A stretch of DNA of 64,000 nucleotides from positions 2,829,501 through 2,893,500 of the forward strand of contig NZ_CP046400.1 of NCBI RefSeq assembly GCF_009762795.1, given 5' to 3'. Position numbers and translations under genes: made by a program. Within the stretch, counting starts at the first letter, position 1, and every line of letters starts with the position of its first letter. The DNA comes from Pseudodesulfovibrio cashew. Its GTDB lineage: Bacteria; Desulfobacterota; Desulfovibrionia; Desulfovibrionales; Desulfovibrionaceae. Positions 1-64,000 of this stretch are shown here, piece after piece. The notes below the pieces were generated by a model. The model searched no databases, had not been told where the DNA came from, and was given only the letters and a program-made list of their open reading frames with translations.

Positions 1-378
1 GGTGGAGATGTGCACGAAGCGCTCCATGCCTCGCTGGCGTGCGCACTCCATGAGATTTTGTGCTCCCAACACGTTTGTTGCCACGAAGGGGGTGGGGTCG
101 TTGATGGAGCGGTCCACATGGGATTCAGCGGCGAAGTTGACCACCGCATCGAAGGCGTGTCCAGCGAGCAGGTCCATGATTATGTTCCTGTCGCCGATGT
201 CTCCCTGTACAAAGCGGTATCGGCCGCCGTTCTCCTCAAGGTCCAGCAGGTTGAGCCGGTTGCCTGCGTAGGTAAGCTTGTCCAGATTGGTGATGGACCA
301 GTCCGGATGCTTTTCCAGCATGAGGCGGATGAAGTTGGTGCCGATGAAGCCGCATCCGCCGGTGACGAGTAGGTGCAT
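1..378 (-). CDS. rfbB: dTDP-glucose 4,6-dehydratase (RfbB-type SDR), N-terminal part
   Basis: This is the first 126 codons of an extended short-chain dehydratase; the rest lies beyond the left edge. Enzymes of this type convert dTDP-glucose to dTDP-4-keto-6-deoxyglucose for O-antigen or other surface sugars, using bound NAD in the cytoplasm. The start at 378 opens directly on the Rossmann motif GGCGFIGTNF, followed by the LDKLTYAGN and AAESHVDRS segments that are characteristic of RfbB. Frame is open to base 1. The active-site YxxxK would be in the missing part, so a related NDP-sugar epimerase/dehydratase cannot be fully excluded, though the N-terminus is typical of RfbB. Confidence 0.85.
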   Translation of the reverse strand, partial: MHLLVTGGCGFIGTNFIRLMLEKHPDWSITNLDKLTYAGNRLNLLDLEENGGRYRFVQGDIGDRNIIMDLLAGHAFDAVVNFAAESHVDRSINDPTPFVATNVLGAQNLMECARQRGMERFVHIST

Positions 379-471
379 AGTTTTTGGGGGCTAAGTGTTG
401 TGCTCGGGGCGTGCCGCGAGAATCTCCCGAAATCTACAGCCGGGAGGGCAAAAAAACAAGGCGGAAGCTGT

Positions 472-924
472 TTAGTCGGGTAACAGGTCGGTCTGCCTCA
501 TGGCCTCGTACAGCAGGATGCCCGTGGCCGTTGACAGATTCAGGCTGCGTACCTCTCCCCAAATGGGGATACGCACGGCATGAGGCGAGAGGGCCATGAT
601 CTCCTGCGGCAGGCCTCGTGTCTCCGGGCCCATGACGATGGTGTCTATGGGCTGAAACTGGAAGTTCTGGTGGGCGACAGAAGCCTTGGTCGAGGCCATG
701 ACCAGCCTGTAGGGCTCCACCGTGCGCACGAAGTGTTCGAAACTCGGGTGGATAGTCAGCTTGACGTGTTCCCAGTAGTCGAGCCCGGCCCGCTTGAGGT
801 GTTTGTCGTCGGTTTTGAACCCCAGGGGTTCGATGAGGTGGAGCGGGGTCTTGGTGGCCGCGCAGAGGCGGGCAATGTTGCCGGTGTTCGGCGGAATTTC
901 CGGTTCGAAGAGCACGATGCGCAT
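472..924 (-). CDS. trmL: tRNA (cytidine/uridine-34-2'-O)-methyltransferase TrmL (SPOUT family)
   Basis: The 150-residue product is the usual length of TrmL/YibK. It has the SPOUT-family start MRIVLFEPEIPPNTGNIAR, the central VMGPETRGLP segment and the C-terminal IPIWGEVRSLNLSTA that builds the trefoil knot and SAM site. Such enzymes methylate the 2'-hydroxyl of the wobble nucleotide of tRNA-Leu isoacceptors. It follows the mobB-like gene by 3 bp on the same strand and is probably co-transcribed with it, although the two functions are unrelated. Confidence 0.9.
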   Translation of the reverse strand: MRIVLFEPEIPPNTGNIARLCAATKTPLHLIEPLGFKTDDKHLKRAGLDYWEHVKLTIHPSFEHFVRTVEPYRLVMASTKASVAHQNFQFQPIDTIVMGPETRGLPQEIMALSPHAVRIPIWGEVRSLNLSTATGILLYEAMRQTDLLPD

Positions 925-927
925 GGA

Positions 928-1641
928 TTACACGTCCAGTTTGATGGTTGCCTTGCCGGGGGAATATCCCTTGAGGGTGCGGATCATTTCACGAATCGAG
1001 GCGGAGATTATTTCTTCCACGAAGGGCTTCATGCCCACCGGCGCACCGTTGATGTCCACGGTGATGGAGTTGTGCATGGCCAGGCACGCCTTGGTGGTGA
1101 CCGCGCCCCGCACGATCTCTGCGGCCAGGGTCCGGCAATCCGGGCGGCCGCAGGTTTCGCAATCCATGCCGGGCAGGAAGAAGCCCTTTTCCAGGACGAT
1201 ATCGGCCAGCGTCTCAACCGAGTCGGCGGCCTGGATTCCGTCCAGGGTCTTGTCGCCGTAGGTGGCGATGGCCAGCTCGGGGCCGAGCCAGTCGGTTCCA
1301 TCGGAAAGGTCACCGGACAGGCAGAGGATGCGCGGCAGGAAGCCGAAGGACTTGCCGCCTTCCACTATGAGTACGTCCGCCGTGAGCAGCGGGAGCAGGT
1401 CCGGTAGGTGGCGACGCTTTGTCCAGTGAACAAAGGCTTCTTCAGAGCCGAGTCCGGCAACCGCGTCACAGACCTTGGCGTATTTTGCGGTATCCGTCTC
1501 TACCCAGTCCAGCCCGCTGTGGCTGAACTTGGCGGCCGCTACGGTAAGTCCGCGTGCCTTGAAGGTCTCTGCGAGCCTGATGCCGAGAGTTGTCTTGCCC
1601 GAATTCTTGGGACCTATGATGGAAACTGCCTTCATGATCAA
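928..1641 (-). CDS. mobB: MobB-like molybdopterin-guanine dinucleotide biosynthesis GTPase
   Basis: The 237-residue protein begins with a P-loop, GPKNSGKTT (residues about 10-18), and is followed by MobB-type segments (AAKFSHSG and VDTAK-like; LIVEGG for the Walker B region). MobB proteins bind GTP and assist MobA in adding GMP to molybdenum or tungsten pterin cofactor. An extra C-terminal part of about 90 residues carries a cysteine group (CETCGRPDC near residue 160) that could bind metal; this extension is not in the short enterobacterial MobB. The 9 bp gap to the tungstate transporter operon upstream makes a functional Mo/W link plausible. Confidence 0.75.
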   Translation of the reverse strand: MIMKAVSIIGPKNSGKTTLGIRLAETFKARGLTVAAAKFSHSGLDWVETDTAKYAKVCDAVAGLGSEEAFVHWTKRRHLPDLLPLLTADVLIVEGGKSFGFLPRILCLSGDLSDGTDWLGPELAIATYGDKTLDGIQAADSVETLADIVLEKGFFLPGMDCETCGRPDCRTLAAEIVRGAVTTKACLAMHNSITVDINGAPVGMKPFVEEIISASIREMIRTLKGYSPGKATIKLDV

Positions 1642-1650
1642 CTCCGCGAA

Positions 1651-2307
1651 TTAGGTTATGTTCGTGATGATGCCGTTTTCCAAGTGGATGGTCTTGTCGC
1701 TCACCTGGTCGAGCCAGGGCAGGTCATGGCTGGCGATGACCAGGCAGGTGCCGTTTTTGTCCCTGGCACGCAATGCTGCCTTGCGTGTCAGTTCGGCGGA
1801 TCTGATGTCGAGGCTGGCTGTGGGTTCATCCATGAGCAGGACGCTCGGCTTGAGCACCAGGCGGGCTGCCAGGGCCACACGCTGGGCTTCACCGCCGGAC
1901 AGTTCGAACCACTGCCGGGGAGAAAACGACTCAGGGTCCAGGCCGACCTCCACGAGGGCGTTGTGCACCTTGGTGGTGATGTCTGATTTTCTTCTCACCC
2001 GGAGTCCGTAGGCGACGTTGGCATGGACCGAGCGTTTGAGCAAAAAGGGTTCCTGAACCAGCAGAGTCACCTGGCGATGGACTGCGCCAGGGTGTGTGGA
2101 CGTGGGCGAACCCATGAAGGAGACCGTACCTTCCGTGGGAGCGTTGAGGAACGCCAAAATCTTGAGCAGGGTGGATTTGCCGGAGCCGTTGGGCCCGGCC
2201 AGGCCGATAATCTCGCCCTTGTTGATGTCGAGATGGTCGATTGAGAGGACGGTACGTCCGTTATAAATCTGCCGCACCTTTTCCAGGGAGATGAGCGGTT
2301 TATTCAT
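1651..2307 (-). CDS. tupC: Tungstate ABC transporter ATP-binding protein
   Basis: The product has 218 residues when started at the ATG at 2307, which overlaps the permease stop codon in an ATGA arrangement. A longer reading frame upstream would run inside the permease and is not used. Motifs are in order: Walker A GPNGSGKST, Q-loop LLVQEPFLLK, signature LSGGEAQRVALAARL, Walker B LLMDEPTASLD and H-loop ASHDLPW. It is the energising subunit of the tupABC importer, acting on the inner face of the membrane. Confidence 0.88.
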   Translation of the reverse strand: MNKPLISLEKVRQIYNGRTVLSIDHLDINKGEIIGLAGPNGSGKSTLLKILAFLNAPTEGTVSFMGSPTSTHPGAVHRQVTLLVQEPFLLKRSVHANVAYGLRVRRKSDITTKVHNALVEVGLDPESFSPRQWFELSGGEAQRVALAARLVLKPSVLLMDEPTASLDIRSAELTRKAALRARDKNGTCLVIASHDLPWLDQVSDKTIHLENGIITNIT

Positions 2308-2999
2308 TTGACCGCCTTTTTCTTCAACCCAGTGGCGGCAACGTTGACCACCAGGGCGACTGTAAGCAGGACCATGCCAAGGGCGATGCCCACGGCGAAC
2401 TCTCCCTTGCCGGTCTCCAGGGCGATGGCAGTAGTGATGGTGCGCGTGTGCCACTTGATGTTGCCACCCACAAGCATGGAAATACCAACCTCGGAAACGA
2501 TGCGCCCGTAAGCGGCCATGGCCGCAAGCATGATGGAAAATCGCGCTTCCATGACCGTAGCCCAGAGGATCTGTTTGGGGCTGGCCCCCAGAGTGATGAG
2601 GGTCATGGGCAGCCGTTTGTCCAAACCATCCACTGCATTGGCAGTCATGGCGACGATGATCGGCAGGCCGAGCAGGGTTTGGCCTATGGCTATGCCGGCC
2701 AGGGAAAAGAGGAGCCCTGTGCCGCCTAAGGGGCCGTGGCGGGTCAGGAAGGCGTAGACAAGCAGACCGATGACCACTGTGGGAAAGGATAGCAGAGTGT
2801 CCACGCCGGTGCGGACGATCTTTTTACCGGGGAAGGAATAGTGGCCGAGGCAAAAGCCGAGGGGGACGCCTATGGCGAGGCTGCAGAACATGGAGAGAGA
2901 GGATGCTCCCACCGTTGCCCAGATAGCCGAATAGGTCTCCGGGTCTCCACTGAACAGGAGCACGAAGCCTTGAAGAAAACCTTGAAGCAGATAATCCAT
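2304..2999 (-). CDS. tupB: Tungstate ABC transporter permease
   Basis: This 231-residue integral membrane protein has about five hydrophobic segments and the ABC permease EAA-like loop (EARFSIMLAAMAAYGRIVSE). It lies between the ATPase and the binding protein of a tungstate-type importer. Length and order (A, B, C) fit TupABC. A strong hairpin in the 60 bp gap before it may reduce its expression relative to the binding protein. Confidence 0.85.
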   Translation of the reverse strand: MDYLLQGFLQGFVLLFSGDPETYSAIWATVGASSLSMFCSLAIGVPLGFCLGHYSFPGKKIVRTGVDTLLSFPTVVIGLLVYAFLTRHGPLGGTGLLFSLAGIAIGQTLLGLPIIVAMTANAVDGLDKRLPMTLITLGASPKQILWATVMEARFSIMLAAMAAYGRIVSEVGISMLVGGNIKWHTRTITTAIALETGKGEFAVGIALGMVLLTVALVVNVAATGLKKKAVK

Positions 3000-3016
3000 G
3001 CGTATTCCTTTTAAAA

Positions 3017-3043
3017 CGGGGGGACGGCATGCCCGTCCCCCCG
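3017..3043 (-). terminator. Hairpin between tupA and tupB
   Basis: Two 11-bp G+C-rich arms (3017-3027 and 3033-3043) enclose a 5-nt loop. On the minus strand the hairpin is followed by TTTTAAAA. It lies in the intergenic gap between the binding-protein and permease genes. I infer partial termination or mRNA stabilisation that keeps the periplasmic subunit in excess, as is common in ABC operons. Confidence 0.6.
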
Positions 3044-3059
3044 AGAGGTCATACTAGGA

Positions 3060-3884
3060 TTATTTTGCGTTGGGAATAAAAAGCTTCTGTCCGAGAAGCT
3101 TGAATTCGCCGATGGCCTTCTGGGTGGCCGGGGAAGCCATCCAGTCGATGAACTGGGTGGCCATCTCGTACTGGGCGTCCTTGCAGTGCTTGGTGTTCAC
3201 GGCCAGGCCGGAGTACTGGTTGAACAGCACCTTGTCGCCTTCCACCAGAACCTTCAGCGGGGGATTGCCCTCGTGGTTGTGGGAGTACTTGATGTAGGTG
3301 CCGCGGTCGGTCATGGTGTAACCGGACTTCTCGTTGGCGACGTTGATGGTCGGGAGCATTCCCTGGCCGGTCTGGATGTACCATTCCTGCTTTTCGGGGA
3401 CCGCCATGCCGGCGGACTTCCACAGGGAGATTTCCTTTTTGTTGGTGCCGGAGTTGTCGCCGCGGCTGGCGAAGACGGCCTTCTTGGCCTCGATGGTCTT
3501 CAGGGCGTCGGTGACGGACATGCCTTTGACGCCGGCGGGGTCGGAAGCGGGACCGATGATGACGAAGTCATTATACATCAGCTCCTTGCGGTCCACGAGG
3601 ACGCCTTTGTCCATGTATACTTTCTCGGCGCCGGGAGCGTGCACGAGCACGACGTCCACGTCGCAGTTTTCAGCCATTTTCAGGGCCTTGCCGGTTCCCA
3701 CTGCCACGAATTTGATCTCGATGCCCGTATCCTTAAGGAAGAGCGGTACGATCAGTTCGTCCAGCAGACCGGTGTTGGCGGTCGATGTGGTGGTGGCCAT
3801 CATCAGCGTCTTGTTTGCCATGGCGGGCAGCGCGAGCGCGAGCGTCAGCATGGCAGCAAGCACGATGGTCATGATGCGTTTCAT
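3060..3884 (-). CDS. tupA: Tungstate-binding periplasmic protein
   Basis: The 274-residue protein starts with a Sec signal peptide (about residues 1-23, ending in LPAMA) and then the TTTSTANTGLLD motif, which is the anion-binding TTTS element of TupA proteins. Further family segments are GTGKALKMAENCDVDVVLVHAP and the FNDFV-like YNDFVIIGP. It captures tungstate in the periplasm and passes it to TupBC. The start at 3884 has a purine-rich ribosome site (GAGGGAAC) about 9 nt upstream. It is the first transporter gene after the TunR-like regulator. Confidence 0.92.
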   Translation of the reverse strand: MKRIMTIVLAAMLTLALALPAMANKTLMMATTTSTANTGLLDELIVPLFLKDTGIEIKFVAVGTGKALKMAENCDVDVVLVHAPGAEKVYMDKGVLVDRKELMYNDFVIIGPASDPAGVKGMSVTDALKTIEAKKAVFASRGDNSGTNKKEISLWKSAGMAVPEKQEWYIQTGQGMLPTINVANEKSGYTMTDRGTYIKYSHNHEGNPPLKVLVEGDKVLFNQYSGLAVNTKHCKDAQYEMATQFIDWMASPATQKAIGEFKLLGQKLFIPNAK

Positions 3885-3969
3885 TGGTGTTCCCTCACTG
3901 AGTTGGTGGTTAATCCTTAAAGCCGCTTGAGGCTTCTCCTATCCCAAATTTCAAACACGAAAATATCTC

Positions 3970-4356
3970 CTATTCCTTGTCGTCGCGGTAGAATTCTCCC
4001 GATTTTCCTACCTGCATCTCCAAGATGTCGGATGCCTTTTCGATAGCGTAGTTTTCCACGTCAAGATAGAATTCAAGAAATTTTTCCATCAGTTCCTTGC
4101 CAAAAGGAGACAGGTTGAAACGCTGGCCCTGTCCTTTTGTCTTTTCCACCAACGGTTGTCCGATGCGCTCTTCAGCACTTTTCAGCTTGCCCCAGGCACG
4201 GCGATAGGACATGCCCAGAGCTTCCGCCGCCTTGCGGAGGGAGCCGAGTTTCTCGATGTGCTGGAGCAGCAAGGTCGAGCCTATTCCGATGTAAAGATCG
4301 TTTTCCTGTTCGATCCAGACTCGCAGACGTAAGGTTGCTTGATCAGATTTTGCCAT
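3970..4356 (-). CDS. tunR: Stand-alone ModE-type winged-helix regulator, TunR-like
   Basis: The 128-residue protein consists only of the LysR/ModE-type DNA-binding half. The helix-turn-helix is around residues 38-58 (GSLRKAAEALGMSYRRAWGKL, with flanking sequence). No molybdate-binding Mop domains follow. Stand-alone ModE-type proteins named TunR are known as tungstate-responsive regulators in sulfate reducers, and this one lies directly upstream of tupABC on the same strand. The start at 4356 has no clear Shine-Dalgarno sequence, so it may be weakly translated. A candidate operator is at 4428-4449. How it senses the ligand without a Mop domain is not visible. Confidence 0.8.
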   Translation of the reverse strand: MAKSDQATLRLRVWIEQENDLYIGIGSTLLLQHIEKLGSLRKAAEALGMSYRRAWGKLKSAEERIGQPLVEKTKGQGQRFNLSPFGKELMEKFLEFYLDVENYAIEKASDILEMQVGKSGEFYRDDKE

Positions 4357-4384
4357 GGGGTACCATAATGTTTTTGAATGATTA

Positions 4385-4411
4385 ATACTATTAGACCGCA
4401 GAGGGTAGTAT
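4385..4411. repeat. Inverted repeat ATACTA-N15-TAGTAT upstream of tunR
   Basis: Perfect 6-bp arms (4385-4390 and 4406-4411) with a 15-nt spacer, 29 bp upstream of the tunR start codon. The position suits an operator or a promoter-overlapping site. I saw no exact second copy, so it is ranked below the ATTATG/CATAAT motif. Confidence 0.4.
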
Positions 4412-4420
4412 ATGCAGGAA

Positions 4421-4449
4421 AAGCTTGATTAAGTCAAGCTTGGCATAAT
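4421..4449. promoter_or_regulatory. Candidate Mo/W operator upstream of tunR, with an overlapping inverted repeat
   Basis: ATTAAG (4428-4433), a 10-nt spacer and CATAAT (4444-4449) match the palindrome ATTATG-N10-CATAAT at 11 of 12 arm positions. A second perfect inverted repeat, AAGCTTGA-N5-TCAAGCTT (4421-4428 and 4434-4441), overlaps it. The site lies 72 bp upstream of tunR, after the end of the ThiF-like gene. Function is inferred from recurrence of the motif at 7484, 7738 and 8935. Confidence 0.55.
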
Positions 4450-4477
4450 AGTATGTTTCAATCATAAGCCCCTGAAT

Positions 4478-5311
4478 TTAAAGCAAAATACGGTCAAAGG
4501 AAAGTGTTTTTAGATCTGCGATTAGCATGGCTGAGGTGAGTTCGGACTGGCCTGTCGTCAGCAGTTTGACTGCCTCGGCAGCCATAAGAGCAGCGAAAAA
4601 AGTGACCGCCGGAGCAGGGCATCCAAGTTTTTCCTCCGCGCCGTTGTCGGTCCCCATGATGTCTGCCGGACCTTCATGTCCGGGCATGACCACTGCCACA
4701 TAACCGGTCCAGCCCGCCAGGGCGCCGGTGACCAGAGGGATGCCTGCGTCTGCGGCGGCCTGCTGGAGCGCTGGGCGCGTCTTCAGTCCGCCGAGGGCGT
4801 CCACGGCCAGGTCGGCCCCGTCCAGAAAGTCGGGGAGGGTCCGGGCGTCGAGGAATTCGTTTTTCGCCTCAAAGGATACCGACGGGTTGAGTTGTTCTGC
4901 CCGTTCGGCGGCCACCTCGGCTTTGGGTCTATCCAGCGCTGCCGGAGAACTCAGAGCCTGCCGGTTCAGGTTGGTAGCCTCGAACGTGTCACCGTCCGCA
5001 CCTCGAATGGTTCCAATGCCCGTGCGCAGGAAGACCTCCAGCAGGGTTCCTCCCAGGCCACCCAGGCCTACCTGGGCAATGGTCGATTCAAGCAGCTTTG
5101 CTTGGTGTTGTATGTCAATGATCAGTTGGTTTCTAAGATATCGGGCAGGATGAATGCCCAGAGACAGGGCTTTTGCTTCGACCACATGCCCTTTTACGCC
5201 ATGCTCGTTTCCGATGGCCATGACCGCAGAAAGACCTAGGACCTGTCCATGTCCTCCGGACGGCAGGTCCTGGTCTACTGCATGCGTTCGAATGGAGTCG
5301 GCCAGCGGCAC
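4478..5311 (-). CDS. ThiF/MoeB/HesA-family adenylyltransferase
   Basis: The 277-residue protein has the E1-like nucleotide-binding loop VGLGGLGGTLLEVFLRTGIG (about residues 80-99), then DGDTFEATNLNRQ and the PKAEVAA segment of enzymes that adenylate the C-terminal glycine of MoaD/ThiS proteins. It starts with GTG at 5311, 1 bp after the MoaD-like gene, so the two form an activating enzyme/carrier pair. An N-terminal extension of about 75 residues precedes the Rossmann part. Only one cysteine is seen in the C-terminal region (GCPAPA), so the paired CXXC zinc site of MoeB is absent. The pair probably serves pterin-cofactor sulfur transfer for the adjacent AOR. Confidence 0.8.
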   Translation of the reverse strand: MPLADSIRTHAVDQDLPSGGHGQVLGLSAVMAIGNEHGVKGHVVEAKALSLGIHPARYLRNQLIIDIQHQAKLLESTIAQVGLGGLGGTLLEVFLRTGIGTIRGADGDTFEATNLNRQALSSPAALDRPKAEVAAERAEQLNPSVSFEAKNEFLDARTLPDFLDGADLAVDALGGLKTRPALQQAAADAGIPLVTGALAGWTGYVAVVMPGHEGPADIMGTDNGAEEKLGCPAPAVTFFAALMAAEAVKLLTTGQSELTSAMLIADLKTLSFDRILL

Positions 5312-5312
5312 G

Positions 5313-5540
5313 CTAGCCTCCGCCTACGGCAGGGAAAAGCCCGACGCGATCCTTGTCCTTGATCTCGGTGTCCAGCTCCACCTTGAGGGAATTGACGAAC
5401 ATGATCGCCACATCCTTTTCGGGGATACCGACCTTGACCATGAGCGACCTGATGGTCTCTCCTTCCTCAATGGGATAATCCGCACTGTTTTCAGGCAGGA
5501 GAGGGGCCAGAGTCGCAAAGAGTTTTAATTCAATACCCAT
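5313..5540 (-). CDS. MoaD/ThiS-family sulfur carrier
   Basis: The 75-residue beta-grasp protein has the classic features: an N-terminal strand (IELKLFATL), the ETIRSLM helix, the segment AIMFVNS, then DRVGLFPAVGGG with the C-terminal glycines that are adenylated and thiocarboxylated. It is followed by the ThiF-like activating enzyme and lies downstream of the AOR gene, so the likely job is sulfur donation in molybdopterin or tungstopterin synthesis. A canonical MoaD for the general pathway might be elsewhere in the genome. Confidence 0.88.
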   Translation of the reverse strand: MGIELKLFATLAPLLPENSADYPIEEGETIRSLMVKVGIPEKDVAIMFVNSLKVELDTEIKDKDRVGLFPAVGGG

Positions 5541-5583
5541 GTGTTTCCTCTAGCAATTTTACAATACTCGGTCAACGATTCCC

Positions 5584-5613
5584 AAAAAAAAGGCCGGAGA
5601 AAATCTCCGGCCT
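5584..5613 (-). terminator. Rho-independent terminator after the AOR gene
   Basis: On the minus strand a 10-bp G+C-rich stem (5604-5613 with 5591-5600) and AAA/TTT loop is followed by a run of seven T (5590-5584). It lies between the AOR stop codon (5639) and the MoaD-like gene (5540), so moaD-thiF are either expressed by read-through or from their own promoter. Confidence 0.85.
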
Positions 5614-5638
5614 CAAATCATGCTTGGTGGGCTCTGGA

Positions 5639-7366
5639 TTAAACCTTGGCGCCCTGGAGTTCGTCTTCGTCGATGTCCCAAACCACGTTGTGGGGCGGCA
5701 GGGGATCGGTTTCGAAGAAGCGGGGCAGCTTGTCATCCAGCTTGGTGAAGCCGGCCTTGGCGTTGAAGTCCAGTTCGTCCTGCAGGGCACCAACGCCGAG
5801 GTTGACCAGGTCGTCCGCGGTGAAGGTGTTGCCGGTGTAAGCCTGGACCAGGTCGGCCATGGCCTGCACGCCGTTTTCGCTGTCGAGGACGGCGAAGGCG
5901 ACGAAGAGGCAGAAGCCCATGGAGTCGATGGCGGCGGTGGCAACCTGAAGGTTCTTGGAGAGCTCGACGTTGCCGTCCTTGACGTGACCGTCGATGGAGC
6001 CGCCGACGCCCAGGACGTTCTGGCAGACGCCGTAACCGGCGGTGTGGTCAGCGCCCATGGGGGTGGTGGCGTAGGTGACGCCGACGCCCTTGACCGCACG
6101 CGGGTCGTAGGCGGGCATGGACTGGTTCTTAACAACGGGGAGGCGTTCCACGCCGAATGCGCCGCCAGCGAAGGTGACGCCGTTACCGATGATCATACCC
6201 ATGGGATCGTCGGAGCCGACTTTCTTGAGCAGCTCAATGGCGGCCTTGCCGTCACCCCAGGGGATGATGCCGCCGTCCATGGCGATGGCGATGGTGTTAC
6301 CGATTTCGATGGTATCCATGCCCTTTTCGTCGCAGATACGGTCCATGGTGGCGATGTCGTCAATGTCCTTGATCAGGGCGTTGGCGCCGAAGGCCCACAC
6401 GGTTTCGTACTCGAAGCCGGAGGTGAGGTACTCACCGTTGGCATCGTTGTACTGCTGGGAGCACTGGATGACGCAACCGGTGTGACAACCTTCAGTGGGC
6501 TTGCCGCTGCGGGACTTGATGACTTCCTCGATCTTTTCACCGGAGATGTCGGCGGCGTGATCGACCTGGCCGTAGCGGAAGTTCTTGGTCGGCATGGCGC
6601 CGGCTTCGTTGATGATGTTAACCAGGATGGAGGTACCGAATCCAGGCAGGCCTTCAGCGGTGACCGGGTGGCCGCGCAGGATGTCGACCCAGGTCTTGCG
6701 AGCGGTCTTGAAGGCTTCTGCGTCAGCGGCTTCGACCTTGTTGTTGACGGCGGGGTCAAGGATGATGGCCTTGATCTTCTTGGAGCCCATGACGGCACCA
6801 ACGCCGCCGCGACCGGCGGAGCGAGCGGGGCGCTTGTAGGGATCGGTGAACTGGATGGTGGCAGTCTTGCGGACGGTCTCACCAGCGGGTCCGATCATAC
6901 CGCAGACGAGCTTGTCGCCGTATTCGGCCAGCAGCTTCTCGTGAGCGGGGTAGTTGTCCATGCCGACGATGTCGGAGGCGTCCTTGAATTCCACGGTGCC
7001 ATCGGAAATGACGATGTTGGAGAAAGACGCGCCTTCTTCGGGCTTGTCTTCAAGGATGATGGCCAGCAGGCCCATCTTGGGCATCTTGTGAGCGAACATA
7101 CCACCGGAGTTGGACTCCTTGATACCTTCGGTCAACGGAGATTTCGTTCCCACGGAAAGACGGCCGGAGTTGGCAGCGGTGGAGCCGCCCAGCAGGCCGG
7201 TAGCGAAAACGAGTTTGTTCTCGGCCGAAAGCGGATGGCAGTTGGCCGGGACTTCTTTGTTGATGACGCGCGATGTCAGAGCTCGGCCGCCAAGATTGGC
7301 GTAGGGACCGACCTCTTCAAAAGCGTACTCCTTAGTACGGGTGTTGATTCGGAGAATCTTAGGCAT
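5639..7366 (-). CDS. aor: Tungsten-containing aldehyde:ferredoxin oxidoreductase
   Basis: The 575-residue product belongs to the AOR family, which oxidises aldehydes to acids with ferredoxin as acceptor using a tungsten bis-pterin and a [4Fe-4S] cluster. Visible elements are the N-terminal domain with GGRALTSR and SGRLSVGTKSP, RPARSAGRGGVGAVMGSK, the cysteine group CHTGCVIQC (about residue 295) and a fourth Cys candidate in YGVCQNVLG. Length is slightly below the roughly 600 residues of archaeal AOR. It sits between the MoaD/ThiF pair and a divergent candidate regulon gene, close to the tungstate importer. A long upstream region (7367-7804) holds a candidate operator. Confidence 0.93.
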   Translation of the reverse strand: MPKILRINTRTKEYAFEEVGPYANLGGRALTSRVINKEVPANCHPLSAENKLVFATGLLGGSTAANSGRLSVGTKSPLTEGIKESNSGGMFAHKMPKMGLLAIILEDKPEEGASFSNIVISDGTVEFKDASDIVGMDNYPAHEKLLAEYGDKLVCGMIGPAGETVRKTATIQFTDPYKRPARSAGRGGVGAVMGSKKIKAIILDPAVNNKVEAADAEAFKTARKTWVDILRGHPVTAEGLPGFGTSILVNIINEAGAMPTKNFRYGQVDHAADISGEKIEEVIKSRSGKPTEGCHTGCVIQCSQQYNDANGEYLTSGFEYETVWAFGANALIKDIDDIATMDRICDEKGMDTIEIGNTIAIAMDGGIIPWGDGKAAIELLKKVGSDDPMGMIIGNGVTFAGGAFGVERLPVVKNQSMPAYDPRAVKGVGVTYATTPMGADHTAGYGVCQNVLGVGGSIDGHVKDGNVELSKNLQVATAAIDSMGFCLFVAFAVLDSENGVQAMADLVQAYTGNTFTADDLVNLGVGALQDELDFNAKAGFTKLDDKLPRFFETDPLPPHNVVWDIDEDELQGAKV

Positions 7367-7483
7367 TTTGCACCTCTTGCAGTTGAAAGATTCCGGTGCT
7401 TAGGACGGGGGTGTCTTTGTAAGCACTTAAAAAACAATTCACCTCTACACCCTTTTGAAAAAAAATGTCAATAAAAACAAACG

Positions 7484-7505
7484 ATTATGCTCAGTCGGAC
7501 ATAAT
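7484..7505. promoter_or_regulatory. Candidate Mo/W operator upstream of aor
   Basis: Exact palindrome ATTATG-N10-CATAAT (arms 7484-7489 and 7500-7505), 118 bp upstream of the AOR start codon and just upstream of a possible -35 hexamer. That placement would suit an activator. Assignment to the TunR-like protein is inference. Confidence 0.6.
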
Positions 7506-7558
7506 GAAAACGGTTCTTGGGTACTCTGAATAATATGTATGGGATTAAAAGTACTGTG

Positions 7559-7592
7559 ATTTTACCATACTAAATACCCATCTCGGTAAAAT
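7559..7592. repeat. Inverted repeat ATTTTACC-N18-GGTAAAAT
   Basis: Perfect 8-bp arms (7559-7566, 7585-7592) in the centre of the divergent aor/7805 region. The distance between arm centres is 26 bp. It may bind a second regulator; no other copy was noticed. Confidence 0.4.
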
Positions 7593-7737
7593 ACCATGAA
7601 GAGCAAAAAAATGTGATTGTGAGAAAAAAATGATGACCAACATAAAAAATGATCAAGTTTTTTATCTTTGAATTATTGATATGCAATGACTTTGCGATTA
7701 GAGTCCTGCAAATAAATATTTTCAAAGAAAACAATTG

Positions 7738-7759
7738 ATTATGCCTTTGTGAGCATAAT
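7738..7759. promoter_or_regulatory. Candidate Mo/W operator upstream of the gene at 7805
   Basis: Exact palindrome ATTATG-N10-CATAAT with the arms extended by one C/G pair to 7 bp (7738-7744 and 7753-7759). It lies 45 bp upstream of the start codon at 7805, so it may overlap the promoter. The 11 bp AATTGATTATG at its left side also occur at 8930-8940, upstream of the FecCD-type importer. Confidence 0.6.
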
Positions 7760-7804
7760 AAATGTGATTTTAAGTTTGGAAATTACAAGGGCAAGGAGCC
7801 GAAA

Positions 7805-8371
7805 ATGAATAATCTCAAACGGCTGGCGATCCGGATGGATGAAGCCTCGCGAAGCAACTGGAATTTCATACTTCAAAAGGGATTCTTTGTTCATGGGCAG
7901 GAGGGCATGACCGTCAGGGAGTTTCTCTTCTCCCGGTTCGGGTATGATTCGGACTTCATCGATAATTCCGTAAGAACCATATTTCTTAACAGAAGTCCGG
8001 TCGACGGCATCGACAAGGTGTACGTCAAGGACGGTGACAGGCTGGCTCTTGGCGGAGCCATGCCCGGCCTGGTGGGCATTGTCATGGGACGAGACAATCC
8101 GTTCAAGAGTTTCAGAAAGGATATTGCCAGCAAGGACGGTACCGCGGATGAAGCCAAGGGCGTTTCGATCCGGGTGTTCGCCAAGGTGTTCAGCACGCTG
8201 GCGGTTGAGTCGGGTGAGGAGATTCTGAGCCGCGGCATCGAGATCCCGGGCGCTTACCTGCAGAGTGTCCTGGAGGATCATGCGGCAGTTTACCAGGATG
8301 GAGGCGGAGCTGTAGAAATGCCCGGGGATAAGGAGATGGTGATGGTCACCGTGGAGTTTGGCAGTCTTTGA
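7805..8371 (+). CDS. Unrecognised protein with a possible MoaD-like beta-grasp segment
   Basis: The 188-residue protein has a good ribosome site (AAGGAG, 8 nt before ATG). I do not recognise a named family. Residues about 35-95 read like a ubiquitin-like MoaD/ThiS fold: VREFL, then RTIFLNRSPVDG and VYVKDGDRLALGGAMPGLVG, which resembles the strand-GD-x-glycine end of MoaD, but here the glycines are internal and a further 95 residues follow. No signal peptide or membrane segment is seen. It is divergent from aor and has its own copy of the candidate Mo/W operator. A role in Mo/W cofactor metabolism is inference only. Confidence 0.6.
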   Translation: MNNLKRLAIRMDEASRSNWNFILQKGFFVHGQEGMTVREFLFSRFGYDSDFIDNSVRTIFLNRSPVDGIDKVYVKDGDRLALGGAMPGLVGIVMGRDNPFKSFRKDIASKDGTADEAKGVSIRVFAKVFSTLAVESGEEILSRGIEIPGAYLQSVLEDHAAVYQDGGGAVEMPGDKEMVMVTVEFGSL

Positions 8372-8430
8372 TAGCCTCCCGACGCTGCCGGTAAATCGGC
8401 TTCGACCTGTCTTTTCAGATTTGGTCTTTC

Positions 8431-8465
8431 AAAGGAGAGCTCCCCGGCGAGGGAAGCTCTCCTTT
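8431..8465. terminator. Bidirectional terminator between convergent genes
   Basis: 11-bp arms (8431-8441 and 8455-8465) with further pairing of CCC/GGG inside; T runs flank both sides (TTTGCTTTT on plus, AAA tail giving T on minus). It separates the convergent genes ending at 8371 and 8470. Confidence 0.8.
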
Positions 8466-8469
8466 GCTT

Positions 8470-8811
8470 TTACTGATTGGGGCAACCCAAGGTTTTGGCG
8501 TATCCTTCCAGCTCCTTGAGCTGGCGTCGGTATTGGGTCTCGTAGAAGTAGCTTGACTCCAGAGGAATCTGGGTCCGGTTGTCATAAATCCCGTACCCCA
8601 TCTTCTTGCATGCGGAGGCACGTTCCGTCTCCGGCATTCCCTGGAGAGATTCGCCATAGTCTTTGACGGCCTTTCTGTAAGCCTTCTTGGCGATCCTGTA
8701 GCTGGAGTCAGCCTGTCCTCGAAGTCCCCTGGCGATGTCCATGGCGCTTGCGGGGGAGGTTAAGGCAAAAAGACAAAACATGAGTAGGGCGGATGTGAGT
8801 ATTTTTCGCAT
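8470..8811 (-). CDS. Small exported hypothetical protein
   Basis: The 113-residue product begins with a clear Sec signal peptide (about residues 1-23, SPASA before the cut). The mature part is about 90 residues, rich in charged residues and tyrosine, with two cysteines (CKK and a C-terminal GCPNQ) that could form a disulfide. The start has AAAAGGAG upstream. No family is recognised and no partner gene adjoins, since it is bounded by a terminator and a long gap. Confidence 0.65.
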   Translation of the reverse strand: MRKILTSALLMFCLFALTSPASAMDIARGLRGQADSSYRIAKKAYRKAVKDYGESLQGMPETERASACKKMGYGIYDNRTQIPLESSYFYETQYRRQLKELEGYAKTLGCPNQ

Positions 8812-9173
8812 GATGTTACTCCTTTTATTTGTCGTATAGCACGATCCTGGCGTTGTTGAATATCAATAACCATCGCTCATTTTCATGCAAGTGTCATCGC
8901 AGCGTTAAATGAGGTTGTTCCGGCTATTTAATTGATTATGTCTAAAAAGGCTCAATGCACTGTCACGGAACCATTAGTTTTCGTGATAGTTGGTCTTTTT
9001 CTTGCCACAATTTATTCCGACAGAGTAGAGATTACCCTTATCGTCTGAAGCCGCCCGACCTAAAGGTCGGGAGACATCGGGGCATATCAGCCGCACTTTG
9101 ATCGGTTCAGGGGTGTATGGCGGGTCGCCCGTGCCCTGTCGCCCAACATCATTATATCAAGGAGATTCGTTCC
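8812..9173 (+). promoter_or_regulatory. Promoter and structured leader region of the FecCD-type importer
   Basis: No gene is supported in these 362 bp. It holds a degenerate copy of the Mo/W palindrome (ATTATG-N10-CTCAAT, 8935-8956), an inverted repeat TCACG/CGTGA (8963-8967, 8982-8986) followed by a T-rich stretch, a tight hairpin CCCGACC-TAAA-GGTCGGG (9054-9071), and a compound stem (9108-9138: CAGGG with CCCTG, GGCG with CGCC inside) just before the ribosome site. It has no B12 box, so a cobalamin riboswitch is not supported. Confidence 0.5.
8935..8956. promoter_or_regulatory. Degenerate candidate Mo/W operator upstream of the importer
   Basis: ATTATG (8935-8940), 10-nt spacer, CTCAAT (8951-8956): 10 of 12 arm positions match ATTATG/CATAAT. 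The left side shares 11 identical bases, AATTGATTATG, with the exact site at 7738. It is 217 bp upstream of the first transporter gene. Confidence 0.4.
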
Positions 9174-10217
9174 GTGAAATTATCTTGCAAACAGTTTGCG
9201 ATTGCCTGGTTGCTGACCTTGCTGCTGGCCGTGCCCGCGCACGCCGCCCGTACCGTCACCGACCAATTGGGCAGGACCGTATCCGTTCCGGACAGCGTCA
9301 GCCGGGTAGTTGTCTTGCAACACCAGGCCCTGGACATCATGATCCAGCTTGGTGCCCAGGGCACGGTAGTGGGCGTACTCGAGAAGTGGGACAAGTATCT
9401 GCCCGGAGCAGCCAAGTGCATGAGCGACATCAAGGCGATGCCTACTCCCGGCGGCCTGAGTTCAGTGAACATGGAAGCACTCCTCGCCCTAAATCCCGAT
9501 CTGGTCATCGTCACGCACTATGCCCCCAAGGATATGATCGATCAGATCAGCGCGGCGGGAATCCCCACAGTTGCCATTTCCCTTTTCGACGCCGCCTATG
9601 CAGAAGCTTCCAAGCTGAATCCCGATCTGAAGGATGCGCAGGAAGCCTACAACAAGGGGCTGAAGGACGCGGTGCTGCTGCTGGGCGACATCTTCGAAAA
9701 ACAGGAGCGGGCGGCCAAATTGATGCAGACGGTGGAGCAGAGCCGTTCCATCCTCAAGTCCCACCTCGGCAATATTCCAGAAGGCGAGCGGGTGCGGTGC
9801 TACATGGCCAGGTCCAACCTGCACACCTATGGGCGTGGCAAGTACACCAGCGTAATCATGGAGCGCGCCGGAGGCGTCAACGTGGCCGCCAAGGAAGTGG
9901 TCGGATTCAAGGAAGTGACCATGGAGGACGTGCTGCGCTGGAATCCCGAGGTCATCTTCGTGCAATGGCGGCACCGCAAGGCCGCCGATCAACTGATCGC
10001 AGACCCTGCCTGGCAGCAGGTGGATGCCGTCAAGAACGGGCAAGTTCACGTTTGCCCCGAGTACGTCAAGCCGTGGGGGCACGCTCTGCCTGAGTCCATG
10101 GCCCTGGGCGAACTCTGGATGGCCAAGACGCTTTACCCCGAGAAGTTCAAGGATGTCGACCTCGACGCCATGGTGCAATCCTACTACAAGGAATTCTATG
10201 GCATTCCCTTCGAGTAG
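9174..10217 (+). CDS. Periplasmic binding protein of a FecCD-type ABC importer
   Basis: The protein has 347 residues from the GTG at 9174, which follows AAGGAG and starts a Sec signal peptide (ending VPAHAA). An earlier in-frame ATG (9117) has no ribosome site and would mask the signal. The mature protein is a BtuF/FepB-fold receptor: RTVTDQLGRTVSVPDSVSRVVVL, then NMEALLALNPDLVIV and the C-terminal WQQVDAVKNGQVHVCP. Members carry cobalamin, iron chelates or, in MolA, molybdate. The downstream ModA-like gene and the shared upstream motif point to molybdate or tungstate. Confidence 0.85.
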   Translation: MKLSCKQFAIAWLLTLLLAVPAHAARTVTDQLGRTVSVPDSVSRVVVLQHQALDIMIQLGAQGTVVGVLEKWDKYLPGAAKCMSDIKAMPTPGGLSSVNMEALLALNPDLVIVTHYAPKDMIDQISAAGIPTVAISLFDAAYAEASKLNPDLKDAQEAYNKGLKDAVLLLGDIFEKQERAAKLMQTVEQSRSILKSHLGNIPEGERVRCYMARSNLHTYGRGKYTSVIMERAGGVNVAAKEVVGFKEVTMEDVLRWNPEVIFVQWRHRKAADQLIADPAWQQVDAVKNGQVHVCPEYVKPWGHALPESMALGELWMAKTLYPEKFKDVDLDAMVQSYYKEFYGIPFE

Positions 10218-11235
10218 GCCGGTATCGGATCGCCCGCCCATACGCTCTCTGTGGCTATGGGCGGGCGTGGTCGCAGTGTTCTGCCTCGGCCTGGTTTGGG
10301 GACGCTATCCGGTCCATGTGGCCGATGTGTGGCGTATCCTGGCCCATGCGGCCGGATTGCCGGTTGATGACGGCCTCCCCGGAGTGTTGAAGGCCGTGGT
10401 TCTGCAGGTACGCCTGCCGCGCGTGCTGGCGGCCATGCTCATCGGCGGAGGACTGTCCGTGTCTGGCGCGGCCTTTCAGGGCTTGTTCCGCAATCCCCTC
10501 GTGTCGCCGTATGTTCTCGGCGTCGCCTCGGGTGCGGGTTTTGGCGCGGCCCTCGGCATACTGCTTTGGGAAAGCGCGCTGCTCATCCAGGTTTCCGCCT
10601 TCGCCTTCGGCATGGTCGCCGTGGGCACGGCGTGGGTGATGAGCCGTCTCTACAGGACCTCCGGCACCATGATCATCATTCTTGCCGGGGTGGTTACGGG
10701 CGCGTTCTTTCAGTCCCTGCTTTCCCTGGTCAAATACATGGCGGACCCGGACGACAAGCTGCCCGTCATCGTCTATTGGCTGATGGGCTCCCTGGCCTCG
10801 GTGAGCATGGACGACCTGCTGGCCGTGCTTCCCGCCATGGGGATCTGTTTGCTGGGATTGTTTCTGGTGCGCTGGAAACTCAACGTCCTGACCCTGGGGG
10901 ATGAAGAGGCCCGCGCTCTTGGCGTTGAGGCCGGACGGCTGCGTTTCGGCGTGGTCGTGGCTGTGACGGTGCTGACCGCCTGCGCAGTCTCCATCAGCGG
11001 AATCATCGGCTGGGTGGGCCTCGTCGTGCCGCATCTGGCGAGGATGGTGGTGGGCCCGGACTACCGCCGACTTATACCCGCTTCCCTGGCCCTCGGCGCA
11101 TGCTACCTGGTGATTATCGACGGCCTGGCCCGCAACCTGACTGCCACGGAGATACCGCTTGGCATTCTTACCGCCACGGTGGGCGCTCCGTTCTTCGCCG
11201 TGCTTCTGGGCAGGGGGAGGACCGGATGGGCCTGA
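10198..11235 (+). CDS. FecCD-family ABC importer permease
   Basis: The product has 345 residues with about nine to ten membrane segments. Family motifs are RLPRVLAAMLIGGGLSVSGAAFQGLFRNPL-like (residues about 68-97), SPYVLGVASGAGFGAALGI and the cytoplasmic-loop region GLVVPHLARM. The ATG at 10198 overlaps the preceding gene by 20 bp; upstream in-frame starts would lie deeper inside the binding-protein gene. It forms a homodimeric channel with the ATPase encoded next. Confidence 0.87.
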   Translation: MAFPSSRPVSDRPPIRSLWLWAGVVAVFCLGLVWGRYPVHVADVWRILAHAAGLPVDDGLPGVLKAVVLQVRLPRVLAAMLIGGGLSVSGAAFQGLFRNPLVSPYVLGVASGAGFGAALGILLWESALLIQVSAFAFGMVAVGTAWVMSRLYRTSGTMIIILAGVVTGAFFQSLLSLVKYMADPDDKLPVIVYWLMGSLASVSMDDLLAVLPAMGICLLGLFLVRWKLNVLTLGDEEARALGVEAGRLRFGVVVAVTVLTACAVSISGIIGWVGLVVPHLARMVVGPDYRRLIPASLALGACYLVIIDGLARNLTATEIPLGILTATVGAPFFAVLLGRGRTGWA

Positions 11236-12011
11236 TCCTGCGCATCGAAGAGCTCGGTTTCGCCTATGACGGCAAGCCGCCGGTCTGGACGGACGTGAAC
11301 TTGTCCGCTCACTCCGGCGAGGTTCTCTCCATTCTCGGTCCCAACGGAACGGGCAAGTCGACCCTGCTTCGCTGCGCTGCGGGGCTGGAGACGCCTGGAA
11401 ACGGCAGGGTGTTCGCCGGAGAAACGGAGGTGTCGGCCCTGAGCAGGCGCGAGGCGGCCCGACGTATCGCCTTTGTGCCGCAGATGCATACGCCGATATT
11501 CTCCTTTAGCGCGCTCGACGTCGTGGTTATGGGGCGAACAGCCCATCTGGGCGCTTTTTCCTCTCCGTCCGGCAGGGATTTCCGCGTGGCGAGGGAGGCG
11601 TTGGAAACCATGGGCGCGGCCCATTTGGCGGATGTTTCCTATGACGAGACCAGCGGGGGCGAGCGGCAGCTCATTCTTTTTGCCCGGGCTCTGGCCCAGG
11701 AGGCGGATATTCTGCTTCTGGACGAGCCCACCTCGCATCTGGATTTCGGCAACCAGGCGCGTACCCTCGCGCTCATTCGTTCCCTTGCCGACCGGGGACT
11801 GACCGTGGTTATGACCACCCATTTCCCGGACCACGCCTTTGGCATATCAGAGCGGACCTGCCTGTTGGCCGGGGGACGGGTGCGTGGCAGCGGCCTGACG
11901 CGTGAGATTCTGACCCCGGAAGCGTTGACAGACTTGTATGGTCTCGGCGTGGACATCCATAACCTGGAAGGGGAGCGAATCGTCTGCACCGCAAAGGGGG
12001 AGGCCGTATGA
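11226..12011 (+). CDS. ABC importer ATP-binding protein (FecE/BtuD type)
   Basis: The product has 261 residues from the ATG at 11226, overlapping the permease end by 10 bp. Walker A GPNGTGKST, Q-loop FVPQMHTPIF, signature TSGGERQLILFARAL, Walker B LLLDEPTSHLDFG and H-loop MTTHFPDHAF are all intact. FecE/BtuD-type length and motifs match the preceding FecCD permease. It overlaps the ModA-like gene by 4 bp, so the four genes form one operon. Confidence 0.88.
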   Translation: MGLILRIEELGFAYDGKPPVWTDVNLSAHSGEVLSILGPNGTGKSTLLRCAAGLETPGNGRVFAGETEVSALSRREAARRIAFVPQMHTPIFSFSALDVVVMGRTAHLGAFSSPSGRDFRVAREALETMGAAHLADVSYDETSGGERQLILFARALAQEADILLLDEPTSHLDFGNQARTLALIRSLADRGLTVVMTTHFPDHAFGISERTCLLAGGRVRGSGLTREILTPEALTDLYGLGVDIHNLEGERIVCTAKGEAV

Positions 12012-12727
12012 GTCTGACCGTGTTTTCCGCGGGCAGTCTGCGCAAGGCATTGCCCGCCATGGCCGAGGCCGTCGGGCTCGATCTGGATGTCCTTTTTGGT
12101 CCGGCCGGGCTGCTGCGCCGTCGGATCGAGGAAGGAGAGCGTCCTTCTCTGTTCTTCTCCGCAAATATGGATCACGCACGAGCCGTCGAGACCCTGGACG
12201 ACTATGCGCCAGCACGGGAGCTTGCTGTGAATCGGCTATGCCTGTTCGGGCGGCGCGAGGCGTTGGAGTGCGGCGATGCGCTGGCCGCCATGCTGGCGCA
12301 GGAAAACCGGCTGGGCACCTCTACGCCCGGTGCCGATCCCGGTGGAGATTACGCTTTTTCGGTTTTCGACCGGGCCGAGGCGATCCTGCCGGGCAGCCGG
12401 GAACGCCTCCGGGCAAAGGCGTTGCCCCTGGTGGGCGGCAGCCTGCACGGCAAAGACGGCCCAGGTCGCTCTCCGGTGCCCGGACTATTCGAGGCGGGCA
12501 AGGTTGATCTATTCTTGGGGTACCGTACTTCGGCCTTGGATGTGGTTCGCTCCGTTGAAGGGTTGGCCATGGTGGAGTTGCCTCCGGCTCTGGCTGTGGA
12601 GGCGATTTATGGCGTGGTTGCGCTTCGGGGTGATCCCGTTGTCGCCAAGGCGCTGGCCCTGCTTGATTCCCTGCCTGCGACCGAGGCTCTGGAGCAGTGC
12701 GGCTTTATGCGCTGTGACGGGGCTTGA
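12008..12727 (+). CDS. ModA-like molybdate/tungstate-binding protein without signal peptide
   Basis: The 239-residue protein starts MSLTVFSAGSLRKALP, which aligns with the first strand and anion-binding serines of mature ModA/WtpA (VFxAxSL). It continues with FGPAGLLRRRIEEG and LFFSANMDHA, equivalent to the SGxLxxQIExG and FxSAxxxxM segments of ModA. No signal peptide or lipobox precedes, so it is expected in the cytoplasm. It overlaps the ATPase gene by 4 bp (ATGA). A cytoplasmic ModA-like protein could buffer or deliver oxyanion, or sense it; that role is inference. An upstream in-frame signal is excluded by the overlap arrangement. Confidence 0.75.
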   Translation: MSLTVFSAGSLRKALPAMAEAVGLDLDVLFGPAGLLRRRIEEGERPSLFFSANMDHARAVETLDDYAPARELAVNRLCLFGRREALECGDALAAMLAQENRLGTSTPGADPGGDYAFSVFDRAEAILPGSRERLRAKALPLVGGSLHGKDGPGRSPVPGLFEAGKVDLFLGYRTSALDVVRSVEGLAMVELPPALAVEAIYGVVALRGDPVVAKALALLDSLPATEALEQCGFMRCDGA

Positions 12728-12849
12728 TACACATTGTTTGTGGAGGGCTGTTACCGAGCAAATCCATTTGGGGCTACATAATGGCGACATGGATTGTCGG
12801 CCGTGCTAGATACAATTGTTACCAGAGTAGATCTCGGTTGGGCCATTAA

Positions 12850-12896
12850 CGCAAAATGGGCAGTTAGAATATTCTAACTGCCCATTCCGATTTGCG
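12850..12896. terminator. Large perfect palindrome between convergent operon and tRNA-Val
   Basis: A perfect 32-bp palindrome (12855-12886, centre at 12870/12871) is flanked by a second pair CGCAA/TTGCG (12850-12854, 12892-12896). It lies between the end of the importer operon on plus and tRNA-Val on minus, so it most likely ends both transcripts. T runs are weak on both sides. Confidence 0.55.
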
Positions 12897-12901
12897 AAAA
12901 G

Positions 12902-12978
12902 TGGTGGGCGATACGGGATTTGAACCTGTGACTTCCACCGTGTGAAGATGGCACTCTGACCAGCTGAGTTAATCGCCC
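12902..12978 (-). tRNA. tRNA-Val (anticodon CAC)
   Basis: The minus strand folds as a full cloverleaf. The acceptor stem GGGCGAT pairs with ATCGCCC, the anticodon stem CCATC pairs with GGTGG around loop TTCACAC, and the T arm is ACAGG-TTCAAAT-CCCGT. The 3' ACCA is encoded. The anticodon at loop positions 3-5 is CAC, reading GUG (Val). Confidence 0.93.
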
Positions 12979-13056
12979 ACTTTGGTCTCCCTGGGAGCAT
13001 AACGCCCGAAGGGAGCACTGATATATCCACAAGCGATTTGCTTTGCAACCCTTTTT

Positions 13057-15162
13057 TTACGGATTCTTGACACAATCTTCGGCCAGACACTCCTGTCCTT
13101 CCGTCAGGTCGCGGTTGTAGCAGGTTAGGCCACAGCGCAGACAGCGGCAGGTCTCGTGTTTGACGTCGGCCAAGCCCAGTGGACCCTCGATCTCCTTGAA
13201 CGTGCATTTGCGTTCGTCACATTCGATTTGGTGCGGCAGTTCGGACCGTCGCCGGTAGCCGACGTCAGGCACATCCGTGAACATGGTGTACGGGATCAGC
13301 TCCCGTTGAAGTTGGCTGGAGTAGTGTATCCTGCCTTCGGTCAGGAGCTGGTGGATGGACCGCGCTGCCTTGCGTCCCTCGCCCAGGGCGGTGATGACCA
13401 GGGCCGGGCCGGTGTGCATGTCGCCGCCGGTGAAGACATGGGGCAGGGCGGTCTGCAGGGTGTCGGGATGCGCGCCCAGCGTACGCCAGCGGGTCTCCTC
13501 CAGCGTGCAGGTCCCGGAGCCGTCGTAGAGGCAGGAGAGCTCGGGTTTCTGGCCGATTGCCGTGTAAACCGTGTCACATTCTATCAGGGTCTCGGATCCT
13601 TCGATGGGCACTGGCCTCCGCCGCCCCGAGGCATCCGGTTCACCCAGCTCCATCTTGATGTACTCCACATGGGTTACGTGGCCGTCGTCGTCAGTAATGA
13701 TCCGCTTGGGAGCAGACAGGAAGAGGTAGTTGACGCCCTCCTCTTCGGAACCGACTATTTCCTCAATGTGGGCGGGCATTTCATTGCGGGTCCTGCGGTA
13801 CATGAGGGTCACGTGCGCGCCCAGTCGTACCGAAGAGCGGGAGGTGTCGATGGCCGTGTTGCCGCCGCCGATGACCACGACCTTCTTGCCGATGCCCGTG
13901 TCCACACCCAGGCCGACCTTGGTCAGGAATTCCGTCCCGGTCTCCACGCCCTTGGCGTTTTCGTTGTCGATGCGCAGGTTCATGTTCATCCATGCTCCCA
14001 CGCCGAGGAAGACCGCCTCGAAACCTTCCTCTTCGAGGGTCTTGAGGGTGAAGTCGGTTCCGAAATTATGTTCGTGGCGGACCTCTATGCCGAGGTTCAG
14101 GATGCCCTCGATCTCCCAGTCCAGGACCGCATTGGGCAGCCTGTATTCAGGGATGCCGTAGCGGAGCTGGCCGCCCAGTTCTGGCATGGATTCGAAGATG
14201 GTCGGGCTGTGTCCGAGGCGGCGCAGGAAAAAGGCGCAGGATAGTCCTGCCGGGCCACCGCCGACCACAGCCACCTTGCGACCGGTCTCTGGAGCGCAGG
14301 AGATGGGCAGCCGGGTGCCCGAGTTCATCTCCCAGTCTGCTGCGAATCGTTTGATCATGTTGATGCCAACGGGCTCGTCCACGTGGCCCCGGCGGCAGAC
14401 GCCTTCGCACGGGTGCGGGCAGACGCGACCGATGGAGAGCGGCATGGGGATGCGCTCGCGGATCGTCTCCAGGGCTCCGGCGTAGTCGCCGCGTGATACC
14501 TGTTCGATGTAACGCGGGATGTTGATCTGGCCGGGGCAGCGCTGGCGGCAGGGGGCCAGGCAGTCGGTGAGTTCATTGAGGTGGGTGATACGTGCGGTCA
14601 TGCCTCGGATGGTGATGACGCCGCGTGGGCAGACCTGGGCGCAGCCGCCGCAGGCCGTGCAGAGGTTGGGATCAACCACCGGATAGCCGTCCGGGCCGAT
14701 CTCGATGGCTCCGAACTGGCATGCGGTCACGCAGGTGCCGTAGCCGAGGCAGCCTTCGGGGCACATCTTGTTGCCGCCGTACAGCATGTGCTGGGCTCGG
14801 CAGTCTGCCACGCCGTGATATTCATAGGTCTCTTCGGCCCGGACGCCACCCGTGCAGTCCACGAAGGCGGTCTGCTTTTCGGTGGAGGCGAACTCCAGGC
14901 CCATGATATCGGCCACCTTGGCGGCCACCTCGTCACCGCCGATGACGCAGACGTTTGCCCCTGCCTTGCCTTCGACCACTCCCTGGGCCGCGCCAGCGCA
15001 GCCGGGATAACCGCAGCCGCCGCAGTTGGCCCCGGCGAGGACAGACTCCACCTGGGCGATGCGCGGGTCTTCATAGACATAGAGGAGCTTGGAAGCCACG
15101 GCCAGGATGACTGCCGAGATGAAGCCGATGCCGAGGAGGACGAGAACGGAAGAGGTAATCAT
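13057..15162 (-). CDS. rnfB: RnfB ferredoxin-binding subunit fused to a GltD-like NAD(P)H:acceptor flavoprotein
   Basis: The protein has 701 residues, more than twice a usual RnfB. Residues 1-25 are a membrane anchor; Cys47/50/55/72 form the RnfB [4Fe-4S] site; about 134-181 hold two ferredoxin clusters (CPEGCLGYGTCVTAC, CTACGGCAQVC). From about 195 a GltD-type module follows: a cysteine-rich N-terminal part (CRQRCPGQINIP, CPHPCEGVC), FAD motif VVGGGPAGLSCAF and NADPH-type motif VVIGGGNTAID followed by YRRTRNEMPA. A C-terminal cysteine group (CRCLRCGLTC) may hold another cluster. It is the last gene of the rnf operon and couples ferredoxin, and perhaps NAD(P)H, to the complex. Confidence 0.9.
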   Translation of the reverse strand: MITSSVLVLLGIGFISAVILAVASKLLYVYEDPRIAQVESVLAGANCGGCGYPGCAGAAQGVVEGKAGANVCVIGGDEVAAKVADIMGLEFASTEKQTAFVDCTGGVRAEETYEYHGVADCRAQHMLYGGNKMCPEGCLGYGTCVTACQFGAIEIGPDGYPVVDPNLCTACGGCAQVCPRGVITIRGMTARITHLNELTDCLAPCRQRCPGQINIPRYIEQVSRGDYAGALETIRERIPMPLSIGRVCPHPCEGVCRRGHVDEPVGINMIKRFAADWEMNSGTRLPISCAPETGRKVAVVGGGPAGLSCAFFLRRLGHSPTIFESMPELGGQLRYGIPEYRLPNAVLDWEIEGILNLGIEVRHEHNFGTDFTLKTLEEEGFEAVFLGVGAWMNMNLRIDNENAKGVETGTEFLTKVGLGVDTGIGKKVVVIGGGNTAIDTSRSSVRLGAHVTLMYRRTRNEMPAHIEEIVGSEEEGVNYLFLSAPKRIITDDDGHVTHVEYIKMELGEPDASGRRRPVPIEGSETLIECDTVYTAIGQKPELSCLYDGSGTCTLEETRWRTLGAHPDTLQTALPHVFTGGDMHTGPALVITALGEGRKAARSIHQLLTEGRIHYSSQLQRELIPYTMFTDVPDVGYRRRSELPHQIECDERKCTFKEIEGPLGLADVKHETCRCLRCGLTCYNRDLTEGQECLAEDCVKNP

Positions 15163-15171
15163 GCGGTCCTC

Positions 15172-15747
15172 CTAGGATGCCATGCCCTTGAAGGCGAAGA
15201 AGGCCAGGGACATGAGCCCGGCCATGATCAGGGCCAGGGGCGTGCCTTTGAGCGAGATGGGCACGCGGGCCAGGTCAAGCCGCTCCCGGATACCTGCTAG
15301 CACGACCAGCGCGAGAAGGAAGCCGGCACCGGACGCCAGCGAAAAGATGATGGTTTCAGGCAGGGTGAATTTCTCCCTCTGGCAGATGATGGCGATGCCG
15401 AGTACCGCGCAGTTGGTGGTAATCAGCGGCAGGAAGATGCCCAGCGACTGGTACAGCGGGGGGATGGCCTTTTTCAGGAACATCTCCACGAATTGGACAA
15501 GGGCCGCGATGATCAGGATGAAGGCGATGGTCTGGAGGTATTCCAGGTCCAGCGGGCCGAGCACGTATTCCTGAACGCACCAGGTTATGGTGGCGGCCAT
15601 GGTCGCCACGAAGACCACGGCCAGCCCCATGCCGATGGCCACGCCTGATTCCTTGGAGGTGCCGATAAACGGGCAGTTGCCCAGGTACTGGGCCAGGACG
15701 ATGTTGTTGACGAAGATGGCCGAGATGACGAGGACGAAATAATCCAT
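15172..15747 (-). CDS. rnfA: Rnf complex membrane subunit RnfA
   Basis: This 191-residue membrane protein has about six hydrophobic segments. It carries the conserved FVNNIVLAQYLGNCPFIG start and TTNCAVLG segment; the two cysteines correspond to those that hold the [2Fe-2S] cluster between RnfA and RnfE in the membrane. It lies 9 bp after rnfE and 9 bp before rnfB. It takes part in electron transfer across the membrane that drives ion pumping. Confidence 0.93.
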   Translation of the reverse strand: MDYFVLVISAIFVNNIVLAQYLGNCPFIGTSKESGVAIGMGLAVVFVATMAATITWCVQEYVLGPLDLEYLQTIAFILIIAALVQFVEMFLKKAIPPLYQSLGIFLPLITTNCAVLGIAIICQREKFTLPETIIFSLASGAGFLLALVVLAGIRERLDLARVPISLKGTPLALIMAGLMSLAFFAFKGMAS

Positions 15748-15756
15748 TGTGCCTCC

Positions 15757-16434
15757 TTACAGCGTGGGCTTGGTGGCGCACATGCCGCAGCTCTTGCAGT
15801 CGTGGCCCGGACCCTCGATAGCGTCCAGTCCCTTGGTCTTCCGCTGCCAGTTGGTGAAGGCGTTCATACCCGCGAGCAGAACGCCGAGGCAGACGAACGC
15901 GCCGGGGGCTTCCACCATGAAGGAGAAGGGCTTGAACCAGTCGCCCATAACGGCCATGCCGAACCAAGTGCCGTAGCCTAGCAGCTCCCGGAGCGAGCCG
16001 AGCAGGGTGAGGGAAATTGTGAATCCGAGACCCATGCCCAGGCCGTCCGCCACGGCCAGGTGGACGGGGTTCTTGGAGGCGAAGGCCTCGGCCCTGCCCA
16101 GGATGATGCAGTTGACCACGATGAGCGGCACGAAGATGCCGAGCTGCTGGTAGAGGGGATAGGCGTAGGCCTGCATGAGCAGTTCAACACAGACCACCAG
16201 CGAGGCGGCGACCACGATGAAGCAGGCGATGCGGACCTTGGCCGGGATGGCCTTGCGCAGCAGGGAGACCAGGAGGTTGGACAGGGCCAGGACGAAGATG
16301 ACCGCCATGCCCATGCCGAAACCGTTGTAGGCGGTCTTGGTCACGGCCAGGGTCGGGCAGAGCCCGAGCACCAGTTTGAACGGAGGCAGGTCCTTCCAGA
16401 GACCCTTGGAGAATTCCTTCCACAATGTGCTCAT
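15757..16434 (-). CDS. rnfE: Rnf complex membrane subunit RnfE
   Basis: The 225-residue subunit is homologous to RnfA. It has the start WKDLPPFKLVLGLCPTLAVT and the repeat segment VNCIILGRAEAFASKN, with the two membrane cysteines. The end is unusual: a soluble tail with CKSCGMC after the last membrane segment, which could bind a metal or cluster. Position between rnfG and rnfA is the standard gene order (C-D-G-E-A-B). Confidence 0.92.
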   Translation of the reverse strand: MSTLWKEFSKGLWKDLPPFKLVLGLCPTLAVTKTAYNGFGMGMAVIFVLALSNLLVSLLRKAIPAKVRIACFIVVAASLVVCVELLMQAYAYPLYQQLGIFVPLIVVNCIILGRAEAFASKNPVHLAVADGLGMGLGFTISLTLLGSLRELLGYGTWFGMAVMGDWFKPFSFMVEAPGAFVCLGVLLAGMNAFTNWQRKTKGLDAIEGPGHDCKSCGMCATKPTL

Positions 16435-16443
16435 GATACCGTC

Positions 16444-17022
16444 CTAGGAACCCCACGCGTCGGGGAGTTTGTCCTTGATTTGTTTAAATATCCTTACCGC
16501 TTCATTCACCGCGGTCACGGTGGCCGTGGAGGTGATGGTCGCGCCGGAGATGGCCTGCACACTGCCTCCGTCCCTGGCAAGGGCTATCCCCTGAGTGGAC
16601 ATGTTGCGGAACTGGTTGCGGAACTCGGGGTCCTTGGCTCGCTGTCCCAGGCCGGGCGTCTCCTTCATGGTCGTGATGCCGATGCCCTCCAGTCGGGAAC
16701 CGTCGGTTGAGATGCCGACCATCACGCCCACCGGGCCGCCGTAGCCGTTGCCGGAGGTTTCGAAGGCCACGGCGGTCAGCGTGCCGTCCTTTATGGCCGG
16801 GAAGACCGTGACCGGTCCGGAGGGCAGATCGAAAGTCTTGCGGTCCTTCACCGGGTTGTTATCGTGCGCGACAAAGACCTGTTCCAGAGCCGGGCCCTGG
16901 ACATAGGTCAGGACCTGTTCCTCGATGCGCTCGCGCGTGGCCTGGCGAACGCTGGCCAGGGTCAGGCCCGACAGGCCGCATATGAGCGACAGGATTACCA
17001 CCATCTTGATCATTTCTTTCAT
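16444..17022 (-). CDS. rnfG: Rnf complex FMN-carrying subunit RnfG
   Basis: The 192-residue subunit has one N-terminal membrane segment (about residues 6-24) and an FMN-binding domain. ETPGLGQRA and the covalent flavin site SGATITS (about residue 162) are intact; the Thr would be flavinylated by ApbE. No apbE is found after rnfB in this window, so the flavin transferase must be encoded elsewhere. Confidence 0.92.
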   Translation of the reverse strand: MKEMIKMVVILSLICGLSGLTLASVRQATRERIEEQVLTYVQGPALEQVFVAHDNNPVKDRKTFDLPSGPVTVFPAIKDGTLTAVAFETSGNGYGGPVGVMVGISTDGSRLEGIGITTMKETPGLGQRAKDPEFRNQFRNMSTQGIALARDGGSVQAISGATITSTATVTAVNEAVRIFKQIKDKLPDAWGS

Positions 17023-17039
17023 CTTACGCTTCCTTCATC

Positions 17040-18017
17040 TTACGCTTCTTCCATGGGCAGGCGATAGGGGCCGCCGAAGGGGGTGGGGCGAATGCGGTCC
17101 AGCAGCGGAGTGAACAGGTTGGCCAGCAGGATGGCGAAGGGGACGCCGTCGGGATAGATTCCGTATACGCGGATGATGATGACCATGGCTCCGGCAATGA
17201 GGCCGAAGAGCAGGCGCGGAATGCGCCCTACGGGCGAGCTGGCCGGTTCGGGGGCAAGGAAGAAAGCGCCGAACACGGTCCCTCCGGCCAGCAGGTGGAA
17301 TAGTGGCGAGGCGTAGGTTGCTGGGTCGATGAGCTGGTATACCCAGGCGGTGCCTGCAACGCCCGCCAGAAACGCGGTCGGGATTTCCCAGGTGATGTGG
17401 CGTCGGGCCAGCAGGAACGCGCCCCCCGCCAGTAAGCCAATGACCTGAACCTCGCCGAGCCCTCCCAACTGGTTGCCCATGAGCAGGGAAGTCGGGTCCA
17501 GGGAAGCGACCGATTTCAGCCCGAAGTATTTCAGTAGTTGCAGTGGCGCGGGCAGGTTGGACGTGAGCATGGTCGCGTTGGTGTCCATGAACGCGGGCCA
17601 GGAGATGCGGCATACGGCCCATCCCACCAGGGACGGGCAGAGCGGATTGCAGCCTAGACCGCCGAAGAGCATCTTGCCGAGGACGATGGATACCGCTGCA
17701 CCCATGGTTACCAGCCACCACGGAGCCGAAGCCGGGAGCAGAAAGGCAAAGAGCAGTCCTGTGTACAGCGCGCTCAGGTCATCTATGGACTGGGTTCGGC
17801 GGAATATCCTGTTGCAGGCCGCCTCGCTCAGGACGGCCACGGCACAGGAGAGGGCCATGACGCGCAGAGCGCCCGTGTGAAAGGCCACGACTGCCATGGT
17901 TGCGGCCGGGAGCAGGGCGGCGAGGTGCTCGGCCATGTATCCCTTGATGGTCCGCCCGCAGTGGGCGTGGGGGGGGGCAGTGACGGTCAGGATGGGTTGG
18001 AGGGGACGGGAGATCAT
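17040..18017 (-). CDS. rnfD: Rnf complex membrane subunit RnfD
   Basis: The 325-residue membrane protein has RnfD landmarks: FGGLGCNPLCPSLVGWAVCRISWP, a second half ending LLAGGTVFGAFFLAPEPASSP and YPDGVPFAILLANLFTPLLD. It starts in an ATGA overlap with the rnfC stop codon. The covalent-flavin element usually read as S/QATP is not evident; the corresponding stretch here is VASLDPTSLLMGN. Either the site has drifted or the subunit carries no covalent FMN. Confidence 0.9.
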   Translation of the reverse strand: MISRPLQPILTVTAPPHAHCGRTIKGYMAEHLAALLPAATMAVVAFHTGALRVMALSCAVAVLSEAACNRIFRRTQSIDDLSALYTGLLFAFLLPASAPWWLVTMGAAVSIVLGKMLFGGLGCNPLCPSLVGWAVCRISWPAFMDTNATMLTSNLPAPLQLLKYFGLKSVASLDPTSLLMGNQLGGLGEVQVIGLLAGGAFLLARRHITWEIPTAFLAGVAGTAWVYQLIDPATYASPLFHLLAGGTVFGAFFLAPEPASSPVGRIPRLLFGLIAGAMVIIIRVYGIYPDGVPFAILLANLFTPLLDRIRPTPFGGPYRLPMEEA

Positions 18018-19198
18018 GCTTCACCTCCGGCGATGTCCTCAATGGGATGGAGAGATTTGGTGCGCAATAGGGCAAGTTCGTACTTGGCCAGCCGGATGTA
18101 CTGGAGCAGCGGACGTTGCGCCTTGCAGTAGTATGCGCAGAGGCCGCACTCGATGCAGGAGTGGATGTGGTAGTCCTCGGCCCGGGCGAAGTGTTTGAAC
18201 TCGGCGCAGCGGCTGATCATGCCTGGCATGATACGAGCCGGACAGTGCGCTTCGCACTCGCCGCAGCCAAGGCAGAAATTGTCGGTGGGGTTCAGGCCTT
18301 CGCCCTGCTTGACGATGGTCAGTCCGGTTGCTTCCTTGTCCACGCCCTGCTGCAGGTTGAGGGCGGCGCGGCCGCGCATTGGTCCGCCCAGCAGCACCCT
18401 GTCTCCGGGGTGGGCCGAGGCGCCCGCCTCTTGGAGGAGGAATCCGACTGCCGTGCCAATCATTATCAGGTGGTTCCTGCCACCGATGGTCAGCACTGTC
18501 TCGGTTACCGGACGGCCCGTCTCCATTACACGCCCAATGAGGTAGAGGTCGCGGACGGAAAGGATGGTCACATCTTCCGGATGGGTGCCCAGGAGCACCT
18601 CCCTGCCGGTGACCGCCTTCATGACGAGTTGGTCGATGCCGCTCGGGTAGACCGCCGGCACGTCGAGGACCGTACAGTCCGGGAAGGCATTTGTTCGGTT
18701 CCCTCTGGCAGTCACCAGATAGGTCTTGGCGGAGGCGGTGATCCGCAGGACCGTTTCCAGGCCCAGTTCTACCACCTTGCGGTAGTCCTGCAACAGGGGC
18801 GCGTGGATGGAAATGCCTGGTTCTGGCGGGACTGCATTCACAATCAATGTGTTCGCCTGGCGCAGGGAGCCCGCGTCCACTCCGCTTTGCCGCAGCCACT
18901 CTCTGAGGTGATCGCCTCCGTTCTCCGGGGGCTCCTGCGGCGCGGTCCGTTCCTTGCCCGTGACCCGGATCAGGATGCCGTCGCTTTCGATCTCTTCGAT
19001 GACCCCTGCCAGCGGGGCATGCAGGTCGCCTTCGTCAGGGAGCAAAGCCTTGGCGATGCGGGTTCCGGCCAGGACCTGGTCACCCTTGGCGTAGAGCGCC
19101 GTATGGCCATGGGTGGGAATGCGTACCGTTTCGGGTGTCGAGGCCTTGATCAGCGGGCCGGTTTCTCCGGTTTGCAGACTGAAGGAAAATGTACTCAT
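18014..19198 (-). CDS. rnfC: Rnf complex peripheral subunit RnfC, lacking the NADH/FMN loop
   Basis: The product has 394 residues from the ATG at 19198; an earlier in-frame start at 19228 would run into the cytochrome gene and has no ribosome site. A barrel-sandwich/SLBB region is followed by two [4Fe-4S] sites, CLGCGECEAHCP and CIECGLCAYYC. The glycine-rich GGAGFPT loop and the INGAECEP segment that form the NADH/FMN site in normal RnfC are missing: the region reads LIVNAVPPEPG with no preceding glycine loop. RnfC here probably passes electrons between the cytochrome and the membrane subunits rather than oxidising or forming NADH. Confidence 0.88.
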   Translation of the reverse strand: MSTFSFSLQTGETGPLIKASTPETVRIPTHGHTALYAKGDQVLAGTRIAKALLPDEGDLHAPLAGVIEEIESDGILIRVTGKERTAPQEPPENGGDHLREWLRQSGVDAGSLRQANTLIVNAVPPEPGISIHAPLLQDYRKVVELGLETVLRITASAKTYLVTARGNRTNAFPDCTVLDVPAVYPSGIDQLVMKAVTGREVLLGTHPEDVTILSVRDLYLIGRVMETGRPVTETVLTIGGRNHLIMIGTAVGFLLQEAGASAHPGDRVLLGGPMRGRAALNLQQGVDKEATGLTIVKQGEGLNPTDNFCLGCGECEAHCPARIMPGMISRCAEFKHFARAEDYHIHSCIECGLCAYYCKAQRPLLQYIRLAKYELALLRTKSLHPIEDIAGGEA

Positions 19199-19212
19199 GT
19201 CTCGTCGGTCAC

Positions 19213-19953
19213 CTATTTCATATGACATTGATAGCAGGCGTCATCGCCGAACGGGCCGCTGTTCTCTTTTTCGTGGCATCCCATGCATTGTGCGTGGAAC
19301 GCCTTGGACGTCGTGGGGATCAGTTGATCGGCTGGCTCATCATGGCAGGTGGAACATGCCTCCGGGGTGGCTGCTCCTTTGCTTTCAGGCTTGCGCTCAT
19401 GGCATCGGCGGCAGCCGTTTTTGCCTTCCTTGAAGAAGTCATCATGGCAATCCGCGCACCTTTCGTGAGTCGCCTGTCGAAGGGCCGGTGTATCTCCGTC
19501 CTGGTTCTGCCCGTGACAGTTCGAGCAAGCTTCGGGTTCGGACTCGATGGACTCGTCGTGATGGCAGGCCCGGCAATCCCCGCCGGCATAGTCCTCGGCA
19601 TGCTCGTCATGGGAGAAGGGCGTTATGGCGGCCCCGGCGTGGTGGCAGACGGAACAGGAGGACTCGTCAAGGGTAGTTTGATGGTCTGCCGCAAAGGCCG
19701 TGTCGAATCGGCTTACATGACAGCTTTTGCAGGGAGGCGGTGCGGTGTTGCCACCGGTGGTGTGGTGGCAGGTTCCGCATTGATCGCCAAGGGCGGTGTG
19801 GTCGGCGTGGGTAAAAATGACCTTGCCGCCCTTGTTTTCGAGCAGAACTCGGGTGGGTGAGGCTTCTGGGGAGGTGGGAAACAGATATCCGGCAAGGGCG
19901 ACCAACAACAATACTCCGGTCACAACGGCAATGGGGAGATGGCGTCTCTGCAA
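19213..19953 (-). CDS. dhcA: Membrane-anchored decaheme cytochrome c of the rnf operon
   Basis: The preferred start is the TTG at 19953, which has GAGGT 7 nt upstream and gives 246 residues with an immediate signal anchor (IAVVTGVLLLVALAGYLF). A GTG at 20076 would add 41 residues before it. Ten CXXCH motifs are present (CGTCH, CKSCH, CSVCH, CRACH, CSNCH, CADCH, CRRCH, CSTCH, CMGCH, CYQCH), so the periplasmic part should carry ten c-hemes. It is 14 bp upstream of rnfC. Cytochromes in this position in Desulfovibrio are thought to link the periplasmic cytochrome pool to Rnf. Confidence 0.88.
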   Translation of the reverse strand: MQRRHLPIAVVTGVLLLVALAGYLFPTSPEASPTRVLLENKGGKVIFTHADHTALGDQCGTCHHTTGGNTAPPPCKSCHVSRFDTAFAADHQTTLDESSCSVCHHAGAAITPFSHDEHAEDYAGGDCRACHHDESIESEPEACSNCHGQNQDGDTPALRQATHERCADCHDDFFKEGKNGCRRCHERKPESKGAATPEACSTCHDEPADQLIPTTSKAFHAQCMGCHEKENSGPFGDDACYQCHMK

Positions 19954-20191
19954 TGAATCGACCTCGATTTTTAGGTATTGCCATCTTGTAGCTGAAAAAT
20001 CAGGGTTTCGTCCATAGCTAAGTCGTTTTGACTTGGCGCTCAACCCGGTCCTGCCTCCTTCTGCGGTTGTCACCACTTCGATACGTGGAGGTCACCTCGA
20101 TCATGATGTTGTCCATGTTTTCGTAACATGGCGGTTGTACATATGAGGGCATTATAAACCGCAATCCGTATCTTTTATCTGGAGGTTGACC

Positions 20192-21673
20192 ATGCGTTTT
20201 GTTCGTAGAATTTCAATCTGTTCTCTGGCGTTCGCGCTGATCCTGGCTGTTGGGGCCATGGCCGGTGCGGGCAATGCCGAAGCCGCAAAAACGGCCAAGT
20301 ATGTATTCTTTTTCATTGGTGACGGCATGGGCCTGCCCCAGCGTGCCGCCACTGCCGCCTATACGGGGCAGAAGCTGGCCATTGACGCCATGCCTGCCCA
20401 GGGCATCACCACTACTTATGCCAACGACCGTTTTATCACCGGTTCCGCCGCGTCCGCCACTGCCTTGGCCACCGGGGTCAAGACCAATATCAACTACATC
20501 GGCATGGATCCTAACTTCAAACCGGTGAAGACTTTGGCCGAAATGGCCAAGGAACGGGGCATGAAGGTCGGTATCGTTTCTTCCGTGTCTGTCGATCACG
20601 CCACTCCGGCGGCTTTTTATGCCCACGTCAAGACTCGCAGCATGTATCACGAGATTGACCACGCCCTGGCCGACTCCGGCTTTGACTTTTTTGCGGGCGG
20701 CGGTCTGAAGGACCCCGCGGGCAAAAAGTCCAAGGCCCCCATGGGAGACGCCCTGGAAAAGGCCAAGGCCAACGGCTACAAGCTGGTGGACAATAAGAAA
20801 GAGTTCCTGGCCCTGAAGCCCGGCGACGGCAAGGTCATCGCCTGGAACGCCTGGCTGCAGGACGGCAAGGCTCTTCCCTATGTCATGGACATGACCGACA
20901 AGGATGTCACCCTGCCCGAATTCACGGGCAAGGCCATTGAGATGCTCGACAACGACAAGGGCTTCTTCCTGATGGTCGAGGGTGGCAAGATCGACTGGGC
21001 CTGTCACGCCAACGACGCCACCGCCTCCATTCTCAACACCATTTCCTTCGATAACGCCGTGAAGAAGGCTCTGGCGTTTTACGAAAAGCACCCCGAAGAG
21101 ACGCTGATCGTGGTTACCGGCGACCATGAGTGCGGCGGCCTTACCCTCGGATTTGCCGGTACCAAATACGGCTCTCACTACGACGTCCTGGGCAGCCAGA
21201 AGGTCTCCTTCCAGAAGTTTACCGACGAGACCATGGTTGCCTTCAAGCAGAAGAGCGGCTCATTCGACGATATGAAAAAGATCATCACCGCCGAATTTGG
21301 CCTCAAGTTCGACGGTGACGCCAAGAATGACCCAATGGTGCTGGCCGATTACGAAACCGCGAGCATCCAGGCCGCTTTCCAGCGCTCCATGGCCGGTGAA
21401 AAAGTCAAGGGCGGCGAATATTTGCTCTACGGCGATTATGATCCCCTGGCCGTGACGCTGACTCACGTGCTCAACCAGAAGGCCGGGCTGGGCTGGACTT
21501 CTTACAAGCACACCGGTGTGCCCGTCTCAACCTCGGCCGTCGGCGTCGATGCTGCGCTCTTCAACGGCAGCTACGACAACAAGGACGTGGCTACCAAGAT
21601 CATGTCCGCCATGGGCATGCCCGCCAAGCCCGTGTACGTCGATGCGGGCAAGCTGCGCCTGGCCGCCAATTAA
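20192..21673 (+). CDS. phoA: Alkaline phosphatase, PhoA family
   Basis: The 493-residue protein has a Sec signal peptide (to about residue 30) and the alkaline phosphatase core: FFIGDGMG (metal Asp), the nucleophile segment TGSAASATALATG, HATPAAFYAH and the late TGDHECGGLTLGF with metal-binding Asp/His. The ATG at 20192 sits 6 bp after GGAGG; a TTG at 20186 is too close to that site. It hydrolyses phosphate monoesters in the periplasm. It diverges from dhcA-rnf, and a terminator hairpin follows it. Confidence 0.9.
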   Translation: MRFVRRISICSLAFALILAVGAMAGAGNAEAAKTAKYVFFFIGDGMGLPQRAATAAYTGQKLAIDAMPAQGITTTYANDRFITGSAASATALATGVKTNINYIGMDPNFKPVKTLAEMAKERGMKVGIVSSVSVDHATPAAFYAHVKTRSMYHEIDHALADSGFDFFAGGGLKDPAGKKSKAPMGDALEKAKANGYKLVDNKKEFLALKPGDGKVIAWNAWLQDGKALPYVMDMTDKDVTLPEFTGKAIEMLDNDKGFFLMVEGGKIDWACHANDATASILNTISFDNAVKKALAFYEKHPEETLIVVTGDHECGGLTLGFAGTKYGSHYDVLGSQKVSFQKFTDETMVAFKQKSGSFDDMKKIITAEFGLKFDGDAKNDPMVLADYETASIQAAFQRSMAGEKVKGGEYLLYGDYDPLAVTLTHVLNQKAGLGWTSYKHTGVPVSTSAVGVDAALFNGSYDNKDVATKIMSAMGMPAKPVYVDAGKLRLAAN

Positions 21674-21694
21674 AACACGATCCATCTTACCGCG

Positions 21695-21723
21695 ACCGGC
21701 GGGCCGTATCCCGGCCCGCCGGT
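21695..21723 (+). terminator. Terminator-like hairpin after phoA
   Basis: 11-bp G+C-rich arms (21695-21705, 21713-21723) around a 7-nt loop, directly after the phosphatase gene and before the YibE/F gene. The T tract after it is weak (CTATTCCT). Confidence 0.6.
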
Positions 21724-21741
21724 CTATTCCTAAGGAATTTC

Positions 21742-22950
21742 ATGCAGACACCAAGCAAGCGGAACCGCGACTGGCTTCTCGTTCTGGTTTTCTTCGTCAT
21801 CACCACGGCTCTGTACTTCGTGCCCACCGGCTTCGAGAAGGCCGGTGACAGTGACTCGGTTCGATGCAGCGCCGAGGTGGTGGAGGTGGACGACACGAAC
21901 ATCCAGAGCCTCGGTATGATCCGGGCTGGTGAGCAGAGCGTCACTCTGAGAATTATGGACGGCCCCTTCGTGGGAGAGGTGGTCAAGGGCAACAACCAGC
22001 TCCTCGGACAGCTGGATCGAGACAAACTGTTCGTCCCCGGCGACACGGCCTACGTTATCCTGACCGTGGATCGTGACGGCAACATCATCTACGTCAACCC
22101 GCAGGCCCACTACCGGCTCGGGCTGGAGTTGTTTCTGCTCGGACTGTTCGCGGCGCTGCTGCTGATATTCGGGGGGGTGACCGGATTCAAGGCGCTGCTC
22201 TCATTCGTCTTTACCGGCATGATCCTGTGGAAGGTGCTGGTGCCTCTTTTGCTCAAGGGTGTAGATCCGGTCTGGCTGACGCTATGTGTGGTCGCGGCGC
22301 TCAGCGCGGTAATCATCTTTCTGGTGGCCGGGGTCAATCGCACAGGCATGGCCGCCTTTCTCGGCGCCTTCCTGGGCGTGGTGTCCAGTTGTGCTTTAGG
22401 AGTTTATTTTACCGCCCGTTTTCACGTCCACGGCGCGGTCATGCCATTTGCCGAGACCCTGCTATACGCCGGGTACGGGCACTTGAACCTTACCCGGGTG
22501 TTCATGGCAGGCGTCTTCCTGTCTTCCTGCGGGGCGGTCATGGACCTTGCCATGGACGTGGCGGCGGCAATGTCCGAAGTGGTGGCAAAGAAGCCGGGCA
22601 TCTCCAGGTCCGAGGCCGTCTGGTCGGGCATCCGCGTGGGCCGGGCTGTGGTCGGTACCATGACCACCACACTGCTGCTGGCCTATTCCGGAGGATTCGT
22701 GACGTTGCTTATGGCCTTCATGGCCCAGGGTATCCCCTTGGATACCACTTTCAATTTCATCTACGTGGCAGCCGAGGTGCTCAAGACGCTGGTGGGCAGT
22801 TTCGGACTGGTGACCGTTGCTCCGTTTACCGCCGTGGTGGGGGGCTTGCTATTGGTGGGATCCGGAGGAGCAGAGGCGACTACTTCCCGAAAACCACTTT
22901 GGAGATGGCTGCCAATGCGAAAAACAGCGCACCGGTCAACCACAGGGTAA
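21742..22950 (+). CDS. YibE/F-like membrane protein
   Basis: The 402-residue product has an N-terminal membrane helix (about 12-28), a periplasmic beta-rich region and then about seven membrane segments with the YibE/F signature stretch GAVMDLAMDVAAAMSEV and GTMTTTLLLAYSGG. Function of the family is unknown; transport has been suggested. The 3' end overlaps the convergent gene at 22880 by 71 bp. No operon partner is seen. Confidence 0.75.
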   Translation: MQTPSKRNRDWLLVLVFFVITTALYFVPTGFEKAGDSDSVRCSAEVVEVDDTNIQSLGMIRAGEQSVTLRIMDGPFVGEVVKGNNQLLGQLDRDKLFVPGDTAYVILTVDRDGNIIYVNPQAHYRLGLELFLLGLFAALLLIFGGVTGFKALLSFVFTGMILWKVLVPLLLKGVDPVWLTLCVVAALSAVIIFLVAGVNRTGMAAFLGAFLGVVSSCALGVYFTARFHVHGAVMPFAETLLYAGYGHLNLTRVFMAGVFLSSCGAVMDLAMDVAAAMSEVVAKKPGISRSEAVWSGIRVGRAVVGTMTTTLLLAYSGGFVTLLMAFMAQGIPLDTTFNFIYVAAEVLKTLVGSFGLVTVAPFTAVVGGLLLVGSGGAEATTSRKPLWRWLPMRKTAHRSTTG

Positions 22951-23176
22951 TCGCGAGTTCTGTGGTTGCAAGCACATAAAGGCACTTGATGGCCACGTCC
23001 AGGGGAAGGCTTTGGATGGCCGAGGCCAGTTCCAGGCCCAACACATCATAGGCCAGGGAGAGCAGGGTCAGCGCGGGCCAGGATGCGGTGACGACCCATA
23101 CAAGGGTTTGATAGATCAAGGTCACGACACAACCTATCCAGGCCAGAAGGCCGAGAGCTCGCATTATTCGCAGCAC
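22880..23176 (-). CDS. Small membrane protein, unrecognised
   Basis: The 98-residue product starts with GTG at 23176, 7 nt after AGGAGA, and has two to three hydrophobic segments (residues about 6-30, 35-52, 72-92). No family recognised. Its last 71 bp overlap the end of the YibE/F gene on the other strand. Good ribosome site and membrane pattern favour a real gene. Confidence 0.55.
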   Translation of the reverse strand: MLRIMRALGLLAWIGCVVTLIYQTLVWVVTASWPALTLLSLAYDVLGLELASAIQSLPLDVAIKCLYVLATTELAITLWLTGALFFALAAISKVVFGK

Positions 23177-23267
23177 GAAAAAATCTCCTTGGGAAATAGC
23201 ATGCCGGTCATATATATAATTGCCGCTCCAAAGGCCATGGTATAGTTTTCTCTTAGAGGAGGGAGAC

Positions 23268-23894
23268 GTGAGCGGAATTCAGGCTGGCGACAAGATTCTC
23301 TTGGAATTTTCCACCTTTGGAGATCGTTTTCTGAGCGTTGTAACCGACGTTGTGCAGGACGGGCGGCTGTTGGTTTATTCTCCGGTGACGGCTCCAATCA
23401 TCGAGAGACTGGAGACGGACCGCAAGGTGGTAGTCAAGTATGCTGAAGGCGGCAAGCTGCTGGGATTCCGGTCTCGCGTCCTTAACCGTCTCAACCCCGG
23501 CAATTCTCTTTTCGAGCTGGCCCCCCCGGAAAGGACCTTTGACGCCGAGGAAAGGGCTGAGCCCCGGTGCTCCTGCGGGTTTCCCGCCATGATCAGAGAG
23601 GGGGCCTTCGAGTTTCAGGCCGTGGTCGAGGACATGTCCCACTCCTGTTCGCGGATTCGTTTTCTTAATGGGGGAAGTGCCTTTGCGGAAGGCATGGAGG
23701 GCGACGTCAGTCTGACCTTTCACCCATTTGATATGGACAAGGGCTACTCCGTGGAATGTATCGTCAAAAATATCTTTCTCAAAGGTGACGTACGTTACGC
23801 AATTCTTGAGTTCAAAAAGGATGAGGCCGAAGCGCGCAACAGGATATCCCGCTTCATAGAGGCGAAGGTGTGTTGCGGCATCCCCCGGGTCTAG
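23268..23894 (+). CDS. PilZ-domain protein with YcgR-like N-terminal domain
   Basis: The product has 208 residues from the GTG at 23268, preceded by GAGGAGGGAG; the longer frame upstream lacks a ribosome site. The N-terminal half (about 1-95) looks like the flagellar-brake (YcgR-N) barrel. The PilZ half has the cyclic-di-GMP motif RxxxR as RAEPR (about residue 97) and a modified DxSxxG, DMSHSC. Such proteins tune flagellar motor output or secretion in response to c-di-GMP. It is not next to the flagellar cluster. Confidence 0.72.
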   Translation: MSGIQAGDKILLEFSTFGDRFLSVVTDVVQDGRLLVYSPVTAPIIERLETDRKVVVKYAEGGKLLGFRSRVLNRLNPGNSLFELAPPERTFDAEERAEPRCSCGFPAMIREGAFEFQAVVEDMSHSCSRIRFLNGGSAFAEGMEGDVSLTFHPFDMDKGYSVECIVKNIFLKGDVRYAILEFKKDEAEARNRISRFIEAKVCCGIPRV

Positions 23895-23934
23895 AGTCCG
23901 TTCCCAACTGCCTGTATCGATCTTTCAAAAGCAG

Positions 23935-23970
23935 GGCCGCCGGAAAGGTTCAGTACCTGTCCCGGCGGCC
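23935..23970. terminator. Terminator between convergent PilZ and flavoprotein genes
   Basis: 9-bp arms GGCCGCCGG (23935-23943) and CCGGCGGCC (23962-23970) around an 18-nt loop, followed on plus by TTTCTG. It sits between genes that converge from 23894 and 24019. Confidence 0.65.
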
Positions 23971-24018
23971 TTTCTGCCCTGAAAGCCTTGTTTGCAGTCG
24001 GCCCAAGCGGCCGATGTT

Positions 24019-24927
24019 TTACTTCTTGTCCCGATTCTTTGCGTAGGTCGCGGCCTCAATGCCGGACACGCAGCCTTCGCCCACGGCCTTGGCCATCTGA
24101 AGCGGCGGGCCGCAGATGTCGCCCGCGGCATAGATGCCAGGGATGTTGGTGCGCTGCTTCTTGTCCGTTTCAATGTACTTCATGCTTTCATCCAGTTGGA
24201 TGCCGAGCATGGCGGTCAGTTCGAGCACGCCCTTTGCGCCAAGCTCGATGAACACGCCGGTCACAGCCTGGGTGGAGCCGTCATCAAGCAGCACGGATTC
24301 GACCGCGTTTTCACCCTGGATTTCCTTGATCTGCATGCCTTCGTGAACATGCACACCCTTCTTGGACAATTGCTCGCGCAGTCCGTCCGCCACATCGAGT
24401 TCCTCGCAGTAGAGATGTACTTCGCTGGCGAAGTTGGTCAGGGCCACTGCGCCGCCTGCGGCCGCGCTGCGGCAGCCGGCCACGGCCACCACCTCACCCT
24501 TGTAGAAACCGGCGTCGCAGTCCACGCAGTAGGATACGCCCTTGCCCAGGAGTTCCTTTTCACCTGGAACCTTGAGCTTATTGCGGCTGGAGCCGGTGGC
24601 GAGAATCACGGTCTTGGAGAAGATCTGGTCGCCTGACTCCAGGCCGAGGGCAAAGAGATCGCCGTCGGGCTCCAGGGACAGAACATCCTCGTCGCGGAAT
24701 TCCGTGCCGAAGCTGGCGGCCTGGTCTCTCCCGGTCTTCAGGACTTCTTCACCGGAGATCTTGAGTTGGCAACAATAGTTTTCAATGTGGGCCCAGTACA
24801 GGGAGCTGTTGTCCATACGTCCGAGCATGAGGGTCTTGGCCTTCTTGCGCGAGGCGTGAATGGCCGCTTGCAGGCCGGCGGGACCGGAGCCGAGAATGGT
24901 GACGTCGTATATGGTGGATTCGGACAT
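24019..24927 (-). CDS. Thioredoxin-reductase-like flavoprotein with an altered NADPH site
   Basis: The product has 302 residues from the ATG at 24927 (GGAGG upstream). The FAD loop LGSGPAGLQAA, redox pair CVDC (about residue 135) and C-terminal GIYAAGDICGPPLQMAKAVGEG are as in TrxB. The NADPH-domain motif usually GGGDSAxEE reads AGCRSAAAGG, and the HRRxxxR phosphate-binding stretch is replaced by YCEELDV. It is therefore unlikely to use NADPH normally. Ferredoxin-dependent or other flavin thioredoxin reductases are known alternatives in anaerobes. Confidence 0.8.
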   Translation of the reverse strand: MSESTIYDVTILGSGPAGLQAAIHASRKKAKTLMLGRMDNSSLYWAHIENYCCQLKISGEEVLKTGRDQAASFGTEFRDEDVLSLEPDGDLFALGLESGDQIFSKTVILATGSSRNKLKVPGEKELLGKGVSYCVDCDAGFYKGEVVAVAGCRSAAAGGAVALTNFASEVHLYCEELDVADGLREQLSKKGVHVHEGMQIKEIQGENAVESVLLDDGSTQAVTGVFIELGAKGVLELTAMLGIQLDESMKYIETDKKQRTNIPGIYAAGDICGPPLQMAKAVGEGCVSGIEAATYAKNRDKK

Positions 24928-25003
24928 GGGAGCCTCCGTATTTTCAGGTGAAAAAGTGCTAACGAGAATTATAATCACTCTCCTGAAAATGTACAGATTG
25001 AAT

Positions 25004-25786
25004 CTAGAGAAAGGGGATGGCCAACATGTTTGGAAGGGATAAGTATTTGGGGTCCCTTAGGATGTTCAGGCCGATGACCATCGTCTCATGCCCTTCGTCC
25101 GGCTGGGCCTTATAGGTGCCGAACAAGCGGTCCCACCAGGGAAAGCTGAAGCCGAAGTTGGCGTTGAATTCGTGGGGGTGGGTGGAGTGGTGGACCCGGT
25201 GCATGTCGGGCGTGACCACGAGGAGACGCAACGTCGCATCCAGGCCGAGGGGGAGTTTTACGTTGGCGTGGTTGAACATGGCGCAACCGTTTAGCACGAG
25301 TTCGAAGGTCAGTACGGCGGCAGGAGGAGGGCCGAGCAGGGCAATGGCTGCCAGTTTGATGAGCATGGAAAGGAAAATTTCGATGGGATGAAACCGGATG
25401 CCGGTGGAGGCGTCAATATCCACATCCGCGTGGTGCATGCGGTGGATTCGCCACAGCAGGCGCTGGTGATGGAAGAGGACATGTTGCCCGTAGATCAATG
25501 CATCGAGCAGGAGCACTGAGGGCAGGAAGGTTAACCACTGCGGGAGGCTCAGAAAGTTGAAGAGTCCCCAGCCCCGTTCCGCCAGAGTGACGGCCAGTCC
25601 GGTGGGGACCAGGGGAATAAGGAATCGGACCAGGAGTGTGGCGATCAGCACCACGGAGAGATTGGAGAACCAACGGCGAAAGCGGGGCGCGGTGAGCCGT
25701 TTTCTGGGCCGGAGCGTCTCTGCTGCCGCCATGATGGCCAGGACGAGGAAAAAGACGCCGAGGCGGAGTGACGATTCGTAGGGCAT
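25004..25786 (-). CDS. Sterol desaturase / fatty acid hydroxylase family membrane protein
   Basis: The 260-residue protein has about four membrane segments and the histidine clusters of the di-iron membrane hydroxylase family: HVLFHH, HRMHH, and HRVHHS with flanking HANVKLPLG. In aerobic organisms these enzymes hydroxylate or desaturate lipids with O2, so its reaction in an anaerobe is unclear. It ends 77 bp from the TrxB-like gene and is close behind the response-regulator gene on the same strand. Confidence 0.8.
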   Translation of the reverse strand: MPYESSLRLGVFFLVLAIMAAAETLRPRKRLTAPRFRRWFSNLSVVLIATLLVRFLIPLVPTGLAVTLAERGWGLFNFLSLPQWLTFLPSVLLLDALIYGQHVLFHHQRLLWRIHRMHHADVDIDASTGIRFHPIEIFLSMLIKLAAIALLGPPPAAVLTFELVLNGCAMFNHANVKLPLGLDATLRLLVVTPDMHRVHHSTHPHEFNANFGFSFPWWDRLFGTYKAQPDEGHETMVIGLNILRDPKYLSLPNMLAIPFL

Positions 25787-25808
25787 GCTTTCGGTCCGTA
25801 CCCGAGGC

Positions 25809-26921
25809 TTACGGGTCGACGTCCTTGGCGGATTCCCTGGTGCCCTCGACCTGGGGGCGCTGCTGGAAGACCTGTTCCTTGTCGGCTTCCCACTGCTTGC
25901 CGTGAATGCGTTGAAAGAGTTTGTTGGCTTCCAGAAAAGCGGGATTCATCCTGAGGGACATCGTCACTTCCTTGGAAGCCTCTTCCAGCCTGCCCATGAA
26001 GAAATGGGCCTTGGCCATGTTGAAGTAGATGTTTTCATCGTTGGGCGTCAGTTCCAGGGCCTGCGAGTATGCGTGAATGGCGCCTGGATAGTCTCCCTGC
26101 TTGCGGAGGTTGACTCCGAGAGTGTTGAACGGATTGGGCGTTTCCGAGTCGTACTTGAGGATCTCAATGAACAGTGATTTGGCTTCCTCAAGCCGATCGA
26201 ACTGGGCATGGACCTCGGCTGCCTTGCGCAGGAATTTCTTGAATTCCTCCATGTTGCCCTTGCCCTTGTAGGCGTCGGCCAGGCCCTTGTAGGCTTCGGC
26301 GAACAGATCATTGATCTTGACCGCCTTCTTGAAGGCCACGATAGCCTTGCCGTACTTGCCCTGGAACATGAACTGGCAGCCCATGTCGTAGTATTTCTGG
26401 GCCTCGTCCTGGTAGGAAATGAGCTCCTCGAAGGCCTCGATGGCCTCGTCGAAGTCGCCGCGCTCCACCATGTCCTTGGCTTCCTGCAACTCCATCTCCT
26501 CGATTTCCGGGTAGCTGTCGAGTTGGTTCGCCAGTATGAGATACTTTTCGAAGGTGTCCATGGAATAGGGTCGGAGGATGTAGCCGATGCACCCGGCGGC
26601 AATGGAGTCGAGGACATAGTCCTTGCGGTTCTCCAGCGTGATCATGATGATGGGTAGCGGCCTGCCGGACATGTTCTTGCGAACGATCTGGGCGAACTTG
26701 ATGCCGCTCATGTCGCCCAAGTCGGAATCGCACAGGACAAGGTCAATGCGGTTGTCGCAGAGATGGTCGACAGCACTGGCGCCCTCGGAGAACACGTGCA
26801 CGTGCTTGGCGCCGAACATGTTGATGTTGGCCTGATCCCTCTTGGCATGGACATCCACGCCGCTGACGATCATCACATTGGTGAAGCACCCGTATGCCTT
26901 GCTGTTTTTCTTCTGCGCCAT
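25809..26921 (-). CDS. Response regulator receiver domain with tetratricopeptide repeats
   Basis: The 370-residue protein has an N-terminal CheY-like receiver (about 15-135) with the aspartate pocket LVLCDSDLGD, MITLENRKD and a Lys-position change at ILRPYS, where the usual KP is RP. From about 145 to 345 several TPR-like helices follow (for example YYDMGCQFMFQGKYGKAIVAF and AYKGLADAYKGKGN). No DNA-binding or enzymatic output domain is seen, so output is by protein contact. It is followed on the same strand by the hydroxylase-like gene. Confidence 0.8.
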   Translation of the reverse strand: MAQKKNSKAYGCFTNVMIVSGVDVHAKRDQANINMFGAKHVHVFSEGASAVDHLCDNRIDLVLCDSDLGDMSGIKFAQIVRKNMSGRPLPIIMITLENRKDYVLDSIAAGCIGYILRPYSMDTFEKYLILANQLDSYPEIEEMELQEAKDMVERGDFDEAIEAFEELISYQDEAQKYYDMGCQFMFQGKYGKAIVAFKKAVKINDLFAEAYKGLADAYKGKGNMEEFKKFLRKAAEVHAQFDRLEEAKSLFIEILKYDSETPNPFNTLGVNLRKQGDYPGAIHAYSQALELTPNDENIYFNMAKAHFFMGRLEEASKEVTMSLRMNPAFLEANKLFQRIHGKQWEADKEQVFQQRPQVEGTRESAKDVDP

Positions 26922-26981
26922 GGTATATCATGTTCTCCCTTATCAAATGTCTAATGCGTTGGGAGAGCGATATCAAGAGGG

Positions 26982-27752
26982 CTATGCGGCATTATAATGG
27001 ATGAATTTGTTTATCTTTTCTTCAAGGTATTGAATCTTTTTATCTTTTGGCAAAAATGAAAAGATTCTTTCGATCAGGCCTCTGCGGGATGCGATGGAGA
27101 TGGCGGAAGCGAAGTTGAAATCGTAGATCCAGCCCGCGATCAACAGCTTGAAATCGTTAGCGCACTTTATGTCCCGGTAATCACCAGGCTCCTCCGCCAT
27201 GACCGCGTCGTATATCCGGTCCGAGTATTGTCCTGGAATTTCCTTGAAACCGTGGGTGATGGTCGGGTCGTTCAATTCGCCGGAAAAGAATTCGATCATG
27301 ACCTTGAGAATATCGAGCTTGTCGGCATCCCGGACGACCTTGGTGATCAGACCTGCCGGCTCGGGCAGGCTGTCTCTGATAGTCTTGACGTTGTGCTGGG
27401 CCACTGCCAGGCGGATGGTGCGCCAGTCATCCGGTGCAATGCCGCAGGGAAGGTCGAGGGATCGCAGGGTGAGGACCCCGAGCCTGGCATGGTTGACTGA
27501 ATCCTGGTCCTTGAAGGTGCCATAGATGGCGAGCTGGGGAAAGCGTCCGGTGTCGTGATACAGCGTGGCCAGCCTGGCCAGCGTGGCCGTGTGACCGTCA
27601 ATCCCCTCGCCATCGAGGATCCGTTCGCCGTTGTCCAACACCCGCAGGGAGTGCTCCAGCTTGAGACGGATCATGTCGTCGCGGGAGGGATCTCCCGTGA
27701 AATGCCGCTCGGCGAATGCTGTCAGGAAGTCGATGTGCGACGCGAGGGTCAT
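26982..27752 (-). CDS. HD-domain phosphohydrolase
   Basis: The 256-residue protein has the metal motif of HD hydrolases: HSLRV, then LYHDTGRFPQ (the HD pair) and a later VRDADKLDIL. This matches small uncharacterised HD proteins that may act on nucleotides. No output or membrane domain is present. It is 2 bp downstream of the membrane protein at 27755. Confidence 0.75.
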   Translation of the reverse strand: MTLASHIDFLTAFAERHFTGDPSRDDMIRLKLEHSLRVLDNGERILDGEGIDGHTATLARLATLYHDTGRFPQLAIYGTFKDQDSVNHARLGVLTLRSLDLPCGIAPDDWRTIRLAVAQHNVKTIRDSLPEPAGLITKVVRDADKLDILKVMIEFFSGELNDPTITHGFKEIPGQYSDRIYDAVMAEEPGDYRDIKCANDFKLLIAGWIYDFNFASAISIASRRGLIERIFSFLPKDKKIQYLEEKINKFIHYNAA

Positions 27753-27754
27753 GC

Positions 27755-28084
27755 TCAGTCCTTGAGAGACTTCATCTTTGTGTTGAATTCCATTTCGGAA
27801 ATGTCCCCCTTGGCAAAGCGTTCCTCGAGCTCAGCCCGTTCGCGGCGAACCTCCTCTGCCGCCTCCCGATCCATTTCTTTGTCCCTGAAGATGCCTTTGG
27901 GCCCGAACAGGACGCGCAGGAAGAGGATGATCACAGCGAAGATGAGGGCCACGAAGGCCATACGCGCGATGGCCGGGCCGATCTGTTCTCCATAGCCGGA
28001 ATTGAACGGCCAGGCACGCCAGGCCGGGCTGTCGAGAAAATCAAAAAAGCCGCTGACTAAATTGGGGATGGTGTTTAAAATCAT
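27755..28084 (-). CDS. Membrane protein with C-terminal SHOCT-like segment
   Basis: The 109-residue product has one strong membrane helix (about 43-62) followed by a charged helix and a short C-terminal SHOCT-like motif (LEERFAKGDISEMEFNTKM). It lies 2 bp before the HD gene, so they are probably co-transcribed. Function unknown; SHOCT segments often mediate oligomerisation. Confidence 0.6.
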   Translation of the reverse strand: MILNTIPNLVSGFFDFLDSPAWRAWPFNSGYGEQIGPAIARMAFVALIFAVIILFLRVLFGPKGIFRDKEMDREAAEEVRRERAELEERFAKGDISEMEFNTKMKSLKD

Positions 28085-28277
28085 GTTTTCTCCGGGAAAC
28101 TTCCGTTATGGAAGGCGGGACCATAACTACGTCGCAAACTGCCCGCTGGCAAGCCTTTTGGAGCCAGTGGAGTAGCGGCGGAGGATTGCGTCAAGGCGTA
28201 TTTCCTATTTAGGAATCTTTCCCGTTGAGTTTACCCATGCCTTGGTGTAGGAGGGGTTTGCTCTGGACGGAGGATCT

Positions 28278-28676
28278 ATGCGAATTCTTATAGTGGAAGA
28301 CGAATTCACCAGCCGCAAGCTGCTCACGGCGTTGCTGGCGGATTACGGGCAGTGCGATACGGCTTCCGATGGTGTGGAGTGCGTTGATATTTTCACCAAG
28401 GCTCTGGACGAAGGCAAGCCGTACGACCTGTTGTGCATGGATATCATGATGCCCAACAAGGACGGGCACCAGGCGCTCAAGGAGATCCGGGCCATTGAAA
28501 GCCAACGGGGCATTCCACCCTCCCAGGAGTCCAAAGTGATCATGGTCACTGCCCTTAATGATCCCAAGACCGTGGTCAAGGCCTACTATAAGGGAGGCGC
28601 GGCGGCCTATTTGCCCAAGCCCATTGAGGTGGAGACTCTGACGGCCATTTTGCGCGATCTGGCATTGATAGACTGA
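28278..28676 (+). CDS. CheY-like single-domain response regulator
   Basis: The 132-residue receiver has all key residues: acidic pair VEDE near the start, the phosphorylatable Asp in CMDIMMPNKDG, MVTALND for the Thr/Ser switch and YLPKPIEV with the conserved Lys. No output domain. The ATG follows GGAGG by 6 nt. A transmitter kinase is not nearby, so its partner is unknown. It heads a plus-strand group including the Tim44-like gene and YcaO. Confidence 0.85.
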   Translation: MRILIVEDEFTSRKLLTALLADYGQCDTASDGVECVDIFTKALDEGKPYDLLCMDIMMPNKDGHQALKEIRAIESQRGIPPSQESKVIMVTALNDPKTVVKAYYKGGAAAYLPKPIEVETLTAILRDLALID

Positions 28677-28692
28677 TTTCGCAGTTCGTTGT

Positions 28693-29475
28693 ATGTTTCG
28701 ATCCATGAAAGGAACACTCCCCCATTTGCAAGTTCGATTTTCGCGCAGTCTCAGGCTGTGTTTGAAGGCGGTTTTCGTCCTGTTGGCGTGGGCTTCTCCT
28801 GCCTTCGCCCAATCCCCCGCGCCCTCCACGGGGGGCAGCGTCCTCAATATTCTCCTTCTCGGGGTCATTGCCTATTTTCTTGTCCGCATGTTTCGGCGAC
28901 GCATGGGAGGGGGCGACAAGGACAACACCCGTCCCGGCCAGTGGACGAGGCAGGACAAGGGCGAGAGCGGGACTGAATCGGGCGGTAAGGTCCTTCGGCC
29001 CATGGATCGTTACGACGCGGCACGGCAGATGTGGGGTCATCTGAGCTCGGAGAAGTCTTCGGACGAGTCCGCCGCGCCATCGCCTGTAGCCGCGTCCGGC
29101 CAGATCGGGTTTGACGAGAACGAATTTCTGGAGGGCGCCAAGCTCTTCTTTTCCCGTTTCCAGCAGGCCAATAGCGAGAAGGAGATTGAAGATCTGCGGG
29201 TCTTTCTCTCCGACGAGGTGTACGCCAATGCCGTGCTCAAGGCGCAGCAGTTCCCCGACGAGCGAATCGAGGTCATGCTGGTGGACGCCCGGCTGATGGA
29301 ACTGAAGTCCGAGGGCGGGCAAACCCTGGCCACGGTGTTTTACGATGCCCAGATAAGCAGGGGAGAGTCGGGCGGACAGCCCGGCCATGTCCGGGCCGTT
29401 TGGGAGTTTTCCCGCGACGACGATGTCGAGAACGGCCTGTGGACCCTCGAAAAAATCAATAAAGTAGACCAGTAG
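28693..29475 (+). CDS. Tim44-like domain membrane protein
   Basis: The 260-residue protein has a hydrophobic segment at about 21-40 (possible signal peptide ending ASPAFA), a second at 50-65 (NILLLGVIAYFLVRMF) followed by a basic stretch, and then a C-terminal Tim44-like NTF2-fold region (about 135-255). Bacterial Tim44-like proteins are poorly characterised. An alternative start at codon 5 is possible as neither has a strong ribosome site. Confidence 0.65.
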   Translation: MFRSMKGTLPHLQVRFSRSLRLCLKAVFVLLAWASPAFAQSPAPSTGGSVLNILLLGVIAYFLVRMFRRRMGGGDKDNTRPGQWTRQDKGESGTESGGKVLRPMDRYDAARQMWGHLSSEKSSDESAAPSPVAASGQIGFDENEFLEGAKLFFSRFQQANSEKEIEDLRVFLSDEVYANAVLKAQQFPDERIEVMLVDARLMELKSEGGQTLATVFYDAQISRGESGGQPGHVRAVWEFSRDDDVENGLWTLEKINKVDQ

Positions 29476-29499
29476 CCATCCGGCTGCTTGGAGGATGTT

Positions 29500-30216
29500 T
29501 TGGCTGCGAAAGAGTATGATCTGGACCAGCCCATGGACAAACTGATCGACCTGGCCGTGAACAAGTTCGGCGAGGTCGAATTTCAGGATGTGTCCGTGGG
29601 TGGCGACCCCTTCAAAGTGCTGCAAATTAAACACATGCAGCGGTATATTGACAAACTCATGGACAAGACCCGCTCCGGCAAGACTGTTGCCTTGCCGCTA
29701 TGGGCCAAGCTTTGGCCCGCAGATATGGTCATGGCCCACTCTCTGTCCAAATTCCCCTTGGCCGACGGTGCTTCGGTGTTGGAGATCGGGGGCGGTTCGG
29801 CCCTGGCCGGATTGACTCTTGCCCGCAGGGGCTGTGAAGTCACGGTAACGGATACGGACCCGGATGCGCTCCTGTTTGCCCGTATCAATGCCCTGAAGAA
29901 CGACTTGGGCGAGAAGGTGCGTGTGGTGCCGTCCGACTTCAAGGCTTCACTGGGGTCCCGTTTCGACTGCGTCGTGGGCTGTGAATTGCTCTACGACGAG
30001 CCCCTCTTCGACCTGCTCGCCGGATTTATCGACGGTCACTTGGCTGAAGGCGAGGGGGGCGAGGTGTTTCTTTCCTTGGACCTCAAGCGGGCCGCGCGCA
30101 ACTTCTTCCATGCCTCAGGTGAGCTGTTCAAGATCATGAAGTCCACAGCCACATTCAAGGATGGCGAGTCCGGTGAGGATAAACCGGTCAACCTGTTCCG
30201 TTTCATGAGGAAGTAG
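29500..30216 (+). CDS. Class I SAM-dependent methyltransferase (METTL/lysine-methyltransferase-like)
   Basis: The product has 238 residues when begun at the TTG at 29500, 5 nt after GGAGG; an earlier TTG at 29488 overlaps that site. The SAM motif VLEIGGGSALAGLTLARRG and the post-I acidic VTVTDTDPDAL are followed by VVGCELLYDEPLFDLL, as in the Methyltransf_16 group of protein lysine methyltransferases. It is 2 bp before the YcaO gene, suggesting joint action on one target. Confidence 0.75.
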   Translation: MAAKEYDLDQPMDKLIDLAVNKFGEVEFQDVSVGGDPFKVLQIKHMQRYIDKLMDKTRSGKTVALPLWAKLWPADMVMAHSLSKFPLADGASVLEIGGGSALAGLTLARRGCEVTVTDTDPDALLFARINALKNDLGEKVRVVPSDFKASLGSRFDCVVGCELLYDEPLFDLLAGFIDGHLAEGEGGEVFLSLDLKRAARNFFHASGELFKIMKSTATFKDGESGEDKPVNLFRFMRK

Positions 30217-30218
30217 CC

Positions 30219-31949
30219 GTGATCGAGCTCAAGGATTGCGTTAAGACATACACCACCGATCAGGACAAGGCGTGCAGCCCCGTGGAAACGGTCACGCGCG
30301 TCAAGGGATTGCTCGCCGAGAAGTGTGCGGGCGTCCTGGACAAGACCGATCGGGTGGATACCGGCAGGCTGGGTATTCCTGTATTCGTGTCCACCTGCGG
30401 CCCCGAGGCCAAGCGGTTCATGCCCACCCGCAAGCAGATGGGCAAGGGCGCTTCGCCGGAACAGGCCGAGGCTTCGGCCCTCATGGAGCTGGTGGAGCGG
30501 TTTTCCTATTTCACCTTCTGGGCCGACGAGGATAACTTTACTCGTTTGACCTGGAGCGAGGCGCAGAAAAAGTGGCCGGGGGAAGTCATGGACATCGCCA
30601 TGATCGCCCGTTCGGTGGAAGAGGATATCTCTTCCGAAGACGCGGCCCGGCTCATGGACCTGCATCGCTGGCGCTTTCATCCCGCCTTGAACGTGGCCAC
30701 GGGCAAGCATGAGTATGTGCCCCTGGACTGGTTCAAGAAGCTTAACGAGTTTAACGGGTCCTCGGCGGGTAATACCTTTGAGGAGTCCATCGGACAGGGC
30801 GGATGCGAGCTGGTGGAGCGCCACGTCTGCGCCCTTATCGACCGTAGCCGCAAGGTCATGCCGACCATTGACCCCGCATCCTACTCCGATCCGGTCCTGA
30901 GCCGGCTGGCAGGCTGCTTCGAGGCCAACGGCGTCAAGCTGGTGCTCAAGGACTTTTCCTTGGGACAGCCTGTGCCGACAGTGGCGGCCGTGGCCTGGGA
31001 TCCCAAGACCTTTCCGGGCCTAAGCGAGATCGTTTTTACGGCGGGAACATCTTCGTCACCGGTAAAGGCGGCCATCCGCGCCGTAACAGAGGTGGCACAG
31101 CTGGCCGGAGACTTCGAGACCAGTCGCGTGTACGAGGCCTCCGGGCTTTCCAAGTTCACCTCTCTGGACGACATTCAGTGGTTGCTGGAAGGCGAGATGG
31201 TTCCGTTGGATTCCCTGCCCACTGTGGAGGAACCCAATATATATAATGAATTGATGGCTATGGCCGAGGGGTTGGAAAAACAGGGGACGCCGCTGTATTC
31301 GGTGGACACCCGTCATCCGGATCTCATGGTCACCACCAATTACAATTTCGTCCCCGGTTTCGATTTTCGGGAGCGGACGCCTCACCGGTCCATCGGGCTT
31401 TTTGTGGGCCGTATCCTGGCCGAGGACGCCGAATTCGGCGACGCCATGGAAGGGCTGGAGGTCGTCGAGGAGATTTATCCGGACGCGTATTTTTTGCCGT
31501 TTTTCCGTGGCCTGCTCGCCATGCGCATGCAGGACGTGGAGTACGCGGTGGAACAGTTCCGCGAGGCGGAGCCCATGCAGCCCGCGGATGCGGAACGGGC
31601 TTTGGCTGCCTTCTACCAAGGGTATGCACTGTCCCAACTGGAAGAGTGGGAGGACGCCGTGGCGCCGCTCGGGCGGGCTATTGAACTTGACGCCGAGACC
31701 AAGGAATACTTCAACCTGCGTGGCGTGGCGCACTTCAAGGGCGGGCGCTACGAAGAGGCTGCCGGGGATTTCCGGGCCGCGTTGGACATCGACTCCGGTT
31801 CACCTCATGATTTGGCCAATCTCGGTCTATGTCACAAGTTCATGGGTAACGATGCCGAGGCCCTGGATTACCTGGGCGCGGCCCTCAAGCTTGATCCGGA
31901 ACTGGAGTACGCCAGGAATCATTACGATGAACTCGTGCAATCCTCATAG
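30219..31949 (+). CDS. YcaO-domain ATP-dependent enzyme with C-terminal TPRs
   Basis: The product has 576 residues. The YcaO fold spans about 1-400 with the ATP/Mg-binding motifs SALMELVERFSYF and GGCELVERHVC (ExxER repeats). C-terminal TPR-like helices cover about 420-570. E. coli YcaO also carries a TPR-type C-terminus and is linked with beta-methylthiolation of ribosomal S12. Others in the family make azolines or thioamides in peptides. No precursor peptide gene is visible. The preceding methyltransferase is only 2 bp away. Confidence 0.85.
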   Translation: MIELKDCVKTYTTDQDKACSPVETVTRVKGLLAEKCAGVLDKTDRVDTGRLGIPVFVSTCGPEAKRFMPTRKQMGKGASPEQAEASALMELVERFSYFTFWADEDNFTRLTWSEAQKKWPGEVMDIAMIARSVEEDISSEDAARLMDLHRWRFHPALNVATGKHEYVPLDWFKKLNEFNGSSAGNTFEESIGQGGCELVERHVCALIDRSRKVMPTIDPASYSDPVLSRLAGCFEANGVKLVLKDFSLGQPVPTVAAVAWDPKTFPGLSEIVFTAGTSSSPVKAAIRAVTEVAQLAGDFETSRVYEASGLSKFTSLDDIQWLLEGEMVPLDSLPTVEEPNIYNELMAMAEGLEKQGTPLYSVDTRHPDLMVTTNYNFVPGFDFRERTPHRSIGLFVGRILAEDAEFGDAMEGLEVVEEIYPDAYFLPFFRGLLAMRMQDVEYAVEQFREAEPMQPADAERALAAFYQGYALSQLEEWEDAVAPLGRAIELDAETKEYFNLRGVAHFKGGRYEEAAGDFRAALDIDSGSPHDLANLGLCHKFMGNDAEALDYLGAALKLDPELEYARNHYDELVQSS

Positions 31950-32000
31950 GTTGCCCTGAGTCCCTTTCGTGCCTTTGCCTGTGAGAAACGCTCAAGGTGC

Positions 32001-32084
32001 TTGACAAGCTCAGGGGGGAGAAGTAATGTCCCTCCACGGTTTTGCGCCGTGATCTTTTTGGTATCAAACAGCGGATCGCTGTTT
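32001..32084 (+). promoter_or_regulatory. Probable dsrC promoter and leader hairpins
   Basis: TTGACA (32001-32006), 17-bp spacer and TAATGT (32024-32029) form a good sigma-70-type promoter. The predicted leader then holds a stem CACGG/CCGTG (32035-32039, 32047-32051) followed by ATCTTTTT, and a perfect 8-bp hairpin AAACAGCG/CGCTGTTT (32066-32073, 32077-32084). The dsrC ATG is at 32152 after AGGAGG. Confidence 0.55.
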
Positions 32085-32151
32085 ACTGGATATGGTGGCT
32101 TCGAGTTGTTTCGGAGCTCAGCATGAAAAACTATCCACTTAGGAGGATAAT

Positions 32152-32469
32152 ATGGCTGTTGTTGAATTCCAGGGTGCTACCTTTGAAGTTGATGAAGACG
32201 GTTTCCTGCAGAAATTTGAAGACTGGACCCCGCAGTGGGTTGAGTACGTCAAGGACTCTGAAGGTATCAAGGAAATCTCCGAAGACCACCAGAAGGTCAT
32301 TGACTTCCTGCAGGACTACTACAAGAAGAACGGCATCGCCCCGATGGTTCGTATCCTCTCCAAGGTTACCGGCTTCAAGCTGAAGCAGATCTACGAGCTG
32401 TTCCCGTCCGGCCCCGGTAAGGGAGCCTGTAAGATGGCTGGCCTGCCCAAGCCCACCGGCTGCGTCTAG
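32152..32469 (+). CDS. dsrC: DsrC, sulfur-carrier protein of dissimilatory sulfite reduction
   Basis: The 105-residue protein is a complete DsrC with the C-terminal arm GKGACKMAGLPKPTGCV, in which two conserved cysteines form the trisulfide with sulfite-derived sulfur from DsrAB. It acts in the cytoplasm and its trisulfide is reduced by DsrMKJOP. It is a stand-alone gene with its own promoter and strong terminator, as commonly seen. dsrAB are not in this window. Confidence 0.96.
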   Translation: MAVVEFQGATFEVDEDGFLQKFEDWTPQWVEYVKDSEGIKEISEDHQKVIDFLQDYYKKNGIAPMVRILSKVTGFKLKQIYELFPSGPGKGACKMAGLPKPTGCV

Positions 32470-32491
32470 TCCGCAACCCGAGCTTGAAATC

Positions 32492-32525
32492 AAAGGGTGG
32501 AGGCTTGCCTCCACCCTTTTTTTTG
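32492..32525 (+). terminator. Terminator after dsrC
   Basis: 12-bp perfect stem (32492-32503 with 32508-32519) with a 4-nt loop CTTG, followed by eight T. It suggests that dsrC is a highly expressed single-gene unit. Confidence 0.92.
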
Positions 32526-32628
32526 CCCTTCACTCCCTTTCGGAAAAAATACGCATTTTCCCTTGCCAACCGGTGAAGTAGTGCGTATAAACCCGAGTTC
32601 CAAACGAAATCAATGACAGGAGAGCGTC

Positions 32629-32853
32629 ATGAAAAACGATATTCATCCCAAGACTTACAAGGCCAAAATTCGTTGTCACTGCGGCTACGAGGCCGAACTG
32701 CTGTCCACCAAGGGCGAAGAGATCGAGGTCGAAATCTGCTCCAATTGCCATCCGTTCTACACTGGCAAGCAGCGTTTCGTGGACACCGCCGGCCGTATCG
32801 ATCGTTTCCGCAAAAAGTACGCCGCGTTCGACAAGAACAAAGCTGCAAAGTAA
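32629..32853 (+). CDS. rpmE: 50S ribosomal protein L31, zinc-binding type
   Basis: The 74-residue protein starts [21 protein letters not shown] and contains CHC and [12 protein letters not shown], i.e. the zinc-coordinating cysteines of the C+ type of L31. A hairpin at 32882-32919 follows. Confidence 0.95.
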
Positions 32854-32881
32854 CTGTTTTTCACGGCGGAAGCCGCGACTG

Positions 32882-32927
32882 TATGCCTTCGTTGGGGTCG
32901 TGTACCCTTCGAAGGCATATTGTTTTG
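32882..32927 (+). terminator. Terminator after rpmE
   Basis: 10-bp arms TATGCCTTCG/CGAAGGCATA (32882-32891, 32910-32919) with an 18-nt loop, then TTGTTTT. Confidence 0.75.
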
Positions 32928-33048
32928 TCCGGCGGACTTTACAACCGGGAGAGAATCCTTGATTCTTGTCCCGGTTGAGCATCGTGCAGCGACGGGAAGC
33001 ACGGTGCCTTAAATCGCGCAACACCATCTGTTTCCGGAGGGTAACCGA

Positions 33049-33996
33049 TTGCATCTGCGAGGACTATTCGCCTTGGCGGCTCCCCAGGCCGTGGGAGGGC
33101 AGGCCGTAATCGAAGGCGTGATGATGCGCGCCAAGGACAATCTTGCCATCGCCATCCGCAAGTCGGACGGTGAAATCATCACCGAGGTTCGTCCCTGGTT
33201 TTCCCTTGCTGTGCATCCCTGGCTCAAGAAGCCTTTCCTGCGCGGTTTTCCTGTGCTGATGGAAACCATGGTCAACGGTATCAAGGCCCTCAATTTTTCA
33301 GCCATACAGGCCGCCGATGACGATGAGGAAGAGGGCGAACTGACCAGTTGGCACCTCATCCTGACTATGGTCCTCGCCCTCGGTGCAGCCCTCGGGCTGT
33401 TCGTGGTCCTGCCGCACTTCCTGTCCGTGGGCATGGAGTTTCTCGGTCTTGCCGGCGATGTGGATTCCCTGAGTTTTCACCTCTGGGACGGCATTATCAA
33501 AATGATCGTCTTCGTGGGGTACATTCTCGCCATTTCCCTCATCCCGGATATCAAGCGGGTCTTCCAGTATCACGGGGCCGAGCATAAGGTTATCTGGACC
33601 TGGGAGGATGGACGCGAACTTTCTCCGTCTGCGACCCATTTTTACAGCCGCCTGCATCCGCGCTGCGGAACCGCCTTTCTCCTGTTCGTTCTGGCGATCT
33701 CCATACTGCTTTACGCCATCCTGGTGCCGTATCTGCTCCTGGTTTATTCTCCCGAACATTTTGTCGTGAAACACCTGTACATCGTAGGCCTGAAGCTGTT
33801 TCTCATGATTCCGGTCTCCAATATCGCCTATGAGGTCATCAAGTTCGCCGGGAAGCACAGCAAGAGCATCTTGTGCAAGATTCTCTGCTGGCCGGGCCTG
33901 ATGATGCAGATCCTGACCACCAAGGAACCGGACGACAGTCAAATCGAAGTGGCCATTGCCGCCTTGCAGTGCGCCGTTAACGCCGAGGAGTGCTAG
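33049..33996 (+). CDS. DUF1385 (YqhQ-like) membrane protein
   Basis: The 315-residue product uses a TTG start at 33049, after GGAGG. It has the family start [22 protein letters not shown], a helical hairpin in the membrane (about 105-130 and 148-165), the conserved [13 protein letters not shown] and [13 protein letters not shown] segments, and further C-terminal membrane helices. Family function is unclear. It is 2 bp before prfA, an arrangement often seen in bacteria, so one transcript covers both. Confidence 0.82.
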
Positions 33997-33998
33997 AG

Positions 33999-35066
33999 AT
34001 GTTTGGCAAGCTTGAAGAAATCGAGACAAAGTTCGTGGACCTGGAAAAGGAGCTCGCCGAGCCCGAAATTTTCAACGACCAGGACCGATACAAGAAGGTC
34101 TCCAAGGCGCATGCCGATCTCGGTGATATCGTCAAGGTGTTCCGCGAGTACAAGCTGGTATCGCAGGATATCGAGGACAACAGGGAACTCCTGCACGACT
34201 CCGATCCGGATATTCAGGAGATGGCGAAAGCCGAGATAGAGGAATTGGAGCCCCAACTGCCCGAGTTGGAGGACAAGCTCAAGATCCTGTTGCTGCCTAA
34301 GGATCCCATGGATGAGAAGAACATCATCCTGGAAATTCGTGCGGGCACCGGTGGGGACGAGGCGGCCCTTTTCGCATCTGACCTCTACCGTATGTATTCC
34401 CGATACGCCGAGGCGAATCGCTGGAAAGTCGAGGAGATGAGCTCCAACACCACTGGGTCGGGCGGACTCAAGGAAGTCATTGCCTCCATTTCCGGTGAAA
34501 AGGTCTATTCCAAGCTCAAATACGAGTCCGGCACCCATCGCGTGCAGCGTGTGCCTGCCACCGAGTCCCAGGGACGCATCCACACCTCGGCCGTCACTGT
34601 GGCGATCATGCCCGAGGCGGAAGAGGTCGATGTGGATATCCGCAACGAGGATCTGCGCGTGGACGTGTTCCGTGCTTCCGGTCCCGGTGGTCAGTCGGTC
34701 AACACCACTGACTCGGCAATCCGCATTACCCACGTTCCCACCGGCCTGGTTGTCATCTGCCAGGATGAGAAGTCCCAGCACAAGAACAAGGCCAAGGCCA
34801 TGAAAGTGCTGCGTTCCCGCCTGCTCCAACTCGAACAGGAAAAGGCCAAGGCCGAGGAAGACGCCGCCCGCCGCAGCCAGGTCGGGTCCGGTGACCGCTC
34901 CGAGCGCATCCGCACTTACAACTTCCCTCAGGGCCGCGTGTCCGACCATCGCATCAACCTGACCCTGCACTCCCTGGCGAAGGTGATGGAAGGAGAGTTG
35001 GAAGAGCTGACCGACGCCCTCATCAGCCACTTCCAGGCCGAGGCCATGAAGCGGCAGGGCGAGTAG
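33999..35066 (+). CDS. prfA: Peptide chain release factor 1
   Basis: The product has 355 residues from the ATG at 33999. It reads UAA and UAG stop codons. The stop-codon recognition region is [16 protein letters not shown], and the catalytic peptidyl-tRNA hydrolysis loop is [16 protein letters not shown]. prmC, whose product methylates the Gln of GGQ, follows 17 bp later. Confidence 0.96.
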
Positions 35067-35083
35067 CTCTTCGGGGACCGAGC

Positions 35084-35935
35084 ATGGGTTCCACCATCCT
35101 TTCTTTGCTCAAGGAAAGCGAGTCTCGCCTGCTGGCGGTCGATTCGCCGCGTCTGAGCGCCGAGGTGCTTGTGGCCGAAGTGTTGGGCTGCTCAAGGCTT
35201 ACGCTTGTGGGCGATCGCGAGCGAGAGGTGGACGACCGGGACTTGGAGCGAATCCGCGAACTGGTGGGCCGCCGTGCGACGGGCGAGCCCCTCGCCTATA
35301 TCCTTGGCCGCAAGGAGTTTTACGGGCTGGATTTTATGGTCACTCCCGATACGCTTATCCCGCGCCCGGAGACCGAACACATTATCGAGGCCGTCGAGGA
35401 ACATTTCCCCCGAGATTCCCGTTTTCGGTTTGCTGACCTGGGAACTGGCAGCGGTATCCTGGCAGTGACCCTGGCCCATCTTTTCACTGGTTCCAAAGGC
35501 GTTGCCGTGGACCTGAGTCCAGGTGCCCTGAATGTGGCTGAAAAGAACGCTCTGGCCCACGGGGTGGCTGATCGGGTTGAGTTTCGCCTGGGAGATTTCA
35601 CCGAACGGTTGTTTCCTGACGATTCGCTGGATCTTATTGTTTCCAATCCTCCCTATGTGCCTCAGCAGGAGTTCGACGAGGCCAGCCGCGAGGTCGTTGA
35701 CTTTGAGCCTGTCACTGCTCTTGTCAGTGGGGCGGACGGACTGGACCACATCCGCGCCATGCTGCCTCGTGTTACGGACGCGTTAAAAACCGGGGGGCTA
35801 TTCATGATGGAAATCGGATACCGTCAGGCAGAGGGTGTTGTGAGAATAATTACTGACTACTTGTCGGAATACAAGGAGATTCAGGTCCTCAAGGACCTTG
35901 CGGAGCACGACCGGATCGTGTTGCTGCGGAAATAA
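35084..35935 (+). CDS. prmC: Release factor glutamine N5-methyltransferase
   Basis: The 283-residue protein has the N-terminal helical release-factor-binding domain (about 1-85), SAM motif ADLGTGSGILAVTLA and the catalytic NPPYVP motif (about residue 186). It methylates the GGQ glutamine of RF1/RF2. It lies directly downstream of prfA. Confidence 0.95.
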   Translation: MGSTILSLLKESESRLLAVDSPRLSAEVLVAEVLGCSRLTLVGDREREVDDRDLERIRELVGRRATGEPLAYILGRKEFYGLDFMVTPDTLIPRPETEHIIEAVEEHFPRDSRFRFADLGTGSGILAVTLAHLFTGSKGVAVDLSPGALNVAEKNALAHGVADRVEFRLGDFTERLFPDDSLDLIVSNPPYVPQQEFDEASREVVDFEPVTALVSGADGLDHIRAMLPRVTDALKTGGLFMMEIGYRQAEGVVRIITDYLSEYKEIQVLKDLAEHDRIVLLRK

Positions 35936-36070
35936 TAATCTCAAAAAAGCAACACCGGCCAACGAATGTTGTTGTAAAAATACAAGAAGTTGCCAAAAAA
36001 CAACATAAGTCTAGACAATTTTCAGATAGATAAATCAAGCTAAATCAGTATGTTAAGCTTAAATCAACGG

Positions 36071-36087
36071 TTGGCATAATCCTTGCT
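36071..36087 (+). promoter_or_regulatory. Candidate sigma-54 promoter upstream of lpxC
   Basis: TTGGCATAATCCTTGCT matches the -24/-12 pattern: GG and GC are separated by exactly 10 nt. It lies 32 bp upstream of the lpxC start. The preceding 130 bp are A+T-rich and could contain activator sites. I found no enhancer-binding protein gene nearby. Confidence 0.6.
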
Positions 36088-36118
36088 TAGTTAAACATGA
36101 TTTTCAATCGGAGGATTA

Positions 36119-37036
36119 ATGCTACAAAGAACCATACATAAAACAGTGCGTTGCACGGGGATCGGTCTGCACAGCGGTAAGCAGGTGGAGTTGGTCCTTC
36201 GTCCGGCCGCTGAGGATACCGGCATCCTTTTTTCTCTGAAGAATGGCTCCGGTTCCACCTTCCTCACTCCCGCCCCGTCTCTGGTCGTCGAGACCGGTCT
36301 GGCCACCGTCTTGGGGGACGGGCGCGAGACCGTCGCTACGGTTGAGCATCTGCTCGCCACTGTCTCCGGCATGGGTATCGACAATATCCACATAGAGGTG
36401 ACGGGCCGGGAACTCCCGATCATGGACGGCAGCGCCGCTTCCTTCGTCTATCTGCTCAAGCAGGCTGGCGTCCGCAAGCAGTCCAGGAGCCGCCGTGTTC
36501 TGGCCGTAAAGAAGAACGTGGAGTTTGAGCAGGACGGCAAGTTCATCAAGGCCCGTCCTTACGACGGCTTCCTGGTGGACTATACCATCGAGTTTGCTCA
36601 CCCGCTGATCGGCACTCAGCAGATGCGGTTGGAAATCACTCCAGAGAATTTCAGCTCCGAGATCGCCAAGGCGCGTACTTTTGGTTTCCTCAAGGAAGTC
36701 GATTACCTGCACGCAAACGGTTTGGCCTTGGGCGGTTCCCTTGATAACGCCATAGTGCTCGATGAGTACGGTGTGCTCAACGCCGAGGGGCTGCGCTTCA
36801 AGGATGAGTTTGTACGCCACAAGCTGCTTGACTTCGTCGGTGACATGGCCGTTATCGGTGCTCCGCTTCAGGGCCGCTTCGAGGTTTTCGCTTCGGGGCA
36901 TGCCATGAATAACGCCTTCCTGCGTCACCTGGACGAGAATCGTGACCTCTACCTGGAGTCCAAGATCTTGGGCGGCAGCGAGGCCATGGAAGCTGTTCCC
37001 GGAGACGTTCTGGAGCCCGTGGCTGTCACCGCCTAG
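36119..37036 (+). CDS. lpxC: UDP-3-O-acyl-N-acetylglucosamine deacetylase
   Basis: The 305-residue zinc deacetylase catalyses the committed step of lipid A synthesis. Zinc ligands and catalytic residues are visible: TVEHLLATVSG, VRHKLLDFVGDM (HxxxD) and SGHAMNNAFLRHL. The ATG at 36119 follows GGAGG. It stands alone between a candidate sigma-54 promoter and a strong terminator. Confidence 0.95.
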   Translation: MLQRTIHKTVRCTGIGLHSGKQVELVLRPAAEDTGILFSLKNGSGSTFLTPAPSLVVETGLATVLGDGRETVATVEHLLATVSGMGIDNIHIEVTGRELPIMDGSAASFVYLLKQAGVRKQSRSRRVLAVKKNVEFEQDGKFIKARPYDGFLVDYTIEFAHPLIGTQQMRLEITPENFSSEIAKARTFGFLKEVDYLHANGLALGGSLDNAIVLDEYGVLNAEGLRFKDEFVRHKLLDFVGDMAVIGAPLQGRFEVFASGHAMNNAFLRHLDENRDLYLESKILGGSEAMEAVPGDVLEPVAVTA

Positions 37037-37058
37037 ACTATCCTTTCCGCAAATGACA

Positions 37059-37084
37059 AAGCCCGTCTTCGGACGGGCTTTTTT
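37059..37084 (+). terminator. Terminator after lpxC
   Basis: GCCCGTC/GACGGGC stem (37061-37067, 37072-37078), extended by AA/TT, with UUCG tetraloop, followed by TTTTTT. Confidence 0.92.
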
Positions 37085-37137
37085 ATTGGCTTTCATTGCA
37101 ATTGAGATGTCCTTTTCGGGACACCTGCATTTGATGG

Positions 37138-37965
37138 CTATCCTTGTCCGAACATGCGTTCCGCGATAAGGCCGCCGTGGTTGCGCCTAGGCAGATGGGA
37201 TACTCCCAAGCACTCCAGTCCGCCGGTGAAGCCGGATCGATCCCTTGAGGACAGGTAACGCTTGAGCGCTTCGCTTCTGGCCGGGTGTTGGAGGCGCACT
37301 TTGTAGGCCATGTCCGGAGGTCTGGAAATGAATTCCACCCTGACCATGCCGAAGCCTGTCAATTCGAATTCGTAAGTGGGTTGGACGAGTTGGCTTGAAC
37401 TTTTCTGTCTGGGCACAAAGGCGACGTGGCGTCGCGCCGACGGGATAAGCCACGGCAGATAGTGAAAACGGCCGTCTGCTCGGTCGAGCACGCTGTTGAT
37501 GGCCTCAAGGCAGCGAGTGGCATCGAGGAGGGCTGGCAGCAGGGCGGCATCTTCCCGTGCGCAGTAGAGAAATGCTTCGAGGCGATCCTGAATGCGGTCT
37601 TCGGAAAGAGCCCCATAGTGTTTGCGTAGGCGGTTTTCAAAGAGGGTGCGCGCCGTGTCGAAGTGGCCTGCAAGATTCAGGGCGCTGATTCCGGCGCTGG
37701 ATGGCTCGAAGATGGCCTTGAGTATGATCTCGGGTTCCAACTGCCGGATAAGGAAGGTGAGTGTACCGCCTTCGGAGGGGGAAAAGGGTAACTGTGCAAG
37801 GAGCTTGTGTCCCTCGATATCCACCCAGGCCAGTTCCGGCGAGACGCGCTTAACCAGGGTACCTCGCACCTTCTGACCTTTCTTTCGCCCCTTTTTGAAA
37901 GAATCGGACCGGTCGTTGCCGCCACCGGAGCCGAAAAAATGGGAACCGGAATCGCGAATGCGCAT
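37138..37965 (-). CDS. Hypothetical protein at the end of the flagellar operon
   Basis: The 275-residue protein has a basic, serine/glycine-rich N-terminus (about 1-35), a possible barrel strand region (KVRGTLVKRVSPELAWVDIEGHKLLAQL, residues about 32-60) and a helical region, with no membrane segment. I do not recognise the family. It follows the three preceding flagellar-operon genes with short gaps, so a flagellar role, for example a FliK-like or chaperone role, is possible but not shown. Confidence 0.6.
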   Translation of the reverse strand: MRIRDSGSHFFGSGGGNDRSDSFKKGRKKGQKVRGTLVKRVSPELAWVDIEGHKLLAQLPFSPSEGGTLTFLIRQLEPEIILKAIFEPSSAGISALNLAGHFDTARTLFENRLRKHYGALSEDRIQDRLEAFLYCAREDAALLPALLDATRCLEAINSVLDRADGRFHYLPWLIPSARRHVAFVPRQKSSSQLVQPTYEFELTGFGMVRVEFISRPPDMAYKVRLQHPARSEALKRYLSSRDRSGFTGGLECLGVSHLPRRNHGGLIAERMFGQG

Positions 37966-37974
37966 TGTGCCCCC

Positions 37975-38382
37975 CTATGCCTGGTCGATAATCAGTTCCA
38001 CTTCTTCGATGCTTAGTCCGGTGGCCTTTGCCATGGCGGTAGTTGATTTGCCGGCCCTGTGGCCGTTGAGGATAATTTCTCGCATGAATTGGGGAGATTT
38101 GCAGTAGTCATTGGCCAAATCGACGAGCTTCTTGAGCTCTACGGATTTCTTTTCCAGATCTTCATTCAGGGTGACCAGACCTGCCTGCCGTTGTTCGAAG
38201 GTGGCGACCAGTTCATTTTCGAGTTGCGTGTTGAACTGGAGGCGTTTGATGAATTCCTCCTGCTTGAGCTGGAGAGCGGTGAGCAGAGATTCCGATTTTC
38301 GCAGGCGCAGGAAGAAGAGGATTACCACGCACAGGAGAACGATTTCGCTTACGGTGAACAGGAGCAGAAGCAGGTTGGACAT
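37975..38382 (-). CDS. Membrane-anchored coiled-coil protein with C-terminal helix-turn-helix-like segment
   Basis: The 135-residue protein has one membrane helix (about 4-24), a coiled-coil stretch (about 28-88, heptad leucines) and a short C-terminal motif, STTAMAKATGLSIEEVELII, resembling a small helix-turn-helix. The arrangement resembles DUF2802-type proteins found with flagellar genes in deltaproteobacteria. Its neighbours are FliL and flagellar regulators. Confidence 0.6.
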   Translation of the reverse strand: MSNLLLLLFTVSEIVLLCVVILFFLRLRKSESLLTALQLKQEEFIKRLQFNTQLENELVATFEQRQAGLVTLNEDLEKKSVELKKLVDLANDYCKSPQFMREIILNGHRAGKSTTAMAKATGLSIEEVELIIDQA

Positions 38383-38403
38383 GGGAAGACTCGGGGGTTG
38401 AAA

Positions 38404-38730
38404 TCAGATTTTGACGTTGACGATATTGCCGGACCACGGCGAGGGGTTGGGAGAATCGGACTTGGTATCCTCGTCGGATTCCTTTTCCTTTCGCTCCCTT
38501 TCCGGAGCTGCCTGTTGTTGGTGCTGTCCTCCGTCGCGATCCACCGGAGTGGTGCGTTCCTTCTTGTCCACCTGTTGGACCTTGCCCTGATCCTGGCGGA
38601 CCTGTTCCCTGAGTAGCGGGCCGAACAACTGCTGCTGCGCTTCGGGGCTGGCCTTGTCCGCATGCACGATTTTCGCAACGTAATGCATTTGCGAAATGAG
38701 GACCGGAAGATCCAGTGGTGTCGAACTCAT
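38404..38730 (-). CDS. Small hypothetical protein of the flagellar operon
   Basis: The 108-residue product has an ordered N-terminal third (LDLPVLISQMHYVAKIVHAD) and then a very charged, glutamine-rich tail that looks unstructured. No family recognised. It is 3 bp after fliL on the same strand, which supports that it is a real, co-transcribed gene. Confidence 0.55.
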   Translation of the reverse strand: MSSTPLDLPVLISQMHYVAKIVHADKASPEAQQQLFGPLLREQVRQDQGKVQQVDKKERTTPVDRDGGQHQQQAAPERERKEKESDEDTKSDSPNPSPWSGNIVNVKI

Positions 38731-38733
38731 GGC

Positions 38734-39456
38734 CTACCTCACTAGGTATTGTTCGAAGAGCAGCGTGTCGAACTGGCCGAATCCCATGTACTGGTTGATG
38801 ATGGCCAGCAGCTCCTTCTTGAGCTTCTCACTATTCTTCTCATCGGACAAAAACTGTAAATCCTTATTCTTCAGGTAGTAGTACAACGCATTGCGGACGG
38901 TGTATGTTTCTTGCTTGAACTGCCGTGCCAGCCCTTCTTCCGTGGTGCTGATAACAATTCGGACCTGAAGAAAGCGAATCTTGTCTTCGTTGTCGCGTTG
39001 CTCGATGAGAAAAGGATCGAGTCGGATGAGTATCCGAGGAATTTCGACTTCCTCGGGTTCTTGTGGCGTCTCCTGGACAGTTTCCTCGACGGGCTCGGGA
39101 GGAGGCGGGGGAGGTTCTTCGGGGTCGCGTGCGAGCAGGAATATGATGACGGCTACGAGAACCAGAATGATGCCGATGAAGATCAGGACCATCTTGTTGG
39201 TGAGCAGATTCTTGAGGGAAAGCTTGGGTTTCTCCTCTTCCTCCTCACCTGGGAAGGGAGTCTCTTCCTCTATGACGACCTCTTCTTCCTCTTCGTCTTC
39301 GTCCTCCAGAAAAGGAGCGTCGTCGAGGTCAAGGTCGACTTTTTGCGTGGCCCTGCTAGCTTCGCTGTCGTCAAGCTGGGCTTTTGGCTGCCCGGACTCT
39401 TCGGAGGACAGACCTTCGGTCAGATCATCTGAATCGTCCGGGACAAGCAAGACCAT
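38734..39456 (-). CDS. fliL: Flagellar basal-body-associated protein FliL
   Basis: The 240-residue protein has a long acidic N-terminal cytoplasmic part (about 1-85), one membrane helix (LTNKMVLIFIGIILVLVAVI region, about 86-108), a proline/glutamate linker and a FliL domain ending YMGFGQFDTLLFEQYLVR. FliL surrounds the stator near the motor. The N-terminal acidic extension is longer than in enteric FliL (about 155 aa total), but is common in this class. Confidence 0.85.
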   Translation of the reverse strand: MVLLVPDDSDDLTEGLSSEESGQPKAQLDDSEASRATQKVDLDLDDAPFLEDEDEEEEEVVIEEETPFPGEEEEEKPKLSLKNLLTNKMVLIFIGIILVLVAVIIFLLARDPEEPPPPPPEPVEETVQETPQEPEEVEIPRILIRLDPFLIEQRDNEDKIRFLQVRIVISTTEEGLARQFKQETYTVRNALYYYLKNKDLQFLSDEKNSEKLKKELLAIINQYMGFGQFDTLLFEQYLVR

Positions 39457-39481
39457 GGCGTTTGCCTAACGGGCCGCTGCG

Positions 39482-39862
39482 CTAGGCGAAGATTTTTTCG
39501 ATCTTCTGGCCCAATGTTTCCGGGGTGAACGGCTTGACGATGTAATTGGACACTTTGGCTTGGACAGCCTCGATGATATTCTCCTGCTGTGCTTCGGCAG
39601 TGACCATCAGGAAGGGGATGTCGGCGTATTCCTCGCTGGCGCGCACTTTGCGCAGCAGATCGATACCCGACATGGTGGGCATGTTCCAGTCGGAAACGAT
39701 GAAGTCGATGTTGTCCTTATTCAGAATTTCCCATGCGGTGGAACCGTCATCAGCCTCAACGATGTTGTTGAAGCCGAGCTGACGAAGGATGTTCTTCACG
39801 ATCTTGCGCATGGTGGAGAAGTCGTCCACCACCAGAACACGCATGCCGGTATCATATGCCAT
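39482..39862 (-). CDS. cheY: Chemotaxis response regulator CheY
   Basis: The 126-residue protein is a close CheY match: VDDFSTMRKIVKNIL at the start, phosphorylation site DFIVSDWNMPTMSG, MVTAEAQ and IVKPFTPETL. It is placed directly after fliA and before fliL in the flagellar operon, so it is likely the CheY that binds FliM to switch rotation. Confidence 0.93.
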   Translation of the reverse strand: MAYDTGMRVLVVDDFSTMRKIVKNILRQLGFNNIVEADDGSTAWEILNKDNIDFIVSDWNMPTMSGIDLLRKVRASEEYADIPFLMVTAEAQQENIIEAVQAKVSNYIVKPFTPETLGQKIEKIFA

Positions 39863-39881
39863 GGGATACTCCTTTGACTTA

Positions 39882-40667
39882 TTACTCGCTTTCGTAGCGA
39901 GCTCTGAATGTTTTTCTCAGTTTTATCAGGGCCTGGGAGTGAAGCTGGGAAACACGGCCTTCGGTAATGTCCATGACCTCGGCTGTTTCCTTCATGTTCA
40001 ACTCCTCCCCGTAGTATAGAGATATGACCAATTTTTCTCTTGGCGTCAATTCCTCAATGAGATTGGCTACTTTGTCAACTATTTCCTGAAATGCGGTGGA
40101 CTGGAAAGGCTCGTCTTCGGTCATATTTTTTCGGCCGATGACGTTTTCATGGAAGCTGTCCAGGCTGAGGCACATCTGGTTGTGCAGCGCCTCCAGTCCC
40201 TGTTGGACCTCTTTCTCAGACATTCCGGTGTGTTCCTGAAGTTGCTCAGGGGTCGCGGGGGCACCAGTCTCATGTTCGATATGACGCTGGGCGTCTTCCA
40301 GAACCTTTACTTTCTGTCTGAGTCCACGTGAGAACCAGTCCATGCGTCTGAGTTCATCGAGCATGGCCCCCTTGATCCGGTTCTCGGAGTATGTCTCGAA
40401 CTTGATGCCGAGGCCGGGATTGAACTTCCCCAGGGCATCAAGCAGGCCCAGGCTGCCCGCGCTGATCAACTCGTTGAGTTCGACCGAATGGGGCAGCTTG
40501 GCCTTGAGGCGCAGGGCGAGGATGCGGATTTTAGGCGCGTAGAAGCGGACGATGTCCTCACGGTCCCGTGGAGAGAAATCGTCCCAGCTTTTGGCGCCTG
40601 CTTCCAGCTCACGCCACGGATCGTTCTTGGAAGAGGAGCTTCTTCCAGAAGAATTTAATATTGCCAT
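39882..40667 (-). CDS. fliA: Flagellar sigma factor FliA (sigma-28)
   Basis: The 261-residue sigma-70 family protein shows region 2 (SAGSLGLLDALGKFNPG and RIKGAMLDELRRMDW), region 3 and region 4 (LTPREKLVISLYYGEELNMKETAEVMDITEGRVSQ, shown in parts). It directs late flagellar transcription. Its start lies 59 bp inside the end of flhG, pointing to translational coupling. Confidence 0.94.
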   Translation of the reverse strand: MAILNSSGRSSSSKNDPWRELEAGAKSWDDFSPRDREDIVRFYAPKIRILALRLKAKLPHSVELNELISAGSLGLLDALGKFNPGLGIKFETYSENRIKGAMLDELRRMDWFSRGLRQKVKVLEDAQRHIEHETGAPATPEQLQEHTGMSEKEVQQGLEALHNQMCLSLDSFHENVIGRKNMTEDEPFQSTAFQEIVDKVANLIEELTPREKLVISLYYGEELNMKETAEVMDITEGRVSQLHSQALIKLRKTFRARYESE

Positions 40668-41436
40668 CGGTGCTCGGGGTTACTTTCCATGCATCCAGTT
40701 TCTTGGCGGCCTGCCTGACCGCCACACTCGCCGGGGACTTGGGAAATTTGTGGCAGAACGGCACCTGCGCGATGACCGATTTGCGCACGTTGGTGTCATA
40801 GGGAACACAGCCGACCAGGTCCAGGGAAATGCCATCAAGGAAGTGGTCACAGGCGTTGAGCAGCTTGAGATAGACTTCCCGGGCTGTTTTCTGGTCCTTG
40901 ACCATGTTCACCAGCACGCGGAATCGTTCCACGCCGTGTTGCAGCTTGAGGACCTTGATCAGTGCATAGGCGTCGGTGAGCGATGTGGGTTCCGGTGTAA
41001 TGACCAGCAGTCGTTCCTGCACGGCCAGGTTGAAGTAGAGCACGTTGTCGTTGATGCCCGCGCCCGTGTCAACGATGAGGTAGTCCACCTGGTCTTCCAG
41101 GGTGTCCATGGCATCCAGGAGATCTATCTTCTGTCCCTTGTCCAGGTCGACCATGTCGGACACGCCCGAGGACGCCGGAAGGATGCGGAATCCATACGGG
41201 GTATCGAAGAGGATCTTGTCCAGGGTCACATCCTCGTGGAAGAGGTGGAACAGGTTGTACTCCGGCGCCAGGCCGAGGATGACGTCCACATTGGCCAGCC
41301 CAAGGTCGGCGTCCAGGAGGACGACGTTCTTCCCAGCCATGCTCAGGGTATAGGCCAAGTTGACGGACATGTTGGTCTTGCCGACGCCGCCCTTGCCGGA
41401 CGTCACGGAGAGAACCATCGGAAGATTCGAAGTCAT
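40609..41436 (-). CDS. flhG: MinD-like ATPase FlhG (FleN), flagellar number regulator
   Basis: The 275-residue product has the deviant Walker A SGKGGVGKTNMSVNLA (about residue 12), LLDADLGLANVD and VDTGAGIND. FlhG antagonises FlhF to limit the number of polar flagella. It lies between flhF and fliA as in other polar flagellates and overlaps fliA by 59 bp. Confidence 0.93.
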   Translation of the reverse strand: MTSNLPMVLSVTSGKGGVGKTNMSVNLAYTLSMAGKNVVLLDADLGLANVDVILGLAPEYNLFHLFHEDVTLDKILFDTPYGFRILPASSGVSDMVDLDKGQKIDLLDAMDTLEDQVDYLIVDTGAGINDNVLYFNLAVQERLLVITPEPTSLTDAYALIKVLKLQHGVERFRVLVNMVKDQKTAREVYLKLLNACDHFLDGISLDLVGCVPYDTNVRKSVIAQVPFCHKFPKSPASVAVRQAAKKLDAWKVTPSTDGNIKFFWKKLLFQERSVA

Positions 41437-41453
41437 GGCGTCAGTCTATCTCC

Positions 41454-42524
41454 TTAAGGTTGAATGTCGCCGTTGGGCAGCTTGCGCATGAACAGCAGGC
41501 GCCAGATCTTTTCATGTGTGGCCGGTACGATGCTGTTCTTGAGCCCGGGACCGTACGACAGGGCGGAAACCGGCAGCCCGCTGGCGAACGCCATGTTCAA
41601 TATTGCACCGAATGTACAGGCTTCGTCCAGTTTCGTCCAGATAACGCTTGCAAGTTGTTCACTTTTGTACTTCTCGATGAATCGGCCCAGTTGGCGCTGC
41701 GAGTAGTAGGGGTTCAGGACCAGGTGAATATCCATGTCCCGGCACTCCGACATGCCGTACAATTGTGTCCATTCCTTGAGCGAGGTCTTGCCCGGAAGGC
41801 CCGGCAGGTCGAGAAAAATGACGTCGAACTGGGCGGCTTCCTTTTGCAGGAGATCGAAATCGTCGCGGGTGATGATTTCCCGAAAGGCGAGGCCGGAAAG
41901 CTCGGCATAGTGCTTGAGGACGAGGCGTCCCTTGCCTCTGCCGCCGTCGGCAGTTGCCAGACAGATACGCGCCTTGGGGTTGGCCTTCTTCTCCCGGAGA
42001 GCGAGTCGGACCAGACTGGTGGTTTTGCCCGCGCCGCCGGGACCGGCAAAAGCGTGAAATTTTGACGGTCGGTCTTCCAGCATGGAGCGTGCCTCGACCA
42101 TGTCGTCAAGAACAGGAACAATGGAGCGGGTGCCGTCGTCTCGCAGTTCGCAATAGATTTTGGCCAGGACCTTTTCGTCCACATCTTCGCGCTCAAGGTA
42201 CTCCAGGGCCAGCTTCTGCTTGGGGGAGAGGGTGTTCAGGTCCATCTGCGGCTTCATGAGTTGAAGCAACTGGTTCCTGATCTGGCTCCATTCGCGTTGC
42301 CAGCCGACGCTTTCCTGAAGGGCGTCGTCGATAACCCCGTCCCTGGATCGGGCGGGAGCGGTACGGGCCGGGGTGGAGTCGACTGCGGCCACGATTTCGC
42401 AGCACTTGCAGCCGTCTTCGGTTACGGTCTTGTTGGACAGGATGACGGCGTCCTCACCGAGATCAGCCTTGACTTTGGCGAACGCCGCTGTGGAGGTTGC
42501 GGCCCGAAACGTCTTCATTCTCAT
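41454..42524 (-). CDS. flhF: SRP-family GTPase FlhF
   Basis: The 356-residue protein has an N-terminal segment starting MRMKTFRAATSTAAFAKVK (typical for FlhF) and the NG domain with GPGGAGKTT (P-loop, about residue 166), DVIFLDLPGLPGK and a TKLDEA guanine-specificity motif. It places the flagellum at the cell pole. Slightly short against the family average but complete. Confidence 0.93.
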   Translation of the reverse strand: MRMKTFRAATSTAAFAKVKADLGEDAVILSNKTVTEDGCKCCEIVAAVDSTPARTAPARSRDGVIDDALQESVGWQREWSQIRNQLLQLMKPQMDLNTLSPKQKLALEYLEREDVDEKVLAKIYCELRDDGTRSIVPVLDDMVEARSMLEDRPSKFHAFAGPGGAGKTTSLVRLALREKKANPKARICLATADGGRGKGRLVLKHYAELSGLAFREIITRDDFDLLQKEAAQFDVIFLDLPGLPGKTSLKEWTQLYGMSECRDMDIHLVLNPYYSQRQLGRFIEKYKSEQLASVIWTKLDEACTFGAILNMAFASGLPVSALSYGPGLKNSIVPATHEKIWRLLFMRKLPNGDIQP

Positions 42525-42533
42525 GGTCTGGTC

Positions 42534-44636
42534 CTACAATTGAACGGTTGCTGCCGATTGGATCTTGACGTCCGCAGGTATTTCAGCCTGCGAGATGACG
42601 GGCAGGGTCGGAATGAACCGGCCCAGGAGCTGCGAGAACTGGTTCCTGATCTGCGGAGTAACCAGGAGCACGGGCTGGCCGTCGGCGACCATGGCGTCCT
42701 CGGTGGAGCGGTTGATGGCCTGGATTATCTGCTGGGCCACACCGGGCTCCAGGGCGAGGTATCCACCCTGTTCCGCCGGGCGCATGGCCTGGTTGAGGAT
42801 TTGGTCGATCTCCGGATTCAGGGTGATGATCGGGAGGGTGCCTTCCTCGCCGAGGTATGGCTTGACGATGGTGCGTCCCATCTTGGCCCTGACGAACTCG
42901 GTCAGCTGCTGCGGGTCCTGGGTGGCCGTGGCGTAGTCGGCCAGGGTTTCCACGATGGTCAGCAGGTCGCGTATGGAGACGTTCTCCTGAACCAGCGCCT
43001 GGAGCACCTTCTGGCAGCCGCCCAGGCTGAGCACGGACGGGACCAGGCTTTCCACGGCCTTGGGAGCCCGCTTGGCGAGGTTGTCGAGCAGTTCCTGGGT
43101 TTCCTGGCGTCCGAGGAATTCGTGCAGGTTGCGACGGAAGACCTCGGTGAGGTGGGTGGCGATAACCGTGGACGGATCGACCACGGTGTAGCCCGCCAGC
43201 ATGGCCTCTTCCTTCTGGGCCTCCGGGATCCAGACTGCCGGAAGGTTGAAGGCCGGTTCCACGGTCTCCACGCCTTCGATTCTTTGCTTGGCGTCGCCCG
43301 GGTCCATAGCCAGGTAATGGTCGATGAGCAGTTCGGCCTGGGCCACGGGGTTGCCCTTGATGACCACCCGGTATTCGCCCGGCTTGAGCTGCAGGTTGTC
43401 CCGAAGGTGCAGGGAGGGGATGACCACGCCCATGTCCAGGGCGAACTGGCGTCGGATGGAGCGGATTCTGGAGAGCAGGTTGCCGCTCTGTTCCTCGTCC
43501 ACCAGAGGAATGAGGCCATAGCCAACTTCCAGTTCCAGTTGGTCGAGGGGTAGCAGGGCCTGAACTTCTTCCGGGGTATCCAATGTCGTCGCGTCGGCGG
43601 CGGCGTCCTTGTCCTCTTCCGCCGGTTCGAATTGCTTGAAGTGCTGGGCCGAAAGGTGGCTGACTCCGTAAACGATGCAGGCCAGCAACAGGAACGGCAG
43701 GGTGGGCATACCCGGCACTATGGCGAAAATGAGCAGGATGCCGGAGACCAGCTTGAGGGCGCGGTGGTGGAAGGAAAGCTGTCCGATGAATTCCTCGCCC
43801 ATCTTGGCTTCCGCTGCGGCGCGAGAAACGATGATACCCGCAGAAGTGGAGATAATCAGGGAGGGGATGGTGGCCACCAGGCCGTCACCGATGGTCAGCA
43901 GTGTATAGGTCTGGGCTGCGTCCATCCAGTTCATGTCTTTCTGGATGACGCCGATGAGAAAGCCGCCGATGATATTGATGCAGGTGATCATGAAGCCGGC
44001 GTTGACGTCTCCCGAGACGAACTTGCCGGCACCGTCCATGGCTCCGTAGAAGTCTGCCTCGCGGCGCATGTGTTCACGCTTTTCATTGGCCTCTGTCTCA
44101 TCGATAAGCCCGGCGTTGAGGTCTGCCTCGACCGCCATCTGCTTGCCGGGCATGGCGTCCAATGTGAAGCGAGCCGCGACCTCGGCGATACGGGTGGTGC
44201 CCTGGACGATAACCTTCTTGTTGAGCAGGAACAGGATCATGAAGATGACGATGCCGATGACATAGTTGCCGCCGACAACGAACTCTCCGAAACTCTGAAT
44301 GACGGACCCCGCAGCGTCCGTGCCTTCGTCGCCGTGCAGGAGGATGGCTCGAGTGGTGGCCACGTTCAAGGCCAAACGGAGCAGGGTGGTGACCAGGAGC
44401 AGAGTGGGAAAGATGGAGAACTCCAGCGGAGACGTCATGAACATGGAGGTGACCAGCACGACCAGCCCGAGTGAAATGGACACGGTAAGCATGAAATCGA
44501 TGAAGAACGTGGGCAGCGGGATGAGCATCACGAAGAGGATGACCACCACGCCGCCAGCGAGCAGGAAATCTCCCTGCTTGGCGAATTTACCGTAATCTAT
44601 CTTGGGAGCCAGTGGTGTGCTGGGCGTTTGAGACAT
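42534..44636 (-). CDS. flhA: Flagellar type III export protein FlhA
   Basis: The product is 700 residues long, normal for FlhA: about eight membrane segments in the first 330 residues, with the FHIPEP-region LDAMPGKQMAVEADLNAG, and a large cytoplasmic C-terminal domain that binds substrate-chaperone complexes. It is part of the export gate with FlhB and FliPQR. fliP and fliQ are not in the window. Confidence 0.95.
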   Translation of the reverse strand: MSQTPSTPLAPKIDYGKFAKQGDFLLAGGVVVILFVMLIPLPTFFIDFMLTVSISLGLVVLVTSMFMTSPLEFSIFPTLLLVTTLLRLALNVATTRAILLHGDEGTDAAGSVIQSFGEFVVGGNYVIGIVIFMILFLLNKKVIVQGTTRIAEVAARFTLDAMPGKQMAVEADLNAGLIDETEANEKREHMRREADFYGAMDGAGKFVSGDVNAGFMITCINIIGGFLIGVIQKDMNWMDAAQTYTLLTIGDGLVATIPSLIISTSAGIIVSRAAAEAKMGEEFIGQLSFHHRALKLVSGILLIFAIVPGMPTLPFLLLACIVYGVSHLSAQHFKQFEPAEEDKDAAADATTLDTPEEVQALLPLDQLELEVGYGLIPLVDEEQSGNLLSRIRSIRRQFALDMGVVIPSLHLRDNLQLKPGEYRVVIKGNPVAQAELLIDHYLAMDPGDAKQRIEGVETVEPAFNLPAVWIPEAQKEEAMLAGYTVVDPSTVIATHLTEVFRRNLHEFLGRQETQELLDNLAKRAPKAVESLVPSVLSLGGCQKVLQALVQENVSIRDLLTIVETLADYATATQDPQQLTEFVRAKMGRTIVKPYLGEEGTLPIITLNPEIDQILNQAMRPAEQGGYLALEPGVAQQIIQAINRSTEDAMVADGQPVLLVTPQIRNQFSQLLGRFIPTLPVISQAEIPADVKIQSAATVQL

Positions 44637-44701
44637 GTTTTTGACACCTCGTGGGCACGGTTTTCAGCGTTGGCCGGAGGTGCGTTATTGTTTCGTAACT
44701 C

Positions 44702-45766
44702 TTAGCGATTTTTGAACTTATCCAGTTTCGCCAAGATGGCCGCCACGGCCTGGAACAATTCCTCCGGGATGGTTTCCCCGATTTCCACCTGTTTATACAA
44801 AGCCCGTGCCAAGGGAGGGTTGGCTTCAATGGGTATGTCGTTCTCTTTCGCAACCTCTTTGATGCGCTCGGCGATGCGGTTGACGCCTTTGGCAAGAACC
44901 AGTGGCGCGGGCGCGACCAGGGCGTCGTATTGCAGAGCTACCGCATAGTGGGTCGGGTTGGTAACGACCACGTCCGCCTTGGGGATGTCCTGGAACATGC
45001 GGCTGGTCATCATCTGCATCATTTTCTGTTTCTGGCGGTTCTTGACCTGCGGGTCGCCCTCAGCCTGTTTTCGTTCATCCTTGACCTCGTCCTTGCTCAT
45101 TTTCATCTCTTCCTCGTAGTTCCAGCGGGCGTACCAGAGGTCGGCGACGGCGATGATCATCATGGGGATGAGCGCGTAGTAGGCCATCTTGTAGCCGATG
45201 GTGAGCAGGTAGGCGGCTATGCCATGAACATTCCCGTAGAAAAGCGGCAGCAGGTTGGGCATCTCCTGTTTGATGACGATGTAGGGTGCGATGCCAACGG
45301 CCAGAGCCTGAAGAATGCTTTTGCCCAACTTGATGAAGGACTGTGGGCTGATGAACAGTTTTTGGAGCGCGGCAGTGATGTTGAACAGCTTCCCAAACTT
45401 TGGCTTCATGGGTTTGGTGGTCCAGAGTTTGCCCACCTGAAGTCGCATGGTAGTGTAGGAGACGGCAAAGAGGACCAGGAGAAACGGGAGGACCAGGTAC
45501 GTCATCTTTTGCAGGCCCCAGGTGAAGAGCGTGTAGGCAATGGACTTATCCATCTCGATGCTCAGCGCATCCTGAAAGGCCCATCGGAAGATTTCCGAGA
45601 ATTGATCGTAGTAGAAGCCGATCATGAAGCGAAGTGTCAGAATGCCCGCCAGGAGGATGATGACCTTGGAAATTTCCTCGCTTTTGGGAACGTTGCCCTC
45701 TTCCCTCTGTTTCTTTCGCCGTTTCTCTGTGGCTTTTTCCGTTTTGCTCGGATCTTTCTGGGGCAT
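44702..45766 (-). CDS. flhB: Flagellar type III export protein FlhB
   Basis: The 354-residue protein has four membrane segments and the C-terminal cytoplasmic domain with the self-cleavage site VVTNPTHYAVAL (Asn-Pro). It switches export specificity from hook to filament. Positioned between fliR and flhA. Confidence 0.95.
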   Translation of the reverse strand: MPQKDPSKTEKATEKRRKKQREEGNVPKSEEISKVIILLAGILTLRFMIGFYYDQFSEIFRWAFQDALSIEMDKSIAYTLFTWGLQKMTYLVLPFLLVLFAVSYTTMRLQVGKLWTTKPMKPKFGKLFNITAALQKLFISPQSFIKLGKSILQALAVGIAPYIVIKQEMPNLLPLFYGNVHGIAAYLLTIGYKMAYYALIPMMIIAVADLWYARWNYEEEMKMSKDEVKDERKQAEGDPQVKNRQKQKMMQMMTSRMFQDIPKADVVVTNPTHYAVALQYDALVAPAPLVLAKGVNRIAERIKEVAKENDIPIEANPPLARALYKQVEIGETIPEELFQAVAAILAKLDKFKNR

Positions 45767-45779
45767 ACCGCTTCTCTTC

Positions 45780-46571
45780 CTAGAATGTATTCGGGCCAGC
45801 TGCCTGCATGACAGTGCGGAAAATCTCGCTGAGGAGCCCGATGAAGTCGCTTACGTAGTTGGCCATGATGGTGAACAGGAATCCCAGGAAAAAGAAGCCT
45901 ACGGTGACCTTGATGGGGAAGCCCAGGACCAGGACGTGCATTTGCGGTGCGGCTCTGGCAATGAGCGCCAGGGAAAGATCCACCAGGAACAGGGCGGCCA
46001 TGACTGGGGCCGCGATCTTGATGGCGAGGATGAACATCAGGTTGGAGAATTCCAGGATGTGTTTGGACAGCCCCGGGGTCAGGAGCAGTCCGCCGGGAGG
46101 AATGTACTTGAAGCTTATGCCTACGGCATTGAGAAGCTCCAGGTGTCCGTTGAGCACCAGAAAGGTGAGCATGGTGCACATGTAGAGGAAGTGAGCAGTG
46201 GCTGCGTTGGACGTACCGGTGATGGGGTCCACGACGTTGACCATTGAAAATCCCATCTGGAATCCGATTATCTGTCCGCCGAATTGGACCGCTCCAAAGA
46301 GGAATTGGACAAGCAGTCCGAGCATGAGGCCGAGGATGATTTCACCGAGAAGCATCAGGACGATTCCGGTGCCCGTGCCCGGGAACATGGTGCCCGGGAA
46401 GGATAGTTGCGGCCAGAGCGCGGCGGACAGGGCAAGAACCAAAGCGGCCTTGACTGTCTTGGGGATGGATTGGCCTCCGAAAAAAGGCAACAGGAAAAGG
46501 ACGATGCTGACCCTGAAGAGTGTCAGCAGAAAGCTGAGGATGCTGTCTGGATTGAAACCGAATAAATCCAT
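45780..46571 (-). CDS. fliR: Flagellar type III export protein FliR
   Basis: The 263-residue protein has six or so membrane segments and family stretches such as GEIILGLMLGLLVQFLFGAVQ, GGQIIGFQMGFSMVNVVDP and RAAPQMHVLVLGFP. It is the last core component encoded before flhB in this operon. Confidence 0.93.
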   Translation of the reverse strand: MDLFGFNPDSILSFLLTLFRVSIVLFLLPFFGGQSIPKTVKAALVLALSAALWPQLSFPGTMFPGTGTGIVLMLLGEIILGLMLGLLVQFLFGAVQFGGQIIGFQMGFSMVNVVDPITGTSNAATAHFLYMCTMLTFLVLNGHLELLNAVGISFKYIPPGGLLLTPGLSKHILEFSNLMFILAIKIAAPVMAALFLVDLSLALIARAAPQMHVLVLGFPIKVTVGFFFLGFLFTIMANYVSDFIGLLSEIFRTVMQAAGPNTF

Positions 46572-46663
46572 ATCATCACCGTTGCAAAACCCGCACCACC
46601 CCAGCGCGCCCGGGGCTTGCCGTTTTGCGGGGCGAAAAACCTGCGCTTGTTGTCAAAGAAATA

Positions 46664-46694
46664 GCCCTCCCGGAATCAAGCGTTCCAAGAGGGC
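46664..46694 (-). terminator. Terminator-like hairpin between the M23 gene and fliR
   Basis: Arms GCCCTC (46664-46669) and GAGGGC (46689-46694) with an inner GGAA/TTCC pair; on the minus strand it is followed by TATTTCTTTG. It follows the M23 peptidase gene and may separate it from the flagellar operon. Confidence 0.55.
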
Positions 46695-46719
46695 CGGTAT
46701 TGATCATTGCTGATGAACG

Positions 46720-47625
46720 CTAGTTCAGAATGTAGCGCTTCGGGTTGACCGGAACTCCGTTGAGTCGGACCTCGTAGTGCAGGTGAGGACCGGTGGAGCG
46801 CCCCGTGCTGCCTACGTAGCCGATCAGCTCACCGCGGGTAACCACCTTGCCGCTTTTGACCGCGATACGGTGCAGGTGGGCGAAGCGAGTGGTCAGGCTG
46901 GCGTTGTGCTTCAGGCGGATGGACAGGCCGTAGGAGCCGTCGCGTCCGGTGAAACTGATCGTGCCGCGAGCCGGGGCGTAAATCGGTGTCCCCCTGGGGG
47001 CTGAGATGTCGATACCCTTGTGGAACTCGCGCTTGCCGGTGAACGGCGAGGTGCGCCAGGCGAAACCGGAAGTCACCCAACCGGAAGTAGGCCAGATGGA
47101 CGGTGTTGCTTCCAGGATGTTCTGGTTATTACGCAGGGTGTGCATGATCTCCTGCTGCCGGACTTCTTCGAGGCGGGCCTCGACGTTCAGTTGGCGCAGG
47201 AATTCGTGCATCTTGCGGGCAAGGAGTTCCTGCCTGTAGAGGGGCAGGTAACCTTTGGAGAAATTTTCGTCGGTGGGGCCGCCCTTGGGTGCGGTAGCCT
47301 GTCCGCCGTCCTGATCGATGTTGATCATGACACGCAGTTTGGAGTCGAAATCCCTGATGCGGTCGAGGTTGCTCTGGAGGGTGGTGATTTTTTGGGAAAG
47401 GCTGAGGAGCTGCGTTTTTTGCTTCTGGACCGTCATCTCCGCCAGGTTGAGACCTTTTTCAACTCGGGCGTGCTGGGCGTATTTTTTCCACAGAATGACA
47501 TTTCCTGCGGTGAGCCCGGCCATAAAGACAAAAAGCGTGGCTATGACCCATCCCCGAATTTGAAATTTCTTGCAGGAACCCTGTTTGTCCTTGAAGACAA
47601 CTATATGATATTTTCTGAAAAGCAT
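46720..47625 (-). CDS. Membrane-anchored M23 (LytM) peptidoglycan endopeptidase
   Basis: The 301-residue protein has one N-terminal membrane helix (about 27-47), a coiled coil (about 60-90) and an M23 domain (about 185-300) with zinc ligands in HKGIDIS (H and D) and HLHYEV (HxH). All ligands are present, so it is probably an active endopeptidase in the periplasm. It precedes fliR and may be a cell-wall enzyme linked to flagellar assembly or division. Confidence 0.88.
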   Translation of the reverse strand: MLFRKYHIVVFKDKQGSCKKFQIRGWVIATLFVFMAGLTAGNVILWKKYAQHARVEKGLNLAEMTVQKQKTQLLSLSQKITTLQSNLDRIRDFDSKLRVMINIDQDGGQATAPKGGPTDENFSKGYLPLYRQELLARKMHEFLRQLNVEARLEEVRQQEIMHTLRNNQNILEATPSIWPTSGWVTSGFAWRTSPFTGKREFHKGIDISAPRGTPIYAPARGTISFTGRDGSYGLSIRLKHNASLTTRFAHLHRIAVKSGKVVTRGELIGYVGSTGRSTGPHLHYEVRLNGVPVNPKRYILN

Positions 47626-47688
47626 AGCCTTTGCAGTTGGTTATGGTCTAAGAAAAAAGACGGAAGCGCAGCTTGAAGTGAAATTAGT

Positions 47689-48438
47689 CTAGACTTTTTT
47701 ACTTGTCAAGTCAACCTGTTGGCGGGTTATCGCGTTGAACACATTGTGTTTTATCCGTTTGTCCCCCTTCCACGCAAGGCGCAACCATTCATGTATATCG
47801 TCCCTTTTTGTGGAACCATTAGAGGGGCATGTGTTTTCCCATACGGGCAGTTCCCACTGGGCGGCTGCTTTTTTGACAGTGGCCTTGTCTAAAAGCATGG
47901 TCGGTCGAATGACCTGGAGCTCTCCGCCGAAAAAGGCGTCGTTGGCTTTTAGGCCATCTGCTCTGCCGTTCTGGAGAATGTTCATGAAGAACGTGACGAC
48001 GTTGTCGTCTGCGTTATGGCCGAAGGCGAGGTGAGTCAAGTTGTACTCCCGACAGAGTTCAAAGAGCCGTTTCCTGCGCAGCATACTACAATAAAAACAG
48101 GGGGAGTTCTTGCGGTTTTCCTCGGTGTGAGCGCGCGGGCCATAGTCCGTCAGTTCTATGTGGGCGGAGATGCCGTGGTCGGCACACCAGTCCACGAGCG
48201 GGGCGTGAGAAGTCGGATCGAAGCCCGCGTTGACGTGCAGAGCCATCAGCTCTACGGGGAAGGGCATGATCGCCTTGCGGATGGTCAATACCTTGAGCAT
48301 GAGGAAGGAGTCGACGCCGCCCGAGGCGGCCACTCCGATGCGGGCACCATGAGAGACCATGTCGGTCTTCTGCATGAGTTTGCCCGTTGCGGTCACGCAT
48401 TTTTTTTGCGCGAAGGTCAGTTTGCCCCAGGAGGCCAT
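47689..48438 (-). CDS. TtcA-like tRNA sulfurtransferase (PP-loop ATPase)
   Basis: The product has 249 residues starting at the ATG at 48438; the frame upstream of that is shadow sequence. It has the PP-loop SGGVDSF and CFYCSMLRRKRL, the CXXC pair that with a third Cys binds an Fe-S cluster in TtcA. TtcA thiolates C32 of tRNA. Length fits the TtcA family. The end overlaps a TCTAGA-containing palindrome. Confidence 0.85.
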   Translation of the reverse strand: MASWGKLTFAQKKCVTATGKLMQKTDMVSHGARIGVAASGGVDSFLMLKVLTIRKAIMPFPVELMALHVNAGFDPTSHAPLVDWCADHGISAHIELTDYGPRAHTEENRKNSPCFYCSMLRRKRLFELCREYNLTHLAFGHNADDNVVTFFMNILQNGRADGLKANDAFFGGELQVIRPTMLLDKATVKKAAAQWELPVWENTCPSNGSTKRDDIHEWLRLAWKGDKRIKHNVFNAITRQQVDLTSKKV

Positions 48439-48608
48439 GGTTTTTCTCCGTCCCGTTTTTCTGTTAGGTAGTTCAGGTCCGGTAGGGCAGATAGACGATT
48501 CCTGCTTGACTTGCAAGTGGGGTTGGGGCAGCTTTACAAGCTTCCGCGCCGTTCCGGCTGAATACAATTCGAAAATAATGCACGGTTTCCCCCCGGAGGG
48601 AAGGTGTC

Positions 48609-49949
48609 TTGAAAAAAATAGCTCTGTTCTTGACCCTCGTCTCGCTGGCCGCCATTGCCGCGGCGGGATGGTGGTACAACAACCTGACCCGAGAGGAATT
48701 CGACACGACGAGATGGTTATCGGATTCCTTCGAAAACGTGCAGTCAATTCGTGTGCGGGCAGGCAAAAACGATTTCACCCTTGAGGCTTCCGCCGATGGC
48801 TGGCAGGCTCGGATTCCGGGGGCGTCGGGGGCCATCGTCGCAAGGGCCATCCCCAAGAAGGTCCTGGGCTACCTGGTCAGGCTCTCCGAACTGGAGCCCC
48901 ATCGCTCTATCGGCGGTTTCGACAGGGGCGGTCCGGAAGAATACGGCCTGGACGATCCTGACCTTCGCATCGACGTTACCTTTTCAAAGGCCGGGACAGT
49001 CCCGCTGTCTGTCAAGATGACTTCGGACGGTGGCGGTACCATCTTTGGTTGGAACTCGAGAAGCCCCGGGCTTGTTTACGAGTTCGGGAGTAAGGTCGTT
49101 GAGGAATTGGGCCAGACCGTCGACTCTTTTCTGGATACCTGGGTACTGAAGTTCGACGAGGAGAACGTAGCCAAGATCCAGCTGGTTCAACCTTTTGGTT
49201 CCAGTTGGTTGGTGGAAAAGCGCAAGGAAGGGTACTACTTCGCGTTGCCTGGCTATCTCAAGGACAAGCCCGCCTCGGATTCGGCGTTGAAGCTCTACGT
49301 TCATTCCCTCGCCCTGCTCAGGGCCGATCATTTGCTTATGGATCAGATGGAGACCGAAAATCGGATTCCCGCCCTGACCATTCGCATCTGGACAGGGAAG
49401 GACAAGGAGCCGTCCTCGGTGGAGTTCTTCACCATCGCCGATGCGCCTGAGGTCTATCTGGGCAAGTCGTCGTGGTTGACCGTTCCCTTCACACTGGACG
49501 CCCAGAGCGTGGGACTGCTGGTGAAGAGTGCCTTCGACGTGCAGGGAAGGACCGTGATCAAGCTTGATCTTGGAACCGTGGCTCGTCTGATAGTCGCGCA
49601 CGGGGAAAACCATTATGCCGTGGAGCGGGGAGACACCGGCTGGCGACTGATGGACAGGAAAAAAGACCTGCCGGGCATTGACATGTTCCTGTGGCGATTT
49701 ACTGAATTACAGTTTGAGGCTTTGCCTCTGAACAACCTTCCGGATACCGCCGTGAAGCTCATGTACTGCAAGTTGCAGGACAGGGACGGCGAGACACTGA
49801 AGGAACTGACGTTTTATGCCGACCCCAAGCTGCCTCAGGGGCAGTGTTGGATGAAGAACGGCGGCGGGATGTATTATCCCGTTTCAAGCAGGCTGCTCAA
49901 GGATCTGCAGGGCATGTTCCCCTCCGGCAAGACCGGGGCGGATTCCTAG
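48609..49949 (+). CDS. DUF4340-like exported/membrane-anchored protein
   Basis: The 446-residue product starts with TTG at 48609 after GAGGG. A hydrophobic signal anchor (about 4-22) is followed by beta-rich repeats with the DUF4340 pattern: WYNNLTREEFD, LEPHRSIGG, YGLDDPDLRI. Such proteins are often linked with gliding or ABC-type membrane systems, but no such partner is visible here. Function unknown. Confidence 0.65.
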   Translation: MKKIALFLTLVSLAAIAAAGWWYNNLTREEFDTTRWLSDSFENVQSIRVRAGKNDFTLEASADGWQARIPGASGAIVARAIPKKVLGYLVRLSELEPHRSIGGFDRGGPEEYGLDDPDLRIDVTFSKAGTVPLSVKMTSDGGGTIFGWNSRSPGLVYEFGSKVVEELGQTVDSFLDTWVLKFDEENVAKIQLVQPFGSSWLVEKRKEGYYFALPGYLKDKPASDSALKLYVHSLALLRADHLLMDQMETENRIPALTIRIWTGKDKEPSSVEFFTIADAPEVYLGKSSWLTVPFTLDAQSVGLLVKSAFDVQGRTVIKLDLGTVARLIVAHGENHYAVERGDTGWRLMDRKKDLPGIDMFLWRFTELQFEALPLNNLPDTAVKLMYCKLQDRDGETLKELTFYADPKLPQGQCWMKNGGGMYYPVSSRLLKDLQGMFPSGKTGADS

Positions 49950-49976
49950 CCTTGGATTATAGTTAAGGAGAATATC

Positions 49977-50210
49977 ATGGCACGCATTACCGTTGAAGAT
50001 TGTCTGGCAAAGGTCAGCAACCGTTTTCTCATCACGCAGATGGGTATCAAACGCGTCAAGCAGTACCGCGAAGGTTACGACCCCCTGGTCGAGTCCAAAA
50101 ACAAGGAAGTGGTCAGCGCTCTGCGGGAAATTGCCGCAGGCAAGATCCTGCCTGAGGAACTCGTGGATGGTGCCGACGCCGACGTGAATTCCGGAGACGT
50201 TGACGAGTAG
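49977..50210 (+). CDS. rpoZ: RNA polymerase omega subunit
   Basis: The 77-residue protein has the omega signature [30 protein letters not shown]. It supports assembly of beta-prime. It is 2 bp before dnaJ, unlike the common spoT/gmk neighbourhood. Confidence 0.92.
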
Positions 50211-50212
50211 TC

Positions 50213-51331
50213 ATGTCCAAGCGTGATTATTACGACGTTCTTGGCGTCTCCCGCGAGGCGTCCCAGGACGAGATCAAATCGGCATACCGCAAGCTCGCCT
50301 TCAAGTTTCATCCGGACCGGAATCAGGATGATCCCGATGCCGAGTCCAAGTTCAAGGAGGCCGCCGAGGCCTACGAGATCCTCGGCAACGCCGAGAAGCG
50401 GCAGACCTATGACCGGTTCGGCCATGAGGGCGTAAATGGCAACGGGTTCTCGGGCTTCTCCAGCAATGAGGACATCTTCGGTGCCTTCAGCGATATTTTC
50501 GGTGAGGTCTTCGGCTTCGCCGGAGCCGGGCGTGGCGGTGCGAATCGTCCCCGTCCCGGGGCTGATCTGCGCTACAACCTGGAAATTTCCTTCCGTGAGG
50601 CCGCCAAGGGCACGGAAGTGGACATCCAGATTCCGGTAGAACAGGTCTGTGATGCCTGTGACGGATCGGGTGCCGCTCCTGGAAGCAATCCCGAGACCTG
50701 CCCTCATTGTGGCGGCTCGGGCACTATGCAGCAGGCGCAGGGCTTTTTCCGCATCCAGGTCACCTGCCCCCATTGCCGGGGCGCCGGGAAGCTCATCAGC
50801 GACCCGTGCGACACCTGCATGGGCCGGGGCACGGTCATCAGGGACAAGGACCTCAAGGTCCGCATCCCCGCGGGCGTGGACAACAACTCCCGCCTCCGTC
50901 TCCGCGGCGAGGGCGAGAGTGGCTTTAACGGCGGTCCTCCCGGCGATTTGTACGTGGTCATCCGGGTGGAGCCCGACAAGGTCTTCGAGCGACAGGGCCA
51001 GAATCTGATCATCAGCCGTGAGATATCCTTCGTGGAAGCCGCTCTGGGGCATCGTCTGGAGGTTCCGAGTCTGGACGATCCGGTCAACCTCGACATCCCA
51101 AAGGGAACCCAGTCCGGTGAGATTTTCCGCCTGCGCGGCTTGGGCCTTCCGCACTTGGGCAGCGCCCATAGCGGCGACTTGCTGGTGGAGGTTCGGGTCA
51201 AGACGCCCACGCATCTCAACTCCAAGCAGGAAGAGCTCCTGCGCGAGTTTGCCGAGATAGAATCCAAGAAATTGAGCACCAAGGCCAAGGGCTTCTTCAA
51301 GAAGGCCAAAGACAAGGTCATGGGAGAGTAA
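50213..51331 (+). CDS. dnaJ: Chaperone DnaJ
   Basis: The 372-residue type I J-protein has all domains: J domain with FHPDRNQ (HPD), Gly/Phe-rich linker ([14 protein letters not shown]), four zinc repeats ([32 protein letters not shown]) and C-terminal substrate-binding barrels. It is between rpoZ and moaC, with 1-2 bp gaps, suggesting one operon. Confidence 0.95.
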
Positions 51332-51332
51332 T

Positions 51333-51812
51333 ATGTCCGACGGCTTTTCGCATATGGATGATGACGGCAACGCCCGCATGGTGGACGTCTCCGCCAAGAA
51401 CGACACCGCGCGCACGGCGATTGTCCGTTGCGTGATCCGGCTCGCACCGGAGACCCTGCGTCTGCTCATGGAGAACGCGTTGCCCAAGGGTGACGTGCTG
51501 ACCACGGCCAAGATTGCTGGTATTCAGGCTGCCAAGCGGACTGCGGACATGATCCCCATGTGTCATCCGCTGCCCATCAGCTACGTGGACGTTCGCTTCA
51601 CCGTGGACGAAGGGGAGTCCACCATCTCCCTGGAGTGTGAGGTACGCACTACCTACAAGACCGGCGTGGAGATGGAGGCCCTGGTGGGTGCGCAGATCGC
51701 TGCGGCCACCATCTATGACATGTGCAAGGCGGTCCAGAAGGACATCGTCATCGACAACTGCCGTCTGGCTTTCAAGTCCGGCGGCAAGAGCGGGACATTC
51801 CAGGCTGAGTAG
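51333..51812 (+). CDS. moaC: Cyclic pyranopterin monophosphate synthase MoaC
   Basis: The 159-residue protein has the family motifs [24 protein letters not shown] and [10 protein letters not shown] with catalytic Lys and Asp residues. It turns the MoaA product into cyclic pyranopterin in the first step of molybdenum/tungsten cofactor synthesis. It is directly after dnaJ (1 bp gap) and before a strong terminator. No copy of the Mo/W palindrome was seen next to it. Confidence 0.95.
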
Positions 51813-51832
51813 ACCGCAAGCGACTATGATAT

Positions 51833-51865
51833 AAAAAGCCGCAGTCCGAGGACTGCGGCTTTTTT
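51833..51865. terminator. Bidirectional terminator between moaC and hisF
   Basis: AAAAAGCCGCAGTC pairs with GACTGCGGCTTTTT (51833-51846, 51851-51864) with a short loop; A and T runs on the two sides serve both strands. Confidence 0.92.
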
Positions 51866-51889
51866 GGTGCTTCTTTGATGGGATGGGGG

Positions 51890-52669
51890 CTACCAGACCG
51901 AGCGGATCTGGACGCCGGCGTCCTTCATGTATTTCTTGATTTCCGGGATGGTGTACTCGCCGTAGTGGACGATGGAGGCGATCAGCGCGGCCGTGGCGCG
52001 GCCTTCGGTCACCGCGTCCACCATGTGCTGAGGAGAGCCTGCGCCGCCTGAGGCAATGACCGGGATGGTCACGGACTCGGAGACCAGTCTGGTCAATTCG
52101 AGGTCGTAGCCGTTTTTCACCCCGTCTGCGTCGATGGAGTTGAGGCAGATTTCGCCTGCGCCCAGCGCCTCGCCGGTTTTCGCCCATTCGATGGCGTCCA
52201 TACCCATGTATTTCCGGCCGCCGTGGATGACTACCTCGAATCCGGAGGGAATGTCTTCGGAGACCTCGACGCGCTTCACGTCCATGCCGAGCACCACGCA
52301 TTGGGCGCCGAACCGGGCAGCGCCTTCGCTGATGATGTCCGGGTTCTTGACCGCGCCGGAGTTGACGGAAACCTTCTCGGCTCCAGCCAGGAGCACGTCT
52401 CGCATGTCGTCCACGGTGTTGATGCCGCCGCCTACGGAGAAGGGGATGAATATCTGGGACGCAACCTTTTCGACCACATCCAGAAAGATGCCGCGCGCCT
52501 CGTGGGAGGCTGTGATGTCATAGAAGACGATCTCGTCGGCGCCATCCTCGTAATATTTTCTGGCGGTCTCGACCGGATCGCCGATATCCACATTGCCCTT
52601 GAATTTGATGCCCTTGGTCAACTTGCCGTTGCGGACGTCGAGACAGGGGATGATCCGCTTACTGAGCAT
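51890..52669 (-). CDS. hisF: Imidazole glycerol phosphate synthase cyclase subunit HisF
   Basis: The product has 259 residues from the ATG at 52669, overlapping the end of hisH by 11 bp. The barrel begins [14 protein letters not shown] with the catalytic Asp11-equivalent and has the second one in NSIDADG; phosphate sites SVGGGI and ASGGAG are present. It forms IGP from PRFAR with ammonia from HisH. Only hisH and hisF of histidine synthesis are here. Confidence 0.95.
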
Positions 52670-53300
52670 CGGCCACCTCCAGACAGTAGTTGTAGAAGTT
52701 GTCCAGCAGCTTGAGGCCGGGGCGTCCCGATTTTTCGGGATGGAACTGCACCGCCCAGAGGCCTTCGCGCCCGTGGATGGAACAGAAGTCGATGCCGTAG
52801 CGGGTCGTGCCGATGACGAACTGATCACCGGGAGCCGGGTAGTAGCTGTGCACGAAGTAGAAATCCGAGGCCGGATCGATATCCTTGAACAGGCGGCACT
52901 CCTTGTGGAGGTTTACCTGGTTCCAGCCCATATGGGGAACACGGATGGGAATCCCTTCGTAATCGGTCCAAGAGGGATTGAACAAACGGCATTCGCCAGG
53001 AATGACTTCCAGGGCCTTGGTGTCGTTTTCTTCGCTGTAATCGAGCAGGATCTGGCAGCCCACGCAGATGCCGAGCACCGGCTTCTTGTCGCGGATGAGA
53101 TGCTTGATCACTTCATCCAGGCCGTGGGAATGCAATTCTTCCATCGCCTGGCCGGCAGCACCGACACCAGGGAAGATGATGCCTGCGGCTTGGTTCAGTT
53201 CTTCTGGATCGTTTGTAATTTTGTTGGGAATGCCCAGATTTTCGAGTGCCCTGTGAACACTCGTCTGGTTTCCGGCCTTGTAGTCGAATATGGCGAGCAT
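52659..53300 (-). CDS. hisH: Imidazole glycerol phosphate synthase glutaminase subunit HisH
   Basis: The product has 213 residues from the ATG at 53300, which follows GGAGGACCCC; an earlier in-frame start adds 12 residues. The class I amidotransferase triad is visible: nucleophile Cys in GICVGCQ, with His and Glu in [18 protein letters not shown] forms the oxyanion region. Supplies ammonia to HisF. Confidence 0.94.
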
Positions 53301-53423
53301 GGGGTCCTCCGGTGCGTCTCTATTCACCAGAGGCACTAGTAAAAATAAATGGGGAAAACAAGGGGTTTTTTCGTTTTGCTGAAATTGTATAACGCCCCGG
53401 GAGAACGAGGATGGGCAAACGGC

Positions 53424-54209
53424 CTATCTGGCCATAATGCGGAGCAGCAGGTCGCCGGTGAACGGTCCGAGCTTGCGTCCGAGCCCCTTGAGGCGGATGG
53501 GGCGTCCGACAACGAAATCAGGGGGCAGGGTGACCTCGATTGTCTTGGGCCCTTCGCTGAATTTCTGCTCCACGGTGATACGCACTTTGCGGCCTGGAAG
53601 TAGATTCATGGCAGGGAAGTAGACGGTCTGTTCGTGATCCATCTGCCCCTTGAACCAGGATTTGATCCCTCCGCCGATGCCTTTGGACAGGTCCAGGCCC
53701 AGGGTGCGCTTGCCCCAACTGAGCTTGAGGTTCCGTTTCTTGAGTTCCAACGGTCCTTTGTAGCCCGGCTGCTCCTTGCGGATTTGGCTGTAGATGTCCT
53801 CGAACACCTTCTTGGCGAACGGGTCGTTGAGGATGGTCTTGAGGACCTCCTCTTCCTTGTAATAGAAATTCTGTTGTCGAGAGCGGGCCGACGACTTTTG
53901 TTTGCGGGGGCCTGTCTTGCCTGGTTTGGCGTGTCGTTGCTGGCGGGCGTATGCCTTGGCGCCTTCGGCCCGGCTGGCAGTGGGCTCTTCCTTGGCGGAA
54001 GCGGATTGCGCACCCCCGTTGCCGTTTTCCAGCAAGCCCTTCGCAATGACATAGGCTTCGTTGATCTCGCGGAATTTCTCCGCCGCGGCGGGATCTGCGT
54101 TCAGGTCCGGATGATACTTGAAGGCGAGTTTGCGAAATGCCGTCTTGACTTCCCCAAGCTGCGCGCCTTGCGGGAGCTTGAGTATCCGGTAGCATTCCTG
54201 GAGGGTCAT
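53424..54209 (-). CDS. J-domain co-chaperone lacking the zinc finger (CbpA-like)
   Basis: The 261-residue protein has an N-terminal J domain with YHPDLN (HPD, about residue 33), a basic low-complexity linker (about 75-110) and a single DnaJ C-terminal-type domain (KVRITVEQKFSEGPKTIEVTLPPD region) near 210-260. Compared with CbpA (about 305 aa) it is shorter. It is 18 bp downstream of the YkgJ-like gene. It probably works with DnaK beside the type I DnaJ. Confidence 0.8.
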   Translation of the reverse strand: MTLQECYRILKLPQGAQLGEVKTAFRKLAFKYHPDLNADPAAAEKFREINEAYVIAKGLLENGNGGAQSASAKEEPTASRAEGAKAYARQQRHAKPGKTGPRKQKSSARSRQQNFYYKEEEVLKTILNDPFAKKVFEDIYSQIRKEQPGYKGPLELKKRNLKLSWGKRTLGLDLSKGIGGGIKSWFKGQMDHEQTVYFPAMNLLPGRKVRITVEQKFSEGPKTIEVTLPPDFVVGRPIRLKGLGRKLGPFTGDLLLRIMAR

Positions 54210-54227
54210 GGCCTGGCGTATCCTGCG

Positions 54228-54665
54228 TTAGTCGTCTGAAATCAGGGCATTGGGCGCTGTGTCAGGATCATAGCGCAAAAGATCTTCATCGTGCAAATAT
54301 TGCTTGCCCTGGCGCACGAACTCGGCGTGTCCTGCCTCAGGGTTCACGCCCGGGCAGTATTCCTGGATCATCTCCCAGCTTACTTCGTCCACAAGGTTTC
54401 CCCGGAAATAGGGCCAGGCACGGCAGATGTCCGGCCTGCCCGGATGGACGCCGCAGCCTTCGTCGAAGAAGAAGCAGTAGCCGTCTTCCTTGGTGACAAG
54501 GTGGAGCTTTCCGCCGCGTTGTTCCGTATACCGCTCAATGAGTTCCGTCTCGGTGATGCCGAGATGTTCCGCCAGGCGGGCACGGTCCTTGGCAGTCATG
54601 ACTATCCCGCCTTCCCCGTGGCAGCAATGGCCGCACATTTGGCATTCGAACGCCTGCACCGTCAT
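54228..54665 (-). CDS. YkgJ-family cysteine cluster protein
   Basis: The 145-residue protein has the zinc/iron-chelating cysteine group of the YkgJ family: CQMCGHCCHGEGGIVMT at the N-terminus and CGVHPGRPDICRAWP later. Function unknown; metal binding is expected. It overlaps the CoA-binding gene by 4 bp and precedes the J-domain gene, so the three are one operon. Confidence 0.82.
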   Translation of the reverse strand: MTVQAFECQMCGHCCHGEGGIVMTAKDRARLAEHLGITETELIERYTEQRGGKLHLVTKEDGYCFFFDEGCGVHPGRPDICRAWPYFRGNLVDEVSWEMIQEYCPGVNPEAGHAEFVRQGKQYLHDEDLLRYDPDTAPNALISDD

Positions 54666-55084
54666 CGCGCCACCCCCAGCCGCCTGAGTTCGACTTTGAG
54701 GCAGCGGTCCTCGATGACCGTGATGCCGCTGTCCTTGAGAATTTCGCGAGCCTCGGGGCTAATGATGCCGGACTGCATCCAGAAACATTTCGGGGGAGAT
54801 GCCATTTCCAGCACTTCGCGGGCATGGTCCGGGCAGAACTGCGCATTGCGGAAGACGTCCACCAGGTCGACCTGCTCGGGGATATCCGTGACCGACTTGT
54901 AGGTGGTCAGGCCCCAGACATTCTGGCGCACCGGATGGACCGGGATGATTTTCAGGCCCATGTCGATCATGGCACGTCCCACGTCGTGCACCGGACGCCC
55001 CGGCTTGTCCACCGCGCCGATCACGGCCACGGTCTTGACCTCGGCGAGCAGGGCGGCTAGCTCTTTGTCATTGTACAGCATCAT
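54662..55084 (-). CDS. CoA-binding-domain protein (YccU-like)
   Basis: The 140-residue protein is a single CoA-binding Rossmann domain: TVAVIGAVDKPGRPVHDVGRAM, then VHPVRQNVWGLTTYKSVTDIP and DRCLKVEL at the C-terminus, as in YccU. No ligase domain follows. Start codon ATG at 55084. Role unknown. Overlaps the YkgJ-like gene by 4 bp. Confidence 0.82.
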   Translation of the reverse strand: MMLYNDKELAALLAEVKTVAVIGAVDKPGRPVHDVGRAMIDMGLKIIPVHPVRQNVWGLTTYKSVTDIPEQVDLVDVFRNAQFCPDHAREVLEMASPPKCFWMQSGIISPEAREILKDSGITVIEDRCLKVELRRLGVAR

Positions 55085-55161
55085 TTCGTTCCCTTTGTCT
55101 TGTGAACGACCTTTTACAGTAATCCAATCACCTTGCCTAGTCGAATATCAGGAGCTTCCCC

Positions 55162-56385
55162 ATGTTTGAGACCAACCGTACCATTCCTCTCGACGAATTG
55201 ACCAGGCGGCAGGACGCCGTGCGCAAACACCTGCGGAACGTCGCCCCCGAAGCCGGGGGCATTCTCGTCTTTTCCCGCCTGAATATCTACTACCTGACCG
55301 GTACTTTCGGGCAGGGTGTGCTTTGGCTTCCCCTCTCCGGCGAACCGGTGCTTCTTATCCGCAAGGGCATAGACCGCGCCCGCCTGGAATCACCTCTCGG
55401 GCACATCGCCACCTTCAAGTCCTACTCGGAACTCGCACCGCTGTGCGCTGAGGCGGGCAGCCCACTGACCAAGACCCTGGCGGCGGTCCAGGCCGGTCTC
55501 ACCTGGCAGCTCGGCAACCTGCTGGCCGCCAAACTCAAGGAGCATGTCATTCTGCCGGGTGATCATGCCGTGGCCCTGGCCAAGATGGTCAAGTCGGAGT
55601 TCGAATTGGAAATCTTGCGCCGCTGCGGGGAGTTGCATCACCGCAGCCTTTACGAGGTCCTGCCCTCGCGACTGAAGCCGGGCATGACAGAACGCGAGAT
55701 ATCCCACTTGGCCTGGGAGACATTCTTCGAAGCTGGACACATGGGCATCCTGCGTATGCAGGCCCACGGCGAGGAGGCGTTTCTCGGGCATGTCGCTGCC
55801 GGAGATTCCGGCAACTACCCCAGTTCGTTCAACGGCCCGCTGGGGCTGCGGGGCGAGCACCCGGGCTCTGCGCTCATGGGCAGCGCGGCCAAGGTTTGGA
55901 AGCTGGGCGAACCGTTGATGCTCGACATCGGCTTCCAGATCGAGGGCTACCATACGGACAAGACCCAGGCCTATTTCGCAGGACCAGCCTCGGCAATTCC
56001 GGATGAAGTGCGACGGGCGCATGAGTTCTGCATCGAGGTCCAGAAGTGGCTGTGCGCCACTGCCGCGCCCGGTGTCACTCCGGCCGAACTCTATCTTCAT
56101 TGCCTCGCCATGGCCGAGGAGCAGGGATATGCCGAGGGGTTCATGGGATTGGGCGACAATCAGGTTCCATTCGTAGGACACGGCATCGGTCTGACCATTG
56201 ACGAATTCCCGCCTATCGCCAAGGGGTTCGATATCCCGCTGGAGCAAGGCATGGTCTTGGCCTTTGAGCCCAAGCAGGGGATTCCCGGTGTGGCCATGGT
56301 CGGCGTGGAGAATACCTTTGAGATCACGGCGGACGGTTGCCGTTGCATCAGCGGCGACGCCTACGACATGGTGCCCGTGGAGTAA
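55162..56385 (+). CDS. M24-family metallopeptidase (Xaa-Pro aminopeptidase-like)
   Basis: The 407-residue protein has a creatinase-type N-terminal domain (about 1-150) and an M24 pita-bread domain with five metal ligands: MLDIGFQIEGYHTDKTQ (two Asp), GHGIGLTIDEFP (His), LAFEPKQGIPG and GVENTFEIT (two Glu). It likely removes N-terminal residues before proline in the cytoplasm. Divergent from the CoA-binding gene and ended by a strong terminator. Confidence 0.9.
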   Translation: MFETNRTIPLDELTRRQDAVRKHLRNVAPEAGGILVFSRLNIYYLTGTFGQGVLWLPLSGEPVLLIRKGIDRARLESPLGHIATFKSYSELAPLCAEAGSPLTKTLAAVQAGLTWQLGNLLAAKLKEHVILPGDHAVALAKMVKSEFELEILRRCGELHHRSLYEVLPSRLKPGMTEREISHLAWETFFEAGHMGILRMQAHGEEAFLGHVAAGDSGNYPSSFNGPLGLRGEHPGSALMGSAAKVWKLGEPLMLDIGFQIEGYHTDKTQAYFAGPASAIPDEVRRAHEFCIEVQKWLCATAAPGVTPAELYLHCLAMAEEQGYAEGFMGLGDNQVPFVGHGIGLTIDEFPPIAKGFDIPLEQGMVLAFEPKQGIPGVAMVGVENTFEITADGCRCISGDAYDMVPVE

Positions 56386-56421
56386 GTTGATTTATATCAT
56401 CGGCAGTTCTTCCAGTAGAGC

Positions 56422-56459
56422 AAAAGAAAGGGACTCCCGCCTGGGAGTCCCTTTCTTTT
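56422..56459. terminator. Bidirectional terminator between the peptidase and flotillin genes
   Basis: 17-bp perfect arms (56422-56438, 56443-56459) around loop GCCT, with A-rich and T-rich ends for both strands. It separates convergent genes ending at 56385 and 56482. Confidence 0.93.
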
Positions 56460-56481
56460 GCATCTATTGGATTCAAGACAG

Positions 56482-58050
56482 TTATTCGGCCTTGGACTCG
56501 GTTTCTTTTTTCGGTGATTCCGGTTCGTCCTGCATCTTGCCGAGGTACTCCGGGAGCTCCAGTCCGGCCATTTTGGTGATGTCCTGGAGTGGCGGCAGGC
56601 TCTTGACCATATTTGAGAAGAAATTGGCAGTGGAGCTGGAGCCGTCCCCGTTACCGCTGTCCCAGACGGTGACCTTGTCGATCTTGAGGTTCTTGACGGC
56701 CTCTATCTGGGTCTGGACGATGTTCTCAAGCTTTTCCAGCAGGAGCATGGTGGCGGCAGCCTTGGCGTCGCCGCCGGTGCTCTCGACGAGCAGGCGGTAA
56801 CCTTCGGCCTTGCCTTCCAGCATCTGCCGGATACCCTTGGCTTCGGCCTCGTACTGCATGAGGGTTGCGTCGGCTTTACCCTTAGCTTCGCGACGAATTT
56901 TTTCGGCCTCGGCTTCGGCTGCGATCTCGATCTTTTTCTTCTCAACTTCCTGGACAGCCACTTCTTCCGCCTTCAGTCGCTCGACCTCGGCCAGATATTG
57001 CGCCTTCTGGATTTCGGCCTCGGCCTTTCTCCGGGCGACTTCACCCTGTTGCTTTGCTTCGGCCTGCTTGATGTGCAGTTCGGCTTCGGCTTGGGCTATC
57101 TCGGCCTTGGACTTGTTTTCGCCGGTGACGGCCTCGGATTCCTGTTGCTGGACAAAGATACGTTGGTTTGCTTCGGCTTTCTTCTTACCCTTGACCGCCT
57201 CGGCCAGGTTTTCAGCGACTTTGATTTCCATCTCGCGGTTGGCGTCGGCTTCACCGATGGATGCCTGGGATTCCTGTTGCTGGACGAAAACGCGTTTGTC
57301 GGCCTCGGCCTGCTTTTGGCCTTTTTCAGATTGGGCCACATTTTCGGCAACGCGGATTTCTTTTTCCTTGTTTGCGCTGGCCTCGCCGATGGCGCCGATC
57401 TTGTCCTGCTCGGCCACGTCGACCTTGGCCTGGTTAATGGCCTCGGACGCAGCCTTCTTGCCGATGGATTCGATGTATCCCGACTCATCCGTGATGTCTG
57501 TAATATTCACGTTGATCAGGTAAAGGCCGATTTTATTCAGTTCTGGGGAAACGTTTTCGCGAACGGACTCAAGGAAGCTCTCTCGATCCTGGTTGATCTG
57601 TTCGATGGTCAGGGAGGCGACGGTCAGGCGGAGCTGGCCGAAGATGATCTCCATGGCCATTTCCTCGATCTCCTGCTTGCTCTGGTTGAGCAGCCGTTCC
57701 GCCGCGTTTTGCATGATCCCTGGCTCAGTGCTGATGCCCACGGTGAAGGTGCTGGGCACGTTGATGCGGATGTTCTGAAAGGAGAGAGCGTTTTGCAGCG
57801 GAATGGCAATGGTCATGGGCGTCAGGCTCATGTAGCTGAAATCCTGGATCAGGGGCCAGATGATGGCGCCTCCACCATGGATGCAGCGGGCCGATTGTCC
57901 TTGCCCCACCTTTCCGAAGATGACCAGGATCATATCGGACGGACAGCGTTTGTACCGGGATGCCAGGAAAACCGCCGTGGCAAAGATAAGTATGACAAAG
58001 GCAATGACGGGCAGCGCCCAGAGGCCGAATGAGGAAATTTCGTAGTCCAT
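56482..58050 (-). CDS. Flotillin-like SPFH protein with tandem coiled-coil repeats
   Basis: The 522-residue protein has an N-terminal membrane helix (about 10-30), an SPFH/band-7 domain (about 35-200) and a long alanine/glutamate-rich coiled coil (about 200-430), then a C-terminal helix and an acidic tail. Residues about 221-264 and 265-308 are a tandem duplication of 44 residues, each ending FVQQQES. 44 is four times 11, matching an 11-residue coiled-coil period. With the NfeD-like partner 13 bp upstream it should organise membrane microdomains. Confidence 0.87.
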   Translation of the reverse strand: MDYEISSFGLWALPVIAFVILIFATAVFLASRYKRCPSDMILVIFGKVGQGQSARCIHGGGAIIWPLIQDFSYMSLTPMTIAIPLQNALSFQNIRINVPSTFTVGISTEPGIMQNAAERLLNQSKQEIEEMAMEIIFGQLRLTVASLTIEQINQDRESFLESVRENVSPELNKIGLYLINVNITDITDESGYIESIGKKAASEAINQAKVDVAEQDKIGAIGEASANKEKEIRVAENVAQSEKGQKQAEADKRVFVQQQESQASIGEADANREMEIKVAENLAEAVKGKKKAEANQRIFVQQQESEAVTGENKSKAEIAQAEAELHIKQAEAKQQGEVARRKAEAEIQKAQYLAEVERLKAEEVAVQEVEKKKIEIAAEAEAEKIRREAKGKADATLMQYEAEAKGIRQMLEGKAEGYRLLVESTGGDAKAAATMLLLEKLENIVQTQIEAVKNLKIDKVTVWDSGNGDGSSSTANFFSNMVKSLPPLQDITKMAGLELPEYLGKMQDEPESPKKETESKAE

Positions 58051-58063
58051 GGGAGTTCCTTCG

Positions 58064-58651
58064 TTATTGGATGGGGGTTACGACAAGGATGTTGCCGCTT
58101 ACTTCCGTCACCCGTATCCGGGTGCCGGTACGGATTTCGCTGTTGTCGGCCGATGCGGCGTCGTATTCACGCAGCCTGCCGAGAAAGGTAACCATGACGC
58201 TGCCGGTTTTGTTCGGATGGATGGTGGTATAGACCTTACCTTCACTGCCCACGGCCTGGCTGATGTTGATGGTCCCGCTGTGCTGCATGGAAGCCATCAG
58301 TTTGAAGAGCCTGCCGATGACCCAGAATGAGGCGAGCCCTGCGGCTGCGGCACCGAGAAGAGAGAGGGCTGCGCCCACCTCGCTTTGTCTGTAGAGCGCA
58401 TACCCCACCAGGCCGAACATCATGAAAAAAGAGGAAAGACCGTGCAGGGAGAGGAATTTCAGGCTTGCGTCCGTGTCGAATGCGTCGCCGCCGTCCGGGG
58501 ACTCGAAGTCGGCATGCATCGCCGCTTCATCGCCGAAATCCGCACCAAGAAACTGCAGGGCGAATCTGGCAAGCAGGGGGATGCACCCGGCCAGGGCGCA
58601 AATGAGGTAGAATATGTCCAAGCCATTGAGGTTGTTAAACCATGCGCCCAT
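58064..58651 (-). CDS. NfeD-like membrane protein, partner of flotillin
   Basis: The product has 195 residues from the ATG at 58651 (AAGGAG 7 nt upstream). Membrane segments lie at about 12-35, 67-88 and 90-110; the C-terminal part (about 120-195) is an OB-fold typical of NfeD, with SGTINISQAVGSEGKVYTTI and RVTEVSGNILVV. NfeD and flotillin genes are nearly always adjacent, as here. Confidence 0.8.
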   Translation of the reverse strand: MGAWFNNLNGLDIFYLICALAGCIPLLARFALQFLGADFGDEAAMHADFESPDGGDAFDTDASLKFLSLHGLSSFFMMFGLVGYALYRQSEVGAALSLLGAAAAGLASFWVIGRLFKLMASMQHSGTINISQAVGSEGKVYTTIHPNKTGSVMVTFLGRLREYDAASADNSEIRTGTRIRVTEVSGNILVVTPIQ

Positions 58652-58770
58652 TATCAAACTCCTTACATAAATTAAGGAATCTTTACAGGCTTGAGAGCAT
58701 CAGTGCAACCCTGCAGATAGATTTTCTGTGTTGGGTGCAATGCCTTGATTGCTTTTGGCAAGAGGGGGCT

Positions 58771-59703
58771 TTACGGCTCAGATCTCATGGTTGAGGTGAC
58801 GTCCTTGTCCCTAAAGTAGATGCAATCGCGGCCAGCCTCCTTGCTGAGGTAGGCCTGTCTATCGGCTCTTTCCAATACGGATTGGGCCGATTCGTCTTCA
58901 TCCGACAGGGCACAGCCAAAGGAAGCGGTTACGCTCAACCTGCTTTCCTCAGTGTCTATCCAGGATTTTTTCAGCAGCTTGCGGAGTCGGTTGGCGACGG
59001 TTATCAGCCCCTTCTCGTCGCTATCGAGAAGGAGGATAACGAATTCATCTCCGCCCCAGCGGCAGGCCGCATCAAGCGGGCGGAGCATCGCTGTCAGCGT
59101 CTTGGCGACCATGGTGATGATGCGGTCGCCAACTGCATGGCCGAACGTATCGTTTATCTGTTTGAAGTTGTCGATGTCGACGAAGAGGATGCCGAAGGGG
59201 GTGTTCCCCTCCCGCATGGAAAGTCCGCACTGATTCATGGTGATGTCCGCATAGCGGCGGTTGCCTATCCCTGTGAGGGGATCGACGAGGACTTCCTTGC
59301 GGAGTTTTTCCATTTCCATGACGAGGTTTGGACAATCGGAGCATCTGTTGAACACTTCCACCGCACCGGTAATCTTTCCCGAGGCATCACGTATGGGTGA
59401 AGAGCGGACAGTGATCGGCATGCGGTGCCCATGTTTATGATGCATGTAGACCGTTGCTTCTCTGACCTTTCCGTCTTTTATGGTCGCGGCCATGGGGCAC
59501 CCAGTCAGGCAAAGCTCCATTCCGTTTTTATCGACATGGCGCAACAGATTGTCAGCGCATTCTCTTCCTAGAATTTCTTCGGCCTTATAGCCGCTCAGGA
59601 GCTCGGCGCTTTTGTTCCAGAAGGTGATCACGCCATCTGGGTTCATCATATAAACACCGTCTGTCAGGGCATCGAGAATTTTTTTATACTGATCCGAATC
59701 CAT
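58771..59703 (-). CDS. PAS-GGDEF diguanylate cyclase
   Basis: The 310-residue protein has a PAS domain (about 5-115: VYMMNPDGVITFWNKSAELLSG) with a PAC-like tail, then a GGDEF domain with an intact active site CRWGGDEFVILL and FVDIDNFKQIND. It should make cyclic di-GMP. No membrane segment is present. A cysteine group (CLTGCPMAATI, CSDCPNL) in the PAS region could bind metal or heme. It may feed the PilZ protein encoded at 23268. Confidence 0.88.
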   Translation of the reverse strand: MDSDQYKKILDALTDGVYMMNPDGVITFWNKSAELLSGYKAEEILGRECADNLLRHVDKNGMELCLTGCPMAATIKDGKVREATVYMHHKHGHRMPITVRSSPIRDASGKITGAVEVFNRCSDCPNLVMEMEKLRKEVLVDPLTGIGNRRYADITMNQCGLSMREGNTPFGILFVDIDNFKQINDTFGHAVGDRIITMVAKTLTAMLRPLDAACRWGGDEFVILLLDSDEKGLITVANRLRKLLKKSWIDTEESRLSVTASFGCALSDEDESAQSVLERADRQAYLSKEAGRDCIYFRDKDVTSTMRSEP

Positions 59704-59776
59704 ACTATTTTGATAACCATTGGCCAGTTTAAATCAAGCATAAATAGTAATTGTTTATAAAAAATAAATGCTCTGA

Positions 59777-60289
59777 TCAGGCAACCGCATGTCGTATCAT
59801 GAAATGGACGACGAGATGGTGAAAGGGCCGGATAATGTTGAAATAGACTGGGCCGGTCCAATGCTTGTAGCGAACAACGGTTCCCGCATAAAAGCGGTTG
59901 AGGCCGTTTTCCAATGGTTCTGCGGCAATCAGGATGTGGGCGCTTAAGTGCTTGTCTTCACTCATCGCGGCCAGGAAGGAAGCTTCCTTTCCGTGGGTGA
60001 CGGTGAAAAAACCGAATGAATCACCCGGGGTGAAGGATATCTCTTCCGGGCTGAGTTTCGGATTCTCCATTGGTTCCTGCCGCATGCCCAGCAGGCGGAC
60101 GAACATGCCTCTGACGCGATACAATAGTTGTAGCCAACTAGGCGAATACGAAATAAGCCCCGCGAGAAATTCCCGCAGGGCTTTGTTGCTTTCAATGGTC
60201 TTAACGTCCATATGGTCGGCCCCTTGGAAAAGCGGCTCCAGTTCCGGCAAGGAAGAAAGGTAGCGCATCGAGGCCGAAGAATCACTCAT
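59777..60289 (-). CDS. DUF2867-family protein
   Basis: The product has 170 residues from the ATG at 60289, 8 bp inside the end of the alcohol dehydrogenase gene; a longer frame upstream is shadow. It resembles small DUF2867 proteins (SFGFFTVTHGKEASFLAAMSEDKH region and C-terminal RYKHWTGPVYFNIIRPFHHL). Function unknown; overlap suggests co-translation with the dehydrogenase. Confidence 0.65.
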   Translation of the reverse strand: MSDSSASMRYLSSLPELEPLFQGADHMDVKTIESNKALREFLAGLISYSPSWLQLLYRVRGMFVRLLGMRQEPMENPKLSPEEISFTPGDSFGFFTVTHGKEASFLAAMSEDKHLSAHILIAAEPLENGLNRFYAGTVVRYKHWTGPVYFNIIRPFHHLVVHFMIRHAVA

Positions 60290-61472
60290 AGGCCGCCTCG
60301 TAAATGGCGATGACGTCTTCAATACCCATGGAGACCGGCGTGATGTCGAAGAGCGCACCCATGGTGGTCAGCGCGTTTTCCGCCAGGAAGGGTATCTCTT
60401 CCCGGGTTACGCCATAGTCCGAAAGTTTCTCGTCAGCCAGGCCGGTTTCGGTGATCAGCTTGTCCAAGGCATCCAGGAAGGCCACACCCGAGACTTCCTC
60501 CTCCAGGTTTTCTTCCAGGGTGTCACCCATGGCCAGAGCCAGATCACCCAGCCGCTCTTCGCCGCGCGCGGCAAGGAAACCGAAGTAAGCCTTGGAGATG
60601 AGCACCAGACCGGCACCGTGGGGCAGGTCGGGGTGGAAGGCGGAAAGCGCGTGTTCCAGAGAGTGATGGGAAATGCAGGAAGAGTATGACTCGCACAGGC
60701 CTGCCGCAGTGCTGGCCCAGGCCATGACGGTGCGTGCTTCGAGGTTTTCCGGGTTGGCAACAGCCTCTGGCAGGGTGTGCGCGATGAGATGGACCGCCTC
60801 CAGGGCGAGCATGTCGCTTGCAGGCTGGCGACAGGTGGCGAGGTAGGCCTCGGTAGCGTGGAAAAATGCGTCCATTCCCGTGTAGGCCGTCTGCCTCGGC
60901 GGCACGGAGATTGTCAGGACAGGGTCCACAATGGACAGGGCCGGGAATGTGGAGTCGTTGCCCCAGCCGATTTTTTCTGCCGAATCCGAGCGAGTGATCA
61001 CGGCCCATGGGTCCGCCTCGGTGCCGGTGCCCGCCGTGGTCGGGATGGCAACCAGGGGCAGGGCGTCCCTTTCCGGCATCTTGCCCCCGCCGCTTCCGGA
61101 CTGCATGTAATCCCAGTATGTTCCCGGGTTGGCCGCCATGAGCGCGATGGCCTTGGCCGAGTCAATGGTTGAGCCGCCGCCAAGGCCCACGAGGAAGTCC
61201 ACGCCGGTCTCTCTACATATCTTTGCGGCTTCATCCACATCATCTGATTCCGGGTTGGGTGCTATCTTGTCGAAGACGATGGTCTGGACTTCCTGTTTTG
61301 CCAGGAGCCCCTGAACCCGCGAGAGATACCCCTGTTTGATCATGGCACCGGATTCGCCGATGACGATCATGGCCTTTTTGCCGCGGGGCAGGTACGGGGT
61401 GTCACCCAGTTGGTCCAGGGTGTCCGGCCCGAAGACCAGGCGGGTGGGCATGAAGTATTGGAAGTTGAGCAT
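60282..61472 (-). CDS. Iron-containing alcohol dehydrogenase
   Basis: The 396-residue protein belongs to family III alcohol dehydrogenases. NAD-binding GLGGGSTIDSAKA and the metal ligands DAFFHATEAYLA (Asp/His) and SHHSLEHALSAFHPDLPHG (His residues) are intact. It reduces or oxidises short-chain aldehydes and alcohols in the cytoplasm; exact substrate cannot be told. It could feed aldehydes to the AOR far upstream, but that is speculation. Confidence 0.9.
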   Translation of the reverse strand: MLNFQYFMPTRLVFGPDTLDQLGDTPYLPRGKKAMIVIGESGAMIKQGYLSRVQGLLAKQEVQTIVFDKIAPNPESDDVDEAAKICRETGVDFLVGLGGGSTIDSAKAIALMAANPGTYWDYMQSGSGGGKMPERDALPLVAIPTTAGTGTEADPWAVITRSDSAEKIGWGNDSTFPALSIVDPVLTISVPPRQTAYTGMDAFFHATEAYLATCRQPASDMLALEAVHLIAHTLPEAVANPENLEARTVMAWASTAAGLCESYSSCISHHSLEHALSAFHPDLPHGAGLVLISKAYFGFLAARGEERLGDLALAMGDTLEENLEEEVSGVAFLDALDKLITETGLADEKLSDYGVTREEIPFLAENALTTMGALFDITPVSMGIEDVIAIYEAAYE

Positions 61473-61499
61473 GAGGGGTCTCCTTGTGAATGGTGTGGG

Positions 61500-63308
61500 C
61501 TACTTCTCCCACGATTTCAGGATGCTTTCAAGTTGAGACTCGGTGAATAGATCACGCAGCACCAGCGGGGAGTGGACCTCGCCCGGCCTGAAGAGTGCTG
61601 CCGTCGGGATGGACATGGACCCCAGGGCGCGGAGCACCCCTTCTCCTTCCATCGAACGTTCCGTGAGGTCAACCCGGATGAAGGTGACGCCGTACTTGCT
61701 TTTCCAGCGCCGGATGTTTTCGGGAGTGAGTACCGTGGCTTCCAACGCTTTGCAGGTGGGACACCAGTCCGCCGTAAAGTCCAAGAAAATTTTTTCCTTT
61801 CCTAACTTTTCCTTGAAGATAGCAACTTCGAAGGTTTCCCAGTTGTTGCCTTCCACGGTTTGGGGCGTTGTCCATGCGATGGTCCCGGCCAGGAGCAGCA
61901 GACTGAGCATGCGGATGCCCCATTTTAAGGCTGCGCCTGTCGAACGCATGCGCAGCCAGAGCCAGCCGCCCAGCAGTAACGCCCAGAGCGGGGCGAGGAC
62001 GCGAATCCAGCCGGTGCCGAGAGCGATGCCCGCCAGGTAGAAGGCCGTGCCCACGAGGAAAAAGGCGATCCCCTTTTCCACATATTCTATCCATGGCCCT
62101 GATTTGGGCAGGAAACGGGAGAGGCGCGGGTTGACGATCAACAGGATATAGGGGGAGGCCATGCCTACCCCGATGGAGATGAAGACCGTGGCGATGACGG
62201 CCCCGCCCTGGACCAGAGCCCAGCTGAGCACGCCGCCCAGGAAGGGGCCGCTGCAAGGGGTGGCGAGCAGGGTAGTCAGGTTGCCCGTGAAAAAGGCCTG
62301 GACGCGGGGATTCCTGCTTTCGTTGCCGAACTTGAGGTCGATGACAGGCAGGTGAAATAATCCGAACAGGCTGAGGGACAAGGCCATGATAACAAGGGCC
62401 ACGCCAAGGACGAGCCATTGCTTCTGGAACAGTGCACCCCAGGCCTGGCCCGTTGCGCCCAGGACCACGGCCAGCACAAGGAAGAAAGTGAGGATGCCTA
62501 AGGCGAAAAAGGTGTTGTGTTCACGGAAGGCCTGAATGCGTTCCTCCTCGCTCTCCATGGCGGTGGAGTTCAGGAGGGCGGAGAGCTTCAGGCTGACCAC
62601 GGGAAGGACGCACGGCATGATGTTCAGGATCAGTCCTGCCAGCAGTCCCATGAGCACAGCGGACAGCAGGCCCGTTACCTCGAGACCTGGTTGCAGGTAC
62701 CGGGGGGAGAAGTCCCATGTCGCGAATGTTTCCTCTTCAGGGGGAAGGGCTTCGGTTTGGGAGGCTTTGTCGGAGGTTGTCGATGCCAGAGTCTGGTATG
62801 CGGGCCACCACTCCTGTTTTTCGGCAGGGGGAAGCGAAGCCGTGTCTATACCCTCGCCGAAGGTCAGGTCACGGCGTACCGGGACGCATTTGGTTGGGTG
62901 GCAGAGGAGCAACTCCAGCCGCAGGGAGGCGGGAAGCGTCCCTCCTTTGGGCAGGATGATGAAAAGTTTGGTTCCACTCAGGTACTTGTTGACCATGATT
63001 GACGGATCGTACGTATCCGGTTTGCGGACTCCTTTCGGGTAGACCACGGTAAGGTCTTTGCCGTCCGCCGTGGTCCCGGTTAGCTGGGTTGGTTTGCCCA
63101 TCTCTCCGGGAACATTGGAGTAGGCGTACCAGTCCGGCTCCATGTCCAGAGAGAGAGTTATGACGGTCTCGCCAGCCTCTGTTCTGAATGCGTGCATGGG
63201 CATATCCAGCGGCAGGCTGGAGGGGGAAATTTGCGCATTGGCCGGGGTCCAGGCGAGGCAGAGGATGAGCGTTATAAACAGTATGGTAATCTGCCGGGTT
63301 AGCTTCAT
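61500..63308 (-). CDS. dsbD: Thiol:disulfide interchange protein DsbD
   Basis: The 602-residue protein has a signal peptide (about 1-25), an N-terminal periplasmic domain with CHPTKC (about residue 135), eight or so membrane segments with the redox cysteines in NIMPCVLPV and ATPCSGPFLG, and a C-terminal thioredoxin-like domain with WCPTCK. It carries electrons from cytoplasmic thioredoxin to the periplasm, for example for c-type cytochrome maturation, which fits the cytochrome-rich biology. Confidence 0.93.
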   Translation of the reverse strand: MKLTRQITILFITLILCLAWTPANAQISPSSLPLDMPMHAFRTEAGETVITLSLDMEPDWYAYSNVPGEMGKPTQLTGTTADGKDLTVVYPKGVRKPDTYDPSIMVNKYLSGTKLFIILPKGGTLPASLRLELLLCHPTKCVPVRRDLTFGEGIDTASLPPAEKQEWWPAYQTLASTTSDKASQTEALPPEEETFATWDFSPRYLQPGLEVTGLLSAVLMGLLAGLILNIMPCVLPVVSLKLSALLNSTAMESEEERIQAFREHNTFFALGILTFFLVLAVVLGATGQAWGALFQKQWLVLGVALVIMALSLSLFGLFHLPVIDLKFGNESRNPRVQAFFTGNLTTLLATPCSGPFLGGVLSWALVQGGAVIATVFISIGVGMASPYILLIVNPRLSRFLPKSGPWIEYVEKGIAFFLVGTAFYLAGIALGTGWIRVLAPLWALLLGGWLWLRMRSTGAALKWGIRMLSLLLLAGTIAWTTPQTVEGNNWETFEVAIFKEKLGKEKIFLDFTADWCPTCKALEATVLTPENIRRWKSKYGVTFIRVDLTERSMEGEGVLRALGSMSIPTAALFRPGEVHSPLVLRDLFTESQLESILKSWEK

Positions 63309-63342
63309 TTCGATCCTATGTGAAAAAAGTGAAAATTTGTTG

Positions 63343-63371
63343 TTGACAAATGTGACCGTGGCTTATAGATA
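63343..63371 (+). promoter_or_regulatory. Probable promoter of tRNA-Lys
   Basis: TTGACA at 63343-63348 and a TATAGAT-like -10 (63364-63370) stand about 36-64 bp upstream of the tRNA. The spacer is 15-17 nt depending on the -10 register. Confidence 0.5.
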
Positions 63372-63406
63372 TCTCTCCGTCGTGAGGGCAACCCGCGGCA
63401 CCGAGT

Positions 63407-63482
63407 GGGTCACTAGCTCAATTGGCAGAGCAGCGGACTCTTAATCCGGAGGTTCAAGGTTCGATTCCTTGGTGACCCACCA
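63407..63482 (+). tRNA. tRNA-Lys (anticodon CUU)
   Basis: GGGTCAC pairs with GTGACCC, D arm GCTC/GAGC, anticodon loop CTCTTAA (anticodon CTT) on stem GCGGA/TCCGG, T arm CAAGG-TTCGATT-CCTTG and encoded CCA. The G27-G43 pair is a mismatch. Anticodon CUU reads AAG (Lys). Confidence 0.93.
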
Positions 63483-63495
63483 CTCAGACTACCAA

Positions 63496-63520
63496 GCCCG
63501 GCTTCGGCCGGGCTTTTTTT
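63496..63520 (+). terminator. Terminator after tRNA-Lys
   Basis: GCCCGGC/GCCGGGC stem with UUCG tetraloop (63496-63513), followed by seven T. Confidence 0.92.
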
Positions 63521-63634
63521 GTGCCCTGTTTTCAGGGTGGGTGCTGTTATTTTTTGTGTTTGCATCAGGTAGACAATGTACCCGGAGCGGAGTGGGGTGA
63601 CAAGATAAACGAGGGGTGGAGGCAGCTTTCGTCC

Positions 63635-63675
63635 AAAGACAAAGGGCGTCCACTTGGTGGACGCCCTTTGTCTTT
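63635..63675. terminator. Terminator at the end of the PEP-CTERM gene
   Basis: Perfect 19-bp arms (63635-63653, 63657-63675) with a 3-nt loop. It follows the PEP-CTERM gene on the minus strand. Confidence 0.85.
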
Positions 63676-63690
63676 GATTGATGTCTGGTG

Positions 63691-64000
63691 TCAGCCGAGA
63701 ATGCGCTTGCGCCCGATGCCTACAAGGCCGAGCAGGCCTGCCGCGAGCAGGACGAACGTGGACGGCTCGGGAACGGAGCCGATGGTATCTTCGGAGACTT
63801 GCTCAACAGACCCGATGGTCATGTCGTCGAAACCGAATGCGTCGGCGTATGAGCCCCCTCCGAGATTGGAAAAGGTAATGGAAGTAAAAGGGTTGTCTGT
63901 GTCGATAAGGCCCCAGAAAAGAACCGAACCGCCGGTTATGCCGAGGGTGTGCGGGACTGCGTATTCTGTGGCTCCGGCAAAAATGCTCAACTGGCCGCTG
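63691..64000 (-). CDS. PEP-CTERM sorting-domain protein, C-terminal part
   Basis: Only the last 103 residues are in the window; the frame is open to base 64000. The C-terminus has the exosortase sorting signal VPEPSTFVLLAAGLLGLVG and a basic end GRKRILG. The part before is beta-rich (DNPFTSITFSNLGGGSYADAFG), as in exported adhesion-type proteins. The signal peptide and start lie beyond the edge. An exosortase gene would be expected elsewhere in the genome. Confidence 0.85.
   Translation of the reverse strand, partial: SGQLSIFAGATEYAVPHTLGITGGSVLFWGLIDTDNPFTSITFSNLGGGSYADAFGFDDMTIGSVEQVSEDTIGSVPEPSTFVLLAAGLLGLVGIGRKRILG

Follow-up and report, generated by a model that had tools for sequence, protein, structure and literature searches.

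The stretch of DNA analysed here, a window of 64 kb from the genome of Pseudodesulfovibrio cashew, holds the following genes and sites, given in order of position.

1651..2307, minus strand: tupC-like ATPase, assigned by open reading frame and position only, its start being our choice
2304..2999, minus strand: tupB-like permease, assigned by open reading frame, position and sequence only
3060..3884, minus strand: tupA-like tungstate-binding protein (NF041772, E 4.1e-104, 347.7 bits, below the cut-off of 400)
3970..4356, minus strand: stand-alone ModE-type winged-helix regulator of 128 aa, the candidate binder (family and profile matches, AlphaFold2 model)
4428..4449, strandless: putative operator before modE-tupABC, found by scan, covering a -35 box TTGACT at 4437-4432 (minus strand)
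4478..5311, minus strand: ThiF/MoeB-like adenylyltransferase (PF00899, E 2e-42)
5313..5540, minus strand: MoaD/ThiS-like sulfur carrier (PF02597, E 3.7e-9)
5639..7366, minus strand: aor, tungsten-type aldehyde:ferredoxin oxidoreductase (PF01314, E 1.6e-73; PF02730, E 1.1e-60)
7466..7471, minus strand: TTGACA, predicted -35 box of aor, lying 12 nt downstream from the site at 7484
7484..7505, strandless: putative aor operator, an exact copy, its centre at about -57 from the predicted start
7738..7759, strandless: putative operator before the 7805 gene, an exact copy, conserved
7805..8371, plus strand: unnamed protein beside aor, a conserved neighbour of no known family
8935..8956, strandless: candidate site scoring 14/16, not backed by conservation
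9174..10217, plus strand: Peripla_BP_2 binding protein of a FecBCD-type importer (PF01497, E 7.5e-30)

The regulator encoded at 3970-4356, with the tupA-like gene 85 bp behind it on the same strand, matches TIGR00637 (E 2.5e-12) at 46.7 bits, short of the family cut-off of 98.5, and profile searches align it with PDB 2ijl (E 1.3e-10) and E. coli ModE (E 1.8e-6), placing it with the N-terminal winged helix of ModE. Its AlphaFold2 model (mean pLDDT 87.7) has a secondary structure that fits a winged helix followed by a long last helix, and an EFYRDD-like C-terminal tail is conserved. Domain searches matched neither a TOBE/Mop nor an Xer-type domain in the protein, and the name TunR given to it in the preliminary description has to be dropped, as a TunR-type gene lies elsewhere in the genome. 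Orthologues at 65% identity or more are present in 24 of the 25 Pseudodesulfovibrio genomes, and other families have ModE-type proteins as well, at 33-50% identity, with little enrichment of the word described below.

The preliminary description had reported four copies of a palindrome, ATTATG-N10-CATAAT, and a pattern scan of the window reproduces their positions and mismatch counts exactly: the copies at 7484-7505 and 7738-7759 are perfect, that at 4428-4449 has one mismatch and that at 8935-8956 has two. At up to two mismatches there are five matches in the 64 kb against a shuffle mean of 0.63, and none of 100 dinucleotide shuffles gave five; the palindrome is not due to chance. The fifth match, at 58650-58671, itself looks like a chance occurrence. 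What did not survive is the free spacer of 10 nt, since positions 7-8 are mostly pyrimidines and positions 15-16 mostly purines, so that the word is better written as a mirror-image 22-letter element of 8+6+8 layout, ATTATGYY-N6-RRCATAAT. G6 and C17 are invariant in 116 distinct sites, all of which were chosen at a score of at least 13/16. An RNA element was considered as the signal and rejected, Rfam scans at gathering scores returning only two tRNAs in the window and nothing at six loci of the P. cashew genome.

The word is enriched well beyond the window. Up to two mismatches, the whole P. cashew genome holds 52 sites compared with 15 for a reversed control pattern, and up to one mismatch 10 compared with none; summed over 25 genomes of the genus Pseudodesulfovibrio the latter threshold gives 218 sites against 27 for the control, and over 16 genomes of other families 93 against 59. 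Eight of the ten P. cashew sites with at most one mismatch sit before molybdenum or tungsten genes, as do all six that score 15-16/16 among the 50 listed of the 52. Seven sites score 14, one lying before fdhA and one being that at 8935; the other five are found by an ArsR-like gene, SulP, response-regulator/chemotaxis-like genes and genes with no relation to these metals that could be seen. The near-sites of this genome by flagellar-like, response-regulator/chemotaxis-like, hydrogenase-like, SulP and ArsR-like genes are probably chance occurrences or undecided; the names of these genes, SulP excepted, come from sequence reading alone, and a minority of the two-mismatch sites was annotated.

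Conservation was counted across the genus, P. cashew included, with a site taken as a score of at least 13/16 within 400 bp of the gene (900 bp for fdhA), a criterion that dinucleotide shuffles reach in 0 to 1.1% of cases. Loci under a per-gene identity cut and one locus lacking upstream DNA (L207) were dropped before counting, and the 7805 set leaves out non-genus loci and L085, which has a one-mismatch site. Counted in this way, the site precedes the modE gene in 23 of 24 loci, the 7805 gene in 22 of 23, aor in 21 of 23, a MoeA-like gene in all 22, fdhE in all 21 and a second tupA in 5 of 6; Cys-type fdhA is more divided, with a site at five of eight loci and none at the other three. In the P. 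cashew genome modB is preceded by a weaker site, as is a second aldehyde oxidoreductase. The MoeA-like gene that carries the site has a Mop-type molybdenum aldehyde oxidoreductase behind it. The preliminary description had taken the palindrome to mark a tungsten/molybdenum regulon and had proposed a search for it before mod, tup, moa, fdh and aor genes in this genome and its relatives. A good part of that search came out positive, with conservation at aor, modE-tupA, fdhE, fdhA, the MoeA-like gene and the second tupA, and the regulon itself is upheld by conserved sites before uptake, cofactor and enzyme genes across the genus. As judged from these comparisons, the palindrome marks a conserved, predicted Mo/W regulon.

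The position of the sites relative to promoters, which were predicted as consensus matches, suggests how some of them may act. At the modE loci the site overlaps the promoter, and TTGAC at site positions 13-17 is retained in 21 of 24; because the putative operator covers the -35 box, repression of uptake is suggested. The spacing found at aor in P. cashew recurs in the 21 site-bearing aor loci, all of which have a -35 box at exactly that distance (TTGACA in 18, TTGACT in three). Activation of aor is suggested by the operator centre, which falls at about -57 to -59 of the predicted start. No shared promoter geometry emerged among the 7805, MoeA-like and fdhE genes, whose arrangements were inconsistent. 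Relatives mostly have one site between the divergent aor and 7805 genes, and matches to the 7805 protein, which retrieved nothing in family searches, are present in 33 of 41 genomes. The 8935 site lies between divergent genes at 8470-8811 (minus strand) and 9174 (plus strand) and could thus belong to either neighbour; its inclusion in the regulon, proposed at the outset, is not borne out, as a site is missing at both close orthologues of the importer gene.

Which protein recognises the word is a question for which the stand-alone ModE-type protein, the candidate originally put forward, remains the best answer on sequence grounds. We consider it likely that ATTATGYY-N6-RRCATAAT is the operator of this Mop-less regulator and defines a Mo/W regulon comprising modE-tupABC, the second tupA, aor with its 7805 neighbour, the MoeA-like gene with the molybdenum aldehyde oxidoreductase, fdhE with its neighbours, and formate dehydrogenase. 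A ModE dimer would bind the palindrome, repress its own modE-tupABC promoter and activate aor from a class I position, and the signal would be molybdenum or tungsten. One alternative is that the word is recognised by another Mo/W regulator, with the ModE-type gene as simply one target among others. This has in its favour that the assignment of the binder is itself drawn from sequence and that one genome of the genus (G014, assembly 81% complete), in which a 37% paralogue but no close orthologue of ModE is present, still has its MoeA-like gene preceded by a 14/16 site. It is nonetheless improbable, given that the ModE-type gene carries a conserved operator on its own promoter, that enrichment of the word is seen in Pseudodesulfovibrio, where the close orthologue occurs, and that the palindrome has a TAT-N12-ATA dyad in common with the E. 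coli ModE consensus ATCGNTATATA-N6-TATATANCGAT. The arrangement in Halodesulfovibrio also speaks against it: at one locus (L165) a ModE domain 40-42% identical to that of P. cashew is encoded beside modABC and divergently from a MoeA-like gene (sharing 66% identity with that of P. cashew) and a molybdenum aldehyde oxidoreductase, with a 14/16 site between the divergent genes, at 100 bp from modE and 67 bp from the start of the MoeA-like gene, and at another (L166) a 15/16 site precedes modE.

Two regulators of sulfate reducers are more specific contenders. TaoR, an HTH_17 plus PBP_like protein of Desulfovibrio vulgaris with links to aor and the uptake of tungstate, is an activator of aor and a repressor of tupABC. 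TaoR-type genes stand directly before tupA-like genes in three genomes of another family (G028, G033, G037). However, a search confined to strong matches to the PBP_like domain (PF12727) found no candidate in P. cashew, the sole strong match lying in a 660-aa frame of MoeA-fusion size; the other strong matches in the genus are confined to G014 (XRE-like by sequence) and G009 (split, behind a MoeA-type match), while weak ones occur in frames of about 300 aa. The palindrome is moreover absent at the 7805 orthologues of the TaoR-bearing G033 and G037 (L088, L091). The binder is probably not TaoR, and we give very little credence to the proposal that it is. Hardly any likelihood attaches to the palindrome being the TunR operator. 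The P. cashew genome does encode a TunR-type protein (L024:6714-7775; an Xer-type integrase domain fused to Mop, with domain matches to Phage_integrase and two TOBE domains), and the adjacent modB is preceded by a weak, two-mismatch copy of the word. Against this, the published motif of mod operons that neighbour integrase-Mop genes, CGGTCACG-N14-CGTGACCG, differs from the palindrome, and a box of that kind, GTCACG-N14-CGTGAC, stands before this modB at L024:8295; a genome of the set with no TOBE match at all (G012) still carries palindromes.

The ModE-type reading is best placed beside the systems already described. With the ModE/Mo-box system of E. coli and Geobacter sulfurreducens the present one has in common a ModE-family winged helix, the TAT-N12-ATA core and a regulon of uptake, cofactor and enzyme genes; it differs in the absence of Mop domains and in its bases, ATTATGYY in place of ATCGNTATATA. 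E. coli-type Mo-boxes were sought in the window and at eight loci and rejected, the best match agreeing at 11-13 of 20 positions. TunR, reportedly responsible for Mo/W regulation in sulfate reducers through an integrase-type DNA-binding domain and Mop, differs in DNA-binding domain, box and genomic location. In accounts attributed to Rajeev 2019, TaoR is said to regulate the tungsten AOR, and DVU3193 (tupR) the uptake of tungstate. TaoR/TupR and the ModE-type protein have the place before tupA and the overlapping targets aor and tup in common, yet the proteins are unrelated, and no clear TaoR/TupR candidate was found in Pseudodesulfovibrio. The shortened ModE-type protein seems to occupy the place held in other families by a different tungsten regulator. 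It is possible, though we advance it only tentatively, that a Mop-less ModE replaced TaoR before tupABC in this genus, extended its control to aor and other Mo/W genes, and responds to tungsten or molybdenum without Mop/TOBE, whether directly, via the EFYRDD-like tail or via a partner from the transporter or cofactor machinery. With no oxyanion-binding Mop domains in the protein, metal sensing is puzzling, and no TOBE/Mop protein was found in one complete relative.

In its passages on ModE, Rodionov 2004 (PMC545781) notes stand-alone ModE DNA-binding domains in Desulfovibrio and D. psychrophila, finds no E. coli-type sites and calls the sensing mechanism unclear. Those proteins have the same domain layout as the one encoded at 3970-4356, and the Pseudodesulfovibrio case, in another genus, adds a proposed site and gene set; no earlier report of the motif was found in the open-licence literature. 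The word would allow tungsten and molybdenum genes to be predicted, among them that of the unnamed protein next to aor. How the presence of tungsten is registered by a ModE protein that has lost its metal-binding half is a puzzle, and two unrelated regulators may fill the same tungsten slot. To the question raised in 2004, which sites and genes the sulfate reducers' stand-alone ModE domains target, the proposed operator and regulon would offer a concrete and testable answer.

The four palindromes that the preliminary description assigned to a possible tungsten/molybdenum regulon (starting at 4428, 7484, 7738 and 8935) are all present, and the genes concerned are as follows.

3970-4356, minus strand: stand-alone ModE-type gene (modE), ahead of tupABC; proposed binder
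5639-7366, minus strand: tungsten-type aldehyde:ferredoxin oxidoreductase (aor)
7805-8371, plus strand: the 7805 gene
9174-10217, plus strand: importer gene

The window holds five copies of the palindrome with two mismatches or fewer, where 0.63 are expected; 0 of 100 dinucleotide shuffles contain as many. Across the genome there are 52 matches at this stringency against 15 for a reversed control. With one mismatch at most, the genome has 10 against 0, and the summed counts are 218 against 27 in 25 Pseudodesulfovibrio genomes and 93 against 59 in 16 genomes of other families. The best upstream sites of eight gene groups (116 distinct sites) refine the word to ATTATGYY-N6-RRCATAAT, in which the 10-nt spacer originally described is partly constrained and the free stretch is N6. 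G6 and C17 are invariant across these sites, each picked at a score of at least 13/16, and the base frequencies are biased towards the pattern because of that selection. Conservation counts before orthologous genes are evidence independent of such score-selected frequencies.

Six of the 50 sites listed, from 52 in this genome, score 15 or 16: two ahead of the gene for a MoeA-like protein (PF00994, E 4.6e-24), which is followed by that for a molybdopterin aldehyde oxidoreductase (NF045668, 1709 bits), two ahead of aor and the 7805 gene, and one each ahead of modE-tupA and fdhE (TIGR01562, E 4.7e-23, below cut-off), near which lie FdhD- and MobB-like genes named from sequence only. Another seven score 14, including one upstream of fdhA (TIGR01553, 1447 bits), the site at 8935, and five by genes without a clear Mo/W link; weaker sites lie upstream of a second TupA-like protein, a second aldehyde oxidoreductase (NF045668 family) and modB. 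At up to one mismatch 8/10 sites precede Mo/W genes; of the remaining two, one is located near flagellar-like genes and one upstream of an ArsR-like gene. The fdhA with an operator (L018:6351-9398) is the form without in-frame TGA, and two TGA-containing paralogues occur in this genome.

When sites scoring at least 13/16 in the 400 bp ahead of each gene (900 bp for fdhA) are counted across the genus, this genome included in each group, they precede modE (23/24 loci), the 7805 gene (22/23), aor (21/23), the MoeA-like gene (22/22), fdhE (21/21), Cys-type fdhA (5/8) and the second tupA (5/6); shuffled upstream regions (20 per locus) do so in 0 to 1.1% of trials. The suggestion that the motif would precede Mo/W genes in relatives is thereby upheld in good part. 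The importer gene has only two close orthologues among 30 relatives searched (18 in the genus), and since neither has a site, 8935, proposed as the fourth regulon site, stands alone. FecBCD-type importer genes and then a gene for a ModA-like protein (below the NF002918 cut-off, E 8.9e-53) occupy 9174-12727; by analogy they may encode a molybdate/tungstate importer of class II. The 7805-8371 protein, kept beside aor and matched in 33/41 genomes, has no Pfam, NCBIfam or PDB match; its AlphaFold2 model has a mean pLDDT of 73.

Behind fdhE lies an IS1595-type transposase-domain protein (PF12762, PF12760; L017:6793-7737, G000:C1:1453792-1454736), present also at each of the 20 further fdhE loci examined in the genus (68-89% identical; two pieces in L232), with relatives (42-47%) preceding fdhA in G032, G036 and G040; it appears to be a transposase domesticated in formate dehydrogenase operons. 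Upstream of fdhE in L212-L232, a stretch resembling GTGYCARACC...AAGTGCCAAACC...TTTGGCA is conserved roughly 60-80 bp behind the operator, and a GTGTCAAAC-like piece stands immediately ahead of many modE operators.

The earlier identification of the 3970-4356 protein as TunR is rejected, as this protein is a winged helix of ModE type that lacks Mop domains. Chimeric integrase/Mop regulators were later given the name TunR. One is encoded in this genome, with Phage_integrase and two TOBE domains, near 87.7 kb of the single contig on which the window begins at 2,829.5 kb, beside a GTCACG-N14-CGTGAC box before modB. The published account of Desulfovibrio mod clusters describes a chimeric phage-integrase/Mop gene with the motif CGGTCACG-N14-CGTGACCG, and for stand-alone ModE domains E. 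coli-type sites were not obtained and sensing was called unclear (PMC545781). The published consensus of E. coli ModE has the same dyad core, TAT-N12-ATA, as the present word, and modE is itself preceded by a conserved operator. Halodesulfovibrio stretch L165 encodes, beside modABC, a ModE domain with 40-42% identity, divergent from a molybdopterin aldehyde oxidoreductase and a MoeA-like gene (66% identity to that of this genome), with a 14/16 site between the ModE and MoeA-like genes; L166 has a 15/16 site ahead of its modE. Desulfomicrobium-type stretches (L161, G036, G040; ModE 48-50%) carry a 15-16/16 site before a transposase-like gene, which precedes fdhA in G036 and G040, and no site was found in L160 (4 kb) and L162 (18 kb). 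Counting against the ModE link, G014 (assembly 81% complete) keeps a 14/16 site, and of ModE proteins only a 37% paralogue was found there. A second ModE domain, about 40% identical, occurs in 21/25 genus genomes (e.g. G012:C1:3615888-3616211), adjoining an fdhA where coordinates were compared (e.g. G012, G022, G011, G018, G002), and was not found in this genome.

TaoR, a second published regulator considered, is probably not the binder. It is described as combining HTH and PBP-like parts and regulating the tungsten aldehyde oxidoreductase (PMC11980592, citing Rajeev 2019); another paper gives tupR, DVU3193, as regulator of tungstate uptake (PMC10102598, citing Rajeev 2019). HTH_17 plus PBP_like proteins stand directly ahead of tupA-like genes in G028, G033 and G037. 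Strong PBP_like matches in the genus fall in frames of at least about 650 aa (MoeA-fusion size), with two exceptions: G014 has an XRE-like protein, and in G009 the match is split. At the genus loci examined, the place ahead of tupA is taken by ModE-HTH, and a putative swap between TaoR-type and ModE-HTH regulators is therefore the simplest reading. XRE-type HTH plus PBP_like proteins at L304:1577-2695 (G014, by sequence) and L308:1516-2634 (G040, by Pfam) are possibly further Mo/W regulators.

TTGAC occupies operator positions 13-17 in 21/24 modE loci, where it would serve modE-tupABC as -35 box (the top promoter prediction fell there in 15/23), an overlap that fits repression of modE-tupABC by the bound regulator. 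Wherever aor has a site (21 loci), a TTGACA (18) or TTGACT (3) hexamer begins exactly 12 nt past the operator; a -10-like hexamer follows TTGACA after 16 or 18 bp. The operator is thereby centred near -57 to -59, a position that fits activation of aor. Geometry at other promoters is inconsistent. As to metal sensing, G012 (rated 100% complete) has the ModE protein and palindrome sites, and at the threshold applied no TOBE domain (PF03459) was found in it; the regulator's EFYRDD tail is kept in most close orthologues. Overall, the most probable reading is a Mop-less ModE regulon with an operator word of its own.
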